Assembly: GCF_027797205.1 (NCBI RefSeq) | Contig: NZ_CP115607.1 | Location: 496,001 to 560,000, forward strand | Direction of reading: 5' to 3' | Origin: Campylobacter sp. VBCF_01 NA2 | GTDB taxonomy: Bacteria; Campylobacterota; Campylobacteria; Campylobacterales; Campylobacteraceae | Length of the DNA stretch: 64,000 nt | In this document: in pieces, positions 1-64,000 of the stretch | How the letters are laid out: each line of letters starts with the position of its first letter | Numbering within the stretch: position 1 is the stretch's first letter | Translations under genes and position numbers: made by a program | Notes under the pieces: generated by a model | What the model was told of the DNA's origin: nothing | Database searches by the model: none | Seen by the model: the letters and a program-made list of their open reading frames with translations, nothing else

Positions 1-1
1 T

Positions 2-1087
2 GTCAGCATTACAAATCTGAAATTTGAAATTTTTAGCCTTGCGTTTGGGCTTTTGGTCGCGATTTTTTGGATTTGTTATGGTGCGGGTGCGTTGCAGGAA
101 TTTATCTACGCCAAATTTGGCGGGTGCGGCGTAAATTTGGAGGGCGGCGCAAGTATCCTAATCCAAAGCGTTTTTGTTTTAGTTTTCATCATACTTGGCG
201 GGGTGATTGATTTGCCGTTTGAAATTTACGCCACTTTTATCAAAGACAAAAAACTAGGATTTTCCACAATCACGCCTAAAATTTTCATCGCTGATAAGCT
301 AAAAGCCCTTGCGCTAACGCTAATTTTTGGCTTTTTGGTGGTTTTTGCGCTAGTTTTTTGCGTGCAAAATTTGGGGCAGTTTTGGTGGGTGTATGGGTTT
401 GGATTTTCGTTTGGGCTGATTTTGCTGATAAATTTGATTTATCCTACACTCATCGCGCCGCTATTTAACAAAATGTCGCCACTAGCTGAGGGCGAGTTAA
501 AATCGCAAATCGAGATTTTACTCGCAAAATGTGGCTTTAAAAGTAGTGGCGTTTTCGTCATCGACGCAGGCAAGCGCGATAATCGCTTAAATGCGTATTT
601 TGGCGGACTTGGGGCGAGTAAAAAGGTCGTGCTTTTTGACACTTTGATAAAAAAGCTAAGCCAGAGTGAAATTTTGGCAGTTTTGGGGCATGAACTAGGG
701 CATTTCAAACACGGCGACATACTCAAAAATATCGCGCTTGGGGCGTTTATGCTGATTGTGATTTTTGGCGTGTTTGGAAATCTGGCTACAAATGGGGTTT
801 TTGACGCGCTAAATTTAGTGCGCGACGGCGGTGCGACGCTGATTTTTATCATGCTATTTTTGCCGATTTTGCAGAGTTTTTTGGAGCCTGTGATGTCGAA
901 ATTTAGCCGTATGCACGAGTTTGGCGCGGACAGGTTCGGCGCAGATAATGCGAGTAAAAATGATATGATTAGCGCACTTAAAAAACTTGGTAGCGAAAAC
1001 AAAACTTTTCCGATTTCTCACCCGCTTTACAGCGCGATTTACCACTCGCACCCGAGCCTGTATGAGCGTATCAAGGAGCTAGAATGA
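2..1087 (+). CDS. M48/Ste24-type membrane zinc metalloprotease, 5' partial
   Basis: Integral-membrane CAAX-protease-like (Ste24/HtpX clan) endopeptidase, expected to cleave proteins in or near the inner membrane. The HELGH zinc motif lies at about nt 689-703, and a downstream glutamate that can supply the third ligand sits in the EFGAD segment near nt 917. Hydrophobic helices flank the motif, as in the family. The reading frame is open to the left edge, so the true N-terminus lies outside the window; the first internal start-like codon, TTG at 53, is probably not the start. The stop overlaps prmC by 4 bp, so the two are probably cotranscribed. The family is clear; the substrate is unknown. 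Confidence 0.85.
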   Translation, partial: VSITNLKFEIFSLAFGLLVAIFWICYGAGALQEFIYAKFGGCGVNLEGGASILIQSVFVLVFIILGGVIDLPFEIYATFIKDKKLGFSTITPKIFIADKLKALALTLIFGFLVVFALVFCVQNLGQFWWVYGFGFSFGLILLINLIYPTLIAPLFNKMSPLAEGELKSQIEILLAKCGFKSSGVFVIDAGKRDNRLNAYFGGLGASKKVVLFDTLIKKLSQSEILAVLGHELGHFKHGDILKNIALGAFMLIVIFGVFGNLATNGVFDALNLVRDGGATLIFIMLFLPILQSFLEPVMSKFSRMHEFGADRFGADNASKNDMISALKKLGSENKTFPISHPLYSAIYHSHPSLYERIKELE

Positions 1088-1878
1088 AAATTTTCGAGGC
1101 GTTAAAATGGGCGCACGGCAGGACAAATTCTAGGTATGTTTCAAGGGAGCTTTTGAAATTTAGCGAAAATTTAAGCAACGAAGAGTTTGTAATGCTCTTT
1201 AACCACGCTATGCGAAATGAGGAAAAATTTCGCCAAAGTGTCGAAATTTACGCTTCTGGCGTGCCACTTGAATACATTACAAACAAGTGCAAATTTTTCG
1301 ATTTTGAGTTTTTCGTCGATGAGCGGGTGCTGATACCTCGCTTCGAGACTGAAATTTTGGTCGATAAGGCTTTTAGCGTGGCTCATCTTTTCAAAACTCC
1401 GCGCATTTGCGAGGTCGGCACTGGAAGCGGGATAATCTCGATTTGCCTTAAAAAATTTTTCCCAGACGCGCAAATTACCGCCACTGATATCAGCGAAAGT
1501 GCGCTTGAAGTAGCGCGCAAAAACGCCCAAAATTTGGGTGTGGATATTGAATTTGTGCATTGTGAATACCTAAGCGGGGTGCAGGGGGATTTCGATATCG
1601 TAGTATCAAATCCGCCATATATCGCCTCCTCGTATAAGCTCGATGAGAGAGTGCTAAAAGAGCCAAATTTGGCGCTAATCGGTGGCGAGAAGGGCGATGA
1701 GAAGCTAAAAAAACTAATCTTTTTAAGCGAAAATCGCACGAAATATCTGCTTTGCGAAATGGGCTATGATCAAAAGCAAAGCATGCAAGAAACACTAAGC
1801 GAGCATGGATTTGCCTTTGAATTTTACAAAGATTTAGCCGGGTTTGATCGCGGATTTGTCGCAAGGAAAATGAAGTAA
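1084..1878 (+). CDS. prmC: Peptide chain release factor N5-glutamine methyltransferase
   Basis: SAM-dependent enzyme that methylates the Gln of the GGQ motif in release factors RF1 and RF2, improving translation termination. The 264-residue protein has an N-terminal helical substrate-binding part, a SAM-binding glycine loop (EVGTGSGIISI, about residue 111) and the diagnostic NPPY motif (VSNPPYI, about residue 176). Length is normal for PrmC/HemK. The ATG overlaps the protease stop, and its own stop overlaps the next ATG (TAATG), so translation is probably coupled across three genes. Confidence 0.93.
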   Translation: MKIFEALKWAHGRTNSRYVSRELLKFSENLSNEEFVMLFNHAMRNEEKFRQSVEIYASGVPLEYITNKCKFFDFEFFVDERVLIPRFETEILVDKAFSVAHLFKTPRICEVGTGSGIISICLKKFFPDAQITATDISESALEVARKNAQNLGVDIEFVHCEYLSGVQGDFDIVVSNPPYIASSYKLDERVLKEPNLALIGGEKGDEKLKKLIFLSENRTKYLLCEMGYDQKQSMQETLSEHGFAFEFYKDLAGFDRGFVARKMK

Positions 1879-2522
1879 TGCAGGGCTCGAAACTTCATAG
1901 ATTGCTTTGCTACAAGGCGTTTGGTTACAGGTATATCGACGCTGGAATCCTTGCTAGTGGCGAGAGATTTTTTAGCGATATTGATAGCCTTTCGCATAGC
2001 GTGCAAAACTGCGCGCTGTGCGAACTATCCAAAACACGCACCCACGCCATGGTGCCTTATGGCGATAAAAACGCTAAAATAATGGTAATCTCTCAGTGCC
2101 CAACGCACGCAGAAGATGAGAGCGGTGAGCCATTTAGCGGGAATTTGGGCGAGAAATTTAGGGCTAGTTTGAAGGAGTTTTGCGGTTTGGAAATCGACGA
2201 AATTTACGCGTCGTATCTGATAAAATGCGCCCTAAATTTAAATAAAAAACTCACCTCTGAAATCATACTCAAATGCGCTCCCTACGCTATCGACGAGATT
2301 AAAATAATTCGTCCCAAAGTCGTGCTTTGCCTTGGCGAGCTGTGCGCTAAAATTTTGCTTAAAAACAACAACCTCCCAGATATCAGGCTGATTCACGGCA
2401 CGCCATTTCGTGAGGGCGGGATTACCTTCATACCGACATTTGATCTAAATTTCCTAAGCCAAAACCCAAGCCAAATTCCACTTTTTCACGATGATTTGCG
2501 CAAGATAAAGGAATTTTTGTGA
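1878..2522 (+). CDS. Uracil-DNA glycosylase family protein (family 4/5-like)
   Basis: Likely removes uracil from DNA at the start of base-excision repair. A cysteine cluster (CALCELSKTR at about residue 46) looks like the start of the Fe-S-binding region of family 4/5 enzymes. It is followed by VISQCPTHAEDESGEPF, equivalent to the GEAPG-x-(E/D)-x-x-G-x-PF active-site segment but with altered glycines, and a late IHGTPFR motif equivalent to HPS/A. The ~50 residues before the first cysteines are an N-terminal extension. Translationally coupled to prmC. The superfamily is fairly sure; activity is less so because the active-site loop is divergent. Confidence 0.75.
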   Translation: MQGSKLHRLLCYKAFGYRYIDAGILASGERFFSDIDSLSHSVQNCALCELSKTRTHAMVPYGDKNAKIMVISQCPTHAEDESGEPFSGNLGEKFRASLKEFCGLEIDEIYASYLIKCALNLNKKLTSEIILKCAPYAIDEIKIIRPKVVLCLGELCAKILLKNNNLPDIRLIHGTPFREGGITFIPTFDLNFLSQNPSQIPLFHDDLRKIKEFL

Positions 2523-3691
2523 GAGCGATTTTTGCGCTTTTAATCGCTGTTTTTTGCTTGGCGCACGATGACGAAAATATTTCGCTAAAAGATTTAAATT
2601 TTACGATAAGCGATGATGAAAATTCTAGCACCCAGATTTTGTTTGAGGGCGAGGATTTTATCCAAAAAAGCCTAGATGAGGGATACACGCTCTGGGACCC
2701 AGACAGTGAAAAAGGCGAGGTGTATAATCTCGTGGCAAATGCGATGAGTGCGACGATTGAAAACTCGCAAAATTCGGGCTTTAAAGTGGGTGTTTTAATG
2801 GCGCAAAATATCCTTGGCTCGCGCGCAGATAGCATTGCAAATGCGCTTTTGGCATTTGTGAGCGAGAGAAATTTGCAGGCGAATTTGCGCTTTTATTACA
2901 TAGGAAATGAGAGCGAGGAGGGCATTATAGCGGCACTTGAAGCTATGGAGCGCGATAATGTCGCCCTCATAATCGCTCCATTAAATAGATCTGGCGTGGA
3001 TATAGTAGATGAAAACTCGCAGTATAGTAGTATAGTTTTTGTGCCGACGCTAAATCAAAATTTAAGTGGGTTCGTGTCGAATAATATATATTTTGGCGGT
3101 ATTGATTACAGCGAGCAAATGCAGTATCTGCTGGGGCGTTTCGCTGAGAATTTATACGCTATCGGCGATGAGAGCGCGCTGTCGCAGGTGCTAAACGATA
3201 TGGCGTTTGATAGTCGCAATATCGAGGAGTTTTACACGATTAAAAGCAACCGAAATGCGGTTTTCGATTTTGAGGGCGAACTGCCACAAAATGCGAATTT
3301 TATCCTAAATTTGCCTAGTTCTAAAATACTCTCAGTAATCGGCGAAATTTCGCACAAAAAGCTAAACACGCAAAACCTGCTTGCTACGCAAGTGGGCTTT
3401 GACGGCGAGATTATCGGTGCGCTTCCAAGCGCGATTGGCGGGAAATTTTACCTTGCAAACTCCATTTCGCCGGTTTCAAACTCGCTTCTTCATCGCGCGC
3501 TTAGCCTTGGCGTGGATTTGCGCTACGAGTGGATTGCATACAGCGCGCTTAGCGGGTTTGACTATTTTTATTCAAATTTTGCATTAAACCGCTATGAGCG
3601 GGCATTTAGCGAGGAATTTTACGATAACGGCCTTAGGTTTGATACCAAAATTTACGAGGTCGGCGAGGGTAAATTTCAAAAATTAAATTAA
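2519..3691 (+). CDS. Putative periplasmic protein with binding-protein-like fold
   Basis: No specific family recognised. A GTG start overlaps the upstream stop (GTGA). The N-terminus (MRAIFALLIAVFCLAHD) looks like a short signal peptide without a convincing lipobox. From about residue 90 the protein alternates hydrophobic strands and helices (KVGVLMAQ, ALLAFVSERN, LRFYYIGN, VALIIAPLN), which resembles a type-1 periplasmic binding protein or LpoA-like fold. The acidic first 80 residues are probably flexible. Last gene of the protease-prmC-UDG operon. The function is unknown; the fold is an inference from the pattern. Confidence 0.7.
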   Translation: MRAIFALLIAVFCLAHDDENISLKDLNFTISDDENSSTQILFEGEDFIQKSLDEGYTLWDPDSEKGEVYNLVANAMSATIENSQNSGFKVGVLMAQNILGSRADSIANALLAFVSERNLQANLRFYYIGNESEEGIIAALEAMERDNVALIIAPLNRSGVDIVDENSQYSSIVFVPTLNQNLSGFVSNNIYFGGIDYSEQMQYLLGRFAENLYAIGDESALSQVLNDMAFDSRNIEEFYTIKSNRNAVFDFEGELPQNANFILNLPSSKILSVIGEISHKKLNTQNLLATQVGFDGEIIGALPSAIGGKFYLANSISPVSNSLLHRALSLGVDLRYEWIAYSALSGFDYFYSNFALNRYERAFSEEFYDNGLRFDTKIYEVGEGKFQKLN

Positions 3692-3720
3692 AATTTCAAA
3701 TTTTTTTAGAAAGGAATTGC

Positions 3721-4524
3721 ATGAAAAAGTATTTCAAAACACTTTTTTTAGGGCTTTCGTTTTTGTTTTTGCTCGCTGGTTGTGCGAGTAATCAACCAGC
3801 GTTAAACCAACCTACGCTAGATCAAATCAAATCTCGCGGAACTATCCTAGTGGGCGCTACTGGGGATTATAAACCGCTAAGTGTGCGCGAGCAAAACGGC
3901 ACGCTATGGGGATTTGACATCGATATCGCAAAAGCAATCGCCGAGAAGCTTGGCGTGGAGCCTGAGTTCGTCGCCACTAGCTGGCCGAGTCTGAGCGATG
4001 ATACTATGGCAGAGCGCTTCGATATCGCTACTACCGGCATTACGATTAACGAAACACGCAAAAAAACTATGCTAATGAGCGATGGCTACCTTGCTAGCGG
4101 TAAGACGATTTTGTGCCGCAAGGGCGACGCAGCGAAATTTACAAGCTTAGAGAGTATCGATAAAAAGGGCGTTCGCGTGATGATAAACCCGGGCGGAACG
4201 AACGAGAAATTTGCGAGGGCAAATTTTAAAAACGCTAAAATCATCGTCCATAAGAAAAACGCCGAGATCCCAGCGCAAATCGCAAAAGGCGTAGCTGATG
4301 TGATGATCACAGAAACCACTGAGGCGCCGTATTATGTGGCAAACAACCCTAAACTAGCCGCTCCGCTACTAGAAAGTCCATTTACGCGCGATGAAATCGG
4401 GGCTTTGATGTCGCAAAACAAGGGCGATTTGCAAAGCTTCGTAAATAAAGTAATCGCTGAGATGAAGGCAAATGGTGAGTTGAAAAAAATCACTGAAAAA
4501 TACGGATTAGTTTATTCGTATTAA
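3721..4524 (+). CDS. Substrate-binding lipoprotein, cyclohexadienyl dehydratase (PheC)-like
   Basis: Extracytoplasmic solute-binding-fold protein. The signal peptide ends in a lipobox (LLAG/C21), so it should be a lipoprotein. The SBP_bac_3 fold starts at about residue 35 (IKSRGTILVGATGDYKPLS). The segment INPGGTNEKFARANFKNAKI is very close to what I remember of periplasmic cyclohexadienyl/arogenate dehydratases (PheC), which share this fold but are enzymes that make phenylpyruvate or phenylalanine. No ABC permease or ATPase gene is adjacent, which favours an enzyme or orphan binding protein over a transporter component. AAAGGAA ribosome-binding site. Enzymatic role unproven. Confidence 0.65.
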   Translation: MKKYFKTLFLGLSFLFLLAGCASNQPALNQPTLDQIKSRGTILVGATGDYKPLSVREQNGTLWGFDIDIAKAIAEKLGVEPEFVATSWPSLSDDTMAERFDIATTGITINETRKKTMLMSDGYLASGKTILCRKGDAAKFTSLESIDKKGVRVMINPGGTNEKFARANFKNAKIIVHKKNAEIPAQIAKGVADVMITETTEAPYYVANNPKLAAPLLESPFTRDEIGALMSQNKGDLQSFVNKVIAEMKANGELKKITEKYGLVYSY

Positions 4525-4666
4525 AATTTTAAAATTTCGGTTGTGAGAACTGCTTTTGCTTTTCGCAACCGCTTTTAAAATTCCACGCTGAGGCAATCTT
4601 GGATACTGCGCCGAAATTTTAGTTGTAGTGTGGTAAGTTGCCTAGCGAAAATTTTGGTAACCTTAT

Positions 4667-4690
4667 GGTGGGCAAGGTGCTCACCCTACG
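4667..4690 (-). repeat. GTAGGGTGGGC-type hairpin repeat, left copy
   Basis: Read on the minus strand it is CGTAGGGTGAGC followed by ACCTTGCCCACC. It is the inverted counterpart of the copy at 5171-5195 (about 22 of 25 positions match, with one gap). The two copies bracket the AT-rich gene at 4694-5134. Sequences of this GTAGGGTGGGC...GCCCACC type occur dispersed in many bacterial genomes; whether they are mobile here is not known. Confidence 0.75.
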
Positions 4691-4693
4691 ATA

Positions 4694-5134
4694 CTAATAA
4701 ATCTTTCCAGTTTCTTTATCAACCCAACGGATTTGCGGACAATCATCATACCAAAAAATACCATAGTTTTTACTATTTGAATAGTTACTTATATCATTTA
4801 AATCTTTCGGTAAAACACTGCGTGTATAATTTATAATTTCATCAGATGGAATATCCCAAAAAATATCCCGCTCACCATTTATTTTTTTAATTTTTGTTGA
4901 ATATGTTTTTGTTTGTTTGTCATAAAAACAATATGGAACTAAAACCAAAATTTCTCCATTATCTATCAATTTTTTTAACATATACAAAAATGCTTCAAAA
5001 TTATATTCTAAATTATCTTTAAATTCATCATAGTTCCAAAACAATATGTGAGAAGAACATCCAAAGCACTCTAACGCCTCATTATAATATTTATTTACAA
5101 TTTTTTTGATATATGAAATTTCTGATTGTTTCAT
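4694..5134 (-). CDS. Small acidic hypothetical protein, possibly DUF596/immunity-like
   Basis: 146 residues, soluble, no signal peptide or membrane segment. ATG preceded by AGGAAA. The arrangement of the WDIPSDEII segment, a proline/lysine loop and a C-terminal D-x-P-x-I-x-WVD-x-x-x-G motif recalls DUF596 proteins, some of which sit in polymorphic-toxin (immunity) regions. That link is from memory and weak. The gene is much more AT-rich than its neighbours, uses AAA/ATA/TTA codons heavily, and lies between inverted copies of a hairpin repeat, which points to recent acquisition. No toxin partner is visible. Confidence 0.6.
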   Translation of the reverse strand: MKQSEISYIKKIVNKYYNEALECFGCSSHILFWNYDEFKDNLEYNFEAFLYMLKKLIDNGEILVLVPYCFYDKQTKTYSTKIKKINGERDIFWDIPSDEIINYTRSVLPKDLNDISNYSNSKNYGIFWYDDCPQIRWVDKETGKIY

Positions 5135-5170
5135 AAAAATTTCCTATTTAAATTTATTTTCATAAAGCAC

Positions 5171-5195
5171 CGTAGGGTGGGCGTCCTTGCCCACC
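5171..5195 (+). repeat. GTAGGGTGGGC-type hairpin repeat, right copy
   Basis: Contains a perfect 7-bp stem (GGTGGGC / GCCCACC) around a 6-nt loop, GTCCTT. Inverted relative to the copy at 4667-4690. Could also act as a structured spacer upstream of the minus-strand gene. Confidence 0.75.
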
Positions 5196-5307
5196 AAATT
5201 TATATTTTTATCAAATTTTATTTTAGCCCCTTTAATTCTTTTAAAATTTCGGTAGATAAAAGCAAGTTTTTATATTTTAAATTTGCAAAATTTAGCCCTG
5301 CCAAACC

Positions 5308-5700
5308 TCACAACCCCTTGAAAAACTCCACGATTTCGTCGCTGAATTTCACTGGTTTGCCGTTTTGCAGGTATGCGACTCTGACATCTTGGGCGAAGAT
5401 TAACTCGTCAAATTCGCGCCCATTTATATCTTTTAGTTTGTAGATTTTTTGCGTCAGCACCGCGCTTGCGTTTTTTAGCTCTTTGAGCGTGGTTTTGATT
5501 TCTAGTTCGTCGCCCAGCACCGCAGAGCGCAGGAATTTCGCCTGCAAATCGCTCACCACGAAATGCGAGTGCTCGCCAAAAAAACTCACGCCCGCACGCA
5601 TTAGCGCCTCGCTTCTAGCCCGCTCGCAAAATTTTATGTAGTTTGCGTGATAGACGATGCCCTGCGCGTCGGTATCGTCGTAATAAATCCTAAATTTCAT
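5308..5700 (-). CDS. ybgC: Acyl-CoA thioesterase, YbgC/4HBT hotdog family
   Basis: Single hotdog-fold thioesterase that hydrolyses acyl-CoA (or acyl-ACP) thioesters. The hallmark YYDDTDAQGIVYHANYIKFC at residues 5-24 contains the catalytic aspartate of the D-x-D-x-x-G-x-V-x-(N/H) motif. 130 residues is the usual size. In many bacteria ybgC belongs to the tol-pal group; here it lies downstream of a DUF4149 membrane-protein gene that overlaps its start by 11 bp, so a two-gene operon is likely. Physiological substrate unknown. Confidence 0.88.
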   Translation of the reverse strand: MKFRIYYDDTDAQGIVYHANYIKFCERARSEALMRAGVSFFGEHSHFVVSDLQAKFLRSAVLGDELEIKTTLKELKNASAVLTQKIYKLKDINGREFDELIFAQDVRVAYLQNGKPVKFSDEIVEFFKGL

Positions 5701-6193
5701 CGCCTCTGCCTATGCGCAAGTTTGGCACCATTTTTAGGAAAAACAGCACCGTTTGCGCGATTATCATTAGCTTGGCGCACCACTCGCTGGCTTTGTGGAT
5801 TTGGGCGAATTCGGCTGTTTGTGTGCCTGCTTCGCCTAGCTTTTGCGCGTCTAGGATAAATTCCGTGAAATACAGCACGAAAAGTGTCGCTAAAATGAGG
5901 TTTATGAGCGCTAGCATGAGGGTTGAGAGTTTTAGGTTGAAGGGTTGGGATTTGTTGTTGTTGAAATTCACCATTTCAAAAATTAGGCAAATTATCGAAA
6001 ACGGCATTAAAATGGCGTTGTATTTGACAAAAATCGCGCTCATCATCTGACCGCTTTGGAAGTGGCTAAGCACGCCCTCGCCAATGAGATTTTGCGGGTA
6101 AAAAATCGTCGGAGCCACAAGCGCGCCAAGGCTAAGCTCGATACCGATGAGCGCGCCAAGAGCGAGGATATAAATCGAAAAAATCGCTTTCAT
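5690..6193 (-). CDS. DUF4149 (TMEM205-like) four-helix membrane protein
   Basis: 167 residues with four predicted membrane segments: near residues 5-30, 58-78, 88-110 and 140-160. The first helix (ALGALIGIELSLGALVAPTIF) and the following FQSGQMMSAIFVKYN match the DUF4149 pattern as I recall it. Overlaps the start of the thioesterase gene. Role unknown in all organisms I can recall. Confidence 0.75.
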   Translation of the reverse strand: MKAIFSIYILALGALIGIELSLGALVAPTIFYPQNLIGEGVLSHFQSGQMMSAIFVKYNAILMPFSIICLIFEMVNFNNNKSQPFNLKLSTLMLALINLILATLFVLYFTEFILDAQKLGEAGTQTAEFAQIHKASEWCAKLMIIAQTVLFFLKMVPNLRIGRGDEI

Positions 6194-6341
6194 AAAAATC
6201 CTTAAATTTGTAAATTTCGTAAATTTTGTAATTTCGCGCCATTATACCCTAAAATTTGTCTTTATTTGGAAATTTTGTGTAAATTTGGCTGAAATTTAGC
6301 CGAATTTTTCAAATTTTATCATTATTTAAGCAATGTTTAAA

Positions 6342-6347
6342 TAAAAT
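6342..6347 (+). promoter_or_regulatory. -10 box (TAAAAT) for tRNA-Phe
   Basis: TAAAAT lies 18 nt before the mature tRNA 5' end, in an AT-rich stretch, as expected for a housekeeping promoter in this group, where the -35 box is usually poor. Confidence 0.45.
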
Positions 6348-6364
6348 GATTTCTCTTTTTTCGT

Positions 6365-6440
6365 GGTTGGATAGCTCAGTCGGTAGAGCAGCAGACTGAA
6401 AATCTGCGTGTCGGCAGTTCGATTCTGCCTCTAACCACCA
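6365..6440 (+). tRNA. tRNA-Phe (anticodon GAA)
   Basis: A full cloverleaf can be folded by eye. The acceptor stem GGTTGGA pairs with TCTAACC (one G-T). D-arm GCTC/GAGC. The anticodon stem GCAGA/TCTGC holds loop CTGAAAA with anticodon GAA. T-arm GGCAG/CTGCC holds TTCGATT. The CCA end is encoded (ACCA at 6437-6440). Single isolated tRNA between a DUF4149 gene (other strand) and uvrA. Confidence 0.97.
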
Positions 6441-6563
6441 CTTTTATTCAAATTTAAATCCCAAAATCAGTGAAATTTAAGGCGCGCAATCATAGAAAAT
6501 CGCAAAATAAATCGTAAATTTAGCTGTCTTTATAATAAAATTGAAAAGATAAATTTAAAGCCA

Positions 6564-6752
6564 ATGGCGAATTTTGCGCCGAAATTTGCGAATTTGCCAG
6601 GCAGGGTTACAGAGGCGATAGCTAAATTTTATGACGAGCCAAAATTTGCGGGTGAGTTTTTGAAAATTTTGGATAATGCCTGCAAAAACGGCGAAATTTC
6701 ACGCGCGTGCAAAGATGAAATTTATCGTAGATTTTTAGCCGAGAAATTTTAG
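6564..6752 (+). CDS. Small hypothetical protein (62 aa), doubtful
   Basis: Open frame with an ATG start, no good ribosome-binding site (only AAAG some distance upstream), convergent with uvrA. The product is basic, helical in character (VTEAIAKFYDEPKFAGEFLKILDNAC), with no membrane segment. Codon choice resembles neighbouring genes, but the AAATTT-rich composition of this genome produces such frames easily. No family recognised. Confidence 0.35.
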   Translation: MANFAPKFANLPGRVTEAIAKFYDEPKFAGEFLKILDNACKNGEISRACKDEIYRRFLAEKF

Positions 6753-6875
6753 GCTAAATTTGAAAATTTGGGAAAATTGACGCAAATTTTATGCAAATTT
6801 CACACAAATTTTAAACTAAATTTGCCAAATTTCGCTCCAAAATTCACGCTAAATTTCCCCAAATTCACCCAAATT

Positions 6876-9692
6876 TTACCCTGCAAATTCCTCGTTTAGA
6901 AACTCACCTGTGTAAGAGCCTGTTTTTTTGTAGTTTTTTGCAAGCTGTTTTGGTGTGCCTTGCGCTACGATTTTTCCGCCACCATCGCCACCCTCTGGCC
7001 CCATATCTATGAGATAGTCGCAGTTTTTGATGATGTCCATATTATGCTCGATGACAAAGACAGAATTGCCCAAATCCACGAGGTGATGAAGCACCTGCAC
7101 CAGCCTATCGACATCGGCGAAGTGTAGGCCAGTGGTCGGCTCATCGAGGATATAAAGTGTATTGCCGGTATCCGTGCGACTAAGCTCTTTCGCGAGTTTG
7201 ACGCGCTGAGCCTCGCCCCCGCTTAGCGTGGTTGCAGGCTGACCTAGCGCGATATAGCCAAGGCCTACATCTTGGAGGGTTTTGAGTTTTTGATAAATTT
7301 TTGGCACAGCTTTGAAAAACTCCAAAGCCTCGTCGATACTCATCGCCAAAATCTCGGCGATATTTTTGTTTTTGTAGTAAATTTCAAGCGTCTGGGCGTT
7401 GTAGCGCGAACCACCGCATGCGTCGCAAACTACGCTAATATCGGGCAAAAAGTGCATTTCGATTTTGATTTCGCCCTCTCCTGCGCATTTTTCGCAACGC
7501 CCGCCCTTGACATTGAAGCTAAATCGCCCGATTTTATACCCCCTTATCATCGCCTCTTTTGTCTGCGCAAAAAGCGCGCGGATCTCGTCCATGACGCCAG
7601 TGTAAGTGGCTGGATTGGAGCGTGGGGTACGACCGATTGGGCTTTGGTCTAGGTAGATGACCTTGTCTAAATTTTGCAGGCCTGAAATTTTGGCATTTTT
7701 TAGAATTTTAACATTTCTGGCGCGGTTAAGTTCCTCCAATGCTGCTGGCAGGATTGTTTGAAGCACGAGCGAGCTTTTGCCGCTGCCGCTAACTCCGGTA
7801 ATTCCGACTAAATTTCGCAAAGGAAATTTTGCGCTTAGGCCGTGGATATTGTTGATTTCGACATTTTTTATGCTTAACCACTCTTTTTGCGGGCGGTTTT
7901 TTTGGTAATCAATCGTTTTGTGATTGTTCATATACAGCGCAGTTTGTGTGTCGCTTTTAAGCAGATTTTCCACACTTCCACTAAATACGACCTCGCCGCC
8001 GTATTTACCAGCCCCAGGTCCGATATCTACGACGAAATCTGCTTGTTGTATGGTTTTTTTGTCGTGTTCGACGACGATTACGGAATTTCCTTTTTGTTGT
8101 AAATTTCTAAGTGTATTGATTAGCTTTTGTGTATCGCGCTCGTGAAGCCCGATACTAGGCTCATCTAGGACATACATTACCCCGCTTAGTCCGCTTCCAA
8201 TCTGGCTTGCGATGCGGATTCGTTGCGCTTCGCCACCGCTGATTGTGCGTGCGTCGCGCCCGAGGGTCAGGTATCCAAGACCAACATCGTTTAAGAAAAA
8301 TAGCCTTTCGTTGATTTCTTTTAAAATAGGCGCCGCGATTTGCGCTTCTTGCGGGCTAAAATGGGCGAAATTTTTCTCATCGCCAAAGAATTTGACATTT
8401 TCTTCTATGCTTGTCTTCACCACTTCGCCAAGGCCTTTGCTAGCGACTTTTACGGCTAGGCTTTGGGGTTTTAGACGCAGTCCGCCACAAGCAGAGCAGG
8501 TTTTTTCGCTCATATATTCGTCTAAATCGTTTTCGTTTTTTAGCAAATCATAGGCGTATTTTATCGCGCCCTCGAATTTACGCATTAGCTTGTGCGATTT
8601 CCAATAAAACGGCACCTCTTTCGCGCTTCCGTATAAAATGAGCTGTTTTTGTGCCTCGTCAAGCTCGGCGTATGGGACATCTGTGGGGATATCGTTTGAG
8701 GCGCAAAATCCGAGCAAAAATTTATAATAATAGCTTTTGTTAAACCCTGACATTACCTTAATCGCGCCGTTTTCGATAGAATTTGCCTCGTTTATGATTT
8801 TAGCTAAATCTAGGCTAAATTTAATCCCAAGCCCGTCGCACTCCTCGCACGCACCTTTTGGGCTGTTGAAGCTAAAAGTCAGCGGTTCGAGTGGGGTAAA
8901 TGAAATTTTGCAATCAAAGCACGCCATGTGTTCGCTGTAATGGATATGATCGTGCGCAAGCCCGAATTCACCTGCGTTTGCGATATCGATTTCGACCTCG
9001 CCGAAGCTAAGTTTTAAGGAATTTTCGATGTCGCTTGCGATTCGCGTGGCGTTTTCTTCGCTGATACTGACGCGGTCGATGACGACTTTGATTGTGTGTT
9101 TTTTGGTTTTGGCTAGTTCGATTTCTTCGTCAAGTCTGACTAAAACGCCGTCAATCTGGGCTCTGACATAGCCTTTGTTTCGCATATCTTCGATCAAATC
9201 AGCAAAAGTGCCCTTTTTTTCGCGCACGAGCGGGGCAGAAATTGAAATTTTCGCGCCATTTGGGAGTTTCATAACCTCGGCGATGATATCAGATGAGCTC
9301 ATTTTTGAGATTGGTTTGCCGCATTGGTGGCAGTGTTGCACGCCCGTTCTAGCGTAAAGTAAGCGCAAATAATCGTAAATTTCAGTTATCGTGCCAACAG
9401 TCGAGCGCGGGTTTTTGGAGGTGGTTTTTTGATCTATCGCAATCGCTGGTGTTAGGCCGTCGATTTTGTCGATATCTGGCTTGCCAACCCTGTCTAAAAA
9501 CTGCCTAGCATACGCCGAAAGGCTCTCTACATAGCGTCTTTGACCCTCAGCATAGAGTGTATCAAAGGCTAGCGTGGATTTGCCAGAGCCCGAAAGGCCG
9601 GTAAAAACGACTAATTTATTTTTTGGAATTTTCAAATTTATATTTTTTAGGTTGTGTTCTCTTGCGCCGATAATTGTGATTTTATCGTTCAT
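6876..9692 (-). CDS. uvrA: Excinuclease ABC subunit A
   Basis: DNA-damage recognition ATPase of UvrABC nucleotide-excision repair. Two ABC-type ATPase modules are present. The first Walker A is GLSGSGKST (about residue 32) and the second GVSGSGKSS (about residue 635). ABC signatures ISGGEAQR and LSGGEAQR are each followed by a Walker B (VLDEPSIGL, ILDEPTTGL). Cys pairs of the zinc modules include CFDC/CEEC in the insertion and CEKC/CDAC in the second half. Length 938 is standard. Monocistronic; AGAGG ribosome-binding site and its own -10 at 9724-9729, divergent from the COG3400 operon. Confidence 0.97.
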   Translation of the reverse strand: MNDKITIIGAREHNLKNINLKIPKNKLVVFTGLSGSGKSTLAFDTLYAEGQRRYVESLSAYARQFLDRVGKPDIDKIDGLTPAIAIDQKTTSKNPRSTVGTITEIYDYLRLLYARTGVQHCHQCGKPISKMSSSDIIAEVMKLPNGAKISISAPLVREKKGTFADLIEDMRNKGYVRAQIDGVLVRLDEEIELAKTKKHTIKVVIDRVSISEENATRIASDIENSLKLSFGEVEIDIANAGEFGLAHDHIHYSEHMACFDCKISFTPLEPLTFSFNSPKGACEECDGLGIKFSLDLAKIINEANSIENGAIKVMSGFNKSYYYKFLLGFCASNDIPTDVPYAELDEAQKQLILYGSAKEVPFYWKSHKLMRKFEGAIKYAYDLLKNENDLDEYMSEKTCSACGGLRLKPQSLAVKVASKGLGEVVKTSIEENVKFFGDEKNFAHFSPQEAQIAAPILKEINERLFFLNDVGLGYLTLGRDARTISGGEAQRIRIASQIGSGLSGVMYVLDEPSIGLHERDTQKLINTLRNLQQKGNSVIVVEHDKKTIQQADFVVDIGPGAGKYGGEVVFSGSVENLLKSDTQTALYMNNHKTIDYQKNRPQKEWLSIKNVEINNIHGLSAKFPLRNLVGITGVSGSGKSSLVLQTILPAALEELNRARNVKILKNAKISGLQNLDKVIYLDQSPIGRTPRSNPATYTGVMDEIRALFAQTKEAMIRGYKIGRFSFNVKGGRCEKCAGEGEIKIEMHFLPDISVVCDACGGSRYNAQTLEIYYKNKNIAEILAMSIDEALEFFKAVPKIYQKLKTLQDVGLGYIALGQPATTLSGGEAQRVKLAKELSRTDTGNTLYILDEPTTGLHFADVDRLVQVLHHLVDLGNSVFVIEHNMDIIKNCDYLIDMGPEGGDGGGKIVAQGTPKQLAKNYKKTGSYTGEFLNEEFAG

Positions 9693-9723
9693 TTTAGCCT
9701 CTTTTTGTGAAAATTAACCTTTA

Positions 9724-9729
9724 ATTATA
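9724..9729 (-). promoter_or_regulatory. -10 box (TATAAT) for uvrA
   Basis: Perfect TATAAT on the minus strand, about 31 bp before the uvrA start codon, in the divergent 127-bp spacer. No recognisable SOS box was seen by eye. Confidence 0.55.
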
Positions 9730-9784
9730 TCTTAAAATTCTTTGAAAGAGTTTGCAAAAACGCTTAAATTTCAGCCATGTTTGA

Positions 9785-9790
9785 TATAAT
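9785..9790 (+). promoter_or_regulatory. -10 box (TATAAT) for the COG3400-aroB operon
   Basis: TTTGATATAAT is an extended -10-like element 29 bp upstream of the start codon at 9820. It is the only clear promoter before a run of tightly spaced plus-strand genes reaching to about 17.8 kb. Confidence 0.6.
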
Positions 9791-9819
9791 TTTGAAAAAT
9801 CAAAATTTAATGGATAAAA

Positions 9820-11241
9820 ATGAAAAAAGTTTTAATCATAGCAAGTGGCGATTTCGCGCGCCATTTTTTAAATAGAATTTACAAATCCAAAGATGTTATC
9901 CACGAATACTTCATCATCGCAAAAGACAGCTCCTGCGTGCCTGAGGGGATTTTGGGTATGCAAAATTTCAGCGTGGAGATTTTCGATCCCACAAGCATAG
10001 AAAGGCTAAAATTAGTAGTAAATCAGGGCGAATTCGATAGGTGCATAATGATAATGGACATTGAATTTGACGCTAGGGTGAGCCTGAATAATCTCAAAGA
10101 AATTGCGCCAAATTTGGAAATTTATCTTGCTGATTTTTGGGATTTGGTGCAAGAATACAAAGAAGAAAAGCATATTAAAATTTTAAATGTTTTATCGCTA
10201 AATTCATCTCGTTTTATGGGTTGTTTGCCAGATAGCCCGGTTTTTGCGCAGTATGTGGGGCTTGGTAGGGGCGAGATAATGGAGGTAAAAATCCCCGTGG
10301 GAAGCTCATTTGCGTATCGCAAGGTAGGCACTCTAAGCTCGAAGCGATACAAAATCCCGATGATTTATCGCCACAACACCTACATAATCACCACGAAAAG
10401 CACGGTGATTTATCCAAACGATACGATTTTGGTCGTGGGCGAGCCAAGTGCCTTGCGCGCGGTATTTGCGCAGGTCAAACAACAAAACGGCCAGTTTCCA
10501 TCGCCATTTGGGATAAATATTTATGCACTAATTGATATGAAGGAAATGAGCGAGAGCTCGATTTATAAGATGCTAAGAGCGGTGGAGTATCTAGATAGCA
10601 GGCTTCAAAATCACAAAATTTGCATTAGGGTGGTAAATCCTAAAATTTCGCCTAGTTTTGAGGAGATTAAGGCTAAAAGCGATGATGAAAAATTTGAAAT
10701 TTTAATTGATTATAAAGAGAAAAATATCTCGAATTTAAACGGCGATGTGAGCGAAAATAAGGCTGGTTTGGTCGTGTGTGTGAGGGAGATTTTTGAAAAA
10801 AACAAAGCCTATTTGCAAAGTCTTGGCGTGCCGATTTTAAGCCTAGGGCAGAGCGAGTTAGACGCGATAAAACGCAGTGTGGTGGTAAATGGCGGAGCGA
10901 ATATGGACGAGGAATCAAGCGTAGTTTTTGATATCAGCTCGCAGCTTGGTATGAATATTCACCTGTATATTTTTAACGAAAACGGTGGCAAAGGTGGAGA
11001 GTTTGTGCAAAATTATCTAAATTTGTCAAAGCTTTTCTCAAAAGAGCTCATAATCCACGATGATATGAGCAAAAACCCATTAATCGAGCTTAGCGGAGAG
11101 AGTGATTTCTTGCAGTTTGTGCCATTTAGCGATAAAATTTTAGCCCCGAAATCGACAGCAATTTTCAAAAAAGACCTTGACAAAATGTATTTCAAACTAA
11201 GCCATAATCACCAAATTTTTCTTCCATGCGATATGGGGTAA
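9820..11241 (+). CDS. COG3400-type protein: Rossmann/TrkA-N plus TrkA-C domains
   Basis: 473 residues, soluble. N-terminal nucleotide-binding Rossmann region (KKVLIIASGDFARHFLNRIY) followed at about residues 145-210 by a TrkA-C (RCK-C)-like ligand-binding domain (EIMEVKIPVGSSFAYRKVGT...NDTILVVGEP). The C-terminal 250 residues have alternating strand/helix character. This architecture matches the conserved Campylobacter gene next to aroB (Cj1009c in my memory). Possibly a regulatory subunit of K+ or other ion flux; no channel domain is present. First gene of the operon with aroB. Confidence 0.75.
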   Translation: MKKVLIIASGDFARHFLNRIYKSKDVIHEYFIIAKDSSCVPEGILGMQNFSVEIFDPTSIERLKLVVNQGEFDRCIMIMDIEFDARVSLNNLKEIAPNLEIYLADFWDLVQEYKEEKHIKILNVLSLNSSRFMGCLPDSPVFAQYVGLGRGEIMEVKIPVGSSFAYRKVGTLSSKRYKIPMIYRHNTYIITTKSTVIYPNDTILVVGEPSALRAVFAQVKQQNGQFPSPFGINIYALIDMKEMSESSIYKMLRAVEYLDSRLQNHKICIRVVNPKISPSFEEIKAKSDDEKFEILIDYKEKNISNLNGDVSENKAGLVVCVREIFEKNKAYLQSLGVPILSLGQSELDAIKRSVVVNGGANMDEESSVVFDISSQLGMNIHLYIFNENGGKGGEFVQNYLNLSKLFSKELIIHDDMSKNPLIELSGESDFLQFVPFSDKILAPKSTAIFKKDLDKMYFKLSHNHQIFLPCDMG

Positions 11242-11289
11242 AAAAATGCAAAATTTATGCTACAATAAGGCAAATAAAGGGGTTAGAAT

Positions 11290-12324
11290 ATGAAAATTGA
11301 TATTGATTTGAAAGAGAAAAGTTACAGCGTTTTTATCGACGAATTAGCCAAAATTTCACTTCCTGGCAAGGTCGCAATCATCACAAACCCCAAGGTTAGC
11401 GGGCTTTGGCTCTCGTATTTGTTGGAGAGATTGGAGTGTGGGCAGAAATTTATCATTACAATTCCTGATGGCGAAGAGTATAAAAATCTATCCAGCGTCG
11501 AGCAAATTTTAGAGCAACTTTTTAGCTCCAAACTAGATCGCAAAAGCACGCTAATAGCACTTGGCGGTGGCGTGATTAGCGATATTACTGGATTTTGCGC
11601 GAGTATTTATGAAAGAGGAATAAATTTTATAAATATCCCAACCACGCTTTTAGCCCAAGTAGATGCTAGCGTAGGCGGGAAAACGGGCGTGAATAACCGC
11701 TTCGGCAAAAATTTAATCGGCTCATTTTATCAACCACGCGCCGTGTATTGTGAGAGTAAATTTCTCTCAACCCTGCCGGCGCGCGAATTTGGCGCAGGTG
11801 TGGCAGAAGCCGTGAAAATGGCGGTGACATTTGATAAAGAGCTATTTGAGTATTTTTGCGAGCATGATTTGAAGAGTGATAGCGAAGTAGCCCATATCAT
11901 CGCAAAATGCGTGGAAATAAAAGCTGGTGTTGTGGCGAGAGATGAGCGCGAAAACGGCATCAGAGCGGTGCTAAACTACGGACACACCTTCGCGCATGTG
12001 ATTGAGAATTTGACGAATTATTCTGTGTATTTGCACGGCGAGGCTGTGGCGATTGGCATGGTTATGGCAAATGATTTGGCTGTAAGACTTGGCAAACTAA
12101 GCGCAAACGAAGCAGAGAAAATTCGCGCGCTGCTCGCTAAATTTGGACTTCCTGTGAGTTATAAAATCCAAAATGTAGATAAATTTTACGAAATGTTTTA
12201 TTTGGATAAAAAAAGTGCCTCAGGCAAGATAAAATTCATCATGCCAAAGGGAATTGGTGATTTTTTCGTATCTGATGATATCGATGAAAATCTCGTAAAA
12301 TCGACATTAAGAGCGTTTCAATGA
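11290..12324 (+). CDS. aroB: 3-dehydroquinate synthase
   Basis: Second step of the shikimate pathway (DAHP to 3-dehydroquinate), cytoplasmic, NAD+ and divalent-metal dependent. Visible family features: ALGGGVISDITGFCASIY (NAD-binding glycine region, about residue 90), IPTTLLAQVDASVGGKTGVN (active-site stretch, about residue 118), and the metal-binding histidines in LNYGHTFAHVIE and YLHGEAVAIGM. Length 344 is normal. Preceded by AAGGGG. The stop codon overlaps the start of the mscS-type gene (ATGA), so translation is probably coupled. Confidence 0.95.
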   Translation: MKIDIDLKEKSYSVFIDELAKISLPGKVAIITNPKVSGLWLSYLLERLECGQKFIITIPDGEEYKNLSSVEQILEQLFSSKLDRKSTLIALGGGVISDITGFCASIYERGINFINIPTTLLAQVDASVGGKTGVNNRFGKNLIGSFYQPRAVYCESKFLSTLPAREFGAGVAEAVKMAVTFDKELFEYFCEHDLKSDSEVAHIIAKCVEIKAGVVARDERENGIRAVLNYGHTFAHVIENLTNYSVYLHGEAVAIGMVMANDLAVRLGKLSANEAEKIRALLAKFGLPVSYKIQNVDKFYEMFYLDKKSASGKIKFIMPKGIGDFFVSDDIDENLVKSTLRAFQ

Positions 12325-13988
12325 ATAAAATTTTAACTCTTTTTTTATTTTTTGTTTTTGCTTTTGGCGAGGGAAATTTAAGCGAAAATTTAGCAGAGCA
12401 AAATTTAAGCTTATCAGAGCAAAACAGCTCCGCCACTAGATTAAATAAAGAATATGTTAATTCGAGCGAAAGTGCCGATGTAGCGATGATTGCTCCGCTT
12501 GGCGAGCAGATTAGGGCGATTGATGAGGAGATCAAAAACAATCTTTGGGTTAGCAGATTTGCGAATTTCATCGGTTACCAAGAGCTTTTAAAACAGCAAA
12601 AAATCCTGCAAGATGAGCAAAAATCCCTAAGCGACGCGGACGAGATCAACGAAATAGGCAAAAAACTTCGCGCCGTAAATGAGCAACTCTCGCTTTTAAA
12701 AGAGTATGAAAAAAGCCCATTTTTGGACATTGTCGCTATGCCAGAGACCCCAGAGCCAGAGCGTGTGAGCAATCCCTTTTCGATAATCACGGGCTTTTCG
12801 ACGATTCGAAATTTACAAGAGCAAAAATTAGAGCAAAAACGAAAAATCGAAAATTTAAAGGTTTTGATAGAAAAACTCGAAACCAAAGCCGAATTATACG
12901 CCAAAGTGGAGAAAATTTCACCAAATGATAAACTTATCAAAGATTACGAAAATTTAAAATATGAAATCGGCGAATTTAGCTCTGCTTACGAGCTTGCAGG
13001 CACTACTTATGATGTGTATGAGAAAAAAATAAACTCCCAAATCACCGCGCTAACTGCCGATATCACGGCGCAAATCAAGCGCGCTGGAAATATCCTTATA
13101 TGGATTGGCATAGTTTTGGCGTTGGCGTTTTTAGCCAAATTTATCGCCAAACGATATGTCATAAATGATGAAAATTTCTACCTTGTAAATAAAATTATAA
13201 ATGTCATAAATTTCACCATTATCGTGCTGATTTTGCTATTTTCGTATATTGATAATATGACGCATTTTGTCACCGTGCTGGGCTTTGCTTCGGCTGGTTT
13301 GGCGATTGCGATGAAGGATATGTTTATGAGCTCGCTTGGCTGGCTTGTAATCGTATTTGGCGGCACATTTAGGGTAGGGGATCGCGTCAAAGTCTGCAAA
13401 AATGGCGTCGTGTATGTGGGCGATATCATCGATATTTCCGTGCTTAGAATGACGATTTTCGAAGATGTTACGATGACTACATGGCGAGAAAACAAACGCG
13501 CCGGCAGGGTTGTATTTATACCGAATAACTACATTTTTACAGATTTGCTGGCTAATTATACGCACTCTGGGTTAAAGACCGTTTGGGACGGCATCGATAT
13601 CTTACTCACATTTGATAGCAATCACAAAAAAGCTATGTATATCATCAAAAACATAGTCAGAAAGTATTCGAAAGGCTACACCGATATCGCCAAAAAGCAA
13701 ATGTCAAAACTCCGCTCTCAATACAGCATAAAAAATCCAAATGTGGAGCCTAGAATTTTTAGCTTTTTCGAGCCTTATGGTATTCAAATTTCGGTTTGGT
13801 ATATGACGAATTCATACGCTACTTTGGGCCTTAGAAGCAATATTTCAAGTGAAATTTTAGAAAGCTTACAAAAAGAAGATGATATCAAAATCGCTTACCC
13901 AGCTTACACGCTTTACAACGGCAAAACTTATGGCGCAAACAAAGCGCCAAATTTCGAGCCAAACGAGCCACCTATGGGGGAAGTATAG
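12321..13988 (+). CDS. MscS-family mechanosensitive channel
   Basis: 555 residues. The signal peptide (MNKILTLFLFFVFAFGEG) leads a coiled-coil-rich periplasmic region (about residues 80-250, EQKLEQKRKIENLKVLIEKLE). Three membrane helices follow at about 258-350. The pore-lining helix GFASAGLAIAMKDMFMSSLG continues into the MscS beta domain (GDRVKVCKNGVVYVGDI; VFIPNNYIF). The large periplasmic N-terminal domain places it with the longer MscS-like channels rather than the minimal E. coli MscS. Likely releases solutes at hypo-osmotic shock. It abuts mtaB directly (stop 13988, next start 13989). Confidence 0.88.
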   Translation: MNKILTLFLFFVFAFGEGNLSENLAEQNLSLSEQNSSATRLNKEYVNSSESADVAMIAPLGEQIRAIDEEIKNNLWVSRFANFIGYQELLKQQKILQDEQKSLSDADEINEIGKKLRAVNEQLSLLKEYEKSPFLDIVAMPETPEPERVSNPFSIITGFSTIRNLQEQKLEQKRKIENLKVLIEKLETKAELYAKVEKISPNDKLIKDYENLKYEIGEFSSAYELAGTTYDVYEKKINSQITALTADITAQIKRAGNILIWIGIVLALAFLAKFIAKRYVINDENFYLVNKIINVINFTIIVLILLFSYIDNMTHFVTVLGFASAGLAIAMKDMFMSSLGWLVIVFGGTFRVGDRVKVCKNGVVYVGDIIDISVLRMTIFEDVTMTTWRENKRAGRVVFIPNNYIFTDLLANYTHSGLKTVWDGIDILLTFDSNHKKAMYIIKNIVRKYSKGYTDIAKKQMSKLRSQYSIKNPNVEPRIFSFFEPYGIQISVWYMTNSYATLGLRSNISSEILESLQKEDDIKIAYPAYTLYNGKTYGANKAPNFEPNEPPMGEV

Positions 13989-15227
13989 GTGAGGGTGTAT
14001 TTTAAGACCTTTGGGTGTCGCACGAACATTTACGATACTGAATTAATCAAAAAAATGGTGCAAAACGCGCAGATTGTGGGCAATGAGAGCGAAGCAGATA
14101 TCGTTGTGATAAATTCATGCACCGTTACAAACGGCGCAGATAGCGATGTCAGAGGCTATATTTCGCGTATGAATAGGGCTGGAAAAAGGGTGATTTTAAC
14201 AGGCTGTGGCGCCAAATCTCAGGGGCAAAATTTGCTAGCAAAAAATCAAATTTTTGGCGTTTTTGGTATGAGCCAAAAGGCCAAAATCGATGAGTATTTG
14301 CGCGCAGATACGAAATTTTACGATATCGGAGATTTGGAGTATAAAGAAAGTAGCGTGCTCGGCGATTTTGAGAATCACACGAAAGCCTTTATCAAAATCC
14401 AAGAGGGTTGCGATTTTTCGTGTGCTTATTGCATAATCCCCTCTGTAAGGGGGCGCGCGCGCTCTATTGATGAGAATTTGATTATAAATGAGGCGCAAAA
14501 TTTAGCCCAAAATGGTTTTAGCGAAATCGTCCTAACTGGCACAAATATCGGAAGTTATGGCAAAGATAGCGCCACATCTCTTGGGGCTTTGTTACAAAGG
14601 CTTGGCAGCCTTTCAGGCATAAAGCGCATTAGGCTAGGTTCAATCGAGCCAAGTCAGATTGATGAGAGTTTTCGCGAAATTTTGGGCGAGAGCTTTTTGG
14701 AGCGACATTTGCATATCGCTTTGCAGCACACTTCGCAGACTATGCTTAGCATTATGCGTCGCAGAAACACGGCGTTTAGGGATTTGGAGCTGTTTTTGGA
14801 GCTGGGCGAGAGAGGCTTTGCGCTAGGCACTGATTTCATCGTCGCTCACCCTGGCGAGAGCGAGGAAGTCTGGGGCGAGGCGGTTGAGAATTTCAAAAAA
14901 TTCCCGCTTACGCACCTGCACGCCTTTATTTTCTCTCCACGCTGGGGCACAGCTTCTGCTTCGATGAGTGGGAGGATTAATGGCGAAGTGGCGAAAGCTA
15001 GGCTTAAAATGCTTAAAAATATCGTAGCGTTAAATAATTTCGAGTTTCGCAAAGCTCACAAATCGCCACTTTCGGTGCTAGTAGAGCGCAAAAATGGCGA
15101 GTGTTACGAGGGATACGATGAGTTTTATAATAAAATTTTGATAAAAAGCGAAAAAGATTTATCTAAAAAATGGGTAAGGATAGAAGATTATGAAGTCAAA
15201 TTTGAGTCAAATGTGGCAGAAATTTAA
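13989..15227 (+). CDS. mtaB: tRNA t6A37 methylthiotransferase
   Basis: Radical-SAM methylthiotransferase converting t6A to ms2t6A at position 37 of ANN-decoding tRNAs. The N-terminal UPF0004 domain supplies cysteines for the auxiliary cluster (FGCRTN, NSCTV, TGCGA). The radical-SAM triad is GCDFSCAYCIIP at about residue 140. A short C-terminal TRAM-like part follows. The FGCR-x-N start and 412-residue length fit MtaB better than MiaB. GTG start immediately after mscS. Its 3' end overlaps the FtsH-like gene by 38 bp. Confidence 0.9.
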   Translation: MRVYFKTFGCRTNIYDTELIKKMVQNAQIVGNESEADIVVINSCTVTNGADSDVRGYISRMNRAGKRVILTGCGAKSQGQNLLAKNQIFGVFGMSQKAKIDEYLRADTKFYDIGDLEYKESSVLGDFENHTKAFIKIQEGCDFSCAYCIIPSVRGRARSIDENLIINEAQNLAQNGFSEIVLTGTNIGSYGKDSATSLGALLQRLGSLSGIKRIRLGSIEPSQIDESFREILGESFLERHLHIALQHTSQTMLSIMRRRNTAFRDLELFLELGERGFALGTDFIVAHPGESEEVWGEAVENFKKFPLTHLHAFIFSPRWGTASASMSGRINGEVAKARLKMLKNIVALNNFEFRKAHKSPLSVLVERKNGECYEGYDEFYNKILIKSEKDLSKKWVRIEDYEVKFESNVAEI

Positions 15228-16980
15228 GGCAAACAAGCTAAATTTAATCCTTGTGTTTTTGGGATTGCTTATCGTTTTGCTTAGTATTGTGTATTTCAAA
15301 GATGACGCGCAATACATCAGCGAACGCGAATTTAGCGAGCTTATGCAAAGGGATTTGATCAAGCGAGCCCATATCGAGGACGGCGCGCTAAATTTCATTT
15401 ACGAGGGCAAAAGATACCGCATTTTAGCCGATATCGTCGATCTCAAAGAGCTAGCAAATCACGCAGTTATCAGCAAATCGCACGGCAATAGTGGCGAAAT
15501 GACAATCAGCGCGATTTTGGTGATTTTCACTTTTGCATTTTTTCTTTTTGTCTATTATTTCGAAACCGTGCTTTCGCGCCGTAAAAAAGGGCAAAATTTA
15601 GCTTCGCAAGCCCAAAATACTGCGCCGCAAAATTTCGCACCAAACTCATTTGAACCAGTTAAAAGCGATGTGAAATTTAGCGATATCGCAGGCATTAGCG
15701 AGGTCAAAGACGAGCTAATCCAAATCGTAGATTTTCTAAAAAATCCGCTTAAATACCAAAAATTTGGCATAAAACTTCCAAAAGGCGTTTTGATGATTGG
15801 GGCTCCTGGTGTGGGAAAAACGCTAATTGCAAAGGCCGTAGCTGGCGAGGCTGGCGTGCCGTTTTTTTACCAAAGTGGGGCGAGTTTTGCTGAGATGTTT
15901 GTCGGAGTGGGCGCAAAGCGCGTCAGGGAGCTTTTTGCCAAGGCAAAATCCTGCGCGCCTGCGATTATTTTCATTGACGAAATCGACGCTGTGGGCGGTA
16001 AAAGGGGCGTTGGGCGAAACGACGAGAGAGAGGCTACGCTCAATCAGCTTCTAACAGAAATGGACGGATTTGAAGAAAATAGCGGTGTAATGGTCATCGC
16101 CGCGACGAATAAAATTGATTTGATCGACGAGGCTCTGCTTCGCTCTGGCAGGTTTGATAGGCGCATTTTTATCTCGCTACCAAACTACAAAGACAGGATT
16201 GAAATTTTAAAAATTTACCTTGCGGATAAAAAATTTGATTTAAATATAACCAAGGTTAGTCGCCTTTGCGTGGGATTTAGCGGGGCAGGCGTGGCGACAT
16301 TTGTCAATGAGGCTGCGATGAAGGCATTGGAGAGGGGAAGCGATAAAATCGAGCTAATAGACTTCGAAAATGTGCGCACAAAGGTATTTTATGGTGTGCA
16401 AAAAAGCCAAATTTTAACAGAAAACGAAAAAGAAATCCAAGCCTTTTATCAGGCTGCAAAGGCGCTAATCGCGTATTGGTATTCGATGAATTTCGATAAA
16501 ATCGAGCTTTTAAACGATAAATTTTTAAACGATGATTTCGAAATCCGCTCCAAAACCCAAATGCTAAATCAAATCAAAGTCCTACTCAGCGGCACAGCAG
16601 CCCTTGCGATACACAAAAATGACGCCTTTACAAACGGCTCAAACGATGTCAAAGAAGCCACCGAGCTGGCGCAAAAAATGGTCTATGAATACGCTATGGG
16701 GGATAGTTTCGTGCCAAATCCAGCCAGCGTCAATGAGATATTAAATTCGTGCTTTGAAGATGTGGGCGAGACGCTTCGCACTATGCAAGAGGCGCTAAAT
16801 TTGATAGCGAAGCAAATTTTTGTTTATGAGTATATCACTCACTCTGGCGTGCGCTCGATATTGCAACCAGAGCTTGATGAGGACGAGGAAAATTTGGGCG
16901 AAGAGCATGGCGAAGAGCAGAGCGAAATTCAGAGTGAAACACCTGCGCCTAGAAGTGATAGATTAAATTTCGATGATTAG
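15190..16980 (+). CDS. FtsH-like AAA+ membrane protein with lost zinc-protease motif
   Basis: 596 residues laid out as FtsH: TM1 (residues 17-36), a short periplasmic domain, TM2 (about 103-124), then an AAA+ module with Walker A GAPGVGKT (205-212), Walker B FIDEID (261-266), pore loop MFVGVGAKR and second region of homology ending [10 protein letters not shown]. At the point where FtsH carries HEAGH, this protein reads Y420-Q-A-A-K424, so both zinc histidines and the catalytic glutamate are replaced. The downstream GSND with the third-ligand aspartate is kept. It is therefore probably an ATPase or unfoldase without proteolysis, analogous to inactive FtsHi proteins. The acidic C-tail is unusual. 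A canonical ftsH must lie elsewhere. Confidence 0.9.
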
Positions 16981-16987
16981 GAAAAAT

Positions 16988-17518
16988 ATGCAAAAAAAGG
17001 TAAAAATAGGAATTTTAACCATTAGCGACCGCGCTTCAAGCGGGGTTTATGAAGATTTGGGAGGCCCAGAGATAAAGCGCATAATGAGCGAGTGGATAGA
17101 GGGCGAGGTGGAATTTGACTACCGCATAATCGCCGATGAGCGCGCGCTAATCGAGGGTAGTTTGCGAGAAATGTGCGAGAGCGGGTGCGACGCTGTATTT
17201 ACCACAGGTGGCACAGGTCCAGCCCTACGCGATGTCACGCCAGAAGCTACCGAGGCAGTGTGCGAAAAAATGCTACCTGGTTTTGGCGAGTTAATGCGCG
17301 CTGTGAGTCTAAAATATGTCCCAACCGCCATTTTATCGAGGCAAACAGCTGGTATTTACAAAAACTCTCTTATCGTAAATTTGCCGGGTAATCCAAAGGC
17401 GATTTTGCAGTGTTTAGAGCCGATTTTCCCGGCGATTCCATACTGCATAGATTTAATCGGTGGCGCTTATATCGAGGTAAGCGATAAAATCACAGCCTTT
17501 CGCCCAAAAAAGAAGTAA
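16988..17518 (+). CDS. mog: Molybdopterin adenylyltransferase
   Basis: Adenylylates molybdopterin before molybdate insertion in molybdenum-cofactor synthesis. MoaB/Mog fold: IGILTISDRASSGVYED at the N-terminus, FTTGGTGPALRDVTPEAT (the TGGTG nucleotide-binding loop, about residue 75) and VNLPGNPKAI near the C-terminus. I chose ATG 16988, not the ATG at 16973 inside the preceding gene, because AGGAAAA sits just upstream. Translation overlap with the FtsH-like gene is avoided with this start. 176 residues is typical. Confidence 0.9.
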   Translation: MQKKVKIGILTISDRASSGVYEDLGGPEIKRIMSEWIEGEVEFDYRIIADERALIEGSLREMCESGCDAVFTTGGTGPALRDVTPEATEAVCEKMLPGFGELMRAVSLKYVPTAILSRQTAGIYKNSLIVNLPGNPKAILQCLEPIFPAIPYCIDLIGGAYIEVSDKITAFRPKKK

Positions 17519-17521
17519 AAA

Positions 17522-17839
17522 ATGCAAATTGAGAAAAACGATATTTTAAATTTTGCCAAATATTTTACCAAAATCGCCCACACAAGGGGGCGTTTGCGAA
17601 TTCGCGTAAGCCCCAAGATTAGGGAGATTAGTGGGGTTAGTGAGGCGGAATTAAAGGCGAAAATCGCTAGTATTAGCGGGATAAAAGAGTATAAATTTAA
17701 CCCGCTAATTGGCTCTTTGACGATTTTTTATGACAGCGAAATTTTTAAGCCCCAGCTGTGGGAGGAGTTTTTATCTGGGCAGATTTCGACTGAGTTAATT
17801 TCGCTTGTAAATTCTACGGCTGATGATATTTGCTCTTAA
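17522..17839 (+). CDS. HMA2-like small protein, possible ferrosome-cluster component
   Basis: 105 residues, no membrane segment. Shows the HMA2-type pattern: TRGRLRIRVSP near residue 21, then a ferredoxin-like beta-alpha-beta region ending YKFNPLIGSLTIFYD. No CxxC metal site is present, as usual for HMA2 domains. The same pattern recurs at the N-terminus of the P-type ATPase at 19096. It starts 3 bp after mog and is separated from the 18058-21556 genes by a hairpin, so it may be transcribed from the upstream operon or be the first cassette gene. The function is inferred only from context. Confidence 0.7.
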   Translation: MQIEKNDILNFAKYFTKIAHTRGRLRIRVSPKIREISGVSEAELKAKIASISGIKEYKFNPLIGSLTIFYDSEIFKPQLWEEFLSGQISTELISLVNSTADDICS

Positions 17840-17939
17840 AATTTTCATAATTAAATGAAAATCGTTTTTATAAATTCAGCTAATTTTATACAAAAATATT
17901 CTATTATTTCACACTAAAAATTTGATAAATTTATCGTTT

Positions 17940-17973
17940 AAAACGCCTTAAAATTTTGATTGTAAGGCGTTTT
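17940..17973 (+). terminator. Hairpin, likely bidirectional terminator
   Basis: An 11-bp perfect stem (AAAACGCCTTA / TAAGGCGTTTT) with a 12-nt loop, giving a T tract on both strands. It lies 100 bp after the HMA2-like gene and 85 bp before the next start. The same AAAACGCCT stem recurs after tgt. Confidence 0.6.
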
Positions 17974-18002
17974 GGCGTAAAATCAAATTTTACTTTTTCT
18001 AA

Positions 18003-18023
18003 TTATGATAGCAAAAATCATAA
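18003..18023 (+). promoter_or_regulatory. Inverted repeat overlapping a -10-like box, candidate operator
   Basis: TTATGAT and ATCATAA form a perfect 7-bp dyad around a 7-nt spacer (AGCAAAA), 35 bp before the ATG at 18058. The left arm contains TATGAT, a plausible -10. It does not match the classical 7-1-7 Fur box spacing, but an iron or metal regulator binding here is conceivable given the genes downstream. Confidence 0.4.
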
Positions 18024-18057
18024 GTATGTAAATTTTAAAATTTTAAAAGGAGAAATT

Positions 18058-18432
18058 ATGCCGATTAGATTTTTTTTAGGTTTAGTTTTTGGCGGGGCTA
18101 GTGTCTATGCACTCACAAATCGCAAAAAAATCGCACAAGGTCTTAGTGAGCTTGCCAAAAGTGAGGGCGCAAAAAAGCTAAAAGATAAGGTAAAAAGTGC
18201 GAGTGAGGGCGTCAAAACCACGCTAAATAAGGCAGGCGATGAGATTAGCGAGAAATTTAAAAACGCAAAAGGCGAGCCAGAAAAAACTGCTGGTGAGCCA
18301 AAAAAATCCGCAAACAAAAAAAGCAACGAAAAATCAGTCGAAAAACCAGCGAAAAAACCGCGGGCGAAAAAATCAACCACCCCTAAACCACGCGCCAAAC
18401 GCGCAGAGGGCGCGACTGAGACGCAAATTTAA
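18058..18432 (+). CDS. Short membrane-anchored protein with basic tail (YtxH/DUF5132-like)
   Basis: Start chosen at ATG 18058 because AAAAGGAGAAATT precedes it; the frame is open further upstream without a ribosome-binding site. The 124-residue product has one N-terminal hydrophobic helix (RFFLGLVFGGASVYALT), an amphipathic segment (GLSELAKSEGAKKLKDKVK), then a long Lys/Pro/Ala-rich tail (EKPAKKPRAKKS) resembling histone-like tails. This is the YtxH or DUF5132 pattern seen beside HMA2 and P-type-ATPase genes. First gene of a five-gene cassette ending at 21556. Could bind polyanions or act as a scaffold; unproven. Confidence 0.7.
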   Translation: MPIRFFLGLVFGGASVYALTNRKKIAQGLSELAKSEGAKKLKDKVKSASEGVKTTLNKAGDEISEKFKNAKGEPEKTAGEPKKSANKKSNEKSVEKPAKKPRAKKSTTPKPRAKRAEGATETQI

Positions 18433-18441
18433 GGTTAGGGT

Positions 18442-18741
18442 ATGAATACCAAACTAACTCTATCTCGCTCGCCAATCGATAATGCCCTAAGTGGCGCGCT
18501 GGCTGGGGCGATTGCTGGGGCTGCGAGCGAGATTGCAAATGTCAAAAAGGGCAAAAACAAAAAGCAGGCCATGCGCGACGGGCTAAATTCGGCGCTTCGT
18601 GGAGGTATCATCGCAGGTGGGGCGATTTATAGCGCGAATAAACTAGTCCAGGGCGAGTATTTGGGGGCGCTTGTGGGCGCAGTTTTGGCGACATGCGCGC
18701 TAGAAATGAGCGAAAATTTAATCACAAAGGAAGAAAAATGA
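18442..18741 (+). CDS. Glycine-zipper membrane protein, MamC/Mms13-like
   Basis: 99 residues with two glycine-zipper helices (ALSGALAGAIAGAASE, about residues 13-28; GGIIAGGAIYSA...YLGALVGAVLATCAL, about 53-91) around a basic loop (NVKKGKNKKQAMRDG). This two-helix GxxxG layout with a charged loop recalls the magnetosome protein MamC/Mms13, whose loop contacts the iron mineral. That comparison is from memory of the sequence pattern, not a search. Lies 9 bp after the previous gene; GGTTAGGG ribosome-binding region. Overlaps the next start by 4 bp (ATGA). Confidence 0.7.
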   Translation: MNTKLTLSRSPIDNALSGALAGAIAGAASEIANVKKGKNKKQAMRDGLNSALRGGIIAGGAIYSANKLVQGEYLGALVGAVLATCALEMSENLITKEEK

Positions 18742-19106
18742 GCAAAAAAAAGATTTCTAAAAAAGAGTTAAAACAAATTTTAAAATATTGCGAAAGTAGC
18801 GCAAATGGCGAGCTTGGCGAGCTATCAAAATGGATAAATAGCGCACTTGGTGGCAAAAAATCAAAAAGCCTTTCAAAATTTGCTGGGCTAAATCAATTAG
18901 GCAAAAGCAAATTTTTTAAGAAAAATTCATTTCTAAATGGCGCAATTTTGGGCGCTGCGGTCGTGTATTTTTTCACTAACGAAAATGCGCAAACAAACCT
19001 TTTTAAATTTATCGCAAAGGGCTCGGAGCTCTTTGAAATGGGGATTGAGGAGATGAAGGAGCGTTTTTTGGACGCAAAAGCGCAAATGAGCGAAGATGAA
19101 ATTTGA
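18738..19106 (+). CDS. Small protein with one membrane helix, cassette member
   Basis: 122 residues from the ATG at 18738, preceded by AAGGAAGAAAA; an upstream in-frame extension from 18693 lacks a ribosome-binding site and overlaps the previous gene. The product starts very basic (MSKKKISKKELKQILKYC), has one hydrophobic segment (FLNGAILGAAVVYFFT, about residues 70-85), then an acidic amphipathic C-terminus. No family recognised by me. Coupled by overlap to both neighbours, so it is very probably a working part of the same membrane system. Confidence 0.7.
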   Translation: MSKKKISKKELKQILKYCESSANGELGELSKWINSALGGKKSKSLSKFAGLNQLGKSKFFKKNSFLNGAILGAAVVYFFTNENAQTNLFKFIAKGSELFEMGIEEMKERFLDAKAQMSEDEI

Positions 19107-21259
19107 GATAAAACACGAGTGTGCGGGGCGAATCAGGCTTAAAATTTGCGCTTTTAAAAATTTAAATGAGGGCGAATTTTTAAAAGAAATTTCAAAATTC
19201 AGCGGCGTTAAAGAGTGCAGATTTAACGCTAAAATCGGCGCTTTAATTATAAATTATGACAAAAATTTTACTAGCTCAGCTTTCAAAAATACTGCCCGCG
19301 AAGGCGAGGGCGAGAGTGAGGGCTCCCGCAATAGCGCAAACTCTCGCAAGAGCGCAAATACTGGCACTCGCGACGAGTTGATAAAGCACCTAGCGAATTT
19401 AGATTTAGCCAAATTTAAGCGCGCCAAAAAGCGCGAACGCTCACATGCTCCTAGCAAAAACGCTTTGATTGTCTCAGCAGCTGCGCTTGGAGCGAATTTT
19501 TTCTTTCGAAATTCGGCGTTTGTGCGACTTTTTAGCTTGATTGCTTGTTTGCCGCTTCTTAAAGAGGGGGCAAAAGAGAGCCTAGCGCACGGACTAACTT
19601 CTAAAACGCTCGAAGCTTTGGCTGCGGGGATTTCCTTTGGCAGGGCCGATACTTTCGCGGCAAATAGCACAAATACAATGCTAGCCCTTGGCGAGTATAT
19701 GGAAGAAAGCACCGTTTATAAAAGCGATGATTTGATAAAAGAGCTAGCCAAACCTGATATTAGCGAGGCGTGGGTTGAGGTAGAGCAAAACGGCGAAAAA
19801 ATTGAGATGAAAATCCCAGCTAGCAAGCTTAAAACAGGCGATATCGTCGTGGTAAGATCTGGCGATATCATCGGCGTAGATGGCCATATTTTAAGCGGAG
19901 AAGCACTCATTAATCAATCCTCCATGACAGGCGAAGCCTTGCCAGCGCGCAAAAGCAGGGGCGATAGTGTGCTATCTGGCACGATTGTCGCAGAGGGCAA
20001 AATTCGAATTTGGGCCGAGAGCGTGGGCGATGAAACATCTGCGCACAGTATCAAAAAATACATCGCAAACGCACTCAAAGAGCGCTCGCAAATCGGCGCG
20101 CGTGCGATGAGGCTGGGCGATAAGCTAGTGCCTATTACCTTTGGGCTAGCTGGGGTTTCGTATCTGATAAATCGAAATTTCACTAGCGTTGCCTCTGTTT
20201 TGCAGGCTGATTATTCCTGTGCGCTCAAACTCCCAACGCCAGTTGCCTTTAAATCGAGTATTTCAAAGGCTGGCAAGGCTGGAATTCTCATAAAAGGGGC
20301 GAAAGCCTTAGAGAGCCTTGGAGCTAGCGATACCTTTGTCTTCGATAAAACAGGCACGCTCACACACGGGAATTTAGAGGTCGTAAAAATCATATCCTTT
20401 GATAAAAATTTCAGCGATAAAGACATTTTAAATTTGACAGCGAGCGCGGAGGAGCACTATTTTCACCCAGTCGCCCAGGCTATCGTAGAAGCAGCCAAAA
20501 AGCGTGGATTTATCCATGTCAGCCACGATGAGGTCGAATTTGTCGTAGCGCACGGGGTGAAGACAAACATAGAGGGCAAAATTTTAATAATCGGTTCGAA
20601 GCATTTTTTACAAGATGATGAGATGATAGATTTCGCGCCGTTTAAAAAACGGATTGAAAATTTAGAAAATCGCGGTCTTTCGCTACTTTTCATCGCATTT
20701 GACGGCAAACTTTTGGGCGTGATTGGACTGCGTGATAGGCTTCGCGATAATGCTAAATTTGTGATTTCCCAGCTTCGCAAAATAGGGGTCAAACAAATCA
20801 TAATGCTAAGTGGCGATGTGAAGCAAAAAGCCGATGAAGTGGCGCGCGAGTTGGGGCTTGACGCGGCGTATGGGGAGCTTTTGCCGACGCAAAAAACCGA
20901 GATTATCAAGGATCTGCAATCGCGCGGGCATAAGGTTACATTTATCGGAGACGGCATAAACGACGCTCCTAGCCTAATGGCGGCAGATGTGGGGATAGGT
21001 ATGCCTAGCTCTGCGCACATCGCAAAGGCGAGCGCGCAAATTTTGCTTTTGAAAAACGATATCGAGGGCGTGGCGAAAATCAAAGCCGCAGCAGATGATA
21101 CACTAAGGCTGATTAGGCGGAATTTTAACGCCACCGTTGGGGTAAATTCGGTGATTTTGCTTTTGGCTACGCTTGGGATTTTAAGCCCGATATCCACGGC
21201 AATTTTGCATAATGGCACGACGATTGCTCTGCTTTTAAATTCGATAAAAGGGGCTAAAT

Positions 21260-21270
<11 letters not shown>
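19096..21270 (+). CDS. P1B-type metal ATPase with HMA2 domain, FezB/P1B-6-like
   Basis: 724 residues. N-terminal HMA2 domain without CxxC (CAGRIRLKI...FNAKIGALIINYD, residues 1-55), a basic linker, then the P1B core: actuator TGE (SSMTGEALP, about 277), phosphorylation site DKTGT (about 417), nucleotide-domain HP dipeptide (HYFHPVAQAIV), and hinge GDGINDAPS. The membrane metal motif is Y-S-C-A-L-K-L (about 371-377) instead of CPC, and a late helix carries HNGTTIALLLNS. The SCA motif plus HMA2 fits the P1B-6 group, whose FezB members load iron into ferrosomes. Metal specificity is not provable from sequence. Overlaps both neighbours. Confidence 0.88.
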
Positions 21271-22708
<1,438 letters not shown>

Positions 22709-22726
<18 letters not shown>

Positions 22727-23605
22727 CAGCAAAAACGAAAGTATATAAAGTGGCGCGATAACAGCGCAGATTGCGACATGCTGCCACCAAATCAAATCAG
22801 GGTCAATAAAGCCAAAAAATCTGTTTAGCACATTTGCGCTAAATACAGCCACGAAATCCACAATCAGGGCTAAAATAAAGAGTTTGACCCCTGTTTTTTT
22901 GCTAAGATAAAAAAATGCCTTGGCTTTGTAAAAATATTCGCAAAACCCCAGCACGCCAAGCACGCACAGCACGCCAAGGCCGTATTTTTGTAGCCCAAAG
23001 AAATTATTCATTTCTGCAAGTGCGACAATCAAAGTTAGGATAAAAAATAGATTAAATGAGTTGATTTGGCGTTTGGCGTATAGATCGTGCGTGGCGACTG
23101 CAAGGCCGTTAAACGCCAAATTTAGCGGTATTAAATACGCAAGTAACCAGATAAAAACTATGGCTAACTCTACGCAAATCCCAAGTGAAGCTGAATTTAC
23201 AAAGCCCAAATTTGCGCTATTAGCGAGCAAAAATGAGATTATTTCGCCTTTGAAAAACATTAATCCCCCAGCCAAAATCAGTGGCAAAATGCACGAGAGA
23301 ATTCCGTGTTTGCGTATGAAATTTGAATAAATTTTGCTCTCTAAATTTTCGTTTTGTTTAGGCTCGATTTCGACGAATTCGAAATTTACCTCTTTTTTGA
23401 GAAACGAAGTCTCGTCCTGTGGCTCTGGGCTTACGCCGTCTTTTATGTATTTGATAAAAACTGCTTTATTTTTTTCAGCGATGAAGCTTACAAAATCGCC
23501 GATTTTTAAATTTTCGTCGTGGAAATCAAAGGTAGAGTAGCTGTATCTTTTGCCGTCGTCGCCTAAGATTACAGATTTGTTTAGAATTTGTCCTGCAAGT
23601 TTCAT
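22709..23605 (-). CDS. Membrane protein, Cj1011-like
   Basis: Start chosen at ATG 23605 (GGGG seven bases before it) rather than the further in-frame codon at 23632. About 298 residues. A soluble N-terminal 105 residues (small beta-type domain, GDDGKRYSYSTFDF...IGDFVSFIAEKNKAVFIK) is followed by about six membrane helices (residues 100-298). Position after tgt on the opposite strand matches a conserved Campylobacter gene of unknown function as I recall. No catalytic motif visible. Confidence 0.65.
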
Positions 23606-23670
23606 AAAAACCCCGTGAAAGTGAAATTTCACGGAATTTTATAAATTTAAAGTAAATAAATATTTAAAAT

Positions 23671-25494
23671 TTATTCTACGGTTACACTTTTTGCCAAATT
23701 TCGTGGCATATCCACATCGTTGCCAAGGCGCACAGAAATTTCAAGGGCTAGAAGTTGCAAGATTATCATCATTTCGAAAAATTCAGCCATTGGGCTGGTT
23801 TGGTCGCTGGTTTTGATAAAATCATCTGCTAGGTCAAATTCCTTTGGGCTAATCGCTAAAATATATGAATCCCTAGCGGCAAGTTCTTCGACATTGCTTT
23901 TGGTTTTCTCATACAGCAGGGATTGTGGCATTAGCGCGATTGTGAAAAGATGCCCGTCTGCTAGCGCGATTGGGCCGTGTTTCATCTCGCCGCTTGGGTA
24001 TCCTTCGGCGTGAAGATATGAAATTTCTTTTAGTTTGAGTGCGCCTTCAAGTGCAAGCGGATAGAAAATATCCCGCCCGATAAAGAAAAATCCATGTCCG
24101 TGCAAATAGTGCTTGCTAAGGCGGTAAATTCGCTCTTGCAGGCGCGGATTTATTTTTAAAATTTGCGGAATTTTAAGCATTGTTGAAATTTGCTCGTTTT
24201 GCTCATTTTCGCTGATAGTTTTGCGCAACCTTGCAGCATAGACGCTTAGCATCCATAGCACCATGACCTGCGTAGCAAAGGCTTTTGTGCTTGCTACGCC
24301 CTTTTCGATACCGGCGCGAGTTAGGATTACACTGCCTGCTAAGCGCACGATTGAGCTGTTATCGACATTGCAGATTGCTAGGGTTTTTAAACCTGCTTCT
24401 TTGGCGATTTTTAGGGCTTCTAGGGTGTCAGCTGTCTCGCCACTTTGGCTGATTACGATAAAAAGCGCATTTGGGTTTAAAAACGGCTCTTTGTAGCGAA
24501 ATTCGCTAGCGATTTCGATTTTGGTGCGAATTTTGGCAACTCTTTCGAAAAGATACGCGCTAACTAGCGCGGCATGGTAGCTCGTGCCACACGCACAAAT
24601 CATAATTTCATCTACACCCTTAAACAAATCAGGCGAAATTTCATCAAATTTAATATCCCCAGCCTTTATCACACGCCCCATCATGGTCTCTGTGATGACT
24701 TGGGATTGCTCGTAAATCTCTTTTTCCATGAAAAATCTATAACCCTCTTTTTGCGCGTAGCCTTTGTCTTTTGGAAGTTCGCCGTAGTTTGGAGAGATTT
24801 TTTTGCCGTTTTGATATACACTGATTTCATCGCTATTAGCCACGCCATACACGCCGTCATCTAGGTAGGTAACCTTGCTAGCTAGTCCGATTAATGGCGC
24901 GTCTGATGAGCTAAACAAAACTTCACCACTCTCGCCAAATCCCACGATTAGTGGGGCTGCGTTTTTGGCGAAAAATACCTTCCCTGGTGCTGCTTTTGTG
25001 ATTAAAAGTGTCGCATAAGCCCCATGCAAGCGCGCAATCGTAGCCTCGTAAGCCTTAAACGCGTCGGCGTGAATTTTATAGTATTTTTCAAACAAATGCA
25101 CGATGACCTCAGTGTCTGTTTGGCTTAAAAACACCACGCCCTCGCTGCTAAGCTCATCTTTTAGCTCTTGGTAATTCTCAATAATTCCATTATGCACCAC
25201 AAAACTAAATTCGCCAAAATGCGGGTGAGCGTTTAGCTCGGTCGGTTTGCCGTGCGTCGCCCACCTAGTATGCCCGATCGACACGCCAAAACACTCGCTG
25301 CTAAAATCAGCCATTTTTTCATCTAAATTTTTAAGTTTTCCCACAGCCTTAAAATATGTAATATTCGCGTTTTCCATGCCCTCCATAATAGCGATTCCAG
25401 CGCTATCATAGCCTCTGTATTCAAGCTCTCTTAGACCATTTAGGACGATATTTTTTTTCTCTTTATTTCCGATATATCCTACGATTCCGCACAT
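23671..25494 (-). CDS. glmS: Glutamine-fructose-6-phosphate aminotransferase (isomerizing)
   Basis: Makes glucosamine-6-phosphate for peptidoglycan and LOS. N-terminal Ntn glutaminase with catalytic Cys2 (MCGIVGYIG), GHTRWATHG and NGIIENY; two SIS sugar-isomerase domains (CGTSYHAAL, SQSGETADT; second SIS with EGALKLKEISYLHAEG); C-terminus DMPRNLAKSVTVE. 607 residues is standard. No glmS ribozyme-like leader: only 35 bp separate the -10 from the start. Divergent from mqnE. Confidence 0.97.
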   Translation of the reverse strand: MCGIVGYIGNKEKKNIVLNGLRELEYRGYDSAGIAIMEGMENANITYFKAVGKLKNLDEKMADFSSECFGVSIGHTRWATHGKPTELNAHPHFGEFSFVVHNGIIENYQELKDELSSEGVVFLSQTDTEVIVHLFEKYYKIHADAFKAYEATIARLHGAYATLLITKAAPGKVFFAKNAAPLIVGFGESGEVLFSSSDAPLIGLASKVTYLDDGVYGVANSDEISVYQNGKKISPNYGELPKDKGYAQKEGYRFFMEKEIYEQSQVITETMMGRVIKAGDIKFDEISPDLFKGVDEIMICACGTSYHAALVSAYLFERVAKIRTKIEIASEFRYKEPFLNPNALFIVISQSGETADTLEALKIAKEAGLKTLAICNVDNSSIVRLAGSVILTRAGIEKGVASTKAFATQVMVLWMLSVYAARLRKTISENEQNEQISTMLKIPQILKINPRLQERIYRLSKHYLHGHGFFFIGRDIFYPLALEGALKLKEISYLHAEGYPSGEMKHGPIALADGHLFTIALMPQSLLYEKTKSNVEELAARDSYILAISPKEFDLADDFIKTSDQTSPMAEFFEMMIILQLLALEISVRLGNDVDMPRNLAKSVTVE

Positions 25495-25529
25495 TTTTAA
25501 ATTTTATTCCTTTCAGCAAAATTCGCAAA

Positions 25530-25535
25530 ATTATA
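25530..25535 (-). promoter_or_regulatory. -10 box (TATAAT) for glmS
   Basis: TATAAT on the minus strand 35 bp upstream of the glmS ATG. The ribosome-binding site AAAGGAATA lies between them. Confidence 0.55.
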
Positions 25536-25597
25536 GTAATTTTTCGTAAATCGTTAGAAAATTTTTAAAAAATTAGCTAGATTAAATTTTAAAACTA

Positions 25598-25603
25598 TAT
25601 AAT
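25598..25603 (+). promoter_or_regulatory. -10 box (TATAAT) for mqnE
   Basis: CTATATAATTA lies 26 bp before the mqnE ATG, in the divergent AT-rich spacer with glmS. Confidence 0.55.
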
Positions 25604-25628
25604 TACGATTTAAATTTTAGGAAGTTTT

Positions 25629-26717
25629 ATGGAAATATTAAAAAAATTAGAAAATAATGAAAGATTAAATTTCGATGAAGCGACCAAATTGTGGGACTTA
25701 GACCTTTTCGACCTAGCTAAATTTGCAAATTTGATTAGAGAGCAAAAAAACGGCAAAAAGGTGTTTTTCAACTCAAATCGTCATATAAATCCTTCAAATT
25801 TGTGCGCTGATACCTGTAAATTTTGCGCTTTTTCGGCTCATCGCAAAAACGAGAAGCAATCTTACACAATGAGCAAAGATGAAATTTTGGGCATAGTGGC
25901 TGATACTGTGGAGAGAGGCACCAAAGAGGTGCATATCGTAAGTTCGCATAATCCAAATTTAAAGCCCGAGTGGTTTTTTGATTTATTTAGCTCGATAAAA
26001 GCCAAATTTCCAAATTTGCATATCAAAGCAATGACCGCAGCCGAGGTGGATTTTTTCAAGCGAAAATGGAAAATGCCTTACGAAGAAACGCTAAAAAATA
26101 TGATTGCTAGTGGCGTAGATAGCATGCCTGGTGGCGGTGCTGAGATATTTGATGAGGGCGTGAGGGAGCAGATTTGCAAAGGAAAGGTAAGCTCAGCAAA
26201 CTGGCTAGAAATTCATAAAATTTGGCATAAAATGGGTCGCCAAAGTAATGCTACTATGCTTTTTGGCCATATCGAAAATTTCGCTCACCGCACAGATCAT
26301 ATTTTGCGAATTCGAGGTCTTCAAGATGAAGCTCTTAAAAACGGCAACGGCGGTGGATTTAACGCGTTTATCCCGCTTGTGTATCAAAGAGAAAATAACT
26401 ATTTGCAGACGCCTAAGGCTATGGGTTCGGCTGAGGTTTTAAAAACAATCGCAATCGCTCGAATTTTGCTGGATAATGTCGCGCATATCAAGGCGTATTG
26501 GGCGACTTCGACGCTAAATTTAGCCTTAGTGGCGCAAGAATTTGGCGCAGATGATATCGACGGCACGATTGAGAACGAAAGTATCCAAAGCAGCGCAGGT
26601 GCGCAGAGCAAAAAGGGTGTGAATAAAAAAGATTTTATCGATTTAATTCAAACTGCCGGGTTAATCCCAGTCGAGCGCGATAGTTTGTATAACGAACTTC
26701 AAATTTATGCGAGTTAA
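25629..26717 (+). CDS. mqnE: Aminofutalosine synthase
   Basis: Radical-SAM enzyme of the futalosine menaquinone pathway, joining the MqnA product to adenosine to give 6-amino-6-deoxyfutalosine. The radical-SAM cysteines are CADTCKFCAF at about residue 58. HIVSSHNPNLKPEW, DSMPGGGAEIFDEGVR and GHIENFAHRTDHI follow, as in MqnE. 362 residues is normal. With the UbiD-type decarboxylase at 35773 this supports the futalosine route, the only menaquinone pathway known in Campylobacter. First gene of a run reaching to the MFS transporter region. Confidence 0.93.
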   Translation: MEILKKLENNERLNFDEATKLWDLDLFDLAKFANLIREQKNGKKVFFNSNRHINPSNLCADTCKFCAFSAHRKNEKQSYTMSKDEILGIVADTVERGTKEVHIVSSHNPNLKPEWFFDLFSSIKAKFPNLHIKAMTAAEVDFFKRKWKMPYEETLKNMIASGVDSMPGGGAEIFDEGVREQICKGKVSSANWLEIHKIWHKMGRQSNATMLFGHIENFAHRTDHILRIRGLQDEALKNGNGGGFNAFIPLVYQRENNYLQTPKAMGSAEVLKTIAIARILLDNVAHIKAYWATSTLNLALVAQEFGADDIDGTIENESIQSSAGAQSKKGVNKKDFIDLIQTAGLIPVERDSLYNELQIYAS

Positions 26718-26719
26718 AA

Positions 26720-27940
26720 ATGGAAATTTTACTAAGTAGCCTGAATTTATATATCATCGGTATCGGTGTTATACTTTTTATCAGTGTTTATGCTAGTAAA
26801 ATTTCAGAAAAAATCGGGCTTCCGCTTCTGCTTGTGTTTTTGGGTTTTGGTATGCTACTTGGTAGTGAAGGCATTGTGGGCATCGAATTTGACAATCCGC
26901 ATTTGGCACAAGCTGTGGGGACAATCGCCCTTGTTTTCATACTTTATAGTGGCGGATTAAATACCAAATTTGAACACATTAAAAGCGTTATGGTAAGCGG
27001 GGTTTTGCTTGCGACCATTGGTGTTTTGCTGACTGCTTTGATAATGGCGGTTTTTATACATTTGGTTTTGGGTTTTGCGCCACTTCACGCACTTTTACTT
27101 GGCTCGATTATATCTTCGACAGACGCTGCGGCTGTGTTTATGATTTTGCGAAGCCAAAAAATCAAGCTCAAAAATGGCTTAAATGAACTTTTGGAGCTAG
27201 AAAGCGGTAGCAACGACCCTATGGCGATTTTTTTGACAATCGCTATTTTAAATTTGATAGTTTTAGCCCAAGATACAACGATAGAAAAAATGCTAATGCA
27301 CTTTTTCTTGCAGTTTGCAGTGGGCGGAGTTTTGGGCATTGCGTTTGGGTATTTGTTCCCTAGAATTTGCATAAATTTACGCCTTATGCAAACAGGACTT
27401 TACCCGCTAATTAGCATTGCGTGGCTACTTATAATGTTTGGGCTAAGCTCGCATTTGGGCGGTAATGGATATTTAAGCGTCTATATGGCTGGGGTTTTGG
27501 CGAACAAATACGCATTTCCAAACAAAGAAAATATCATAGCATTTCACGAAGTGATTGCGTGGATGATGCAAATCGTCGTATTTTTGACCCTTGGGCTTTT
27601 GGTTTTTCCATCAGACCTGCCTCAAATCGCGCACAATGCGATTATTTTGTCGCTGGTTTTGATTTTTATAGCTAGGCCAGCTAGCGTTTTTATATCACTT
27701 ATCAAAAGCAAATATTCCAAATTTGAAAAATTTTATATTTCGTGGGTAGGGCTAAGGGGTGCAGTTCCTATCATACTTGCGACATATCCTTATGTTTATC
27801 ATTTAGAGGAATCTCATATTATTTTTAATATCGTTTTCTTTATGGTTTTAATCTCGGTTTTAATCCAAGGAACGACTATAAATTTTGCAGCAAAAAAACT
27901 AAATATCACTGAAAAGGACGGCGATGACTTCGTTATTTAA
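26720..27940 (+). CDS. CPA1-type Na+(K+)/H+ antiporter
   Basis: 406 residues with about 12 hydrophobic helices. Family motifs: SSTDAAAVFMIL (about residue 131) and ELESGSNDPMAIFLTIAIL (about 158), the aspartates that bind the cation in NhaP/NHE-type exchangers, and a late WVGLRGAVPIILATYPY. It ends shortly after the last helix, without the cytoplasmic TrkA-C and CorC parts of full CvrA/NhaP2, so it is the short form. Starts 3 bp after mqnE and overlaps the next gene by 17 bp. Confidence 0.85.
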   Translation: MEILLSSLNLYIIGIGVILFISVYASKISEKIGLPLLLVFLGFGMLLGSEGIVGIEFDNPHLAQAVGTIALVFILYSGGLNTKFEHIKSVMVSGVLLATIGVLLTALIMAVFIHLVLGFAPLHALLLGSIISSTDAAAVFMILRSQKIKLKNGLNELLELESGSNDPMAIFLTIAILNLIVLAQDTTIEKMLMHFFLQFAVGGVLGIAFGYLFPRICINLRLMQTGLYPLISIAWLLIMFGLSSHLGGNGYLSVYMAGVLANKYAFPNKENIIAFHEVIAWMMQIVVFLTLGLLVFPSDLPQIAHNAIILSLVLIFIARPASVFISLIKSKYSKFEKFYISWVGLRGAVPIILATYPYVYHLEESHIIFNIVFFMVLISVLIQGTTINFAAKKLNITEKDGDDFVI

Positions 27941-29219
27941 GTTAGAAGAGAACAAAACTTCTATCAAGCAAGAGTTGAATGCGGGAATTACCACATTTTT
28001 GGCTATGATTTACATAGTGCCTGTAAATGCTATCATTATGAGCCAAACAGGCATGCCATACGAGGCGCTAGTTACTGCAACTGCGCTAATTACGATATTG
28101 GCGACGCTTTTTAATGGCTTTTTTGCAAATACGCCTGTCGCACTTAGTGTGGGTATGGGCTTAAATGCGTATTTTACATTTGGGCTTTGTATGGGAGCGC
28201 AAATTCCATGGCAAACAGCCCTTGGAATCGTGTTTTTGAGTGGATTTTTATTTACTGTTCTTTCATTTACAAATTTCCGAATTTGGGTTATCAAATCAAT
28301 TCCGCTTGATTTGCGTCGCGCGATAAGTGCCGGTATTGGCGCATTTATCTGCTTTATCGGGCTCAAACAAATGGGCATTATCGTAGCCGATCAAGCTACC
28401 CTTGTCGCTCTTGGCAATTTGCGCGATCCGCTTGTTTTGCTTGGTCTTGGCGGACTTACTATCATGATTTTGCTTTTTGTTTTGCAGGTAAAAGCTTCGT
28501 TTATTTTGGCGATTTTGATTACCTCTGTGATTGCGTGGGTGTTTGGAATTTCGCCTAAACCAGAGGGTATCGTCTCACTTCCTGCTTCAATTTCGCCGAT
28601 TTTTGGACAGCTTGATATCATGGGCGCGCTAAAACTCGCGTTTTTGCCATTTATCATCACATTTTTTGTAACTCACCTTTTCGATAGTATCGGCACGCTA
28701 ACTGGTGTCGGAAATAGAGCGAAAATTTTTAGCGACGAAGATCCTGAGGGTATGAAAAAACTAGCGCGAAATTTAACTGCCGACGCTGTTGGCTCAGTAG
28801 GTGGCGCGATAGTGGGCACTAGCACGGTTACAGCCTTTGCAGAAAGCGCAAGTGGTGTCGAGGCTGGTGGTCGCACTGGTCTAACTGCTGTATTTGCGGC
28901 GGTTTGCTTTATTTTGACGCTATTTATGCTTCCGCTTTTTAAAGCGATTCCAAGTAACGCAATTTATCCAGTTTTGGTAATGGTTGGAATTTTGATGTTT
29001 AGCGAGCTTGGCAAGCTTGATTACAGCGATATTGGAATTTTAATTCCGGCGTTTTTTATCGTTATGCTTATGCCTTTTACATATTCGATTACAAATGGTC
29101 TAAGCTTCGGATTTATCAGCTATTTGCTTGTGCGTTTGGTGCAAAGAAGGTTTAGCGATATAAATTTGGGCGTTTTGGTGCTAGCAGGAATTAGCGCGCT
29201 GGTATTTATTTTGCATTAA
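27924..29219 (+). CDS. NCS2/AzgA-type purine permease
   Basis: Proton-coupled uptake of adenine, guanine or hypoxanthine across the inner membrane. The N-terminal KQELNAGITTFLAMIYIVPVNA and the later TAFAESASGVEAGGRTGLTAV and FFVTHLFDSIGTLTGVGNRA are typical of the AzgA/GhxP branch, distinct from the UraA branch. About 12-14 helices over 431 residues. The overlap with the antiporter gene and the 12-bp gap to the phosphoribosyltransferase indicate an uptake-plus-salvage module. Confidence 0.9.
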   Translation: MTSLFKLEENKTSIKQELNAGITTFLAMIYIVPVNAIIMSQTGMPYEALVTATALITILATLFNGFFANTPVALSVGMGLNAYFTFGLCMGAQIPWQTALGIVFLSGFLFTVLSFTNFRIWVIKSIPLDLRRAISAGIGAFICFIGLKQMGIIVADQATLVALGNLRDPLVLLGLGGLTIMILLFVLQVKASFILAILITSVIAWVFGISPKPEGIVSLPASISPIFGQLDIMGALKLAFLPFIITFFVTHLFDSIGTLTGVGNRAKIFSDEDPEGMKKLARNLTADAVGSVGGAIVGTSTVTAFAESASGVEAGGRTGLTAVFAAVCFILTLFMLPLFKAIPSNAIYPVLVMVGILMFSELGKLDYSDIGILIPAFFIVMLMPFTYSITNGLSFGFISYLLVRLVQRRFSDINLGVLVLAGISALVFILH

Positions 29220-29231
29220 TAAGGAGAAAAT

Positions 29232-29681
29232 ATGAAATTTTACAGCTTCGAAGAACTTGATAAAGATAGTAGAATCATCGCCAAGCAGGTGCGCGATAGC
29301 TTCGCGCCTGACGCGATTGTAGCGATTGCGCGTGGCGGGCTGACATTTGGTCATGCGCTAGCAAACGCCCTTGATATGAGGACGATTTTTTCGATTAACT
29401 CAATCCACTACGCAGATACGCAAAAGCTCGATACAATCGATGTTTTCAATATCCCTGATTTGGAACTTTATAAAAGAATTTTGCTAGTCGATGATATCAT
29501 CGATAGTGGCGATAGTATGGTCGAAATCAAGCGTGTTTTGGAGGAAAAATACCCTAATGCTGAGATTAAAACAGCGGTGATTTTTTACAAAAGCAAGGCG
29601 CTAATCCAGCCTGATTTTAAAATCAAAGAGACCGATGAGTGGATTAACTTTTTCTGGGAAAATTACAAAATAGAAGAGTAA
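29232..29681 (+). CDS. Purine phosphoribosyltransferase (Gpt-like)
   Basis: 149 residues, type I PRTase. The PRPP loop is ILLVDDIIDSGDSMVEIK (about residue 77); the N-terminus PDAIVAIARGGLTFGHALAN matches xanthine/guanine phosphoribosyltransferases. C-terminal DEWINFFWE resembles the W-I-x-FPWE end of Gpt-like enzymes. AAGGAGAAAAT ribosome-binding site. The neighbouring NCS2 permease supports purine-base salvage; which base (hypoxanthine, guanine or xanthine) cannot be read from sequence. Confidence 0.85.
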   Translation: MKFYSFEELDKDSRIIAKQVRDSFAPDAIVAIARGGLTFGHALANALDMRTIFSINSIHYADTQKLDTIDVFNIPDLELYKRILLVDDIIDSGDSMVEIKRVLEEKYPNAEIKTAVIFYKSKALIQPDFKIKETDEWINFFWENYKIEE

Positions 29682-29704
29682 ATTTTAAAATTTAGAAGTG
29701 GGCT

Positions 29705-30859
29705 GTGAAGAATTTTAATTTTTTGATTTTATATTTTTGTGCGGTTTTAGCAATGTGCATTATGTATGCGCCACAGCCCTTGCAACCGCATTTCGAGCAA
29801 ATTTTAGAAATTTCAAAATTTAAAGCCTCGCTTTTTACCACTGCGATTTTAGCCCCGCTTGCATTTGCTTCGATAATTTATGGCTATATTTTAGAAAAAG
29901 TTTCGATTAAAAATGTCCTAGTGGGGGTGTTTTTTGTATTTGGCGCGAGCGAAATTTGCTTTGCTTTTGCAGATAGTTATGAAATTTTGCTTACTATTCG
30001 CATAATCCAAGGCTTCATCGTCCCAGCGGCTCTGACTGGGATAATGAGCTACATCTCCCAAAGTGCAAACAAACAAAACCTAGCCAGCGCAATCGGCGCG
30101 TATGTGGGTATGACGATAGCTGGGGGATTTATCGGGCGATTTTTGAGCGGATTTTTTACCGATTTGTTTGGGTGGAGATTTTTCTTTTTTGTGCTTGGAG
30201 CGCTTGCATTTGGCGTGAGCGCACTACTTTATAAAATTTTGCCTGTGATTAAAATCAGCCTTGTAAAGCCTAAAATTCGCAACATAGCCCAAATTTTATC
30301 AATTCCGCGAAATATTTATATTTTTTGCGCGATTTTTGGTATGTGTTTTGTCTTTCAAGCTACGCTAAATGTTTTGCCATTTGAGCTAAAAAGGCTTCTT
30401 GGCGAATTTAACGGCTCGAAAATCGGCTTTATGTATTTTGGCTATATCGTGGGAGTTTTTATTTCCTTTAATGTCGCGCGCATTGCGAATTTTTGCAAGG
30501 GTCCGACAAACGCGATTATGATAGGGTTTTTGATATATTTCATCGCGCTTTTGCTTTTGCATGTGGAGAGCTTCGGCGTGATTTTTGGTTCGATGATAGT
30601 GTTTTATTTCGGCTCGTTTATGGCGCACTCGGTCGCCACTGCGCATGTCAATAAAAAGGCCACCGCTCACAAGGGCATTACAAACGGCCTTTACATTAGC
30701 TTTTATTATTGTGGCGGGGCTTTGGGGAGTTTCGTGCCTGGATTTTTGTATGATAGCTTTGGCTGGGAAGCCTTTTTAAGCGCGCTTTGCGTGGTGGTTA
30801 TGGCGTCGATATTTTTTATATGGAAACTAAAACGATATGAGCTTAGAAAAATTCATTAA
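29705..30859 (+). CDS. MFS transporter (YnfM-like)
   Basis: 384 residues, 12 predicted helices, GTG start. The MFS loop 2-3 motif is degenerate (YGYILEKVSIKNVLVG), and RIIQGFIVPAALTGIMSYIS in helix 4 with AIGAYVGMTIAGGFIGRFLSGFFTD matches the YnfM-type exporters by pattern. Substrate unknown; drug or metabolite efflux is the usual guess. Its 3' end overlaps the next gene by 23 bp, suggesting coupled expression. Confidence 0.8.
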   Translation: MKNFNFLILYFCAVLAMCIMYAPQPLQPHFEQILEISKFKASLFTTAILAPLAFASIIYGYILEKVSIKNVLVGVFFVFGASEICFAFADSYEILLTIRIIQGFIVPAALTGIMSYISQSANKQNLASAIGAYVGMTIAGGFIGRFLSGFFTDLFGWRFFFFVLGALAFGVSALLYKILPVIKISLVKPKIRNIAQILSIPRNIYIFCAIFGMCFVFQATLNVLPFELKRLLGEFNGSKIGFMYFGYIVGVFISFNVARIANFCKGPTNAIMIGFLIYFIALLLLHVESFGVIFGSMIVFYFGSFMAHSVATAHVNKKATAHKGITNGLYISFYYCGGALGSFVPGFLYDSFGWEAFLSALCVVVMASIFFIWKLKRYELRKIH

Positions 30860-32045
30860 AAACGAAATTTTAATCCTAGCGATTTTGTTTTGTGCTGACG
30901 CGCTTTTTTTGATTTACGCCATATCAAATTTAAGCATAAGCTACTATGAGGCTGAAATTTTTTATAACCAAAACAGCCTAACTTCGCTCATAGCAAATGT
31001 TTCGTGCAAAATTTTCTCTCAAAATGATTACGCGCTAAGGGCGCCTTTTTTGATTTTGCATTTCATAAACTGCGCCTTGATTTATAAAATTTCAAAATTT
31101 ACCCTAAAACGCAGATTTGATAGACTTGTCGCAACTGCGCTATTTATGGGGCTTCCTGCTTCGATGAGTAGTGCGATTTTGCTAAATCCAGCCGGCATTA
31201 TTATCTTTGCTACGCTTTTGGCATACTATTTTGCCAAAACCAAAAACTGGGGCGCACTCATCGCTGTTTTGGTGCTTAGCGCCTTTATTGATAGGGCGTT
31301 TTTTATGCTTTATATCGGTTTTGGAATTTGGGCTTTGAGATCTGGGAAGCGAGAAATTTTCGTGCTAAATTTAGCGCTTTTTGTATTTAGCATAGTCTTT
31401 TATGATATCGGCACACAGGGCAAACCGCGCGGGTATTTCCTAGACGCTCTTGGCGTATTTGCAGGGGCGTTTTCGCCTTTTGTTTTTTTGTTTTTTGTCT
31501 ATGCGATTTATCGAATTTGGATTAAAGAAAACAAAGATTTGCTCTGGTATATCGCTACTAGCGCGTTTTGTTTGGCACTAATTTTTTCGCTTAGACAGCG
31601 TGTGGCTATGGAAATGATGCTACCATACTGCGTGATTGCGACGCCACTAATCGTGCGGGTCGTGTTTAATTCATACAGAGTAAGGCTCCCTAGATTTCGC
31701 TCTTTTCACAAATTTGCGCTTGGCGTGAGTTTGTTTAGCTTAGTTTTTAGCTATTTTTCTGTGATTTTTAGCGACGCAATGTATGTGGTGTTTTTCCAAA
31801 ATCACCCTAGCAAACATTTCATTTATAAATTTGATGTGGCAAAAAATTTAGCTAATGAGTTAAAAAAGCGCGGGGTTGCAAGCGTGCTTTGCGATGATGA
31901 GCAAATGCAGCTACGGCTTAAATTTTATGGTATAAACAAAGGTTTTGACGCCATAATAGAGGAAAAAAATGAAAGAAATTTTGATCAAAGTATTGATATT
32001 TATAAACTAGGCGTTCAAATTGCGAAATTTTATGTTAAAATATAG
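30837..32045 (+). CDS. Polytopic membrane protein, glycosyltransferase-39-like
   Basis: 402 residues with about 10 hydrophobic helices and a soluble C-terminus of about 70 residues. The first periplasmic loop has ISYYEAEIFYNQN, comparable to the acidic D/E-x-E site of ArnT/PMT-type (GT39 or GT83) lipid-linked glycosyltransferases, followed by NDYALRAPFLILHFINC, a further family-like segment. The sugar donor and acceptor are unknown. The overlap with the MFS gene suggests joint expression. No precise name is justified. Confidence 0.6.
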   Translation: MSLEKFIKNEILILAILFCADALFLIYAISNLSISYYEAEIFYNQNSLTSLIANVSCKIFSQNDYALRAPFLILHFINCALIYKISKFTLKRRFDRLVATALFMGLPASMSSAILLNPAGIIIFATLLAYYFAKTKNWGALIAVLVLSAFIDRAFFMLYIGFGIWALRSGKREIFVLNLALFVFSIVFYDIGTQGKPRGYFLDALGVFAGAFSPFVFLFFVYAIYRIWIKENKDLLWYIATSAFCLALIFSLRQRVAMEMMLPYCVIATPLIVRVVFNSYRVRLPRFRSFHKFALGVSLFSLVFSYFSVIFSDAMYVVFFQNHPSKHFIYKFDVAKNLANELKKRGVASVLCDDEQMQLRLKFYGINKGFDAIIEEKNERNFDQSIDIYKLGVQIAKFYVKI

Positions 32046-32070
32046 CGAATTTTTATGAAAGGTAAAAATT

Positions 32071-32766
32071 ATGAGAAAAGGTTTTACATTAATTGAACTT
32101 ATTTTTATTGTAGTTATAGTTGGGATACTTGCAGCGGTTGCAGTTCCCCAAACAGAGCGAAATGCCCTAGTCGAAGCGAGCGATCAGCTCGTATCACACA
32201 TACGCTATACGCAACAATTGGCGATGTATGATAATAAATTTGACGCAAATGATGTTAATTGGTATCAAAGAGCATGGAGAATTCAGTTTCATAACGCTGC
32301 CAAGGCCGGTCATGCTACTGGGTGGAGATACACCATTTTTACAGATACTTCTGCTGCTGCTGCTGATGGTAAATTGTCTGGTAATCCAAATTGTGGTGGT
32401 CCAGATTTTGTTTGTGTCGCCAGAGATCCACAAAATCCATCTAGACTTCTAACCTCTGGTTTTGCAGATCAAGCTTTTAACAACAGAGGTGATTTGATGA
32501 ATAATAAGTTAAATTTACAAGGCAAATATGGCATTACAAATATCGCTTTTGCTGGCGGGTGTGCTGGCGTGCAGACAATTTCGTTTGATCATATCGGACG
32601 CCCAATGGGTGCATTACAAGCTTCTGCTACGCCGTATGATAGAGTGTTTGTCGAGGATTGTAATGTAACACTTACAAATGATGCTGGCGATAGCTCTGTT
32701 ATTACCATACGCCCTGAAACTGGCTATGTTTCATATCAGCTAAGTGGCGCAGATATCAGCCAATAA
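32071..32766 (+). CDS. Type II secretion/competence pseudopilin-like protein
   Basis: 231 residues. N-terminal class III prepilin signal: short basic leader MRKG, then FTLIELIFIVVIVGILAAVAVP, cleaved after Gly by prepilin peptidase with E5 present. The remainder is a globular periplasmic domain ending GDSSVITIRPETGYVSYQL, similar to GspH or FimT-like minor pseudopilins. Possibly part of the competence (cts) apparatus, but no secretin, ATPase or other pilin gene is nearby. Codon use is somewhat more AT-rich than its neighbours. AAGGTAAAAATT ribosome-binding site. Confidence 0.8.
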   Translation: MRKGFTLIELIFIVVIVGILAAVAVPQTERNALVEASDQLVSHIRYTQQLAMYDNKFDANDVNWYQRAWRIQFHNAAKAGHATGWRYTIFTDTSAAAADGKLSGNPNCGGPDFVCVARDPQNPSRLLTSGFADQAFNNRGDLMNNKLNLQGKYGITNIAFAGGCAGVQTISFDHIGRPMGALQASATPYDRVFVEDCNVTLTNDAGDSSVITIRPETGYVSYQLSGADISQ

Positions 32767-32772
32767 TATAAT
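32767..32772 (+). promoter_or_regulatory. -10 box (TATAAT) for metG
   Basis: AATATAATTTT directly after the pseudopilin stop, 18 bp before the metG ATG. AAGGAAAAAG is the ribosome-binding site. Confidence 0.4.
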
Positions 32773-32790
32773 TTTAACCCAAGGAAAAAG

Positions 32791-34686
32791 ATGAAAAAAT
32801 ACATACTAACGCCTATTTATTATGTCAATGATGTCCCGCATATCGGGCATGCTTATACTACGATTATCTGCGATACTATGGCTAGATTTTATCGCTTGCA
32901 AGGGCATGAGGTTATCTTTAAAACCGGCACCGACGAACATGGTCAAAAAATCGAAGAAGCCGCTGCTAAACGGGGTAAAACACCGCAACAATACGCAGAT
33001 GAAATCAGTGCGAAATTCAAAGAATTATGGGATAAATTCGAAATTTCTTACGATATGTATTCAAGGACGACAGATAAAAACCACGAAATAGGCGTGCAAA
33101 ATGTATTTCGCAAAATGTATGAAAACGGCGATATTTACAAGGGCGAATACGAGGGGAATTACTGCGTTAGTTGCGAGAGTTTTTTCCCGTCAAATCAGCT
33201 AATAGACGGCGAATACTGCCCTGATTGTGGCAAAAAAACTAGAATTTTAAAAGAAGAAAGCTATTTTTTCAAACTCAGCGCTTATGGCGATAGGCTCTTA
33301 AAATGGTATGAGAGCGATAAGTGCATTTTGCCTTTGGGTAAGAAAAATGAGGTTATAAGCTTCGTAAAAAGTGGCTTAAAAGACCTTTCTATCACACGCA
33401 CAGGCTTTGATTGGGGTATTAAAATTCCAAGCGAGCTAAAAGATGATAAACATGTGATTTATGTCTGGTTAGATGCGTTGATGGATTATCTCACTTCCAT
33501 AGGTTATGGTGTAGATGACGCTAAAATGGACTTTTGGGGCGACACGCTTCATATAGTCGGCAAGGATATTTTGAGATTTCACGCTGTGTATTGGCCGGCG
33601 TTTTTGATGAGCTTAAATTTGCCTATGCCACGCACTATCGCAGCGCACGGCTGGTGGACTAGGGACGGACGCAAAATGAGCAAAAGCTTAGGCAATGTCG
33701 TAAATCCTGCCGAGGTGGCTGACGCTTATGGTTTGGAGCAGTTTAGATACTTTTTGCTCCGTGAGGTGCCGTTTGGTCAAGACGGCGATTTTTCGCAAAA
33801 AGCTATCATTAGTCGCATAAATTCAGAACTTGCAAACGAACTTGGAAATTTATTAAACCGCATTATCGGTATGAGCGCGAAGTATTCGGCAAATATCATA
33901 AACTCCAAAGATGTTTTAAAATACTACACAGACGAGATAAACGAGGCAAATGCTTTGATAAGCTCGGCAATCGCTCAACTTGAAGAAGTCGCGACAAATC
34001 GCTATTTAGAGGAGCTTTGGAAGGCTCTTGCGTTGGCAAATGGCGCGATTGCAAAATATGAGCCGTGGAATTTGATAAAAAATGGCGAGAGCGAAAAAGC
34101 AAATGCGCTTGTGGCGCTTGTAGCCAATATTTTGGCCAAAGTTGCTGTGCTTTTAAGTCCTGCAATGCCAAAAACTGCGGATAAAATCGCCTCTGCGCTG
34201 GGATTTAAAATTTCAACTGAAATTTACGAAAAACTCTGTCTTCGTGGCGAGTTATTGGATTATAGCGCGAGTGCGTGCGAGCCGCTGTTTGCGAAGGTCG
34301 AAAGTGAGCTTATGAGCAGACCAGAGGCAAGTGTCGAGCCTAAAAAAGATGAAAACGCTGAGGCACAGATCAAAATCGATGATTTTGCAAAATGCGTGAT
34401 TAAAGTAGGCAAGGTCTTGGAGTGCGAAAATATCGATGGTAGCGATAAATTGCTAAGATTTATGATTGATTTAGGCGAGGAGGCTCCACGCCAAATCATC
34501 AGCGGTATCGCTAAATTTTATAGTCCAAAAGAACTAATTGGCAAACAAGTCTGCGTCCTAGCAAACCTAAAACCAGCCAAAATTTTCGGACACATTAGCC
34601 AAGGTATGATTTTAAGCGCGGAAGACGGCAAACTTACGCTTCTTGGCACACATGGCGAAGTAAAAAACGGCGCGCGAGTAGGGTAG
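32791..34686 (+). CDS. metG: Methionyl-tRNA synthetase
   Basis: Class I synthetase charging tRNA-Met. HIGH motif PHIGHAY (about residue 16), KMSKS (about 295), and two zinc-type Cys pairs (CVSC, CPDC) in the connective peptide. The C-terminal 100 residues form the oligomerising tRNA-binding domain (FAKCVIKVGKVLECENIDGS...GQVCVLANLKP-like). 631 residues, normal for the long form. Monocistronic by spacing. Confidence 0.96.
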   Translation: MKKYILTPIYYVNDVPHIGHAYTTIICDTMARFYRLQGHEVIFKTGTDEHGQKIEEAAAKRGKTPQQYADEISAKFKELWDKFEISYDMYSRTTDKNHEIGVQNVFRKMYENGDIYKGEYEGNYCVSCESFFPSNQLIDGEYCPDCGKKTRILKEESYFFKLSAYGDRLLKWYESDKCILPLGKKNEVISFVKSGLKDLSITRTGFDWGIKIPSELKDDKHVIYVWLDALMDYLTSIGYGVDDAKMDFWGDTLHIVGKDILRFHAVYWPAFLMSLNLPMPRTIAAHGWWTRDGRKMSKSLGNVVNPAEVADAYGLEQFRYFLLREVPFGQDGDFSQKAIISRINSELANELGNLLNRIIGMSAKYSANIINSKDVLKYYTDEINEANALISSAIAQLEEVATNRYLEELWKALALANGAIAKYEPWNLIKNGESEKANALVALVANILAKVAVLLSPAMPKTADKIASALGFKISTEIYEKLCLRGELLDYSASACEPLFAKVESELMSRPEASVEPKKDENAEAQIKIDDFAKCVIKVGKVLECENIDGSDKLLRFMIDLGEEAPRQIISGIAKFYSPKELIGKQVCVLANLKPAKIFGHISQGMILSAEDGKLTLLGTHGEVKNGARVG

Positions 34687-34767
34687 GTTTGTGCTGTTTA
34701 TCTCCCAAATTTCGGCACAAATTTTGCTAAAATTTAGCGCGAATTTACGCATTTTGGCGATTAAACA

Positions 34768-35757
34768 ATGACAAATTTAGCCAATTTAGTCCGCATTGTA
34801 AATGGAAAAATGCTAAACCGCCCGAGTGTTTCGGCGGTGGAGAGTTTTTCTATTTGTGCGCATAAAATTCACAAAAAAGCAGCCTTCATAGCGGTAAATG
34901 CGAGCGCAAAAGATGTCGAGACGGCTATTGCAAACGGCGCTTATGCCGTGATTTTTGATAGTGATTTTAAGGTTAGCAACGACGAGGTCGCCTTTATCAA
35001 GGTCGAAAATTTAAATGTTGCCTTGCTTAGAATGATTAAATTTTTAGGCGATATTTGGCGTCATCAATTCGTGCTAATTGATGAAATCCAAGCCTCGATT
35101 TTGCGCTTCATCAGCGTGCCAAAAAACCTGATTTTTGCCCCAAACACGCTTCACGAGCTTTTTATTCATCTAATCAGCCACGAGCAAAAGCACATTTATT
35201 TCACCAAAAATAGGGAATTTTTGCAACTTTTGGAGATTAGCTATCAAAAAATCGAAAAAGATGAAAATTTAAGCGAAACTTACAGTGGGTCGATATTTTA
35301 TTCGAGTTTTATTTATGATGAAATTTATTATTCAAATTTAGTTTTTCCGCAAATTTTCCTGCCAGATTTGTGTGGAATTTTGAAATTTTTGGGGCGCAAA
35401 AATATCGAATTTAGACTTCAAAATTTCAGTGCTCTAAGCCATTTCGAGCCGATTTTCGTGGATAAATTTTTAAATATCACCCCTTTTGGCGAGAGTTACC
35501 GCGCCTTTATCATCGAAAGTGATAAAGAGCTTTTTGTGCGCGCGGCGCAGTATTTGCGGGCAAAATTTAGGGATAAAATTTTAATTTGTGCGAGCTGGGA
35601 CGATGAGTTTGGCGAAACCGCAATCGATTTTAGATTTTCAAAACTAGAAATCCTAAAAACAATCCCAGAGTTTCACTATGCCCTGATTTACGGCAACCGC
35701 GCTGATATAGTGAGTTTTTTGAGTCAAAAACCGCGCGAGAAAAATCTGTTTTTTTAA
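34768..35757 (+). CDS. Hypothetical protein with MurF-N-like start
   Basis: 329 residues, soluble. Residues 1-85 (LVRIVNGKMLNRPS...KAAFIAVNASAKDVETAIANGAYAVIFD) follow the pattern of the N-terminal UDP-binding domain of MurE/MurF ligases, but the central ATP-binding GTNGKT motif is absent, so it cannot be a ligase. The rest is alpha/beta without a recognisable motif. It precedes the UbiD-type gene by 15 bp with a good GGAGG site, so they are probably cotranscribed. Function unknown. Confidence 0.65.
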   Translation: MTNLANLVRIVNGKMLNRPSVSAVESFSICAHKIHKKAAFIAVNASAKDVETAIANGAYAVIFDSDFKVSNDEVAFIKVENLNVALLRMIKFLGDIWRHQFVLIDEIQASILRFISVPKNLIFAPNTLHELFIHLISHEQKHIYFTKNREFLQLLEISYQKIEKDENLSETYSGSIFYSSFIYDEIYYSNLVFPQIFLPDLCGILKFLGRKNIEFRLQNFSALSHFEPIFVDKFLNITPFGESYRAFIIESDKELFVRAAQYLRAKFRDKILICASWDDEFGETAIDFRFSKLEILKTIPEFHYALIYGNRADIVSFLSQKPREKNLFF

Positions 35758-35772
35758 ATTTAGGAGGCGTGA

Positions 35773-37617
35773 ATGAAAAGTGTAGAAAATATAGAAAATC
35801 TCATAACGAGCAATCCTTGGATTCACAAACTCCATAAGGCTGGGCTTTTGCGCATTATCGCTGAGCCTTGCGATATCGATTTAGAAATCGCTCACATTAG
35901 CTATATCGAGGTGAAAAAGCCAAATTCGCAAGCTCTGCTTTTTTTGAACCCGACAAATTCAGCTGGGGCGAAATTTGCGCCGGTGCTGACAAATGTTTTT
36001 GGGAGTTTTGAGGCGCTAAATTTGATTTTAGGCCGTGAAGTAGAGGAGATCGCAGGCGAAATCGAAGCACTTTTAAAGCCAAAAAAACCAAAGAATTTTA
36101 AAGAAAAAATAGATTTTCTCTCGTATTTAGTATCGCTTCGCAAGGTTTTTACAAAAAGAAAAAAAGTGCGGGGCGAGTGTCAGCAGGTCGTGCATACTGG
36201 TGCGGATGTCGATTTGGGCTCGCTTCCTATCCTAAAAACTTGGAAAAACGACGGCGGAGCGTTTATTACTATGGGGCAGGTTTATACGAAAGATTTAAAC
36301 GGCGATACCCAAAATTTGGGCATGTATCGCTTGCAAGTCTATGATAAAAACCACCTTGGCATGCACTGGCAAATTCACAAGGACGGCGCGCATCTCTACC
36401 ACGAATACGCGCGCGCTGGGCGCAAAATGCCAGTATCAGTGGCGATCGGTGGCGATCCGCTGTATATCTGGTGCGGTCAAGCGCCCCTGCCAAAGGGCGT
36501 TTTCGAGCTTTTACTCTATGGTTTTATCCGCAAAGAGCCAGCCTGCCTAGTCAAATCTATCACAAACGATATTTATGTCCCGCATGATGCGGATTTCGTG
36601 ATAGAGGGCTTCGTGGAGCCTGGCGAGATGTGCGATGAGGGGCCATTTGGCGATCATACGGGCTTTTATACGCCGATTTTGCCGTTTCCGGTGATGAGAG
36701 TGGAGGCTATCACGCACAAAACAAATCCGATTTTTGCCGCCACGGTCGTGGGCAAACCGCCACTAGAAGATAAATTTATGGGATACGCCACGGAGCGCAT
36801 TTTCTTGCCACTTTTTCGCACGAGCGCGCCTGATTTGATTGATTATCGTATGCCTGAAAATGGGGTTTTCCACAACCTGATTTTGGCTAAATTTCACTCT
36901 CGCTACCCAGCGCACGCACAGCAGTTAATGCACGCATTTTGGGGTGTGGGGCAGATGAGCTTCGTAAAACACGCGATTTTTGTGGGTGAAGATGCGCCAA
37001 ATTTGGGTGATTATAGGGCGCTGGCAAAATTTATCCTTGATAGGATTTCGCCTAGATCGCTCACATTTAGCGAGGGTGTGTGCGACCAGCTAGATCACGC
37101 TAGTCCAAATGCGTGCTTTGGCGGTAAGCTTGGTATCGATGTTTCGCAGCCTAGCGCGAGTCCTGCGCCACAGGTGCTTAGCGATGAGGATTTGTTGGAG
37201 AGCTTTCATAATGTCAAAAAAGATGTAGTCTCCCTAGCGCAGCACTTTACCGAGTGCAAAAATCCCTTTGTGCTTGTGAATTTGAAAAAATCTTCGAGTG
37301 TGAGGGAGACCTTTGAACTGCTCTGCAAAGAAGCTGGGGCGAATTTTAAAATTTTGATTTTCACAGATGAGAAAAACGACCCAAACAACCTGTATATGAG
37401 CCTTTGGCGTGTGGTGAATAATATCGACGCTCTGCGCGATGTTTTTATAAATGGCGAGCATATCGGAATCGACGCTACTAGCAAGGGCGCGCAGGACGGG
37501 TATGATAGGCAGTGGCCGGGCGAGACGCTGTGTTCGCGCGAAGTGCTAGAAACTCTGGTAGCTAGGGGGCTTATCGAGCGCGACGAAGAGTTTTGGCATA
37601 AATTTGAGATAGTTTAA
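35773..37617 (+). CDS. UbiD-family menaquinone biosynthesis decarboxylase
   Basis: 614-residue UbiD-family, prenylated-FMN-dependent decarboxylase. Visible: FNM-binding-type regions NLGMYRLQVYDKNHLGMHWQ, PVSVAIGGDPLYIW, and DEGPFGDHTGFYTP with catalytic Glu/Asp, then a long C-terminal domain. The extended length fits the SCO4490-type menaquinone decarboxylase (MqnL branch) better than aromatic UbiD (about 490). MqnE elsewhere in the window supports a role in the late futalosine pathway. A flavin prenyltransferase partner (UbiX/MqnM) is not in the window. GGAGG ribosome-binding site. Confidence 0.85.
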   Translation: MKSVENIENLITSNPWIHKLHKAGLLRIIAEPCDIDLEIAHISYIEVKKPNSQALLFLNPTNSAGAKFAPVLTNVFGSFEALNLILGREVEEIAGEIEALLKPKKPKNFKEKIDFLSYLVSLRKVFTKRKKVRGECQQVVHTGADVDLGSLPILKTWKNDGGAFITMGQVYTKDLNGDTQNLGMYRLQVYDKNHLGMHWQIHKDGAHLYHEYARAGRKMPVSVAIGGDPLYIWCGQAPLPKGVFELLLYGFIRKEPACLVKSITNDIYVPHDADFVIEGFVEPGEMCDEGPFGDHTGFYTPILPFPVMRVEAITHKTNPIFAATVVGKPPLEDKFMGYATERIFLPLFRTSAPDLIDYRMPENGVFHNLILAKFHSRYPAHAQQLMHAFWGVGQMSFVKHAIFVGEDAPNLGDYRALAKFILDRISPRSLTFSEGVCDQLDHASPNACFGGKLGIDVSQPSASPAPQVLSDEDLLESFHNVKKDVVSLAQHFTECKNPFVLVNLKKSSSVRETFELLCKEAGANFKILIFTDEKNDPNNLYMSLWRVVNNIDALRDVFINGEHIGIDATSKGAQDGYDRQWPGETLCSREVLETLVARGLIERDEEFWHKFEIV

Positions 37618-37632
37618 ATTTGGAGATTGGAA

Positions 37633-38307
37633 ATGTTTGAGAGCATACAGGGATTTTTTAATTCACAGATTACTTCGCTTTTGTTAGAGGCGACGCGAGA
37701 TACGCTGTATATGACCTTCGTATCGACATTTTTGGCGTTTTTGCTAGGTAGCGTGCTAGCTATCGTGCTGGTGCTCACGCGCGCTGGCGGGCTATACGAA
37801 AACCGCTCGCTATACGCGGTGCTTGATATCGTGGTGAATATCTTGCGAAGTTTCCCGTTTATTATCCTGCTAATCGTGCTGTTTCCATTTACGAAAATGC
37901 TCGTAGGCACGAGTATCGGCACCACGGCGGCGATTGTGCCTCTAACAATCGGCTCTGCGCCATTTATCGCGCGTCTAATCGAAAGTGCGCTAGTCGAGGT
38001 CGATCCTGGCGTAATCGAGGCTGCGAAGAGCTTCGGGGCGAGTAAGTCGCAGATAATCTTCCGCGTGATGTTCGTCGAGGCACTGCCTGCGATAATAAAC
38101 GCGATTACGCTTACTTTGATTGTGATTATCGGATTTACGGCTATGGCTGGCACGGTCGGTGGCGGGGGACTTGGCGATGTGGCGATTAGGTATGGATTTC
38201 AGCGTTTTCGCCCTGATATTATGGCTTATACGGTCGTGATTTTGATAGTAGTCGTGCAGATTATCCAAAGCGTGGGAAATCTGCTATATAAAATCACGAA
38301 AAAATAG
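37633..38307 (+). CDS. metI: Methionine ABC transporter permease, orphan
   Basis: ATG 37633 preferred over the TTG at 37627; GGAG lies 7 bp before the ATG. 224 residues, five helices. The permease coupling loop is EVDPGVIEAAKSFGASKSQIIFRVM. RYGFQRFRPDIM near the C-terminus is typical of MetI. D-methionine and L-methionine uptake needs MetN (ATPase) and MetQ (binding lipoprotein), neither of which is next to it, so it is either split from its operon or nonfunctional. A tandem repeat array begins 25 bp after the stop. Confidence 0.85.
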   Translation: MFESIQGFFNSQITSLLLEATRDTLYMTFVSTFLAFLLGSVLAIVLVLTRAGGLYENRSLYAVLDIVVNILRSFPFIILLIVLFPFTKMLVGTSIGTTAAIVPLTIGSAPFIARLIESALVEVDPGVIEAAKSFGASKSQIIFRVMFVEALPAIINAITLTLIVIIGFTAMAGTVGGGGLGDVAIRYGFQRFRPDIMAYTVVILIVVVQIIQSVGNLLYKITKK

Positions 38308-38332
38308 GGAAGTTGCGTTAAGTTTGCTTGTA

Positions 38333-38458
38333 GAATTTGAAATTGTGAATTTGAAATTGTGAATTTGAAATTGTGAATTTGAATTTGTGAATTTGAATTT
38401 GTGAATTTGAATTTGTGAATTTGAATTTGTGAATTTGAATTTGTGAATTTGAATTTGT
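38333..38458 (+). repeat. Tandem repeat, nine 14-bp units
   Basis: Nine adjacent 14-bp units. The first three read GAATTTGAAATTGT and the last six GAATTTGAATTTGT. A single further copy of the second form lies at 38502-38515. Each unit is itself a near-duplicate of a 7-mer. The 14-bp period is not a multiple of 3 and lies outside genes, so slippage would not alter a protein. The 410 bp between metI and tRNA-Glu hold this array and otherwise only AT-rich sequence. Confidence 0.95.
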
Positions 38459-38717
38459 GCTAAATTTGCCCGCAGAATTTGCATTTTAAAATTTGCTCAT
38501 TGAATTTGAATTTGTGCGCAAATTTAGGTTGATTTGAGAGAAATTTTTGCTGTTTTCACACGCTGTCTTGGCGGGCTGTTTATTTCCGCGCCAATTTTCA
38601 AAATTTGATTTAAATTTTAGCTATTTAACTTAAAATTTGAAATTTAGCGCCAATTTGCTTTCAATTTTATCTTAAATTTATAATCCTTTGGGTAAAATAA
38701 TATTTCTTATTTTTTGT

Positions 38718-38792
38718 GGCCCATTCGTCTAGCGGTTAGGACACTGGCCTCTCACGCCGGTAACAGGAGTTCGAGTCTCCTATGGGTCACCA
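38718..38792 (+). tRNA. tRNA-Glu (anticodon CTC)
   Basis: Acceptor stem GGCCCAT pairs with ATGGGTC (one G-T), discriminator A, encoded CCA at 38790-38792. The anticodon stem CTGGC/GCCGG encloses loop CTCTCAC, giving anticodon CTC, which reads GAG. T-arm AGGAG/CTCCT with TTCGAGT. Upstream AT boxes (TATAAT at 38679 or TAAAAT at 38693) are possible promoters. The more usual sole bacterial tRNA-Glu has TTC, so this is a second isoacceptor. Confidence 0.93.
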
Positions 38793-39031
38793 TTTTAATT
38801 TTTAATCATTTCTTCATATTTATGGTTAGTTCCTAAATAATGATATTCATGCAGTTGTTCTTTTTACTTTTATATTACAATCATTTTGTTGATTTACAAA
38901 TTTAAATTTACTTGTTACATAAGTTTAAATTTGATATTTTAAAATATTGGGCAAAGAGAGATGCTTGATTATTTGGGTATAAATTTAGTTTGAAAGTAGT
39001 AGTATTTCAAATATTGATAAGGACAACTGTT

Positions 39032-39616
39032 TTGAAAAAACTAGATAATGAAAAAAATAATATCAGAGGCAAGTTTTTGATTAACTTTTTACTTGCTCAT
39101 CCGGTGATTTCTGCAATGGTATTTTTTCTACCAAGCGATATTTTAAGTAAAAGTGAATTATGCGCTAATTTTGTGAGTTTTATGAAGCATATTTTTCCGA
39201 ATATAGAAATATTTGCAAATGTTAGCAAAATGCCACAAGTTACAGAATTTTATGTAAGTGCATTATGGATATGGATAATTGTATTATCGATTTATTTATG
39301 TTCTATATTTTTTTCTATTAATTTAAAATCAGAGCGCATATCAAGCATGATTGAGCCAAAGGATATTTTTATTGTTTTAATAGGCTTAATTTTTGGTTAT
39401 ATGCTACTAAATATTTATTTTACGGCATGGGTTGCACAGGAGCCATTTGGAGTGAAAGATTATGTGTTGCAACTAAATTCTAAATTGAGTAACTATTTTT
39501 GGATAATGATTTTTTCGCTGTTTTTTCCTATTGGAATATTTTGTATTTTTATTGGTTTGTTTATGGGAATAATAATTCTATTAAATTTTAAAAATAGTAA
39601 AAATTTTAAGGAGTAG
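39032..39616 (+). CDS. AT-rich hypothetical membrane protein
   Basis: Start TTG 39032 chosen because AAGGA lies 9 bp upstream; an earlier in-frame TTG at 38990 has no such site. About 194 residues with four hydrophobic helices (near FLINFLLAHPVISAMVFFL, YVSALWIWIIVLSIYLCSIFF, DIFIVLIGLIFGYMLLNIYF, IMIFSLFFPIGIFCIFIGLF). Strongly AT-rich with rare-codon use unlike its neighbours, consistent with acquired DNA. No family recognised. A six-codon open frame with AAGGAG (39620-39640) follows directly and may be a decayed gene end. Confidence 0.6.
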   Translation: MKKLDNEKNNIRGKFLINFLLAHPVISAMVFFLPSDILSKSELCANFVSFMKHIFPNIEIFANVSKMPQVTEFYVSALWIWIIVLSIYLCSIFFSINLKSERISSMIEPKDIFIVLIGLIFGYMLLNIYFTAWVAQEPFGVKDYVLQLNSKLSNYFWIMIFSLFFPIGIFCIFIGLFMGIIILLNFKNSKNFKE

Positions 39617-39726
39617 AGTATGGCTATTGTTGCGTTGTAACTATTTCAAATTCACCCATTAACGAAATTAAACAAAAATCACATAAAAATCACATTTTTT
39701 CCAAATTTTAAGCAATATTATTTGTA

Positions 39727-39763
39727 AATGTTACATAAATTCAAATTAAATTTATGTAACATT
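39727..39763 (+). promoter_or_regulatory. Long inverted repeat before cstA
   Basis: Two perfect 15-bp arms (AATGTTACATAAATT / AATTTATGTAACATT) around a 7-nt centre (CAAATTA), 58 bp before the cstA ATG. It could be a dyad operator or, if transcribed, a leader hairpin; the A/T-only foot after it (ATTATATACAATTTT) includes a possible -10. No U tract follows immediately, so termination is less likely. Confidence 0.65.
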
Positions 39764-39820
39764 ATATACAATTTTACAAACAATTTTTTTTGTTTTGAAT
39801 TCTTTTTTGAGGAGGCAAAA

Positions 39821-41218
39821 ATGCTTTGGTTTTTCTTTTGTGTAGCGCTTCTGATTGGAGCGTTTTTTACATACGGAAAATTCGTAGAAAGTGTTTTTGG
39901 TGCCAGTGCTGAGCGCAAAACTCCTGTGCATGACATGGCCGATGGCGTGGATTATGTCAAAATGTCAGATTGGAAAATCTATCTGATCCAAATCCTAAAC
40001 ATCGCCGGTCTTGGACCTGTATTTGGTCCGATTATGGGTGCGCTTTATGGTCCTGTGGCTATGCTATGGATCGTCATCGGAACGATTGTAGCAGGTGCTG
40101 TGCATGACTACTTTTCTGGTATGCTGAGCGTGCGCGCAAACGGTGCTTCTATCCCTACCGTCGTAGGTGTGCAGTTAGGAAACTGGGCGAAACACTTCAT
40201 GAATATTTTCGCTCTTGTATTGCTCGTGCTCGTTGGTGTTGTTTTCACAACTGGTCCTGCTGGCCTTCTTAAAGGCATTACAGGTATGGAAGCTGGTATT
40301 TGGGTAATCATCATTTTTGCTTACTACTTTATCGCGACACTATTTTCAATCGATAAAATTATCGGTAGATTTTATCCGATATTCGGTGCTTTGCTGATTT
40401 TCATGTCAGTTGGTCTTACTGTCGGATTTATCGTTAGTGGCAGAAGCTTCTATCCAGAGGGTCTAAATTTCTTCGTAAATATGGATCCAAAAGACCTTCC
40501 ACTATGGCCATTGCTTTTCGTTACTATTAGTTGTGGTGCGCTTTCAGGCTTCCACGCTACACAATCACCGCTTATGGCTAGATGTATCCAAAACGAAAAA
40601 TCAGGTAGAATGGTTTTCTATGGCGCAATGATTGGCGAGGGTATTATTGGTCTTATTTGGTGCACACTTGGTCTAAGTTTTTATGAGACAAGAGAGGCTC
40701 TTGCAGCGGCTGGTAACCCAGCACAAGTAGTCCATGAGATCTCAAAAACACTTCTTGGACCTGTTGGTGGTATCATTGCGGTTCTTGGTGTCGTTATTTT
40801 GCCTATCACATCTGGTGATACTGCGTTCCGTGCGGCTCGTTTGATTATCGCTGATTTTTTCAAAATGCCACAAAGAGATATCGTAAAACGACTTTTCATT
40901 GCCGTTCCGCTATTTGCTATCGGTATCGGTCTATCTCAAATCGACTTTGGTATCATTTGGAGATATTTTGGTTGGGCGAACCAAACAACTGCGACTATCA
41001 TGCTATGGGCAGCGTCAGCCTACCTATACCGCAGAGGTAAATTCTTCTGGGTTACTTTGATCCCAGCGATTTTTATGTCAAATGTCGTAATCGCTTACCT
41101 TGTAAATGCGAAAATCGGCTTTAACATGCCTATGACTATCGCGACAGCGGCTGGTATCATCGGCACTATCGTTATCTTGCTACTATTTTTCAGACTTAAA
41201 AAAGTTAGCGAAGAATAA
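39821..41218 (+). CDS. cstA: CstA-family transporter, short form
   Basis: Start ATG 39821, directly after TTGAGGAGGCAAAA. 465 residues and about 12 helices: the compact CstA type, compared with about 700 residues for the classical C. jejuni and E. coli proteins. Motifs: AGLGPVFGPIMGALYGPVAM, VGAVHDYFSGMLSVR-like VAGAVHDYFSGMLSVRANG, SGFHATQSPLMARCIQNE and TSGDTAFRAARLIIADF. Family members import pyruvate or peptides under starvation. Followed by a strong terminator. The inverted repeat at 39727 may regulate it. Confidence 0.88.
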   Translation: MLWFFFCVALLIGAFFTYGKFVESVFGASAERKTPVHDMADGVDYVKMSDWKIYLIQILNIAGLGPVFGPIMGALYGPVAMLWIVIGTIVAGAVHDYFSGMLSVRANGASIPTVVGVQLGNWAKHFMNIFALVLLVLVGVVFTTGPAGLLKGITGMEAGIWVIIIFAYYFIATLFSIDKIIGRFYPIFGALLIFMSVGLTVGFIVSGRSFYPEGLNFFVNMDPKDLPLWPLLFVTISCGALSGFHATQSPLMARCIQNEKSGRMVFYGAMIGEGIIGLIWCTLGLSFYETREALAAAGNPAQVVHEISKTLLGPVGGIIAVLGVVILPITSGDTAFRAARLIIADFFKMPQRDIVKRLFIAVPLFAIGIGLSQIDFGIIWRYFGWANQTTATIMLWAASAYLYRRGKFFWVTLIPAIFMSNVVIAYLVNAKIGFNMPMTIATAAGIIGTIVILLLFFRLKKVSEE

Positions 41219-41223
41219 TCCAT

Positions 41224-41248
41224 AAGGGGCAAATTTTGCCCCTTTTTT
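41224..41248 (+). terminator. Rho-independent terminator of cstA
   Basis: Stem AAGGGGCAA / TTGCCCCTT, 3-nt loop, ending in six T. Begins 5 bp after the cstA stop. Confidence 0.92.
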
Positions 41249-41260
41249 AAATTTCAAAAT

Positions 41261-41350
41261 TTACTCGTTTTTTAAAATTTGTTCTACTGCACGAGTAAAA
41301 TCTGCCAAATCGAAGCTTTGCATTAAAATTTGAGCGTTTTTATAGCTAAA
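41261..41350 (-). pseudogene. C-terminal gene remnant (possible oxidoreductase)
   Basis: On the minus strand, a frame ends with NAQILMQSFDLADFTRAVEQ followed by ILKNE and a stop at 41261-41263. It stays open through the adjacent HxlR remnant to a stop near 41404 but has no start and no ribosome-binding site. The final helices have the look of a dehydrogenase or reductase C-terminus. It would be transcribed away from the HxlR remnant, as with the common divergent regulator-oxidoreductase pairs. The identity is weak. Confidence 0.35.
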
Positions 41351-41353
41351 TAG

Positions 41354-41467
41354 TATCCTACCATACCACCTACGGTCGAATACACTCTCGTAAGTCGCGG
41401 TAAAACGCTAATCCCAGCTCTTGAATCGCTCTATCTCTGGGCGCAAACGCAAATGAGTGGAGAGTGA
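41354..41467 (+). pseudogene. HxlR-family regulator, C-terminal fragment
   Basis: Only the last ~37 codons remain, in frame after a TAG: YPTIPPTVEYTLVSRGKTLI, then a helix ending LWAQTQMSGE and TGA at 41465. This closely follows the HxlR pattern P-x-x-P-P-x-VEY-x-LT-x-x-G-x-x-L-x-P-x-L, the winged-helix wing and C-terminal helix. The DNA-binding helices and start are gone; HxlR proteins are normally about 110 residues. Confidence 0.6.
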
Positions 41468-41481
41468 AATTTAGGCTAAAT

Positions 41482-42441
41482 TTACAAATTTAGCCTATCT
41501 AAATTTTTCCCAAATTTTAGATAATCCATAACCAATTTATCAAATTTATCCCTTGTTGATTTCGGCGAAAGTATCACAAAATCAGGAAACCAACGCCTTG
41601 CTAGTGGCATTAGCATATCATCGCTACTTATGGTAAATTCGACCACTCTCCATGAATTTTCTAAAATTTCATCGGTGATTTTTTGAGAAGCGAAAAATGT
41701 CTTTTTCTCGAAAAATTTAACCACTTTTGGCGAGATAGCTACCCGCACCACAAAGGGCTCGGCTCTGTATCCGTCAAAAAATGTTTCTAAATTTTGTATA
41801 AAATTTTCTGTGTATTTGTCGGTATAAAAAGTGTTTTTAAGCAACCTAATCTCATCTATAAAATTTACTCTTAAAACCTCGAAACCGCTGTTTTTATCGC
41901 AATCCCTGAGCGTTGCGACAGACCAATTTCCCTTTGAATAAATAAGCTTTAAAATTTTCACATTTTTTAAAATTTCATTATCGTATTTTAAATTTGTATA
42001 TTTTTTAAATTTAATCGCTTGTTGAAGTTTGGCAAAAATATCTAAATTTGGTGTTTTTTCGTGCGGTGAGCCTTTTATTAAAAAAATTTCGCTTAGCTCT
42101 TTTTCGAGTTTTTCATCGACTTTTTTGTGCGCTTGTGGCAAAAATTTACTAAATCCGGGATTTATGATATGGAGCAAATCGATGAGTTTTTCGCTTTCGT
42201 TTTGGTATTTGTTGGGGCTGATAAAGGTTTTGAAAAATTCTGTATTTTTGCAGATATAGCTTCCTTTGGCGAGTTTTGCGATAAATTCTTCGCCAAAAAT
42301 CTCTCGCAGATCTTTTACATATCTTCTGGCTGTGCGGGTTGAAATGCCTGTTTGTAGGGCATAATCCTCGATGATTATCTCTTTTCCGCTAACGAAATCT
42401 TTAAGCAATTCCAAAATTTCAAAAACTTTTTTATTTGCCAT
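41482..42441 (-). CDS. WYL-domain transcriptional regulator
   Basis: 319 residues. N-terminal winged helix-turn-helix of the DeoR/HTH_11 type (residues 1-60, ALQTGISTRTARRYVKDLRE as recognition region). The WYL ligand-binding domain follows at about residues 135-220 (degenerate, LIYSKGNWSVATLRDC with LRVNFIDEIRLL), then a WYL C-terminal extension ending WFPDFVILSPKSTRDKF. Possibly controls the adjacent transporter-lyase operon, from which a hairpin separates it; target and ligand are unknown. Its own start has no strong ribosome-binding site. Confidence 0.8.
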   Translation of the reverse strand: MANKKVFEILELLKDFVSGKEIIIEDYALQTGISTRTARRYVKDLREIFGEEFIAKLAKGSYICKNTEFFKTFISPNKYQNESEKLIDLLHIINPGFSKFLPQAHKKVDEKLEKELSEIFLIKGSPHEKTPNLDIFAKLQQAIKFKKYTNLKYDNEILKNVKILKLIYSKGNWSVATLRDCDKNSGFEVLRVNFIDEIRLLKNTFYTDKYTENFIQNLETFFDGYRAEPFVVRVAISPKVVKFFEKKTFFASQKITDEILENSWRVVEFTISSDDMLMPLARRWFPDFVILSPKSTRDKFDKLVMDYLKFGKNLDRLNL

Positions 42442-42464
42442 GAAAAATCCAAATTTAAAAATTA

Positions 42465-42490
42465 AAAAGAGCGGAAAAATCCGCTCTTTT
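42465..42490 (-). terminator. Terminator of the lyase-transporter operon
   Basis: An 11-bp stem (AAAAGAGCGGA / TCCGCTCTTTT) with a 4-nt loop. Read on the minus strand it is followed by a T-rich tract. Placed 4 bp after the stop of the anion transporter. Confidence 0.88.
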
Positions 42491-42493
42491 ATT

Positions 42494-43894
42494 TTACCAT
42501 AAACCTAGAACTTTCCACCAAATTCCGCCTATTACCGTCCAAATAAACAGATTTATTAGAGTTGTGATAAATCCTAGCCTCCACCACTCGTTTTGGGTGT
42601 TGTAACCTGCACCAAAGATTATCGGTCCGGGAGCACCGCCGTAGTGAGTGATTGGCATCATAAGGTTGCTTGCATAAGCAAACACGAGCGCTACGAAAAC
42701 AGCAGGAGCTCCCGCTGCGATAGCAACTGCACCAAAAGCCGCATACATCGCAGTAATGTGTGCTGTTAAACTAGCAAATAAATAGTGCGAATAAACATAG
42801 ATTAAAAGCAAAATTCCCATTATCAAAATCCAGTTTATATCGCCCATACCGCCTGCGACGGTGTCTGAAAACCACTTGATAAAGCCAAGTTTATTTAAAC
42901 CGCCTGCAAGTGCGATTAGCGCACCCATCCACATTAGCGTATCCCATGCGCCTTTTTCGCCGATGACATCGTTCCACTCTAAAATTTTTAGAGCAACCAT
43001 AACACAAACCGCTATCATACCGACATTGGTCGCATTTATGCCTGTTAAGCTTCCGGTTGCCCATAAAAGCAAAGAGCCGATAAAAACGCCTAGCATACAT
43101 TTTTCACTTTTTTGCATAGGTCCGATTTTTGCAAGTTCGGCTTTTGCGATTTCTTTGCCTTGTGGAAACGCCTTTATTTCGGGCGGATAAATTTTATAAA
43201 GCACAAAGGGGATTATTATAAGCGAACAAATCGCAGGAACTATTGCACCAAGTGCCCACAATGTCCAGCTAATCTCCACACCAAATGAGCTTAACGCTAA
43301 GCTTGCAATCAGCGGGTTTCCTGCCATAGAGGTTAGAAACATACCATTTGTAATGGTATTTCCTTGCCAAAGCGTTTGCATGAAATATGCTCCTGCCTTT
43401 TTTCTGCTTCCATCAGGCTCAGAACCTAACGCCTTAGCTAACGAATTTACGATAGGAAATAAAATTCCACCAGCCCTAGCACCACTACTTGGCATAGCAG
43501 GGCTGATAACCGCATCACTTATGACGATGGAGTAACCTAGCTTTAAGGTGCTATCTCCCAAAAGCGAGATGATTTTATAAGCAATACGCCTACCAAGCCC
43601 TGTTTTGATAAATCCGCGCGCTATCATATACGCGCTTACGATTAACCAAATAGTCGAATTCCCAAAACCAGCTAATGCTTCTGCTGGTTTCATCGTTTTA
43701 GTTAAAATCGTAATCGTAACACCGATAAAGGCAACCGCTCCGATTGGAAGCGGTTGGAGAATAAGACCTAAAATCGTAGCAAAAACTATGGCAAAAAGAT
43801 GCCACGCTTGATCGCTTACAGCCTCAGGGTGCGGACAAAACCATATAAGTATTCCGACGACAATGACTAGAATTCCTTTTGTAAGCTTATTCAT
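42494..43894 (-). CDS. DASS-family (SLC13/CitT-like) anion transporter
   Basis: 466 residues, about 12 helices plus re-entrant loops. Family features: GFGNSTIWLIVSAYMIARG (first half), VISPAMPSSGARAGGILFPI, and the second-half motif NLMMPITHYGGAPGPIIFGAGY. These match 2-oxoglutarate/malate- or tartrate/citrate-type dicarboxylate carriers. It lies 18 bp after the fumarase/aspartase-superfamily lyase and shares its strand, so the substrate is probably a dicarboxylate or tricarboxylate used or released by that enzyme. AAGGA ribosome-binding site. Confidence 0.87.
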   Translation of the reverse strand: MNKLTKGILVIVVGILIWFCPHPEAVSDQAWHLFAIVFATILGLILQPLPIGAVAFIGVTITILTKTMKPAEALAGFGNSTIWLIVSAYMIARGFIKTGLGRRIAYKIISLLGDSTLKLGYSIVISDAVISPAMPSSGARAGGILFPIVNSLAKALGSEPDGSRKKAGAYFMQTLWQGNTITNGMFLTSMAGNPLIASLALSSFGVEISWTLWALGAIVPAICSLIIIPFVLYKIYPPEIKAFPQGKEIAKAELAKIGPMQKSEKCMLGVFIGSLLLWATGSLTGINATNVGMIAVCVMVALKILEWNDVIGEKGAWDTLMWMGALIALAGGLNKLGFIKWFSDTVAGGMGDINWILIMGILLLIYVYSHYLFASLTAHITAMYAAFGAVAIAAGAPAVFVALVFAYASNLMMPITHYGGAPGPIIFGAGYNTQNEWWRLGFITTLINLFIWTVIGGIWWKVLGLW

Positions 43895-43912
43895 AGCTTA
43901 TCCTTTTTAAGT

Positions 43913-45268
43913 TTATCCGAAGTATTTTTTACTATCTTCGATAACTCTATCTACAAAAGTAGCACTCAATCCGACATATTTTTCAGGTTGCATGATTTCT
44001 TCTAAATCTGCTCTTGTGAAATATTTACTAACCTCTTCGCGCTCTAAAAGATCATCAATTACTGGTTTGCCGTCTGTGAAGGCTTTCATACAAACTTCAT
44101 AAACGATTTCGTGCGCAGTTAAACGACCAAGCTTTTCGCCTAGGTGTAGCATTACGGCTTCGCTTAGCATTGCGCCTTTTAGTGCGTTGAGATTTCTTTT
44201 CATATTTTGTGGATAAACAAGTAAATTTTCTAAAATATCGTTGATTTTTTCAAGCGCACCTGCGATTAAAATAGAGCTTTTTGGAATTGCGTCCCACTCG
44301 ACTGCCTCGCAACCCCAGTCGCGCTCGTTTTCGCACTCCATAGCCTCTACCATTAAAGGAGCTTGTGCGCGGACAATTTTAGTTAGAGCGATTACGCCCT
44401 CGCAAACTTGCGGATTTCGTTTATGTGGCATAGTAGAGCTTCCTACTTTTCCCATGAAAAACGGCTCTTCAACCTCGCAAATTTCAGTTCTTTGAAGACT
44501 TAAAATTTCTCTTGCGATGCGTCCGATTGTTCCTGCGATTATCGCTAGCGTAGATACATACTCAGCCATGTGATCTCTGCTTGGGTGCCATGAAATCACA
44601 GGGATATTTAAGCCCAAATCCTCCATCATAAGTTTTTGCATTTCTAAGCCTTTGCCCTCTTGGCTTGCCATAGTGCCGACCGCACCGCTTAATTGACCAA
44701 CTAAAACTCTTGGAGTAATCTCTTTTAATCTATCAAGGCTTCTGCGAATTTCTTGTGCCCACATTGCGGTTTTAAAACCAAATGTAATAGGCAAAGCGTG
44801 TATTACATGCGTTCTACCAGCCATAACTGTGTTTTTGTGCTCGGCTGAAATTCTCAATGCCTCTTTGTAGGTTTTTTCTAAAAGTTTTTTGATAAGTGGC
44901 AAGGCTTCTTTGATTTGCAAAACCATACCATTATCCATAATATCTTGGCTTGTCGCACCCCAATGCACAAATTCGCCACTATCATCATCAAAGACCTTTT
45001 TAAATTCTTTTAGCAAAGGAACGATTGTGATAGAGCTTTTGTAGTTTTCACCTATCGCGTCTAAATCTAAAAGCTCGGCTTTGGCAAATTTTGTGATTTG
45101 CTCGGCGCGTCTTGGCTCGATAATGCCTAGTTTTGCTTGCGCTCTTGCAAGAGCAGCTTCGGTATCTAGCCATTTTTGCGCTTTGTTTTCGTCGCTGAAA
45201 ATCTTTCTCATCTCTTCGCTGACGAACATAACTCTAAAAACTCTACTATCTACTACACCTGATGCCAT
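43913..45268 (-). CDS. Fumarase/aspartase-superfamily lyase (adenylosuccinate lyase-like)
   Basis: 451 residues. The signature GKVGSSTMPHKRNPQ with catalytic Ser loop is at about residue 270. TSQDIMDN (about 108) and AGRTHVIHALPITFG (about 150) are the other two active-site regions. The N-terminus (DSRVFRVMFVSEEMRKIFSD) resembles the CMLE/adenylosuccinate-lyase-like subgroup whose members include fumarate-releasing lyases of odd substrates. Pairing with a DASS transporter rather than purine genes argues against housekeeping PurB. True substrate unknown. AAGGAG ribosome-binding site; two 21-bp repeats lie upstream. Confidence 0.8.
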   Translation of the reverse strand: MASGVVDSRVFRVMFVSEEMRKIFSDENKAQKWLDTEAALARAQAKLGIIEPRRAEQITKFAKAELLDLDAIGENYKSSITIVPLLKEFKKVFDDDSGEFVHWGATSQDIMDNGMVLQIKEALPLIKKLLEKTYKEALRISAEHKNTVMAGRTHVIHALPITFGFKTAMWAQEIRRSLDRLKEITPRVLVGQLSGAVGTMASQEGKGLEMQKLMMEDLGLNIPVISWHPSRDHMAEYVSTLAIIAGTIGRIAREILSLQRTEICEVEEPFFMGKVGSSTMPHKRNPQVCEGVIALTKIVRAQAPLMVEAMECENERDWGCEAVEWDAIPKSSILIAGALEKINDILENLLVYPQNMKRNLNALKGAMLSEAVMLHLGEKLGRLTAHEIVYEVCMKAFTDGKPVIDDLLEREEVSKYFTRADLEEIMQPEKYVGLSATFVDRVIEDSKKYFG

Positions 45269-45330
45269 TTCGCACTCCTTAAAAAGAAATTTGTTTTTCT
45301 AATTTTCTTGGCAAAATTTTACTGAATAAA

Positions 45331-45351
45331 AATGTCAGAAATTGTCCGTTT
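45331..45351 (+). promoter_or_regulatory. 21-bp direct-repeat motif, copy 1
   Basis: Reads AATGTCA, seven variable bases, GTCCGTTT minus one overlap. 18 of 21 bases match copy 2. It lies 63 bp before the lyase ATG (minus strand), a good position for an operator or activator site. Candidate target of the WYL regulator. Confidence 0.55.
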
Positions 45352-45480
45352 GGATTTTAAAAAATTTGGATTAGTGAAATTTTGATTTAAAAAAGTGCGC
45401 TGTTTTGGGAATTTGCTGAAATTTGGCTAAATTTGATTTATTTAAATTTAAGCCCAAATTTAGGGAATAATTTTAAAAAT

Positions 45481-45501
45481 AATGTCAAAATTCGTCCGTT
45501 T
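45481..45501 (+). promoter_or_regulatory. 21-bp direct-repeat motif, copy 2
   Basis: Same motif as copy 1, exactly 150 bp away, same orientation; both continue into A/T-rich TTTAAA sequence. The rest of the 260-bp gap between the lyase and ybaK-like genes is AT-rich without another visible feature. Confidence 0.5.
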
Positions 45502-45531
45502 AAATTTAAAAAAAGCCAAATTTTTATTTGG

Positions 45532-46017
45532 CTAAATTTTAGCGAATTTTACCAGCTTTGGATTTGCGATTTTTTGGTAATCTTTCGCGTCTAAAATCAC
45601 CGAGTGATCGAGCAAGCCTGCGTTAAATGCGATTTCGTCATATCGCTCAAAAAGCGCAGGGTCGCAGACTAAAACTAGCTTTTCGTGGAAGCTAAACGGC
45701 GGCACAGAGCCAAAAACGCAATCACTTAGCTCCAACCCCTCTGCTGGCGATACTAGCGAAGCACGATTTCGCTCAAACGCCCTTGCTAGCGCGCCCAGAT
45801 CTGCTTGCATATCGGCTGGAAGCACAGCTAGGGCATAGATTTTTTCTTCGCCACCTTTTAGGGTGCAAATTAGAGCTTTTGCACCCTGTCCAAGCTCGGT
45901 GCCTCTTACCTTGGCAACCTCTGCGCTAGTGCCTACGCTATCGTGAGTTACGACGCGAAATTTTGCCCCATTAGCCTCTAAAATTTCAACGATTTTATTA
46001 AAAATTTTCTCGCTCAT
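45532..46017 (-). CDS. YbaK/EbsC-type aminoacyl-tRNA deacylase
   Basis: Start ATG 46017 after AAGGATTGAAA; the frame also has an upstream TTG at 46023. About 161 residues. Visible family pattern: THDSVGTSAEVAKVRG (substrate-cleft region), GAKALICTLKG (the conserved K of the KxL motif), VLPADMQADLGALAR and FGSVPPFSF. This is the stand-alone INS-like editing domain that hydrolyses mischarged tRNA (for example Cys- or Ala-tRNA-Pro). The specificity is not deducible. Confidence 0.85.
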   Translation of the reverse strand: MSEKIFNKIVEILEANGAKFRVVTHDSVGTSAEVAKVRGTELGQGAKALICTLKGGEEKIYALAVLPADMQADLGALARAFERNRASLVSPAEGLELSDCVFGSVPPFSFHEKLVLVCDPALFERYDEIAFNAGLLDHSVILDAKDYQKIANPKLVKFAKI

Positions 46018-46108
46018 TTTCAATCCTTTTTAAATTTTAAAAGCTCAATTTTACCAAAATTTCATAGAGTTTTTGATACTATCGCACGCAAAATTTTAAA
46101 GGAAAAAT

Positions 46109-47980
46109 ATGAATTATGATGTGATAGTTATAGGCGGCGGACACGCTGGAATCGAAGCTGCGCTAGCAAGCGCGAAAATGGGCGTGCGCACACTTTTGAT
46201 TACGATTTTAGTCGAGCAATTAGGTGCTGCAAGCTGTAATCCTGCAATCGGAGGCCTAGCTAAGGGGCATTTGGTCAAAGAACTCGACGCTCTTGGCGGT
46301 CAAATGGGGCGCACTACCGATGAGTGCGGTATTCAATTTCGCATACTAAACGAGAGCAAAGGCCCAGCTGTGCGTGGTTCGCGTGCGCAAATCGATATGG
46401 ATAAATACCGCATTTATATGCGAAATTTGCTTTTAAACACGCCAAATTTGGAGCTTACGCAAGAGATCGCAACCGAAATTTTAAGCGAAAATCGTGATGA
46501 TGAAATCATCGTGCGAGGTGTGAAAACCCACCTTGGCAACGAATACACCGCCAAAAAGGTCGTCATCACCACCGGCACATTTTTAAACGGCCTTGTGCAT
46601 GTGGGCGAAAGCACCATAGAAGCGGGGCGCGTGGGCGAATTACCATCGAAAAATCTCTCAAATTCGCTCAAATCTTTCGGGCTAAAAATGGGCAGGCTCA
46701 AAACCGGCACCTGCCCTAGAATTGACGCAAAAACAATTGATTTTAGCGTCTTGGAGCGTCAAGACGGCGACGAAAATCCAAAGCCATTTAGCTTCCGCAC
46801 CGAAAATTTCGCGCCAAATCAGCTTCCATGCTACATCGCCTACACAAACGAAAAAACCCACGAGATAATCAGCTCAAATTTCGCCCGCGCGCCGATGTTT
46901 ACTGGGCAAATTTCAAGCACAGGACCAAGGTATTGCCCTAGCATAGAAACCAAAATTTACGAATTCCCAGATAGAGAGCGCCACCATGTCTTCGTCGAGC
47001 CCCAGACTGCACAGGCTAGCGAGTATTATGTCAATGGACTTTCGACTTCGCTTCCTTACGATGTGCAAGTTGGCTTTATCCGCTCGATTAAGGGCTTTGA
47101 AAACGCCAAAATCGTGCGCCCAGGATACGCTATCGAATACGATTATGTCGATCCAACTGAGCTCAAACACTCTTTGGAGTGCAAAAAGGTCTCGGGGCTG
47201 TATCTTGGCGGACAGATTAATGGCACCACAGGCTACGAGGAGGCTGGGGCGCAGGGGCTTATGGCGGGTATTAACGCAGGTCTTGCCGTGCGCGCCAAAG
47301 AGCCACTAATCTTGCGCCGTGATGAGGCTTATATCGGCGTGCTGATTGATGACTTGGTCACCAAAGGCACGAAAGAGCCATACAGAATGTTCACTTCGCG
47401 CGCCGAGTTTAGGCTACTTTTGCGCGAGGATAACGCGATTTTGCGCCTTGGCAAATATGGCCACGAAATAGGGCTGATTGATGATGAAATTTATAGCAAA
47501 ATTTGCAAGATTGAGGGCGAGACGAGGGCTGGCGTGGAGTTTTTAGAGGCCAAAGAACTCACGCCAAACAAGGCAAATTTGGCGTTTTTAGCAGAGCTTG
47601 GCGAGGAGCCGATAAGCCAAAATGTAAGCTTGCAAAAAATCGTAGCCAGAAAGAGCTTTACAAAAGAGAAATTAAAGTCGCTTGATCCGATTTTTGCGGG
47701 ATTTTGCGATGAGAGTTTGGAGCAAATTTTAGTCGAGTGCAAATACAAACACTACATCGCCGAACAGCGCGCCAGTATTGATAAAATGAAGGATATGCTA
47801 AGTGTGAAAATCCCTGCGGACTTCGATTTTCGCGCGGTTAGCGGGCTTAGCAATGAAGTGGTCGAAAAACTCGAAAAATTTGCCCCGCCGACGCTGTTTG
47901 CTGCAAGCGAGATTTCAGGTGTAACACCTGCCGCGATTGATATTTTGCACATTTATATCAAAATGCGCGGGAAAAAATAA
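46109..47980 (+). CDS. mnmG: tRNA U34 carboxymethylaminomethyl-modifying enzyme, FAD subunit
   Basis: With MnmE it installs cmnm5 (or nm5) on wobble uridine 34. N-terminal FAD site [14 protein letters not shown]; family segments [34 protein letters not shown], and [13 protein letters not shown]-like [19 protein letters not shown]; the C-terminal helical domain binds MnmE and tRNA ([12 protein letters not shown]). 623 residues, normal. Followed by a 500-bp non-coding block that starts with a hairpin. Confidence 0.97.
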
Positions 47981-47981
47981 A

Positions 47982-48000
47982 GGAAATGCGAAGCATTTCC
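47982..48000 (+). terminator. Hairpin after mnmG
   Basis: An 8-bp stem (GGAAATGC / GCATTTCC) with loop GAA, 2 bp after the mnmG stop; only a weak T content follows, so the terminator call is tentative. Confidence 0.5.
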
Positions 48001-48015
48001 GTAAAAATAAAACCA

Positions 48016-48050
48016 GCTAAATTTAAAAAGCAACGCTTTTTAAATTTAGC
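48016..48050. repeat. 16-bp perfect inverted repeat
   Basis: Arms GCTAAATTTAAAAAGC / GCTTTTTAAATTTAGC with a 3-nt loop (AAC). No gene spans it. May be a second terminator-like structure or part of a repeat element. Confidence 0.7.
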
Positions 48051-48081
48051 CACTTCTAAGGTTTCACAGGGGTGGGGGTTG

Positions 48082-48128
48082 GTAAGGGGGAGGGTAGCGT
48101 CTCCTAAAAAGCGCGCCCTCCCCCTTAC
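48082..48128. repeat. GC-rich 13-bp inverted repeat
   Basis: Arms GTAAGGGGGAGGG / CCCTCCCCCTTAC with a 21-nt loop. Unusually G-rich for this genome and embedded in the AT-rich 47981-48478 gap. Confidence 0.75.
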
Positions 48129-48209
48129 AGAGAATTTCACGGCGCAGGTTAAATTCAAAAAATCGTTCAATGCAAAATTTAGGTTGAATTTTACTCTGAA
48201 TTTTACTGG

Positions 48210-48345
48210 ATTGCTTCGAAAACTTCGTTTTCTCGCAATGACACGGAATTTGCATTTTGGTAATTTTCGCTCGTAGATTGCTTCGCTTTCTGCGAAAGCT
48301 CGCAATGACAGATTTAACAAATTTGCCTGCCATTGTCATTGCGAG
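48210..48345. repeat. ATTGCTTCG...CTCGCAATGACA dispersed-type repeats
   Basis: Two 34-nt copies (48210-48243 and 48277-48310) begin ATTGCTTCG and end CTCGCAATGACA, with imperfect hairpin interiors. A reversed half copy (TGTCATTGCGAG) lies at 48334-48345. This kind of palindromic intergenic repeat is common in diverse bacterial genomes. Together with the hairpins at 47982, 48016 and 48082 it fills the gene-free stretch 47981-48478. Confidence 0.75.
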
Positions 48346-48478
48346 TAAATTTCGGGGCAGTGTTTGGGGGTTGCGCTAGCGAAATGCGAAATTTTAAAAT
48401 TTCAAATTTACCAAATTTAAAATTTATAAAATTTTTTGTGCTTAAATTCTGCGATTAAACAAATTTAAGGACAAAATT

Positions 48479-50041
48479 TTGAAACACTACAAAGGTTTTG
48501 GCAAGCAAATTTTGCTAATGATTATCTTTAATGCAGTTTATAGTGGCGCTGGAATCGCGATTTTAGCGTTTATCAACAAATATTTGTTAGGCGAGGGCGA
48601 GAAAACGACCTCGCTAATTTTTATGTTTTTTGGGCTTTTGGTGCTGTTTTTGGCTCTTTCGGTAGCTTCGCGCGCCGTGCTTTGCGTGATTGAAAACAAC
48701 TTCGTCTTCAACCTGCGCTCAAAGGTCATCAAACAGATAATCGATACGAAATTTGAGCGCATCGAGGCCGCGTCAAAGGCGAATTTGCTGGCGTCGCTAA
48801 GCTCTGATATTTCGCGCCTGACTGACGGATTTATGCGCATTAGCGAGCTAATTCAGGGCGGTATGACGGTCGTGTTCGCTGGAATTTATACGATTTACAT
48901 TTCGCCGAAAATGTTTTTGTTTTTGTTCGTGTGGATCGGCGCGCTGATGATTTTAAACCAGCTAATCATGCGCAAAGTAATGCAAAATTTCGACGCTTAC
49001 CGCAAAAATGAGGACGAGCTTTACAAGAACTATTCTAAGGCAATCGAGGGGCACAAGGAGCTCTCGCTAAACATAAAAAAAGCGCGCTATCTTTACGAAA
49101 ATGAGTTTATCCCAAACGCAAACAATCTGCGCCAAACCTCGCTAAAAGCGCAGGTTTATCAGGCATTTGCGGGGAATTTTATGAGTGTGATGATGCTAGG
49201 CGCTGTGGGTGTGGTGCTGTTTTGGGGGCTAAATGGTGGCGCACAGGCTCTCGCAAATGCCGTAACAATCGCACTTACAATACTATTTTTGCGCGCGCCA
49301 CTAATGATGCTTGTTTTCTCTTTCCCAAGCATTTTGCGCGCCAAAATCGCTTACCAAAAAATCGAGGAATTAGGGCTAGATCCGCATGTGGCAGGATTTG
49401 AAATAAAAAATTTGCCTGCGTGGGAAAAACTCGAATTAAAAAATGTAAGCTTTACCTATAAAAACGGCAAATTTGGCGTGAAAAACCTAAATTTAGCCAT
49501 AAATTCGGGCGAGGTCGTGTTTTTAGTCGGCGAAAACGGCAGCGGCAAATCGACACTGTTTATGATTTTATCTGGGCTTTATGGCGCGCAAGCTGGTGAA
49601 ATACGCGCCGATGGGCGCGCTATATGCGCCGATGAGCTTCGCGCGTATAGCAACAACATAAGCGCGGTTTTTAGCGATTTTTATCTGTTTGATTATATCG
49701 TGGGTGATGAAAATACTGCGCGCGAGTGGTTAGAGATCATGGAAATTTCGCAAAAGGTCAGTATCGAAGGGGGCAAATTTAGCACCACAAATCTCTCCGC
49801 AGGTCAGCGCAAACGCCTAGCACTCGCGGCTGCGCTAAGCGAAGGGCGCAAATTTATCATGCTCGATGAGTGGGCAGCAGATCAAGACCCACACTTTCGC
49901 GCGCACTTTTACGAGTGCATAATCCCAAGGCTCAAAGAGCGCGGATACACGATATTTGCGATAAGTCACGATGATAAATATTTCGGCGTGGCAGATAAAA
50001 TTTATAAAATGAGCGGGGGCGAAATTTCACAAATTCGCTGA
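48479..50041 (+). CDS. ABC exporter half-transporter, cyclic-peptide/siderophore (SyrD/PvdE-YojI) type
   Basis: 520 residues with a fused permease and ATPase; TTG start 6 bp after AAGGA. Six membrane helices (about 1-290), then the nucleotide-binding domain: Walker A GENGSGKST (about 351), signature NLSAGQRKR (about 438), Walker B FIMLDEWAADQDP (about 459). The DEWAADQDP ending and the LSAGQ signature are typical of SyrD/PvdE/YojI-type exporters of microcins and pyoverdine-like peptides. No peptide-synthesis gene is adjacent. Substrate unknown. Preceded by the repeat-rich gap. Confidence 0.83.
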   Translation: MKHYKGFGKQILLMIIFNAVYSGAGIAILAFINKYLLGEGEKTTSLIFMFFGLLVLFLALSVASRAVLCVIENNFVFNLRSKVIKQIIDTKFERIEAASKANLLASLSSDISRLTDGFMRISELIQGGMTVVFAGIYTIYISPKMFLFLFVWIGALMILNQLIMRKVMQNFDAYRKNEDELYKNYSKAIEGHKELSLNIKKARYLYENEFIPNANNLRQTSLKAQVYQAFAGNFMSVMMLGAVGVVLFWGLNGGAQALANAVTIALTILFLRAPLMMLVFSFPSILRAKIAYQKIEELGLDPHVAGFEIKNLPAWEKLELKNVSFTYKNGKFGVKNLNLAINSGEVVFLVGENGSGKSTLFMILSGLYGAQAGEIRADGRAICADELRAYSNNISAVFSDFYLFDYIVGDENTAREWLEIMEISQKVSIEGGKFSTTNLSAGQRKRLALAAALSEGRKFIMLDEWAADQDPHFRAHFYECIIPRLKERGYTIFAISHDDKYFGVADKIYKMSGGEISQIR

Positions 50042-50113
50042 AATTTCGCTATAAATTTTGTCGGATTAATTTTTCTTTGATAAAAATTTAATTTTAATTT
50101 ACAAAATTTAGAT

Positions 50114-50119
50114 TATACT
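50114..50119 (+). promoter_or_regulatory. -10 box (TATACT) for cytochrome c553
   Basis: GATTATACTT lies 31 bp before the ATG; GAAAGGATCG is the ribosome-binding site. Confidence 0.5.
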
Positions 50120-50149
50120 TCACACGCAATTTAACTGAAAGGATCGAAA

Positions 50150-50473
50150 ATGAAAAAGATTTTCATCGCATGTGCTGCATTAGCGGCAATTAGTTCAAGT
50201 GCTTTTGCTGCTGACGGAGAGGCGCTATTCAAAAAATGCGCAGCATGCCACGGCGCAAACGCTGACAAACCTTACCTAGGCGGTAAAGTTCCAGCGCTAA
50301 ACACACTTGCAAAAGACGATATTGTCGCTAGTATCAAAGGCTACAAAGAAGGCACTGTCGGCGACGGCGGTAAGGGCAAATACGGCATGGCTGGCGTAAT
50401 GAAAGGCCAAGTCGCAACACTAGATGACGAGTCAATCGCAGCATTGGCTGATTTCATCGAAAGCAAAAAATAA
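50150..50473 (+). CDS. Periplasmic cytochrome c553-type protein
   Basis: 107 residues. Signal peptide of 20 residues ending SSAFA, then one c-type haem motif C30-A-A-C-H34 and a methionine-containing segment (KYGMAGVMKG, about residue 80) that can provide the sixth ligand. Class I cytochrome c of the short periplasmic type that carries electrons between the bc1 complex and terminal oxidases or reductases. Own promoter and own terminator, so monocistronic. Confidence 0.92.
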   Translation: MKKIFIACAALAAISSSAFAADGEALFKKCAACHGANADKPYLGGKVPALNTLAKDDIVASIKGYKEGTVGDGGKGKYGMAGVMKGQVATLDDESIAALADFIESKK

Positions 50474-50494
50474 TCCCCCTTTTTAATCAATTCT

Positions 50495-50528
50495 AGCCTG
50501 GCGCGTCCCCCTCGCGTCAGGCTTTTTT
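50495..50528 (+). terminator. Rho-independent terminator of cytochrome c553
   Basis: Stem AGCCTGGCGCG / CGCGTCAGGCT (one G-T pair), loop TCCCCCT, six T. 21 bp after the stop codon. Confidence 0.93.
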
Positions 50529-50576
50529 AATTTAATCAAATTTATAATCATTGAAATTTTGAAATTTGGAGCTTTT

Positions 50577-51551
50577 ATGAGCGATTTAAATTTTATAAAC
50601 GAGATGAAAAACAAGGCTATCGCCAGTGAGAATTTAAGCAAAAACGAAGCGTTAAATTTAGCTAAAACTAGCGATTTGGACGCACTTTTGAGCGCGGCAA
50701 ATGAGATTAGGCAAATTTGCTGTGGCGATGAGTTTAATTTTTGCTCGATTATAAATGCGCGTTCTGGCAAATGCTCGGAAGATTGCAAATATTGCGCTCA
50801 GTCTGCGCATTTTAAAACAGGTTGCGAAACTTACTCGCTTTTGGAGACTACGCCCGTTTTGCAAATGGCAGGGCAAAACGAAAAGGCAAAAGTTCATCGC
50901 TTTTCGCTCGTTGCCAGTGGTCGTGGGATAAGAGAAAATGACAAAGATATGCCAAAAATCGAGCAAATTTATCGTGCGCTAAGAGAGCAGACAAATTTGC
51001 ACCTTTGCGCTTCGTTTGGGATTGCCACAAAAGAAGCCTTGCAAAAGCTTAAAGATAGTGGCGTGAAAACCTATCATCATAATTTAGAGACTTCGCGCAG
51101 ATTTTATCCGCGAATTTGCACCACACACAGCTAAGATGATAGAGTGCAAACTATCAAAAACTGCCACGCTGTCGGGCTTGATGTGTGTAGCGGCGGGATT
51201 TTTGGGCTTGGCGAGAGCGTGGAAGACCGCATAGATATGGCGTTTGAGTTGCGAGAACTTGGCGTAAGCTCTGTGCCGATAAACATTTTAATGCCGATTT
51301 CAGGCACTCCGCTTCAAAACTGCGCGCCGCTTAGCGAAGAAGAAATTTTACGCTCTATTGCTGTGTATAGATTTATTTTACCGCGCGTTTATCTGCGTTT
51401 TGCGGGCGGACGCGTAAAGCTTGGTAAAAGTATAGAAAAAGCGCTAAATTCTGGCGTAAATTCGGCTATTACAGGGGATTTTCTCACCACCACCGGCGAT
51501 AGCATAAAAGGCGATATGAAGCTTGTCGCTTCACTTGGATTTAGGATATAA
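50577..51551 (+). pseudogene. bioB: Biotin synthase interrupted by an in-frame stop
   Basis: Radical-SAM enzyme inserting sulfur into dethiobiotin. The full sequence is recognisable from ATG 50577 (GGAG upstream): CSEDCKYCAQSAH radical-SAM cysteines, then YHHNLETSRRFYPRICTTHS, a TAA at 51132-51134, then in the same frame DDRVQTIKNC, CSGGIFGLGES, and the C-terminus. Family members have an aromatic residue at this point, so TAC or TAT to TAA is a one-base change. Both halves remain undisturbed, so the mutation is recent, the codon is read through, or the base is a sequencing error. As written, only 185 residues are made. Confidence 0.85.
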
Positions 51552-51605
51552 ATTTGCGAATTTAAGCTGTTTTTTGTAAAATTTCGCAAAAATTTTGGAG
51601 AAAAA

Positions 51606-52229
51606 ATGTTTAACGGACTAATTAGAGAAATCGCCGAAGTCATTAGTTTTAGCGGAAATTCGCTTCGAATTCGCGCCAAATTTCGCCCTGAGCATATCGG
51701 CGATAGTATCGCCATAAACGGCGCGTGTTTGAGCGTAACGCAAATTTTATCTGACGGCTTTGTCGTGGAGATTTCGAGCGAAACCGCCGCACTCATCGCC
51801 ACGCAAAATTTCAGAGGCAGAGTGCATATCGAACCTGCTATGCGACTTGGAGATCGCATTGACGGGCATTTGGTGCAGGGCCACATCGACGGCGTGGGCG
51901 AAATCACAAAAATCACAAAGCTAAAAAGCGGATATGATTTTTTTATAAATTTGCCAAAAAATTTAATGCCCTTTGTCGCAAACAAAGGCTCGGTCGCAAT
52001 CGACGGCGTTAGCCTAACCATAAACGAAGTCTTGCCTAACGCAATTCGGCTAACCATAATCCCGCAAACTATGAAAGATACGCTATTTGGTGAGTTTCAA
52101 GCAGGGCGAAAGGTAAATGTCGAAACCGATCTGCTCGCAAGATACGCAGCGCGAATTTTGGGCTTTGTGGGCGAGAAAAAAGAGAGTTTGTCGTGGGATC
52201 AGGTGAATTTGATTTCAAGCCTTTATTAA
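51606..52229 (+). CDS. ribE: Riboflavin synthase, alpha subunit
   Basis: Dismutates two 6,7-dimethyl-8-ribityllumazine molecules to riboflavin. N-terminal MFNGLIREIAEV is the classical MFTG(I/L)-type start; two internal lumazine-binding repeats (CLSVTQI...GRVHIEPAMRLGDRIDGHLVQGHIDGVG, then VAIDGVSLTINEV...FQAGRKVNVETDLLARY). 207 residues is the usual length. GGAGAAAAA precedes the ATG. The 3' end overlaps the next gene by 37 bp. Confidence 0.94.
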   Translation: MFNGLIREIAEVISFSGNSLRIRAKFRPEHIGDSIAINGACLSVTQILSDGFVVEISSETAALIATQNFRGRVHIEPAMRLGDRIDGHLVQGHIDGVGEITKITKLKSGYDFFINLPKNLMPFVANKGSVAIDGVSLTINEVLPNAIRLTIIPQTMKDTLFGEFQAGRKVNVETDLLARYAARILGFVGEKKESLSWDQVNLISSLY

Positions 52230-53041
52230 ACGCCTTTAAATTCGGCTTTACCGATAGATTTGGCTTAGCTAACGCAATTTTTAACGATACTGCACCGCGA
52301 AATTTTGACTGCGAAAATTTGGATAAATTTGATAAATTTAACCTTGCTTTTCATGTTGGCGATGAATTTGAAAATGTGCTAAAAAATCGTTTTAAACTAG
52401 CAAATTTACTAAATTTACCAATAAAAAATTTAATTTTTATGAACCAAATTCATAGCGATAAAATTTGCGTTATAGATGAAAATTTTTTGCAAAATTTCCA
52501 CGCTAAATTTGATGAATTTTTTAAATTTGACAAATTTAAAGATGAAAATTTGCAAAGTGAATTTATGAAAATTTTCCCTGAGTGCGACGCAATGATTACA
52601 AATTTGCGTGGCGTGGGACTGTGTGTCATGGTGGCGGATTGTTCGCCTGTTTTGTTGCTCGATGAAAAAAGCGGCGCAGTGGGCGTGGCTCATGCCGGTA
52701 GAGTCGGGGTTACGCAAAAAATCGTAACCAAAACAGCCTTTAAAATGAGTGAAATTTACGGCACGAAAATTTGCGATTTAAGCGTAATCGTGGGGGCAAA
52801 TATAAGGGGCGAGTGCTACGAAGTGGGGAAAATGGACTTGGGAGAATTTAACGCCTTTAAGCGTAGAAATAAATTTGATATGAATTTGGCTTTAAAGGCT
52901 GAATTTGCTGAGCTTGGCATAAAAAAATTCAAATTTAGCAAATTTTGCACTCATTGCGAAAATCATCTTTACTCATACCGCCGAGATGGCGTAACAGGGC
53001 GTTTTTGCGGGTTTGTGGTGAAAAATTTTATAAATATATAG
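52193..53041 (+). CDS. pgeF: Laccase-domain protein, peptidoglycan editing factor PgeF-like
   Basis: 282 residues, YfiH/PgeF (multicopper-polyphenol-oxidase-like) family; E. coli PgeF removes misincorporated residues from muropeptide precursors. Zn-ligand motifs are visible: NQIHSDKI, VMVADCSPVLLL and VAHAGRVGV, although the canonical HAGWRG tryptophan is missing. GTG start at 52193 inside ribE is the only in-frame start before the conserved FGFTDRFG, so I keep it. The lysine and phenylalanine-rich interior reflects AT pressure. The family is clear; activity unproven. Confidence 0.85.
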   Translation: MGSGEFDFKPLLNAFKFGFTDRFGLANAIFNDTAPRNFDCENLDKFDKFNLAFHVGDEFENVLKNRFKLANLLNLPIKNLIFMNQIHSDKICVIDENFLQNFHAKFDEFFKFDKFKDENLQSEFMKIFPECDAMITNLRGVGLCVMVADCSPVLLLDEKSGAVGVAHAGRVGVTQKIVTKTAFKMSEIYGTKICDLSVIVGANIRGECYEVGKMDLGEFNAFKRRNKFDMNLALKAEFAELGIKKFKFSKFCTHCENHLYSYRRDGVTGRFCGFVVKNFINI

Positions 53042-53104
53042 TTGCACAAATGTGTTTAAGAAAAAATATTATAAAATTTGGGATATTTTCATTAAAGGAT
53101 TTAT

Positions 53105-53506
53105 ATGTCAAACAAAACACTAAATTGTCCAATTCGTGGCGAACTGAAAGTTAAAGAAAAAGCCAAAGATGATTTAACTTTTACAGAAGAATATCGTAGA
53201 ATAGAGTGCGTGAAAGAGCTATTAAATTTGGGTTATCCAAAAGAAAGATTTGATTTTGAAAAAATTGTTTGGGATAATTTAGGAAATTCTGGTAGAAATA
53301 ATATACGAGCGGACATTGTTATTTATGATGACGACAAAAAAGAAAAGATTTTTCTAATAGCCGAAATAAAGAGAGATGATGTAAATAAAAAAAATGAAAC
53401 AATAGAAACACAATTAAAGCCACCACTGATAAAAAATAAAGCTACTTATGGAATTTATTATGATGGTGTAGAAAATGTATTTTTAGATGCGGGGGGGGGG
53501 CTATGA
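53105..53506 (+). CDS. Restriction (HsdR_N-like) part of phase-variable R-M gene
   Basis: Reads as the first ~128 codons of one long restriction-modification polypeptide. Contains a PD-(D/E)xK nuclease pattern of the type I HsdR N-terminal kind: ADIVIYDDDKKEKIFLIAEI followed by KRDD, with D, ExK in order. AAAGGATTTAT precedes the ATG. A run of ten G at 53491-53500 puts it out of frame and it stops 6 nt later. With nine (or twelve) G the frame continues into the methylase at ...AGGGYEQEYPF. The DNA is markedly AT-rich compared with flanking genes. Confidence 0.8.
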   Translation: MSNKTLNCPIRGELKVKEKAKDDLTFTEEYRRIECVKELLNLGYPKERFDFEKIVWDNLGNSGRNNIRADIVIYDDDKKEKIFLIAEIKRDDVNKKNETIETQLKPPLIKNKATYGIYYDGVENVFLDAGGGL

Positions 53507-55454
53507 ACAAGAATATCCTTTTGTAAAATTTCCAAAATATAATTGGACTTTCAAAGATGAGCCATTAAAATATTCTGACTTGCAACCAATAAAATCATTT
53601 TATCCATTTCTATATATAATTCATCAATTATTACACAATTTGGGTTCAACAAAAGAAAAATCATATAAAGAATTTTTTAAAATTTTAATATGCAAATATT
53701 ATGATGAAAAAGAGCATTGTAATGATGACGAGCCGTTGAGTTTTCAGGTTGGAAAAGATTTGCAAACTAAAATGCAAGAATTATATGAAAAGGCGAACAA
53801 ATATTATAAATTAGATTTAGATGATGAATTTAACCTGCACAATGAAACTTTGATAAAAATAGTTAAATTATTAGAACAATATACATTGTTGGAATCTCGA
53901 CAAGAAGTATTACAAGCATTGTTTATGAAATATGCAGAAAGCACTTTGAAAACGGAATTATCACAATTTTATACACCTATTGATATTATAGAATTTATTG
54001 TTGGAATGCTGGTTATAGGAAATATGACGACAGTTATAGACCCAGCTGGTGGTAGTGGTGATTTTTTGATAGGTGCTTTAAAAAAGAATAAAAATATTAG
54101 AGAAAATTTATATTATTTTGATTGTTCGCCAGAAGCTTGTAAAGTTGCTAAAATGAATATGATATTAAATGGTGACGGCAAAACAAATATTTATGAAAAA
54201 GATAGTATTGCTGAATTTGATATATATAATGAGCGTTTTGATTTAGTAATAACCAATCCACCGTTTGGAACTCAAACTATTTTCAATGGAAGTGATGATA
54301 TTTTAGAACAATATGATATTTTTAAATATTTCAAAAGTGGCAAAAGCAAAAGTTTTGATAGCAAAGATAATCAAGGAAAAAGGCTTGGTGTATTATTTAT
54401 AGAGAGAAGTCTAAAATTGCTCAAAAACAATGGTATTTTATGTATAATTTTGCCAAATGGATATTTAAATAATCCTAGCGATGTTGCGATTAGAAAATTT
54501 TTACTCAATTATAGGATAGTAGCTTATATTTCTTTGCCAGAAGGCGTTTTTAAGGGTAGTAATACTGGTGTAAAAACTGGAATTTTAGTAGTAAAAAAAG
54601 AAAAAATGGAAAATGATTATAGGATTTTTACTGCCGTAGCCAATGATGTAGGATTTGATTTTCATAAAAAAACATTAGATAGATTATATCAAAGAGATGA
54701 AAATAATGGAACTGAAATTTTAGATACAGATAATAATAAAATTCCATTAAGTGATTTTCCGTTAATTTTACAAAAATTTAAACAATTTATTTTTGATAAT
54801 AATATAAGTGGTTTTGAAAAAGAAAACACTAATATGGATTATGCGTATATAACTAGAAATAATTTTTTAAAAAATTTGATTTTAAGAGCAGAAAGCAATG
54901 AATTTGAATATATATCAACTATAAATAAGATAAAATCACAAGATTACTTTACATTATTAGCAGATGAAATAACAAATAAAAAAGAAGTAAAAAAAATATC
55001 TCATGATGACTATATTTACTTAGATATAGGCAATATTGGATATGGCTCATATAGGTTAGATAATATTTTAAAAGGTTGGCAATTACCAAATAGGGCTGCA
55101 ATGAATTTGCAAAAATATGATATATGTATATCAAAGTTAAAAGGAAGTTTGGAATCGTTTGCTATGATTTTGCATGATAATGCAGAAAATTTTATTTTAA
55201 CAAATGGGTGCTATCGTATTAGAATTGATGATGAAGTTAAAAGGCTTAGTTTTTATGGTTTTTTATTTTCACAAGATTATTTAATACAAATGAAAGCATT
55301 GGCAACTGGTTCAATTATGCTTGATGTAAAAGAAAACGATTTATGCGACATAGTATTTCCGAAATTAAGTGACTATAAATTACATGCTATAAAAAATTAT
55401 ATAAACAGTTCAAGGGAATTTATAAATCTTAATACAAAACTATTTAATTCATAA
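53487..55454 (+). CDS. Methyltransferase-specificity part of single-chain R-M system
   Basis: About 650 residues. N6-adenine methylase: motif I DPAGGSGDFLIG (about residue 192), motif IV TNPPFG (about 254), NGYLNNPSD and KTGILVVKK follow. A C-terminal target-recognition, HsdS-like region (about 470-655) includes DYFTLLADEITNKKEVKKIS and YDICISKLKGSLESF. Joined to the upstream nuclease part it is a nuclease-methylase-specificity protein of roughly 780 residues, as in type IIG or BcgI-like enzymes. The ATG at 53487 lies inside the G tract and lacks a ribosome-binding site, so the OFF state probably makes little methylase. Confidence 0.82.
   Translation: MRGGGYEQEYPFVKFPKYNWTFKDEPLKYSDLQPIKSFYPFLYIIHQLLHNLGSTKEKSYKEFFKILICKYYDEKEHCNDDEPLSFQVGKDLQTKMQELYEKANKYYKLDLDDEFNLHNETLIKIVKLLEQYTLLESRQEVLQALFMKYAESTLKTELSQFYTPIDIIEFIVGMLVIGNMTTVIDPAGGSGDFLIGALKKNKNIRENLYYFDCSPEACKVAKMNMILNGDGKTNIYEKDSIAEFDIYNERFDLVITNPPFGTQTIFNGSDDILEQYDIFKYFKSGKSKSFDSKDNQGKRLGVLFIERSLKLLKNNGILCIILPNGYLNNPSDVAIRKFLLNYRIVAYISLPEGVFKGSNTGVKTGILVVKKEKMENDYRIFTAVANDVGFDFHKKTLDRLYQRDENNGTEILDTDNNKIPLSDFPLILQKFKQFIFDNNISGFEKENTNMDYAYITRNNFLKNLILRAESNEFEYISTINKIKSQDYFTLLADEITNKKEVKKISHDDYIYLDIGNIGYGSYRLDNILKGWQLPNRAAMNLQKYDICISKLKGSLESFAMILHDNAENFILTNGCYRIRIDDEVKRLSFYGFLFSQDYLIQMKALATGSIMLDVKENDLCDIVFPKLSDYKLHAIKNYINSSREFINLNTKLFNS
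53491..53500 (+). repeat. Homopolymeric G10 tract (contingency locus)
   Basis: Ten consecutive G between GATGC and CTATG inside coding sequence. Frame arithmetic: 10 G gives GAT GCG (GGG)3 CTA TGA (stop); 9 G gives ...GGC TAT GAA CAA, which enters the methylase frame; 11 G leads to a stop a few codons later. Campylobacter genomes use such poly-G slippage for phase variation. Confidence 0.95.
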
Positions 55455-55466
55455 TTTTTTATAATC

Positions 55467-55515
55467 AAATTCGAGATTTTTACTATGTATTTTTGTAGCG
55501 AAATCTCGAATTTTT
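55467..55515 (+). terminator. Terminator after the R-M gene
   Basis: A 13-bp perfect stem (AAATTCGAGATTT / AAATCTCGAATTT) with a 21-nt loop and a T5 tail. 12 bp after the R-M stop. Confidence 0.8.
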
Positions 55516-55544
55516 AATTTATCTTAATTTCAGAATAATTTCAG

Positions 55545-55550
55545 TATAAT
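55545..55550 (+). promoter_or_regulatory. -10 box (TATAAT) for rpsB-tsf
   Basis: CAGTATAATCC lies 150 bp before the rpsB ATG, so the transcript would have a leader of about 140 nt. Confidence 0.6.
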
Positions 55551-55699
55551 CCACATTTCATTTCACACGCATTTATCCTTATTTAGTTGCAAATTTGGCA
55601 AGTTGTGAAAGCAAATTTCACGCCCAAAAAGCCCTAAATTTGCTAAAAAATGCGGAGGAAGAAACTAAATTTCGGGCTAGTCCCACAAGGAGAAAACTC

Positions 55700-56494
55700 A
55701 TGGTTACAATGAGAGATTTATTAGAATGTGGCGTTCATTTTGGTCACCAAACACGCCGCTGGAACCCAAAAATGAAGAAATTCATTTTCGGCGAGAGAAA
55801 AGGTATCTATATCATAGATTTGCAAAAAACTATTCGCTACTTCCGCTACACTTACAATGTCGTTCGCGATGCAGCAGCTGAGGGCAAAACAGTGCTATTT
55901 GTCGGCACTAAAAAACAAGCAGGTGCGACTTTGCGTGAATATGCTGAAAAATGCGGAATGCCATTTGTAAATCATCGCTGGTTAGGCGGTATGCTAACAA
56001 ATTTCAGCACTATCAAACAATCAATCCGCAAACTAGAAGTCATCGAAGCTATGGAAGAAGACGGCTCAATCAACCTTCTAACAAAAAAAGAAGCCCTAAT
56101 GCTACGCCGCAAAAAAGAGAAATTAGAGCAATATCTGGGCGGAATTCGCAATATGAAAAGCTTGCCTGATATGATTTTTGTCATCGATGTAGTAAAAGAA
56201 AAAATCGCCGTAGCAGAAGCAAACAGACTAAAAATCCCTGTCGTAGCTCCGCTAGATACAAACTGCGACCCTGATGTTGTAGATTTCCCAATTCCTGGCA
56301 ATGATGACGCTATCCGCTCGGTTCAACTTTTCTGCCAAGAAATGGCTGAGGCTATCAATGAAGGAAAAGCGCTAAGAGACCAAGACGGCGAAGTAAGCGA
56401 AGAAAAAGCAGAAGTAAGCCAAGAAGAAAAAGATGAAATCGTAGAAGAAGCGATGAGCGAAGAAGATTTCGAAACAGCAGAGGACGCAGAATAA
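55700..56494 (+). CDS. rpsB: 30S ribosomal protein S2
   Basis: 264 residues from ATG 55700, directly after CACAAGGAGAAAACTC; the open frame upstream to 55595 is leader, not protein. [25 protein letters not shown]-type start, [11 protein letters not shown], and [19 protein letters not shown] are all standard. The acidic C-terminal extension ([22 protein letters not shown]) is typical of Campylobacterota S2. Followed directly by tsf (TAATG overlap). Confidence 0.97.
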
Positions 56495-57552
56495 TGGAAA
56501 TTTCAGCACAAATGGTAAAAGAACTGCGCGAAAGCACTGGCGCAGGTATGATGGACTGCAAAAAAGCATTAGTTGAAACAAACGGCGATATGGAAAAAGC
56601 CGTAGATCTACTACGCGAAAAAGGTCTTGGCAAAGCTGCAAAAAAAGCAGATCGCCTAGCTAGCGAAGGTCTAGTATGCGTAGAAGTCAATGGCAACGAA
56701 GCAACAATCAGCGAGGTAAATTCAGAAACTGATTTCGTCGCTAGAAACCAAAATTTCATTGATTTAGTTAAAAATATCACTGTGCATGTGCAAAAAAATA
56801 GTATCCAAACACTAGAAGCACTAAATGAGAGCGTAATCGACGGCGTAAAATTCGAAGATCACCTAAAAACTCAAATCGCAACAATCGGCGAAAATTTGGT
56901 TGTCCGCAGATTTGAAACCGTCAAAGCTGGCGCAAACGGCGTAGTCCAAGGATACTTGCACTCAAACAGCCGTGTGGGCGTCATCATCGCAGCAGCTTGC
57001 GATAGCGAAAAAACTGCCGAAGGCGCAAAAGATCTAATCCGCAACCTTTGTATGCACGCAGCAGCTATGAAACCAAGCGTGATTAGCTACAAAGATTTGG
57101 ATAAAGAATTTATCGAAAAAGAATTCGCAGCACTTGTGGGCGAGTTAGAAAAAGACAATGAAGAGAGAGTAAGACTAGGCAAACCTTTGCACAAAATCCC
57201 AGTATATGGCTCACGCGCTCAAATCACTGATGAGGTGCTAGCAAAAGAGACTGAGAATTTAAAAGCAGAACTTAAAAAACAAAACAAACCTGAGCAAATT
57301 TGGGACAAAATTATCCCAGGTCAAATCGATAGATTTATCGCTGATAACACTCAAATCGATCAAAGACTTACGCTTATGGGACAATTTTTCGTAATGGACG
57401 ATAAAAAAACTATCGAGCAAGTAGTGGCTGAGACAGCCGAGAAACTCGGTGGCAAAATCGAAATCGTAAAATATGTCCGCTTCGAAGTAGGCGAGGGCTT
57501 AGAGAAAAAAGTCGATGACTTCGCAGCAGAAGTCGCAGCACAAATCGGCTAA
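56494..57552 (+). CDS. tsf: Elongation factor Ts
   Basis: Guanine-nucleotide exchange factor for EF-Tu. N-terminal UBA-type domain (VKELRESTGAGMMDCKKALVE), TDFVARN core motif (residue about 76) and HVAAMKP-like MHAAAMKPSVISY. 352 residues is long compared with E. coli (283) but usual for Campylobacter, because of an enlarged C-terminal dimerisation region. Its ATG overlaps the rpsB stop, so the two are translationally coupled. Confidence 0.97.
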   Translation: MEISAQMVKELRESTGAGMMDCKKALVETNGDMEKAVDLLREKGLGKAAKKADRLASEGLVCVEVNGNEATISEVNSETDFVARNQNFIDLVKNITVHVQKNSIQTLEALNESVIDGVKFEDHLKTQIATIGENLVVRRFETVKAGANGVVQGYLHSNSRVGVIIAAACDSEKTAEGAKDLIRNLCMHAAAMKPSVISYKDLDKEFIEKEFAALVGELEKDNEERVRLGKPLHKIPVYGSRAQITDEVLAKETENLKAELKKQNKPEQIWDKIIPGQIDRFIADNTQIDQRLTLMGQFFVMDDKKTIEQVVAETAEKLGGKIEIVKYVRFEVGEGLEKKVDDFAAEVAAQIG

Positions 57553-57554
57553 AA

Positions 57555-58196
57555 ATGACACTTTTAAAGGGCGTTAATCTTACACATGCGTATGATTATA
57601 CGCTCTTTAACGATATAAATATCACAATAAATTCAAATTCTACTAGCGCCATTTTGGGCGTGAGTGGTTGCGGTAAATCCACACTTTTGCATATTTTATG
57701 CACACTTTTAAAGCCAAATTCGGGCGAAGTTTTTTACAATGACACAAATTTATACTCGCTAAGCGCGGACGAACGGCTTAAAATTCGCAGGCATGATTTT
57801 GGTATAATTTTTCAATCACACTACCTTTTTAAGGGCTTTTCTGTCAAAGAAAATATCGAACTTGCAGCTAAGCTCACAAACAACAAAATTGATTATGAAA
57901 TTTTAGAAAAACTAAAAATTACTGGGACGCTATCCCAAAATATCGGCGAACTTAGCGGTGGTCAGCAGCAGCGCGTCAGTATCGCTAGGGTGTTAAACAA
58001 ACGCCCACGCATTATTTTTGCCGATGAACCAACTGGAAATTTGGACAAAAACACCGCTAATGAGGTCATGGAGGTGATATTTGATTATATCGCCAAAAAT
58101 GACGGCGCACTCGTGCTTGTTACCCACGATGAGTCACTTGCAGGCAAATGTTCGTCAATTTATCGCCTAAATAATCAAAATTTAGCTAAAATATAA
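57555..58196 (+). CDS. ABC transporter ATP-binding protein (LolD/MacB-like)
   Basis: 213 residues, a stand-alone ATPase: Walker A GVSGCGKST (about residue 35), signature ELSGGQQQRVSIAR (about 135), Walker B IIFADEPTGNLD (about 155), H-loop VTHDE. FADEPTGNLD and the GIIFQSHYLF Q-loop are characteristic of the LolD/MacB/FtsE group. Starts 2 bp after tsf. In C. jejuni the equivalent gene sits in the same place (Cj1180c). The permease partner is not adjacent, so the substrate is unknown. Confidence 0.85.
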   Translation: MTLLKGVNLTHAYDYTLFNDINITINSNSTSAILGVSGCGKSTLLHILCTLLKPNSGEVFYNDTNLYSLSADERLKIRRHDFGIIFQSHYLFKGFSVKENIELAAKLTNNKIDYEILEKLKITGTLSQNIGELSGGQQQRVSIARVLNKRPRIIFADEPTGNLDKNTANEVMEVIFDYIAKNDGALVLVTHDESLAGKCSSIYRLNNQNLAKI

Positions 58197-58254
58197 GCAA
58201 TCACTAACCAAAATTATCCTAAAATAGGGAAATTTTTTTTCAAAAAGGCTAAAA

Positions 58255-60135
58255 ATGAAAATTTTACTTGATAGCACAAATGAACAAGTTGCAAAAGTAG
58301 TTAATATTTGTTGCGAACGCACACACTCTGATTTAGCGCAATATAGCATGGACGAACAAGATTATGATTTGGTGATAAAAGATTATAGTGAAGAGGATAG
58401 CATTTCTCATTTTGATGTCGATAAAACCCTGTTTTTGATCTCCAAAGACGATATTATCGTAGGCGCGACACACACGCTGACTAAGCCATTTGCGCCTGCT
58501 GAATTGATTAAATTTATTAGCGGATTTTCATCGGCAAAACCAAATCCTGAGATAAAATCAAAAATGGCACAAGAATTCGCCGATGTAAGCTCGATGATGA
58601 AAGAGATCGAGTCAATCGATGAAAAGAGCGACAAGGGCGCTGATATTGGAATCGGCCTAGCGCCAATCAACGATAGCGAAGATGAGGAAACAAAAGCTGA
58701 AAACCCTGCGCCAAAACCAAAACCAGCTCTAAATATCGATGCTGGCGATACAATCTCTCTTGCTACTAGCGCAGAAGCTAGCGATGAGACGCAAAACGAA
58801 GTAAAATCTGAACCTGCAAAAAATGAGCCTTTTAATATCGAAATTCCTGATAATTTAGATGATTTGGTTTTAGAACTTGCCCCTAGCGAGTCAGAAGCTA
58901 AACCAAGTGATGAGAGCGTTAGTGAGCCTGCAAATGAGGCCGAAACTACCGCAGAAGCTAGCGTAGAGCCAGCTAGCGAGGTGGCTTCTGAAAGTAGCGA
59001 AGCTAGCCAAAGCGAGGCTAGCACGCAAAATTTCGAAAGCCTTTTAGATGATTTTTATAACTCTGACGATGATGTTCCGCTATCTGCATTAGCTGAAAAT
59101 ATCGATGATGACACACCGCTTTCTGCTATGTTAGATAATGTAAATGATGATGTCCCGCTATCTGCATTGGCCGAAAATATCGATGATGATACGCCATTAA
59201 GTGAAATTTCACTTGATGATCTTGACGATGATAAACCTTTAAGCGCATTAGCAGATGAAATTTCGCTAGATGATATTGATGATGACATGCCACTAAGTGC
59301 TGTTATGGAACAAATTTCAGACGATATGCCACTTAGCGAGATTGCGCAAAATAACGAGCTAGAAGAGGCACAAGAAGAGCAAAAAGAAGAAGCAAAAGAA
59401 AAAGCGCAAGAAGAAGCCAAAGAAGAACCAAAAGAGCAGAGTGATGACTCTGATAGTGATTTTGGTTCGATGTTTTCTTCGATGTTTGATAATTCTAGTG
59501 ATGATGAGCCAGAGGATAAAGCAGAGGGCGAAAAAGAGAGTGAAGCTCCAATCGCGCTAGCTAGCGACACAGAAATTCCTTTGGCAAATGTTTCGTTAGA
59601 GCCAGCATTTGAGAGTGTAGAGCACGGCGAGGACGAAGCAAAGGCTGAGCCAGAAGCCCAAATTTCACAAGATGAGACCTCAGATGAGGACGATGAGGAA
59701 ACTGGCGATGATGATTTGCTTTTTGATAATATTTTAGCCCTTGAAAAAGATAAAAAAGTCGCTTCCGAGCCTGTTAAAGCGGCAGCGCAAGATGAGAAAA
59801 AAGATGAAAAACCAAATTTTGATGATTTGGATTTACCGCAAGTCGCAAGCGGCGTAGAGCTACCTGATATCAAACCAGCTGTCGATGTCAGTGTCGAGCC
59901 GACCGCTCAAAGCGAGGTTCCTGCGCATGTCGCACCAAAAACTCGCGATGAGGTTAATCGAATTTTAGAGCAAGAGCGTAGATTTTTGAGCGTTGATGAG
60001 CTAAAAGAGCAGTTGCGCTACGATTTAGAGGCAAATATCGCTAGTGTGTTGGAGCAATTCTCTGGCGAGGAAAACATACAAGAAGCACTTAAAGACCTTA
60101 GAATCAATATCAATATCTCATTTGAGGATAAATAA
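58255..60135 (+). CDS. Highly acidic protein with receiver-like N-terminus and DDxPLS repeats
   Basis: 626 residues, extremely acidic. Residues 1-92 look like a degenerate response-regulator receiver fold ending LTKPFAPAELIKFI (like the KPF-x-x-x-EL end of receivers), but no phosphoacceptor signature is evident. Residues 272-362 hold seven DD-x-(V/T/K/M)PLS-(A/E) repeats at intervals of about 10-20 residues; an EEAKEKAQEEAKEE coiled stretch follows. The last ~70 residues (DEVNRILEQERRFLSVDELK) are helical. Equivalent of the highly acidic protein between fliR and gmk in C. jejuni. Function unknown; possibly a polar or flagellar-associated scaffold. Confidence 0.8.
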   Translation: MKILLDSTNEQVAKVVNICCERTHSDLAQYSMDEQDYDLVIKDYSEEDSISHFDVDKTLFLISKDDIIVGATHTLTKPFAPAELIKFISGFSSAKPNPEIKSKMAQEFADVSSMMKEIESIDEKSDKGADIGIGLAPINDSEDEETKAENPAPKPKPALNIDAGDTISLATSAEASDETQNEVKSEPAKNEPFNIEIPDNLDDLVLELAPSESEAKPSDESVSEPANEAETTAEASVEPASEVASESSEASQSEASTQNFESLLDDFYNSDDDVPLSALAENIDDDTPLSAMLDNVNDDVPLSALAENIDDDTPLSEISLDDLDDDKPLSALADEISLDDIDDDMPLSAVMEQISDDMPLSEIAQNNELEEAQEEQKEEAKEKAQEEAKEEPKEQSDDSDSDFGSMFSSMFDNSSDDEPEDKAEGEKESEAPIALASDTEIPLANVSLEPAFESVEHGEDEAKAEPEAQISQDETSDEDDEETGDDDLLFDNILALEKDKKVASEPVKAAAQDEKKDEKPNFDDLDLPQVASGVELPDIKPAVDVSVEPTAQSEVPAHVAPKTRDEVNRILEQERRFLSVDELKEQLRYDLEANIASVLEQFSGEENIQEALKDLRININISFEDK

Positions 60136-60750
60136 TTGCTAGGTAAAATTTTACTAGTTTCAGGTCCAAGCGGCAGCGGTAAGAGCACCCTTATAAAGAG
60201 GCTTATCGCTGAGTTTGGCACAGATGAGATATATTTTTCTATCAGTTCTACCACAAGGGATATGCGAGATGGCGAAAAAGACGGCGTGAATTACCATTTC
60301 ATCAGCAAAGACGAATTCAAAGCCGGCATAGAAAATGACGAATTTTTAGAGTGGGCGCTCGTGCATGGCAACTACTACGGCACATCGTTAAAAGCCGTGC
60401 GAGAGGCGCTAAATTTGGGTAAAATTGTGATTTTTGATATTGATGTGCAAGGTTTCGAAATCGTTCGCCAAAAAATAAGCAAAAACGAGCTTACTACGGT
60501 TTTTGTAACCACTCCGAGTCCAGCAGAGCTAGAAAAGCGTCTGCTAGCACGGGCAGATACAGCTTCTGGCGATATCGCTACGCGTTTGCAAAACGCAAAA
60601 GATGAGATAAAATATCTCGCGCAATACGATTATTTCGTAATCAACGACGAGCTAGAAAGCGCGTATTTAAATTTTAAATCAATCTACAAAACAATCAGAT
60701 TAGAAACCGCTAGATGCGATATTTCAGCGGTTATGAAATCTTGGAAATAA
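60136..60750 (+). CDS. gmk: Guanylate kinase
   Basis: Phosphorylates GMP to GDP. P-loop GPSGSGKST (residue about 10), SSTTRDMRDGEKDGVNYHF (GMP-binding), ALVHGNYYGTS, and FDIDVQGFEIVR. 204 residues, normal. TTG start directly at the end of the acidic-protein gene, with GAGGATAAATAA upstream. Confidence 0.96.
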   Translation: MLGKILLVSGPSGSGKSTLIKRLIAEFGTDEIYFSISSTTRDMRDGEKDGVNYHFISKDEFKAGIENDEFLEWALVHGNYYGTSLKAVREALNLGKIVIFDIDVQGFEIVRQKISKNELTTVFVTTPSPAELEKRLLARADTASGDIATRLQNAKDEIKYLAQYDYFVINDELESAYLNFKSIYKTIRLETARCDISAVMKSWK

Positions 60751-60759
60751 GGAGAGACA

Positions 60760-60963
60760 ATGGGCGTTAGCGTTCAACAATTGCTAATTATTTTGGCTAT
60801 TATAGTGTTGCTTTTCGGAGCGAAAAAAATCCCTGAGCTTGCAAAAGGCGTAGGCAAGGGTATCAAGTCGTTTAAAAAAGAGATGGAAGACGACCCAAAG
60901 CTTGAAGAGAGTGTGAAAAAAGAGAGCGAAACTACCAAAGCTGATGAATCTCAAAAGGCTTAG
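60760..60963 (+). CDS. tatA: Twin-arginine translocase subunit TatA
   Basis: 67 residues: one N-terminal membrane helix ([24 protein letters not shown]) with the FG-x-x-(K/R)-(L/I)P hinge, an amphipathic helix ([14 protein letters not shown]) and an acidic tail. Forms the pore for folded, often cofactor-containing, proteins. AAGGAGAGACA ribosome-binding site. TatB and TatC are not in the window. Confidence 0.93.
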
Positions 60964-60966
60964 TTT

Positions 60967-62562
60967 TTGAAAAATTTAGCTATAAACGAAATCTCTCGCG
61001 TCCTAGGGCGCGAGGTAATCATCGAAAAACCAAAAGACAAAACCCTAGCTCACTATGCTTCGCCTGTGGCTTTTTCGCTCGCAAAAGAGCTTAGAAAAGC
61101 CCCTAAAATCATCGCCCAGGAGCTGGCAGCTAAATTTAGCGATAACGAAATTTTATCAGCAAGTGCGATAAATGGGTATTTGAATTTTCATATAAAACCT
61201 AGTGTGCTTGGAAATTTAGCCCAAAATGCGCTAAATTTGGGCGAAAATTTTGCGAAAAATAGCGCAGAGCATAAAGGCGAAAAAATCCTGCTTGAATACA
61301 TCAGCGCGAATCCAACCGGCCCTCTTCACATAGGCCATGTCAGGGGCGCAGTATATGGCGATACCTTCGCTAAGGTAGGAAACTACCTAGGTAGCGAGGT
61401 TTGCACAGAGTATTACATAAACGACGCTGGCAATCAAATCGAATTGCTTGGTATTTCCATGATACTGCGCGCAAAGGAAATTTTCGGGCAGAGCGTCGAG
61501 TATCCCGAGAAATACTATCGCGGCGAGTATATCGATGAGCTGGTAAATTTAAGCGTAGAGAAATTTGGCAAAGAGATTTTTTACGATGATGGTAGAATTT
61601 TAGAGCTTGCAGAATTCGCCAAAGACGAGGTTTTGAAAATCATCAAAAAAGATTTGGCTGATTGTGGGATTACTATACAAAACTGGGCTAGCGAAAAGAG
61701 CCTTTATGGCGAGCTTGACGCGACGATTGCCAAGCTTGAAAAAAGTGGCGAAATGTATAAAGAAGGCGGTAAGGTTTGGATCAAATCCAGTGCTGTGGGC
61801 GATGAAAAAGACCGCGTCGTCATTCGCGAGGACGGCCGTCCGACATATCTAGCGGGCGATATTGTATATCACAATAACAAATTTGAACGCGGATTTGAGC
61901 GATATGTCAATGTCTGGGGCGCAGATCACCACGGCTATATTGCGCGCTTAAAGGCGGCAATCCACTTCCTAGGATACGATGAAAATGCCCTAGAAATCGT
62001 GCTTATGCAAATGGTAAATTTGCTAAAAAACGGAGAAGCGTTTAAAATGAGCAAACGATCAGGCACCAGCGTGCTAATGAGCGATGTGTTGGGCGCGATT
62101 GGCAAAGATAATTTGCGCTTTATGTTTATTAGCAAAAAGGGCGAAACACCGCTAGAATTCGACATTGACGAGCTTGGCAAGGAAGACAGCTCGAACCCGA
62201 TATTTTATATCAATTACGCTCACGCTAGAATTTATCAAATTTTTGGCAAAGCTGGCAAAAATATGAGCGATAGCGAGGTTTTGGGCGCAGATTTTAGCAC
62301 GCTTGATGAAGCTGGGCTAAATTTGGCTTTTGAGGCGATGACGCTAAATGAGGTTTTAAACGAAGCTTTTGCTAGCAGAGGATTGCAAAAAATCCCTGAT
62401 TTCCTTAAAATTCTAGCCGCAGATTTTCACAAATACTACAACGAAAACCGCGTGGTTGGCAGCGAAAACGAAAATGCCAAACTCAAACTTTTTGCCCTTG
62501 TCGCGCTTAGTATTCGCACGGCGTTTGGCTTAATGGGGCTAAGTGCGAAAGAGCGCATGTAA
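60967..62562 (+). CDS. argS: Arginyl-tRNA synthetase
   Basis: Class I synthetase. HIGH motif PLHIGHVRG (about residue 119), ADHHGYIARLKAA, KMSKRSG (about 360; a KMSK variant as in most bacterial ArgRS), and an additional N-terminal domain and anticodon-binding C-terminus (DFHKYYNENRVVG). 531 residues. TTG start 3 bp after tatA. A hairpin overlaps the stop. Confidence 0.96.
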   Translation: MKNLAINEISRVLGREVIIEKPKDKTLAHYASPVAFSLAKELRKAPKIIAQELAAKFSDNEILSASAINGYLNFHIKPSVLGNLAQNALNLGENFAKNSAEHKGEKILLEYISANPTGPLHIGHVRGAVYGDTFAKVGNYLGSEVCTEYYINDAGNQIELLGISMILRAKEIFGQSVEYPEKYYRGEYIDELVNLSVEKFGKEIFYDDGRILELAEFAKDEVLKIIKKDLADCGITIQNWASEKSLYGELDATIAKLEKSGEMYKEGGKVWIKSSAVGDEKDRVVIREDGRPTYLAGDIVYHNNKFERGFERYVNVWGADHHGYIARLKAAIHFLGYDENALEIVLMQMVNLLKNGEAFKMSKRSGTSVLMSDVLGAIGKDNLRFMFISKKGETPLEFDIDELGKEDSSNPIFYINYAHARIYQIFGKAGKNMSDSEVLGADFSTLDEAGLNLAFEAMTLNEVLNEAFASRGLQKIPDFLKILAADFHKYYNENRVVGSENENAKLKLFALVALSIRTAFGLMGLSAKERM

Positions 62563-62588
62563 ATTTTGCCGAATTTTCGGCAAAATTT
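62561..62588 (+). terminator. Hairpin after argS
   Basis: Arms AAATTTTGCCGAA / TTCGGCAAAATTT with a minimal loop, then TTCATTTC. Starts at the argS stop codon. Could terminate argS transcription, or attenuate it before the next gene. Confidence 0.7.
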
Positions 62589-62597
62589 CATTTCAAA

Positions 62598-63161
62598 ATG
62601 AAAAATCCTATCAAAACTCTACTTTATAAAATCAAAAAACCGCTCCCGCCGGGTGCGCGCAAAATTAGCGGAATCATCAGCGATGTGCGTGCCTGCGAGG
62701 TGAGGGAGAATTTTTTTGTCGTGATTTTTCATGTAGGAGGGCTTAGGTTCAGCTCGATTTTTGCCAAATGGTGGGCGAAAAACGGCGATTTGATCGATGT
62801 GATTTACACCAGAGGCTGGCAAGAGGGCACTTATAGCGCGCTTAGTGTTACTAGCTATTCGACCACGGCTTATTGGGGAAATTGGAACTTGATAAAGCGA
62901 TTTTGTGGCGTGGTATTTTCGCTACTTTTCGTCGCATTTATGAGCGCGGTTATCGTATCTGGCGTGGAAGAAATCGCGCGGATAGAGTATTTTTACGACA
63001 AGCTAATTTATTTTCTTTTCTTTTGCATTGTCGCAATCGTCTATGGCATGGGCGTGGTAAATGCCTATGTCAAATTTAAAGTATTTTTTAGTTTTATCTA
63101 CTATAAGCGCAAATCTGATAAATTTTTAAAAGCCCTAAATTTAAGATTTCCGTTAAAATAA
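62598..63161 (+). CDS. Hypothetical membrane protein
   Basis: 187 residues. The N-terminal ~90 residues are basic, soluble, beta-rich (KISGIISDVRACEVRENFFVVI...SSIFAKWWAKNGDLIDVIYT, small barrel-like), followed by two membrane helices (about 95-120 and 135-160) and a basic cytoplasmic end. No family recognised. Starts 36 bp after argS, behind the hairpin; weak ribosome-binding site. Confidence 0.55.
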   Translation: MKNPIKTLLYKIKKPLPPGARKISGIISDVRACEVRENFFVVIFHVGGLRFSSIFAKWWAKNGDLIDVIYTRGWQEGTYSALSVTSYSTTAYWGNWNLIKRFCGVVFSLLFVAFMSAVIVSGVEEIARIEYFYDKLIYFLFFCIVAIVYGMGVVNAYVKFKVFFSFIYYKRKSDKFLKALNLRFPLK

Positions 63162-63171
63162 ATTTTAAATT

Positions 63172-63999
63172 TCAGCCCAAATTTTGATTTTTCGCCTTAA
63201 AATAGCTTCCAATTTCGCTGATTAGCACGCCTGCGATTATCAAAACAGCGCCTAAAATTTGCCAGCGATTTAGGATTTCTCCACCTACGAAAACCCCCAT
63301 AATACCCGCAGTTACTGGTTCTAGCGTGAAAAACAGAGCGACTTTAATCGGCGTGGTGTAGCGCTGCATCAAAGCCTGCGCAAAAAACCCAAAAACCGTC
63401 CCTACAAGGCAAATGAAAATCATCGCGATGAAAAATTTCGTATCCAGCACGGGCGCGACACTCACGCCACTGACAAAGTAGCTTGCCAATGCGCAAAACA
63501 GGCTAAGCGAGGCGATTTGGACATAGACCATGCCAAAAATTTCGCATTTGCGCACGAAATTCGCCGTCAGCACGATATGAAACGAATACGCGCTCGCGCA
63601 AACGAGTGCCAAAATTTCGCCCGCTCCAAAGCCAAGCTCGGTTTGGCAGATGAGATAAAGCCCTGCCACAGCGAAAGCAACGCCGATATAGGCGTATGAG
63701 TAGATTTTGTATCCAAACAAAATGCTGGCGATAAATGGCACGAGTGCGACATTTAGCCCCACGATAAAGGCCGCCGACGAGCTAGCGGCGAATTTCATTG
63801 CAAAGGCTTGGCTTACAAACCCCGCGAACAAAAACAGGCTCAAAACCACGCCATATCGGATTTGCGTGCGCGAGATAGATTTGATTTTGCGCCAAAACAG
63901 AGCCACGATAATCACGCTAGCGATAAAAAATCGCCAAAAAAGCAAGACAAAAACATCGTTGCTCTCAATCGCCCATGCTGTGGGCAAATACCCCAACCC
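63172..63999 (-). CDS. EamA/DMT-family transporter, 5' partial
   Basis: Frame open to the right window edge on the minus strand; the N-terminus (rest of helix 1, ...GLGYLPTAWAIESND) lies beyond it. At least 275 residues, with two EamA units of about five helices each (second unit begins near ILALVCASAYSFHIVLT, ends VFVGGEILNRWQILGAVLIIAGV). Drug/metabolite transporter; the substrate is not deducible. Confidence 0.85.
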   Translation of the reverse strand, partial: GLGYLPTAWAIESNDVFVLLFWRFFIASVIIVALFWRKIKSISRTQIRYGVVLSLFLFAGFVSQAFAMKFAASSSAAFIVGLNVALVPFIASILFGYKIYSYAYIGVAFAVAGLYLICQTELGFGAGEILALVCASAYSFHIVLTANFVRKCEIFGMVYVQIASLSLFCALASYFVSGVSVAPVLDTKFFIAMIFICLVGTVFGFFAQALMQRYTTPIKVALFFTLEPVTAGIMGVFVGGEILNRWQILGAVLIIAGVLISEIGSYFKAKNQNLG

Positions 64000-64000
64000 A

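What the first reader, a model, noticed from the sequence alone, without database searches (positions are those of the whole stretch)
53105..55454. Phase-variable single-chain nuclease-methylase-specificity gene, OFF as sequenced
The G10 tract separates a PD-(D/E)xK nuclease domain from the methylase and target-recognition region. One G fewer restores a single ~780-residue protein. Both halves are intact, so this is switching and not decay. AT content marks it as acquired. Switching would alter both restriction and genome methylation.
Basis: partly seen in the sequence, partly recalled or inferred. Interest (0 to 1): 0.6.

Follow-up and report, generated by a model that had tools for sequence, protein, structure and literature searches.

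The report
Poly-G-switched one-piece restriction-modification gene
A Campylobacter-type bacterium carries a horizontally acquired phage-defence gene that both cuts and marks DNA, interrupted by a run of ten G's that very probably flips it on and off by slippage; this works like switches already known in Campylobacter and Helicobacter, so it is a well-supported but ordinary new example.

Summary
G10 at 53491-53500 is the only G/C run of six or more in the window. It splits a 26% GC gene into a 133-aa PD-(D/E)xK (HSDR_N_2) frame and a 655-aa N6-adenine methylase plus TRD frame; 9 or 12 G reads as one 782/783-aa protein. Two relatives, Helicobacter sp. 16-1353 (56%) and Campylobacter sp. UBA1713 (48%), encode the same three-part protein as one intact ORF without a G run. 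ORF1 has a Shine-Dalgarno site and ORF2 has none. The gene lies alone in an insertion between pgeF and rpsB, a site empty in five congeners and holding other nuclease genes in two sister species. At several other poly-G sites tract length differs between close genomes, and no MutS1 was found, so slippage is plausible. Switching at this tract was not seen: no second strain covers it. Closest known: HaeIV-type single-chain Type IIG/IIB enzymes (architecture) and phase-variable cj0031 (G9 on, G10 off). New member of a known kind. A side observation may be more interesting: many poly-G tracts in this clade directly abut a -10 promoter hexamer.

The parts
53037..55501 (.). AT-rich acquired segment holding only this gene
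   Evidence: Similarity to sister genomes G002/G012 ends at window about 53026-53036 and resumes at about 55502-55516 (alignments). GC falls from about 40% to 22-28%.
53094..53099 (+). Shine-Dalgarno AAAGGA of ORF1
   Evidence: Sequence; anti-SD duplex -5.4 kcal/mol.
53105..53506 (+). ORF1, 133 aa: PD-(D/E)xK nuclease part, frame ends just after the G tract
   Evidence: HSDR_N_2 E 2.1e-9, residues 28-128. D70, K89 and Q103 nearly invariant in 14 homologues; E87 (AEIK) present here.
53491..53500 (+). G10 tract, Gly-Gly-Gly region of the open-frame protein, in a loop between predicted strands 125-128 and 136-138
53487..55454 (+). ORF2, 655 aa: helical region, N6-adenine methylase, C-terminal TRD; no Shine-Dalgarno at its ATG
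   Evidence: N6_Mtase E 8.3e-32, Eco57I E 3.9e-15; SD scan
53919..54647 (+). N6_Mtase domain, gamma order (DPAGGSGDFL then NPPFG)
   Evidence: Pfam hit residues 145-387 of ORF2; motifs
54933..55385 (+). Single target-recognition domain, HsdS half-subunit type
   Evidence: Profile A1 columns 610-760 match S subunits 3okg_A and 5ybb_D, E 4e-4; MAD5 and specificity-subunit hits E 1e-4 and 1e-3. Structure model poor here.
55467..55513 (+). Inverted repeat AAATTCGAGATTT / AAATCTCGAATTT followed by a short T run, possible terminator
   Evidence: Perfect 13-nt arms; not picked by the strict terminator scan.
52193..53041 (+). Left flank: pgeF-like (Cu-oxidase_4) gene
   Evidence: PF02578 E 2.6e-54
55700..56494 (+). 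Right flank: rpsB
   Evidence: Adjacent to pgeF in five congeners

Best explanation
This is one gene for a single-chain restriction-modification enzyme of the Type IIG/IIB kind: N-terminal PD-(D/E)xK nuclease, gamma-class N6-adenine methylase, one C-terminal TRD. It was acquired as a one-gene cassette between pgeF and rpsB. A poly-G tract in a surface loop at the end of the nuclease domain makes it phase-variable: slippage to 9 (or 12) G gives the full 782-aa enzyme, while 10 G, as sequenced, ends translation after 133 aa, so restriction and methylation are both off. Shown: anatomy, frame arithmetic, domain identities, intact one-frame relatives, acquisition, variability of sister tracts. Inferred: that this tract switches, that the ON protein cuts and methylates, and that it acts as a dimer on a symmetric bipartite site (by analogy with HaeIV, one TRD per chain).
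For: Frame and tract; chance. Domains. Relatives as one continuous ORF with the same domain order, 56% and 48% identity and no G tract: named. Nearest solved structures by sequence and by fold: BsaXI RM subunit (E 9e-25, E 6e-23), then Type I M subunits and BpuSI. No SD for ORF2. Ten G tracts of 8 or more in the genome, orthologous tracts of different length in near genomes (13/10/7, 13/15, 9/8, 9/10); no MutS1. Insertion site. Precedent: cj0031, G9 ON, G10 OFF, some phages plate on OFF but not ON (PMC4889913).
Against: No strain or read data show another tract length at this locus. The same-species genome G103 lacks the whole stretch in its assembly. The TRD is identified only by weak profile hits. 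Catalysis is untested; the Helicobacter relative has K in place of the catalytic E (AKIK), so the nuclease can be lost in this subfamily.
Confidence: 0.85

Rival explanations
1. Sequencing or consensus error in a long homopolymer: the real majority state is 9 G and the gene is ON. It would still be a poly-G contingency gene.
For: A G10 homopolymer is where long-read consensus fails most; read data are not available here.
Against: No other frameshift was noticed among the long ORFs of the window; the only broken gene noticed, bioB, has an in-frame TAA, not an indel. Other tracts differ between genomes by more than one base.
Confidence: 0.08
2. Fixed decay: the gene was inactivated once by a frameshift and is degrading.
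For: The Helicobacter relative has lost a catalytic residue (K for E); bioB in the same window is broken by a stop.
Against: Over 2.3 kb there is no other stop or frameshift, all methylase motifs and the D-ExK triad are present, and the lesion sits in a 10-G run, a chance-unlikely place.
Confidence: 0.05
3. Partial OFF: in the 10-G form the ATG at 53487, just before the tract, starts the 655-aa methylase-TRD protein by re-initiation, giving methylation without restriction.
For: The ATG opens the ORF2 frame only when the tract has 10 (or 13) G; ORF1 terminates 17-19 nt downstream of it.
Against: No Shine-Dalgarno (+0.2 kcal/mol); the ATG arises from GAT-GCG codons and need not be selected.
Confidence: 0.05

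Closest known systems
HaeIV-type single-chain Type IIG/IIB enzymes, 2x R-gammaM-TRD (PMC3874165)
   Same: Order nuclease, gamma N6-adenine methylase, single C-terminal TRD in one chain
   Different: HaeIV is not described there as poly-G controlled; sequence kinship to HaeIV itself was not tested; cleavage and site unknown here
BsaXI / BcgI Type IIB RM subunits (PMC11997821)
   Same: Best sequence and fold match among solved structures, N-terminal PD-(D/E)xK then methylase
   Different: BsaXI needs a separate two-TRD S subunit; here one TRD is fused and no S gene adjoins
Cj0031 (CjeFV family) phase-variable Type IIG of Campylobacter jejuni (PMC4889913)
   Same: Poly-G in the reading frame of a fused nuclease-methylase; G9 ON, G10 OFF; many homologues lack the tract
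   Different: 1243 aa, Eco57I/TaqI_C type, tract near base 2573 of 3732; here 782 aa, HSDR_N_2 plus HsdM-like, tract between nuclease and methylase
Helicobacter pylori JHP1272 / HP1353-1354 Type IIG with two homopolymeric tracts (PMC3936762)
   Same: Homopolymer switches a single-chain Type IIG on and off
   Different: A second tract changes specificity there; here only one tract

Membership tests
Type IIG/IIC restriction-modification enzymes | Nuclease and methylase in one chain | tested here: met
   In the 9-G frame and in two natural one-ORF relatives
Type IIG/IIC restriction-modification enzymes | PD-(D/E)xK catalytic residues present | tested here: met
   RADIVI and AEIK present; D70, K89, Q103 nearly invariant in 14 homologues
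Type IIG/IIC restriction-modification enzymes | Gamma N6-adenine methylase motifs (DPxxGSG, NPPF) | tested here: met
   DPAGGSGDFL and NPPFG; N6_Mtase E 1e-31
Type IIG/IIC restriction-modification enzymes | TRD in the same chain | tested here: met
   Residues 610-760 match S-subunit structures, E 4e-4; weak but consistent
Type IIG/IIC restriction-modification enzymes | Cleaves at fixed distance and methylates its site | not testable with these tools
   Needs protein
Type IIB (BcgI/BsaXI) with separate S subunit | Adjacent hsdS-like gene with two TRDs | tested here: not met
   Flanks are pgeF and rpsB
Type I restriction-modification | Separate HsdR with helicase motor | tested here: not met
   No motor domain in the gene and no HsdR-like ORF next to it; rest of the genome not searched for HsdR
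Poly-G phase-variable genes of Campylobacter (PhasomeIt definition: 7 or more G/C) | Tract of 7 or more G in a frame that length change closes or opens | tested here: met
   G10; 9 and 12 open the frame; threshold from PMC6321876
Poly-G phase-variable genes of Campylobacter (PhasomeIt definition: 7 or more G/C) | Tract-length variants observed at this locus | not testable with these tools
CjeFV / cj0031 family | About 1240-aa Eco57I/TaqI_C-type protein | tested here: not met
   782 aa, HSDR_N_2 plus N6_Mtase, no TaqI_C hit

The most novel reading that the evidence does not exclude
A three-state switch: 9 G gives restriction plus methylation, 10 G gives methylation only from the ATG at 53487, 8 or 11 G gives neither. 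A tract between nuclease and methylase would then uncouple the two activities safely.
Probability: 0.05. Interest if true: 0.5.

Novelty: new member of a known kind. Interest (0 to 1): 0.3.

Why it matters
It adds a compact (782-aa) HSDR_N_2/HsdM/TRD enzyme to the phase-variable R-M repertoire of Campylobacterota and shows poly-G control on a horizontally acquired gene whose relatives lack the tract. If it switches, ON clones would differ from OFF clones in phage sensitivity, DNA uptake and methylation pattern. The site between pgeF and rpsB is a small defence-gene hotspot in this species group.

Tried and rejected
Strain comparison: G103 (same species) lacks pgeF, the gene and rpsB in its assembly, so it says nothing about presence or tract length. 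First structure model, 3 sequences, too poor to use; second, 14 sequences, mean pLDDT 68.5, usable for nuclease and methylase but not for the TRD. ORF2 as an independent gene: rejected for lack of SD and because relatives are fused. Transposon or integrase carriage: no convincing end repeats and no recombinase ORF beside the gene. bioB as a sign of indel errors in the assembly: rejected, it is an in-frame stop (comparison with sister genomes was uninformative because bioB is not at that place there).

Full report
What is there. The window lies in a complete 1,608,381-bp chromosome; the nearest named relatives of this gene are in Campylobacter and Helicobacter. At 53105-55454 one gene is split by G10 at 53491-53500 into ORF1 (133 aa) and ORF2 (655 aa). 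Of tract lengths 8-12 only 9 and 12 give a continuous protein, 782 or 783 aa. The run is the only G/C run of six or more in 64 kb and is longer than in any of 2000 shuffles of the gene.

What the protein is. ORF1 carries a PD-(D/E)xK nuclease domain (HSDR_N_2, E 2e-9) and ORF2 an N6-adenine methylase (N6_Mtase, E 8e-32). The C-terminal 170 residues match HsdS-type specificity subunits weakly. The methylase motifs DPAGGSGDFL and NPPFG and the nuclease residues (RADIVI, AEIK, Q103) are intact. Read through, the protein is closest among solved structures to the RM subunit of BsaXI, by sequence and by fold of a medium-confidence model (mean pLDDT 68.5), followed by Type I M subunits and BpuSI.

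One gene, not two. Searches of 153 genomes of the family and 397 of the phylum found two full-length relatives, named: Helicobacter sp. 16-1353 (765 aa, 56%) and Campylobacter sp. UBA1713 (755 aa, 48%). Both are single uninterrupted ORFs without a G run. Where the query has the Gly-Gly-Gly of the tract they have Asp/Lys/Asn-rich residues; in the model this is a loop between two strands at the end of the nuclease domain, a place that should tolerate one glycine more. ORF1 has a normal Shine-Dalgarno site; ORF2's ATG has none. More distant homologues occur both as single chains with a TRD (about 807-835 aa) and as nuclease-methylase proteins, some followed by an S gene.

Acquired. GC is 26% in the gene against 41% in the window. 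In sister genomes G002 and G012 homology stops at the end of pgeF and resumes about 190 bp before rpsB. In five congeners pgeF and rpsB are adjacent (about 110-175 bp). In G002 and G012 the same gap holds other AT-rich genes: PDDEXK_4 nucleases matching the phage-defence candidate PDC-S26, and in G012 also a large TPR protein. In G005 and G006 it holds an amidohydrolase-like gene and in G008 a longer block with transport genes. The place is therefore an insertion site with changing cargo, defence-like in this gene's nearest sister species. No convincing end repeats were found.

Does the tract switch? No second strain covers the locus, so switching is inferred. Support: the genome has ten G tracts of 8 or more. 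Where such tracts could be matched to near genomes, most sets differ in length: 13, 10 and 7 G at one site, 13 and 15, 9 and 8, 9 and 10; one set is 9 and 9. MutS1 is not found while the same search finds it in 11 of 14 control genomes, so slippage would not be repaired by that route. The precedent is close: in cj0031 of C. jejuni G9 is ON, G10 is OFF, and some phages plate on the OFF variant but not on the ON variant (PMC4889913). R-M genes form nine phase-variable homology groups in Campylobacter (PMC6321876).

How it most likely works. In 9-G (or 12-G) cells the enzyme is made, methylates adenine in its motif and cuts unmarked DNA; in 10-G cells, as sequenced, only the 133-aa nuclease fragment is made, without methylase or TRD, so both activities are off. 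With one TRD per chain it probably acts as a dimer on a symmetric bipartite site, as proposed for HaeIV (PMC3874165); this is an analogy, not tested.

Comparison. Architecture fits single-chain Type IIG/IIB enzymes; the switch fits cj0031. It is not a member of the cj0031/CjeFV family (different size and domains), nor of BcgI/BsaXI with separate S (no S gene).

Side observation. Many long poly-G tracts of this clade lie directly before a TANAAT hexamer, typically 30-60 nt before small membrane or lipoprotein genes with good ribosome-binding sites. In G000 five distinct sites match G7 + 0-2 nt + TANAAT and the reversed control matches none; the same pattern holds in G103, G002, G012 and G009. 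This suggests promoter-level phase variation as an important mode in this group, whereas a published survey of Campylobacter finds mainly coding tracts (20% of groups have intergenic ones; PMC6321876).

Noticed in passing
G000 loci L006, L010, L012, L015, L022 (genome positions about 670222, 983710, 1026391, 1553049, 1586394); also G103, G002, G012, G009: Poly-G tracts (7-15 G) directly 5' of a TATAAT-like -10 hexamer, usually 30-60 nt before small lipoprotein or membrane genes with good SD sites; orthologous tracts differ in length (13/10/7; 13/15; 9/8). Looks like a clade-wide set of promoter-level phase-variable genes.
   Followed up: partly
L013 (genome about 1081686, - strand): HTH-WYL transcription regulator with an in-frame G9 tract, open as sequenced; the same-species genome has an orthologue with G9 and a second copy with G10, so it may be a phase-variable regulator.
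   Followed up: partly
window 50559-51551: bioB (biotin synthase) is interrupted by an in-frame TAA at 51132-51134 with the rest of the protein intact in the same frame.
   Followed up: partly
L082 1634-6089 and L083 1924-3108: The pgeF-rpsB gap in sister genomes holds PDDEXK_4 genes matching phage-defence candidate PDC-S26 and, in G012, a 990-aa TPR protein.
   Followed up: yes
L106 about 1777-2529: In congener G008 the same gap holds a long short-unit repeat array, open in three frames (LAC / GVF / RVW repeats), of about 700 bp.
   Followed up: no
L100 2472-4769 (Helicobacter sp. 16-1353): The closest relative has K in place of the catalytic E of the nuclease (AKIK for AEIK), so it may methylate without cutting.
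   Followed up: no
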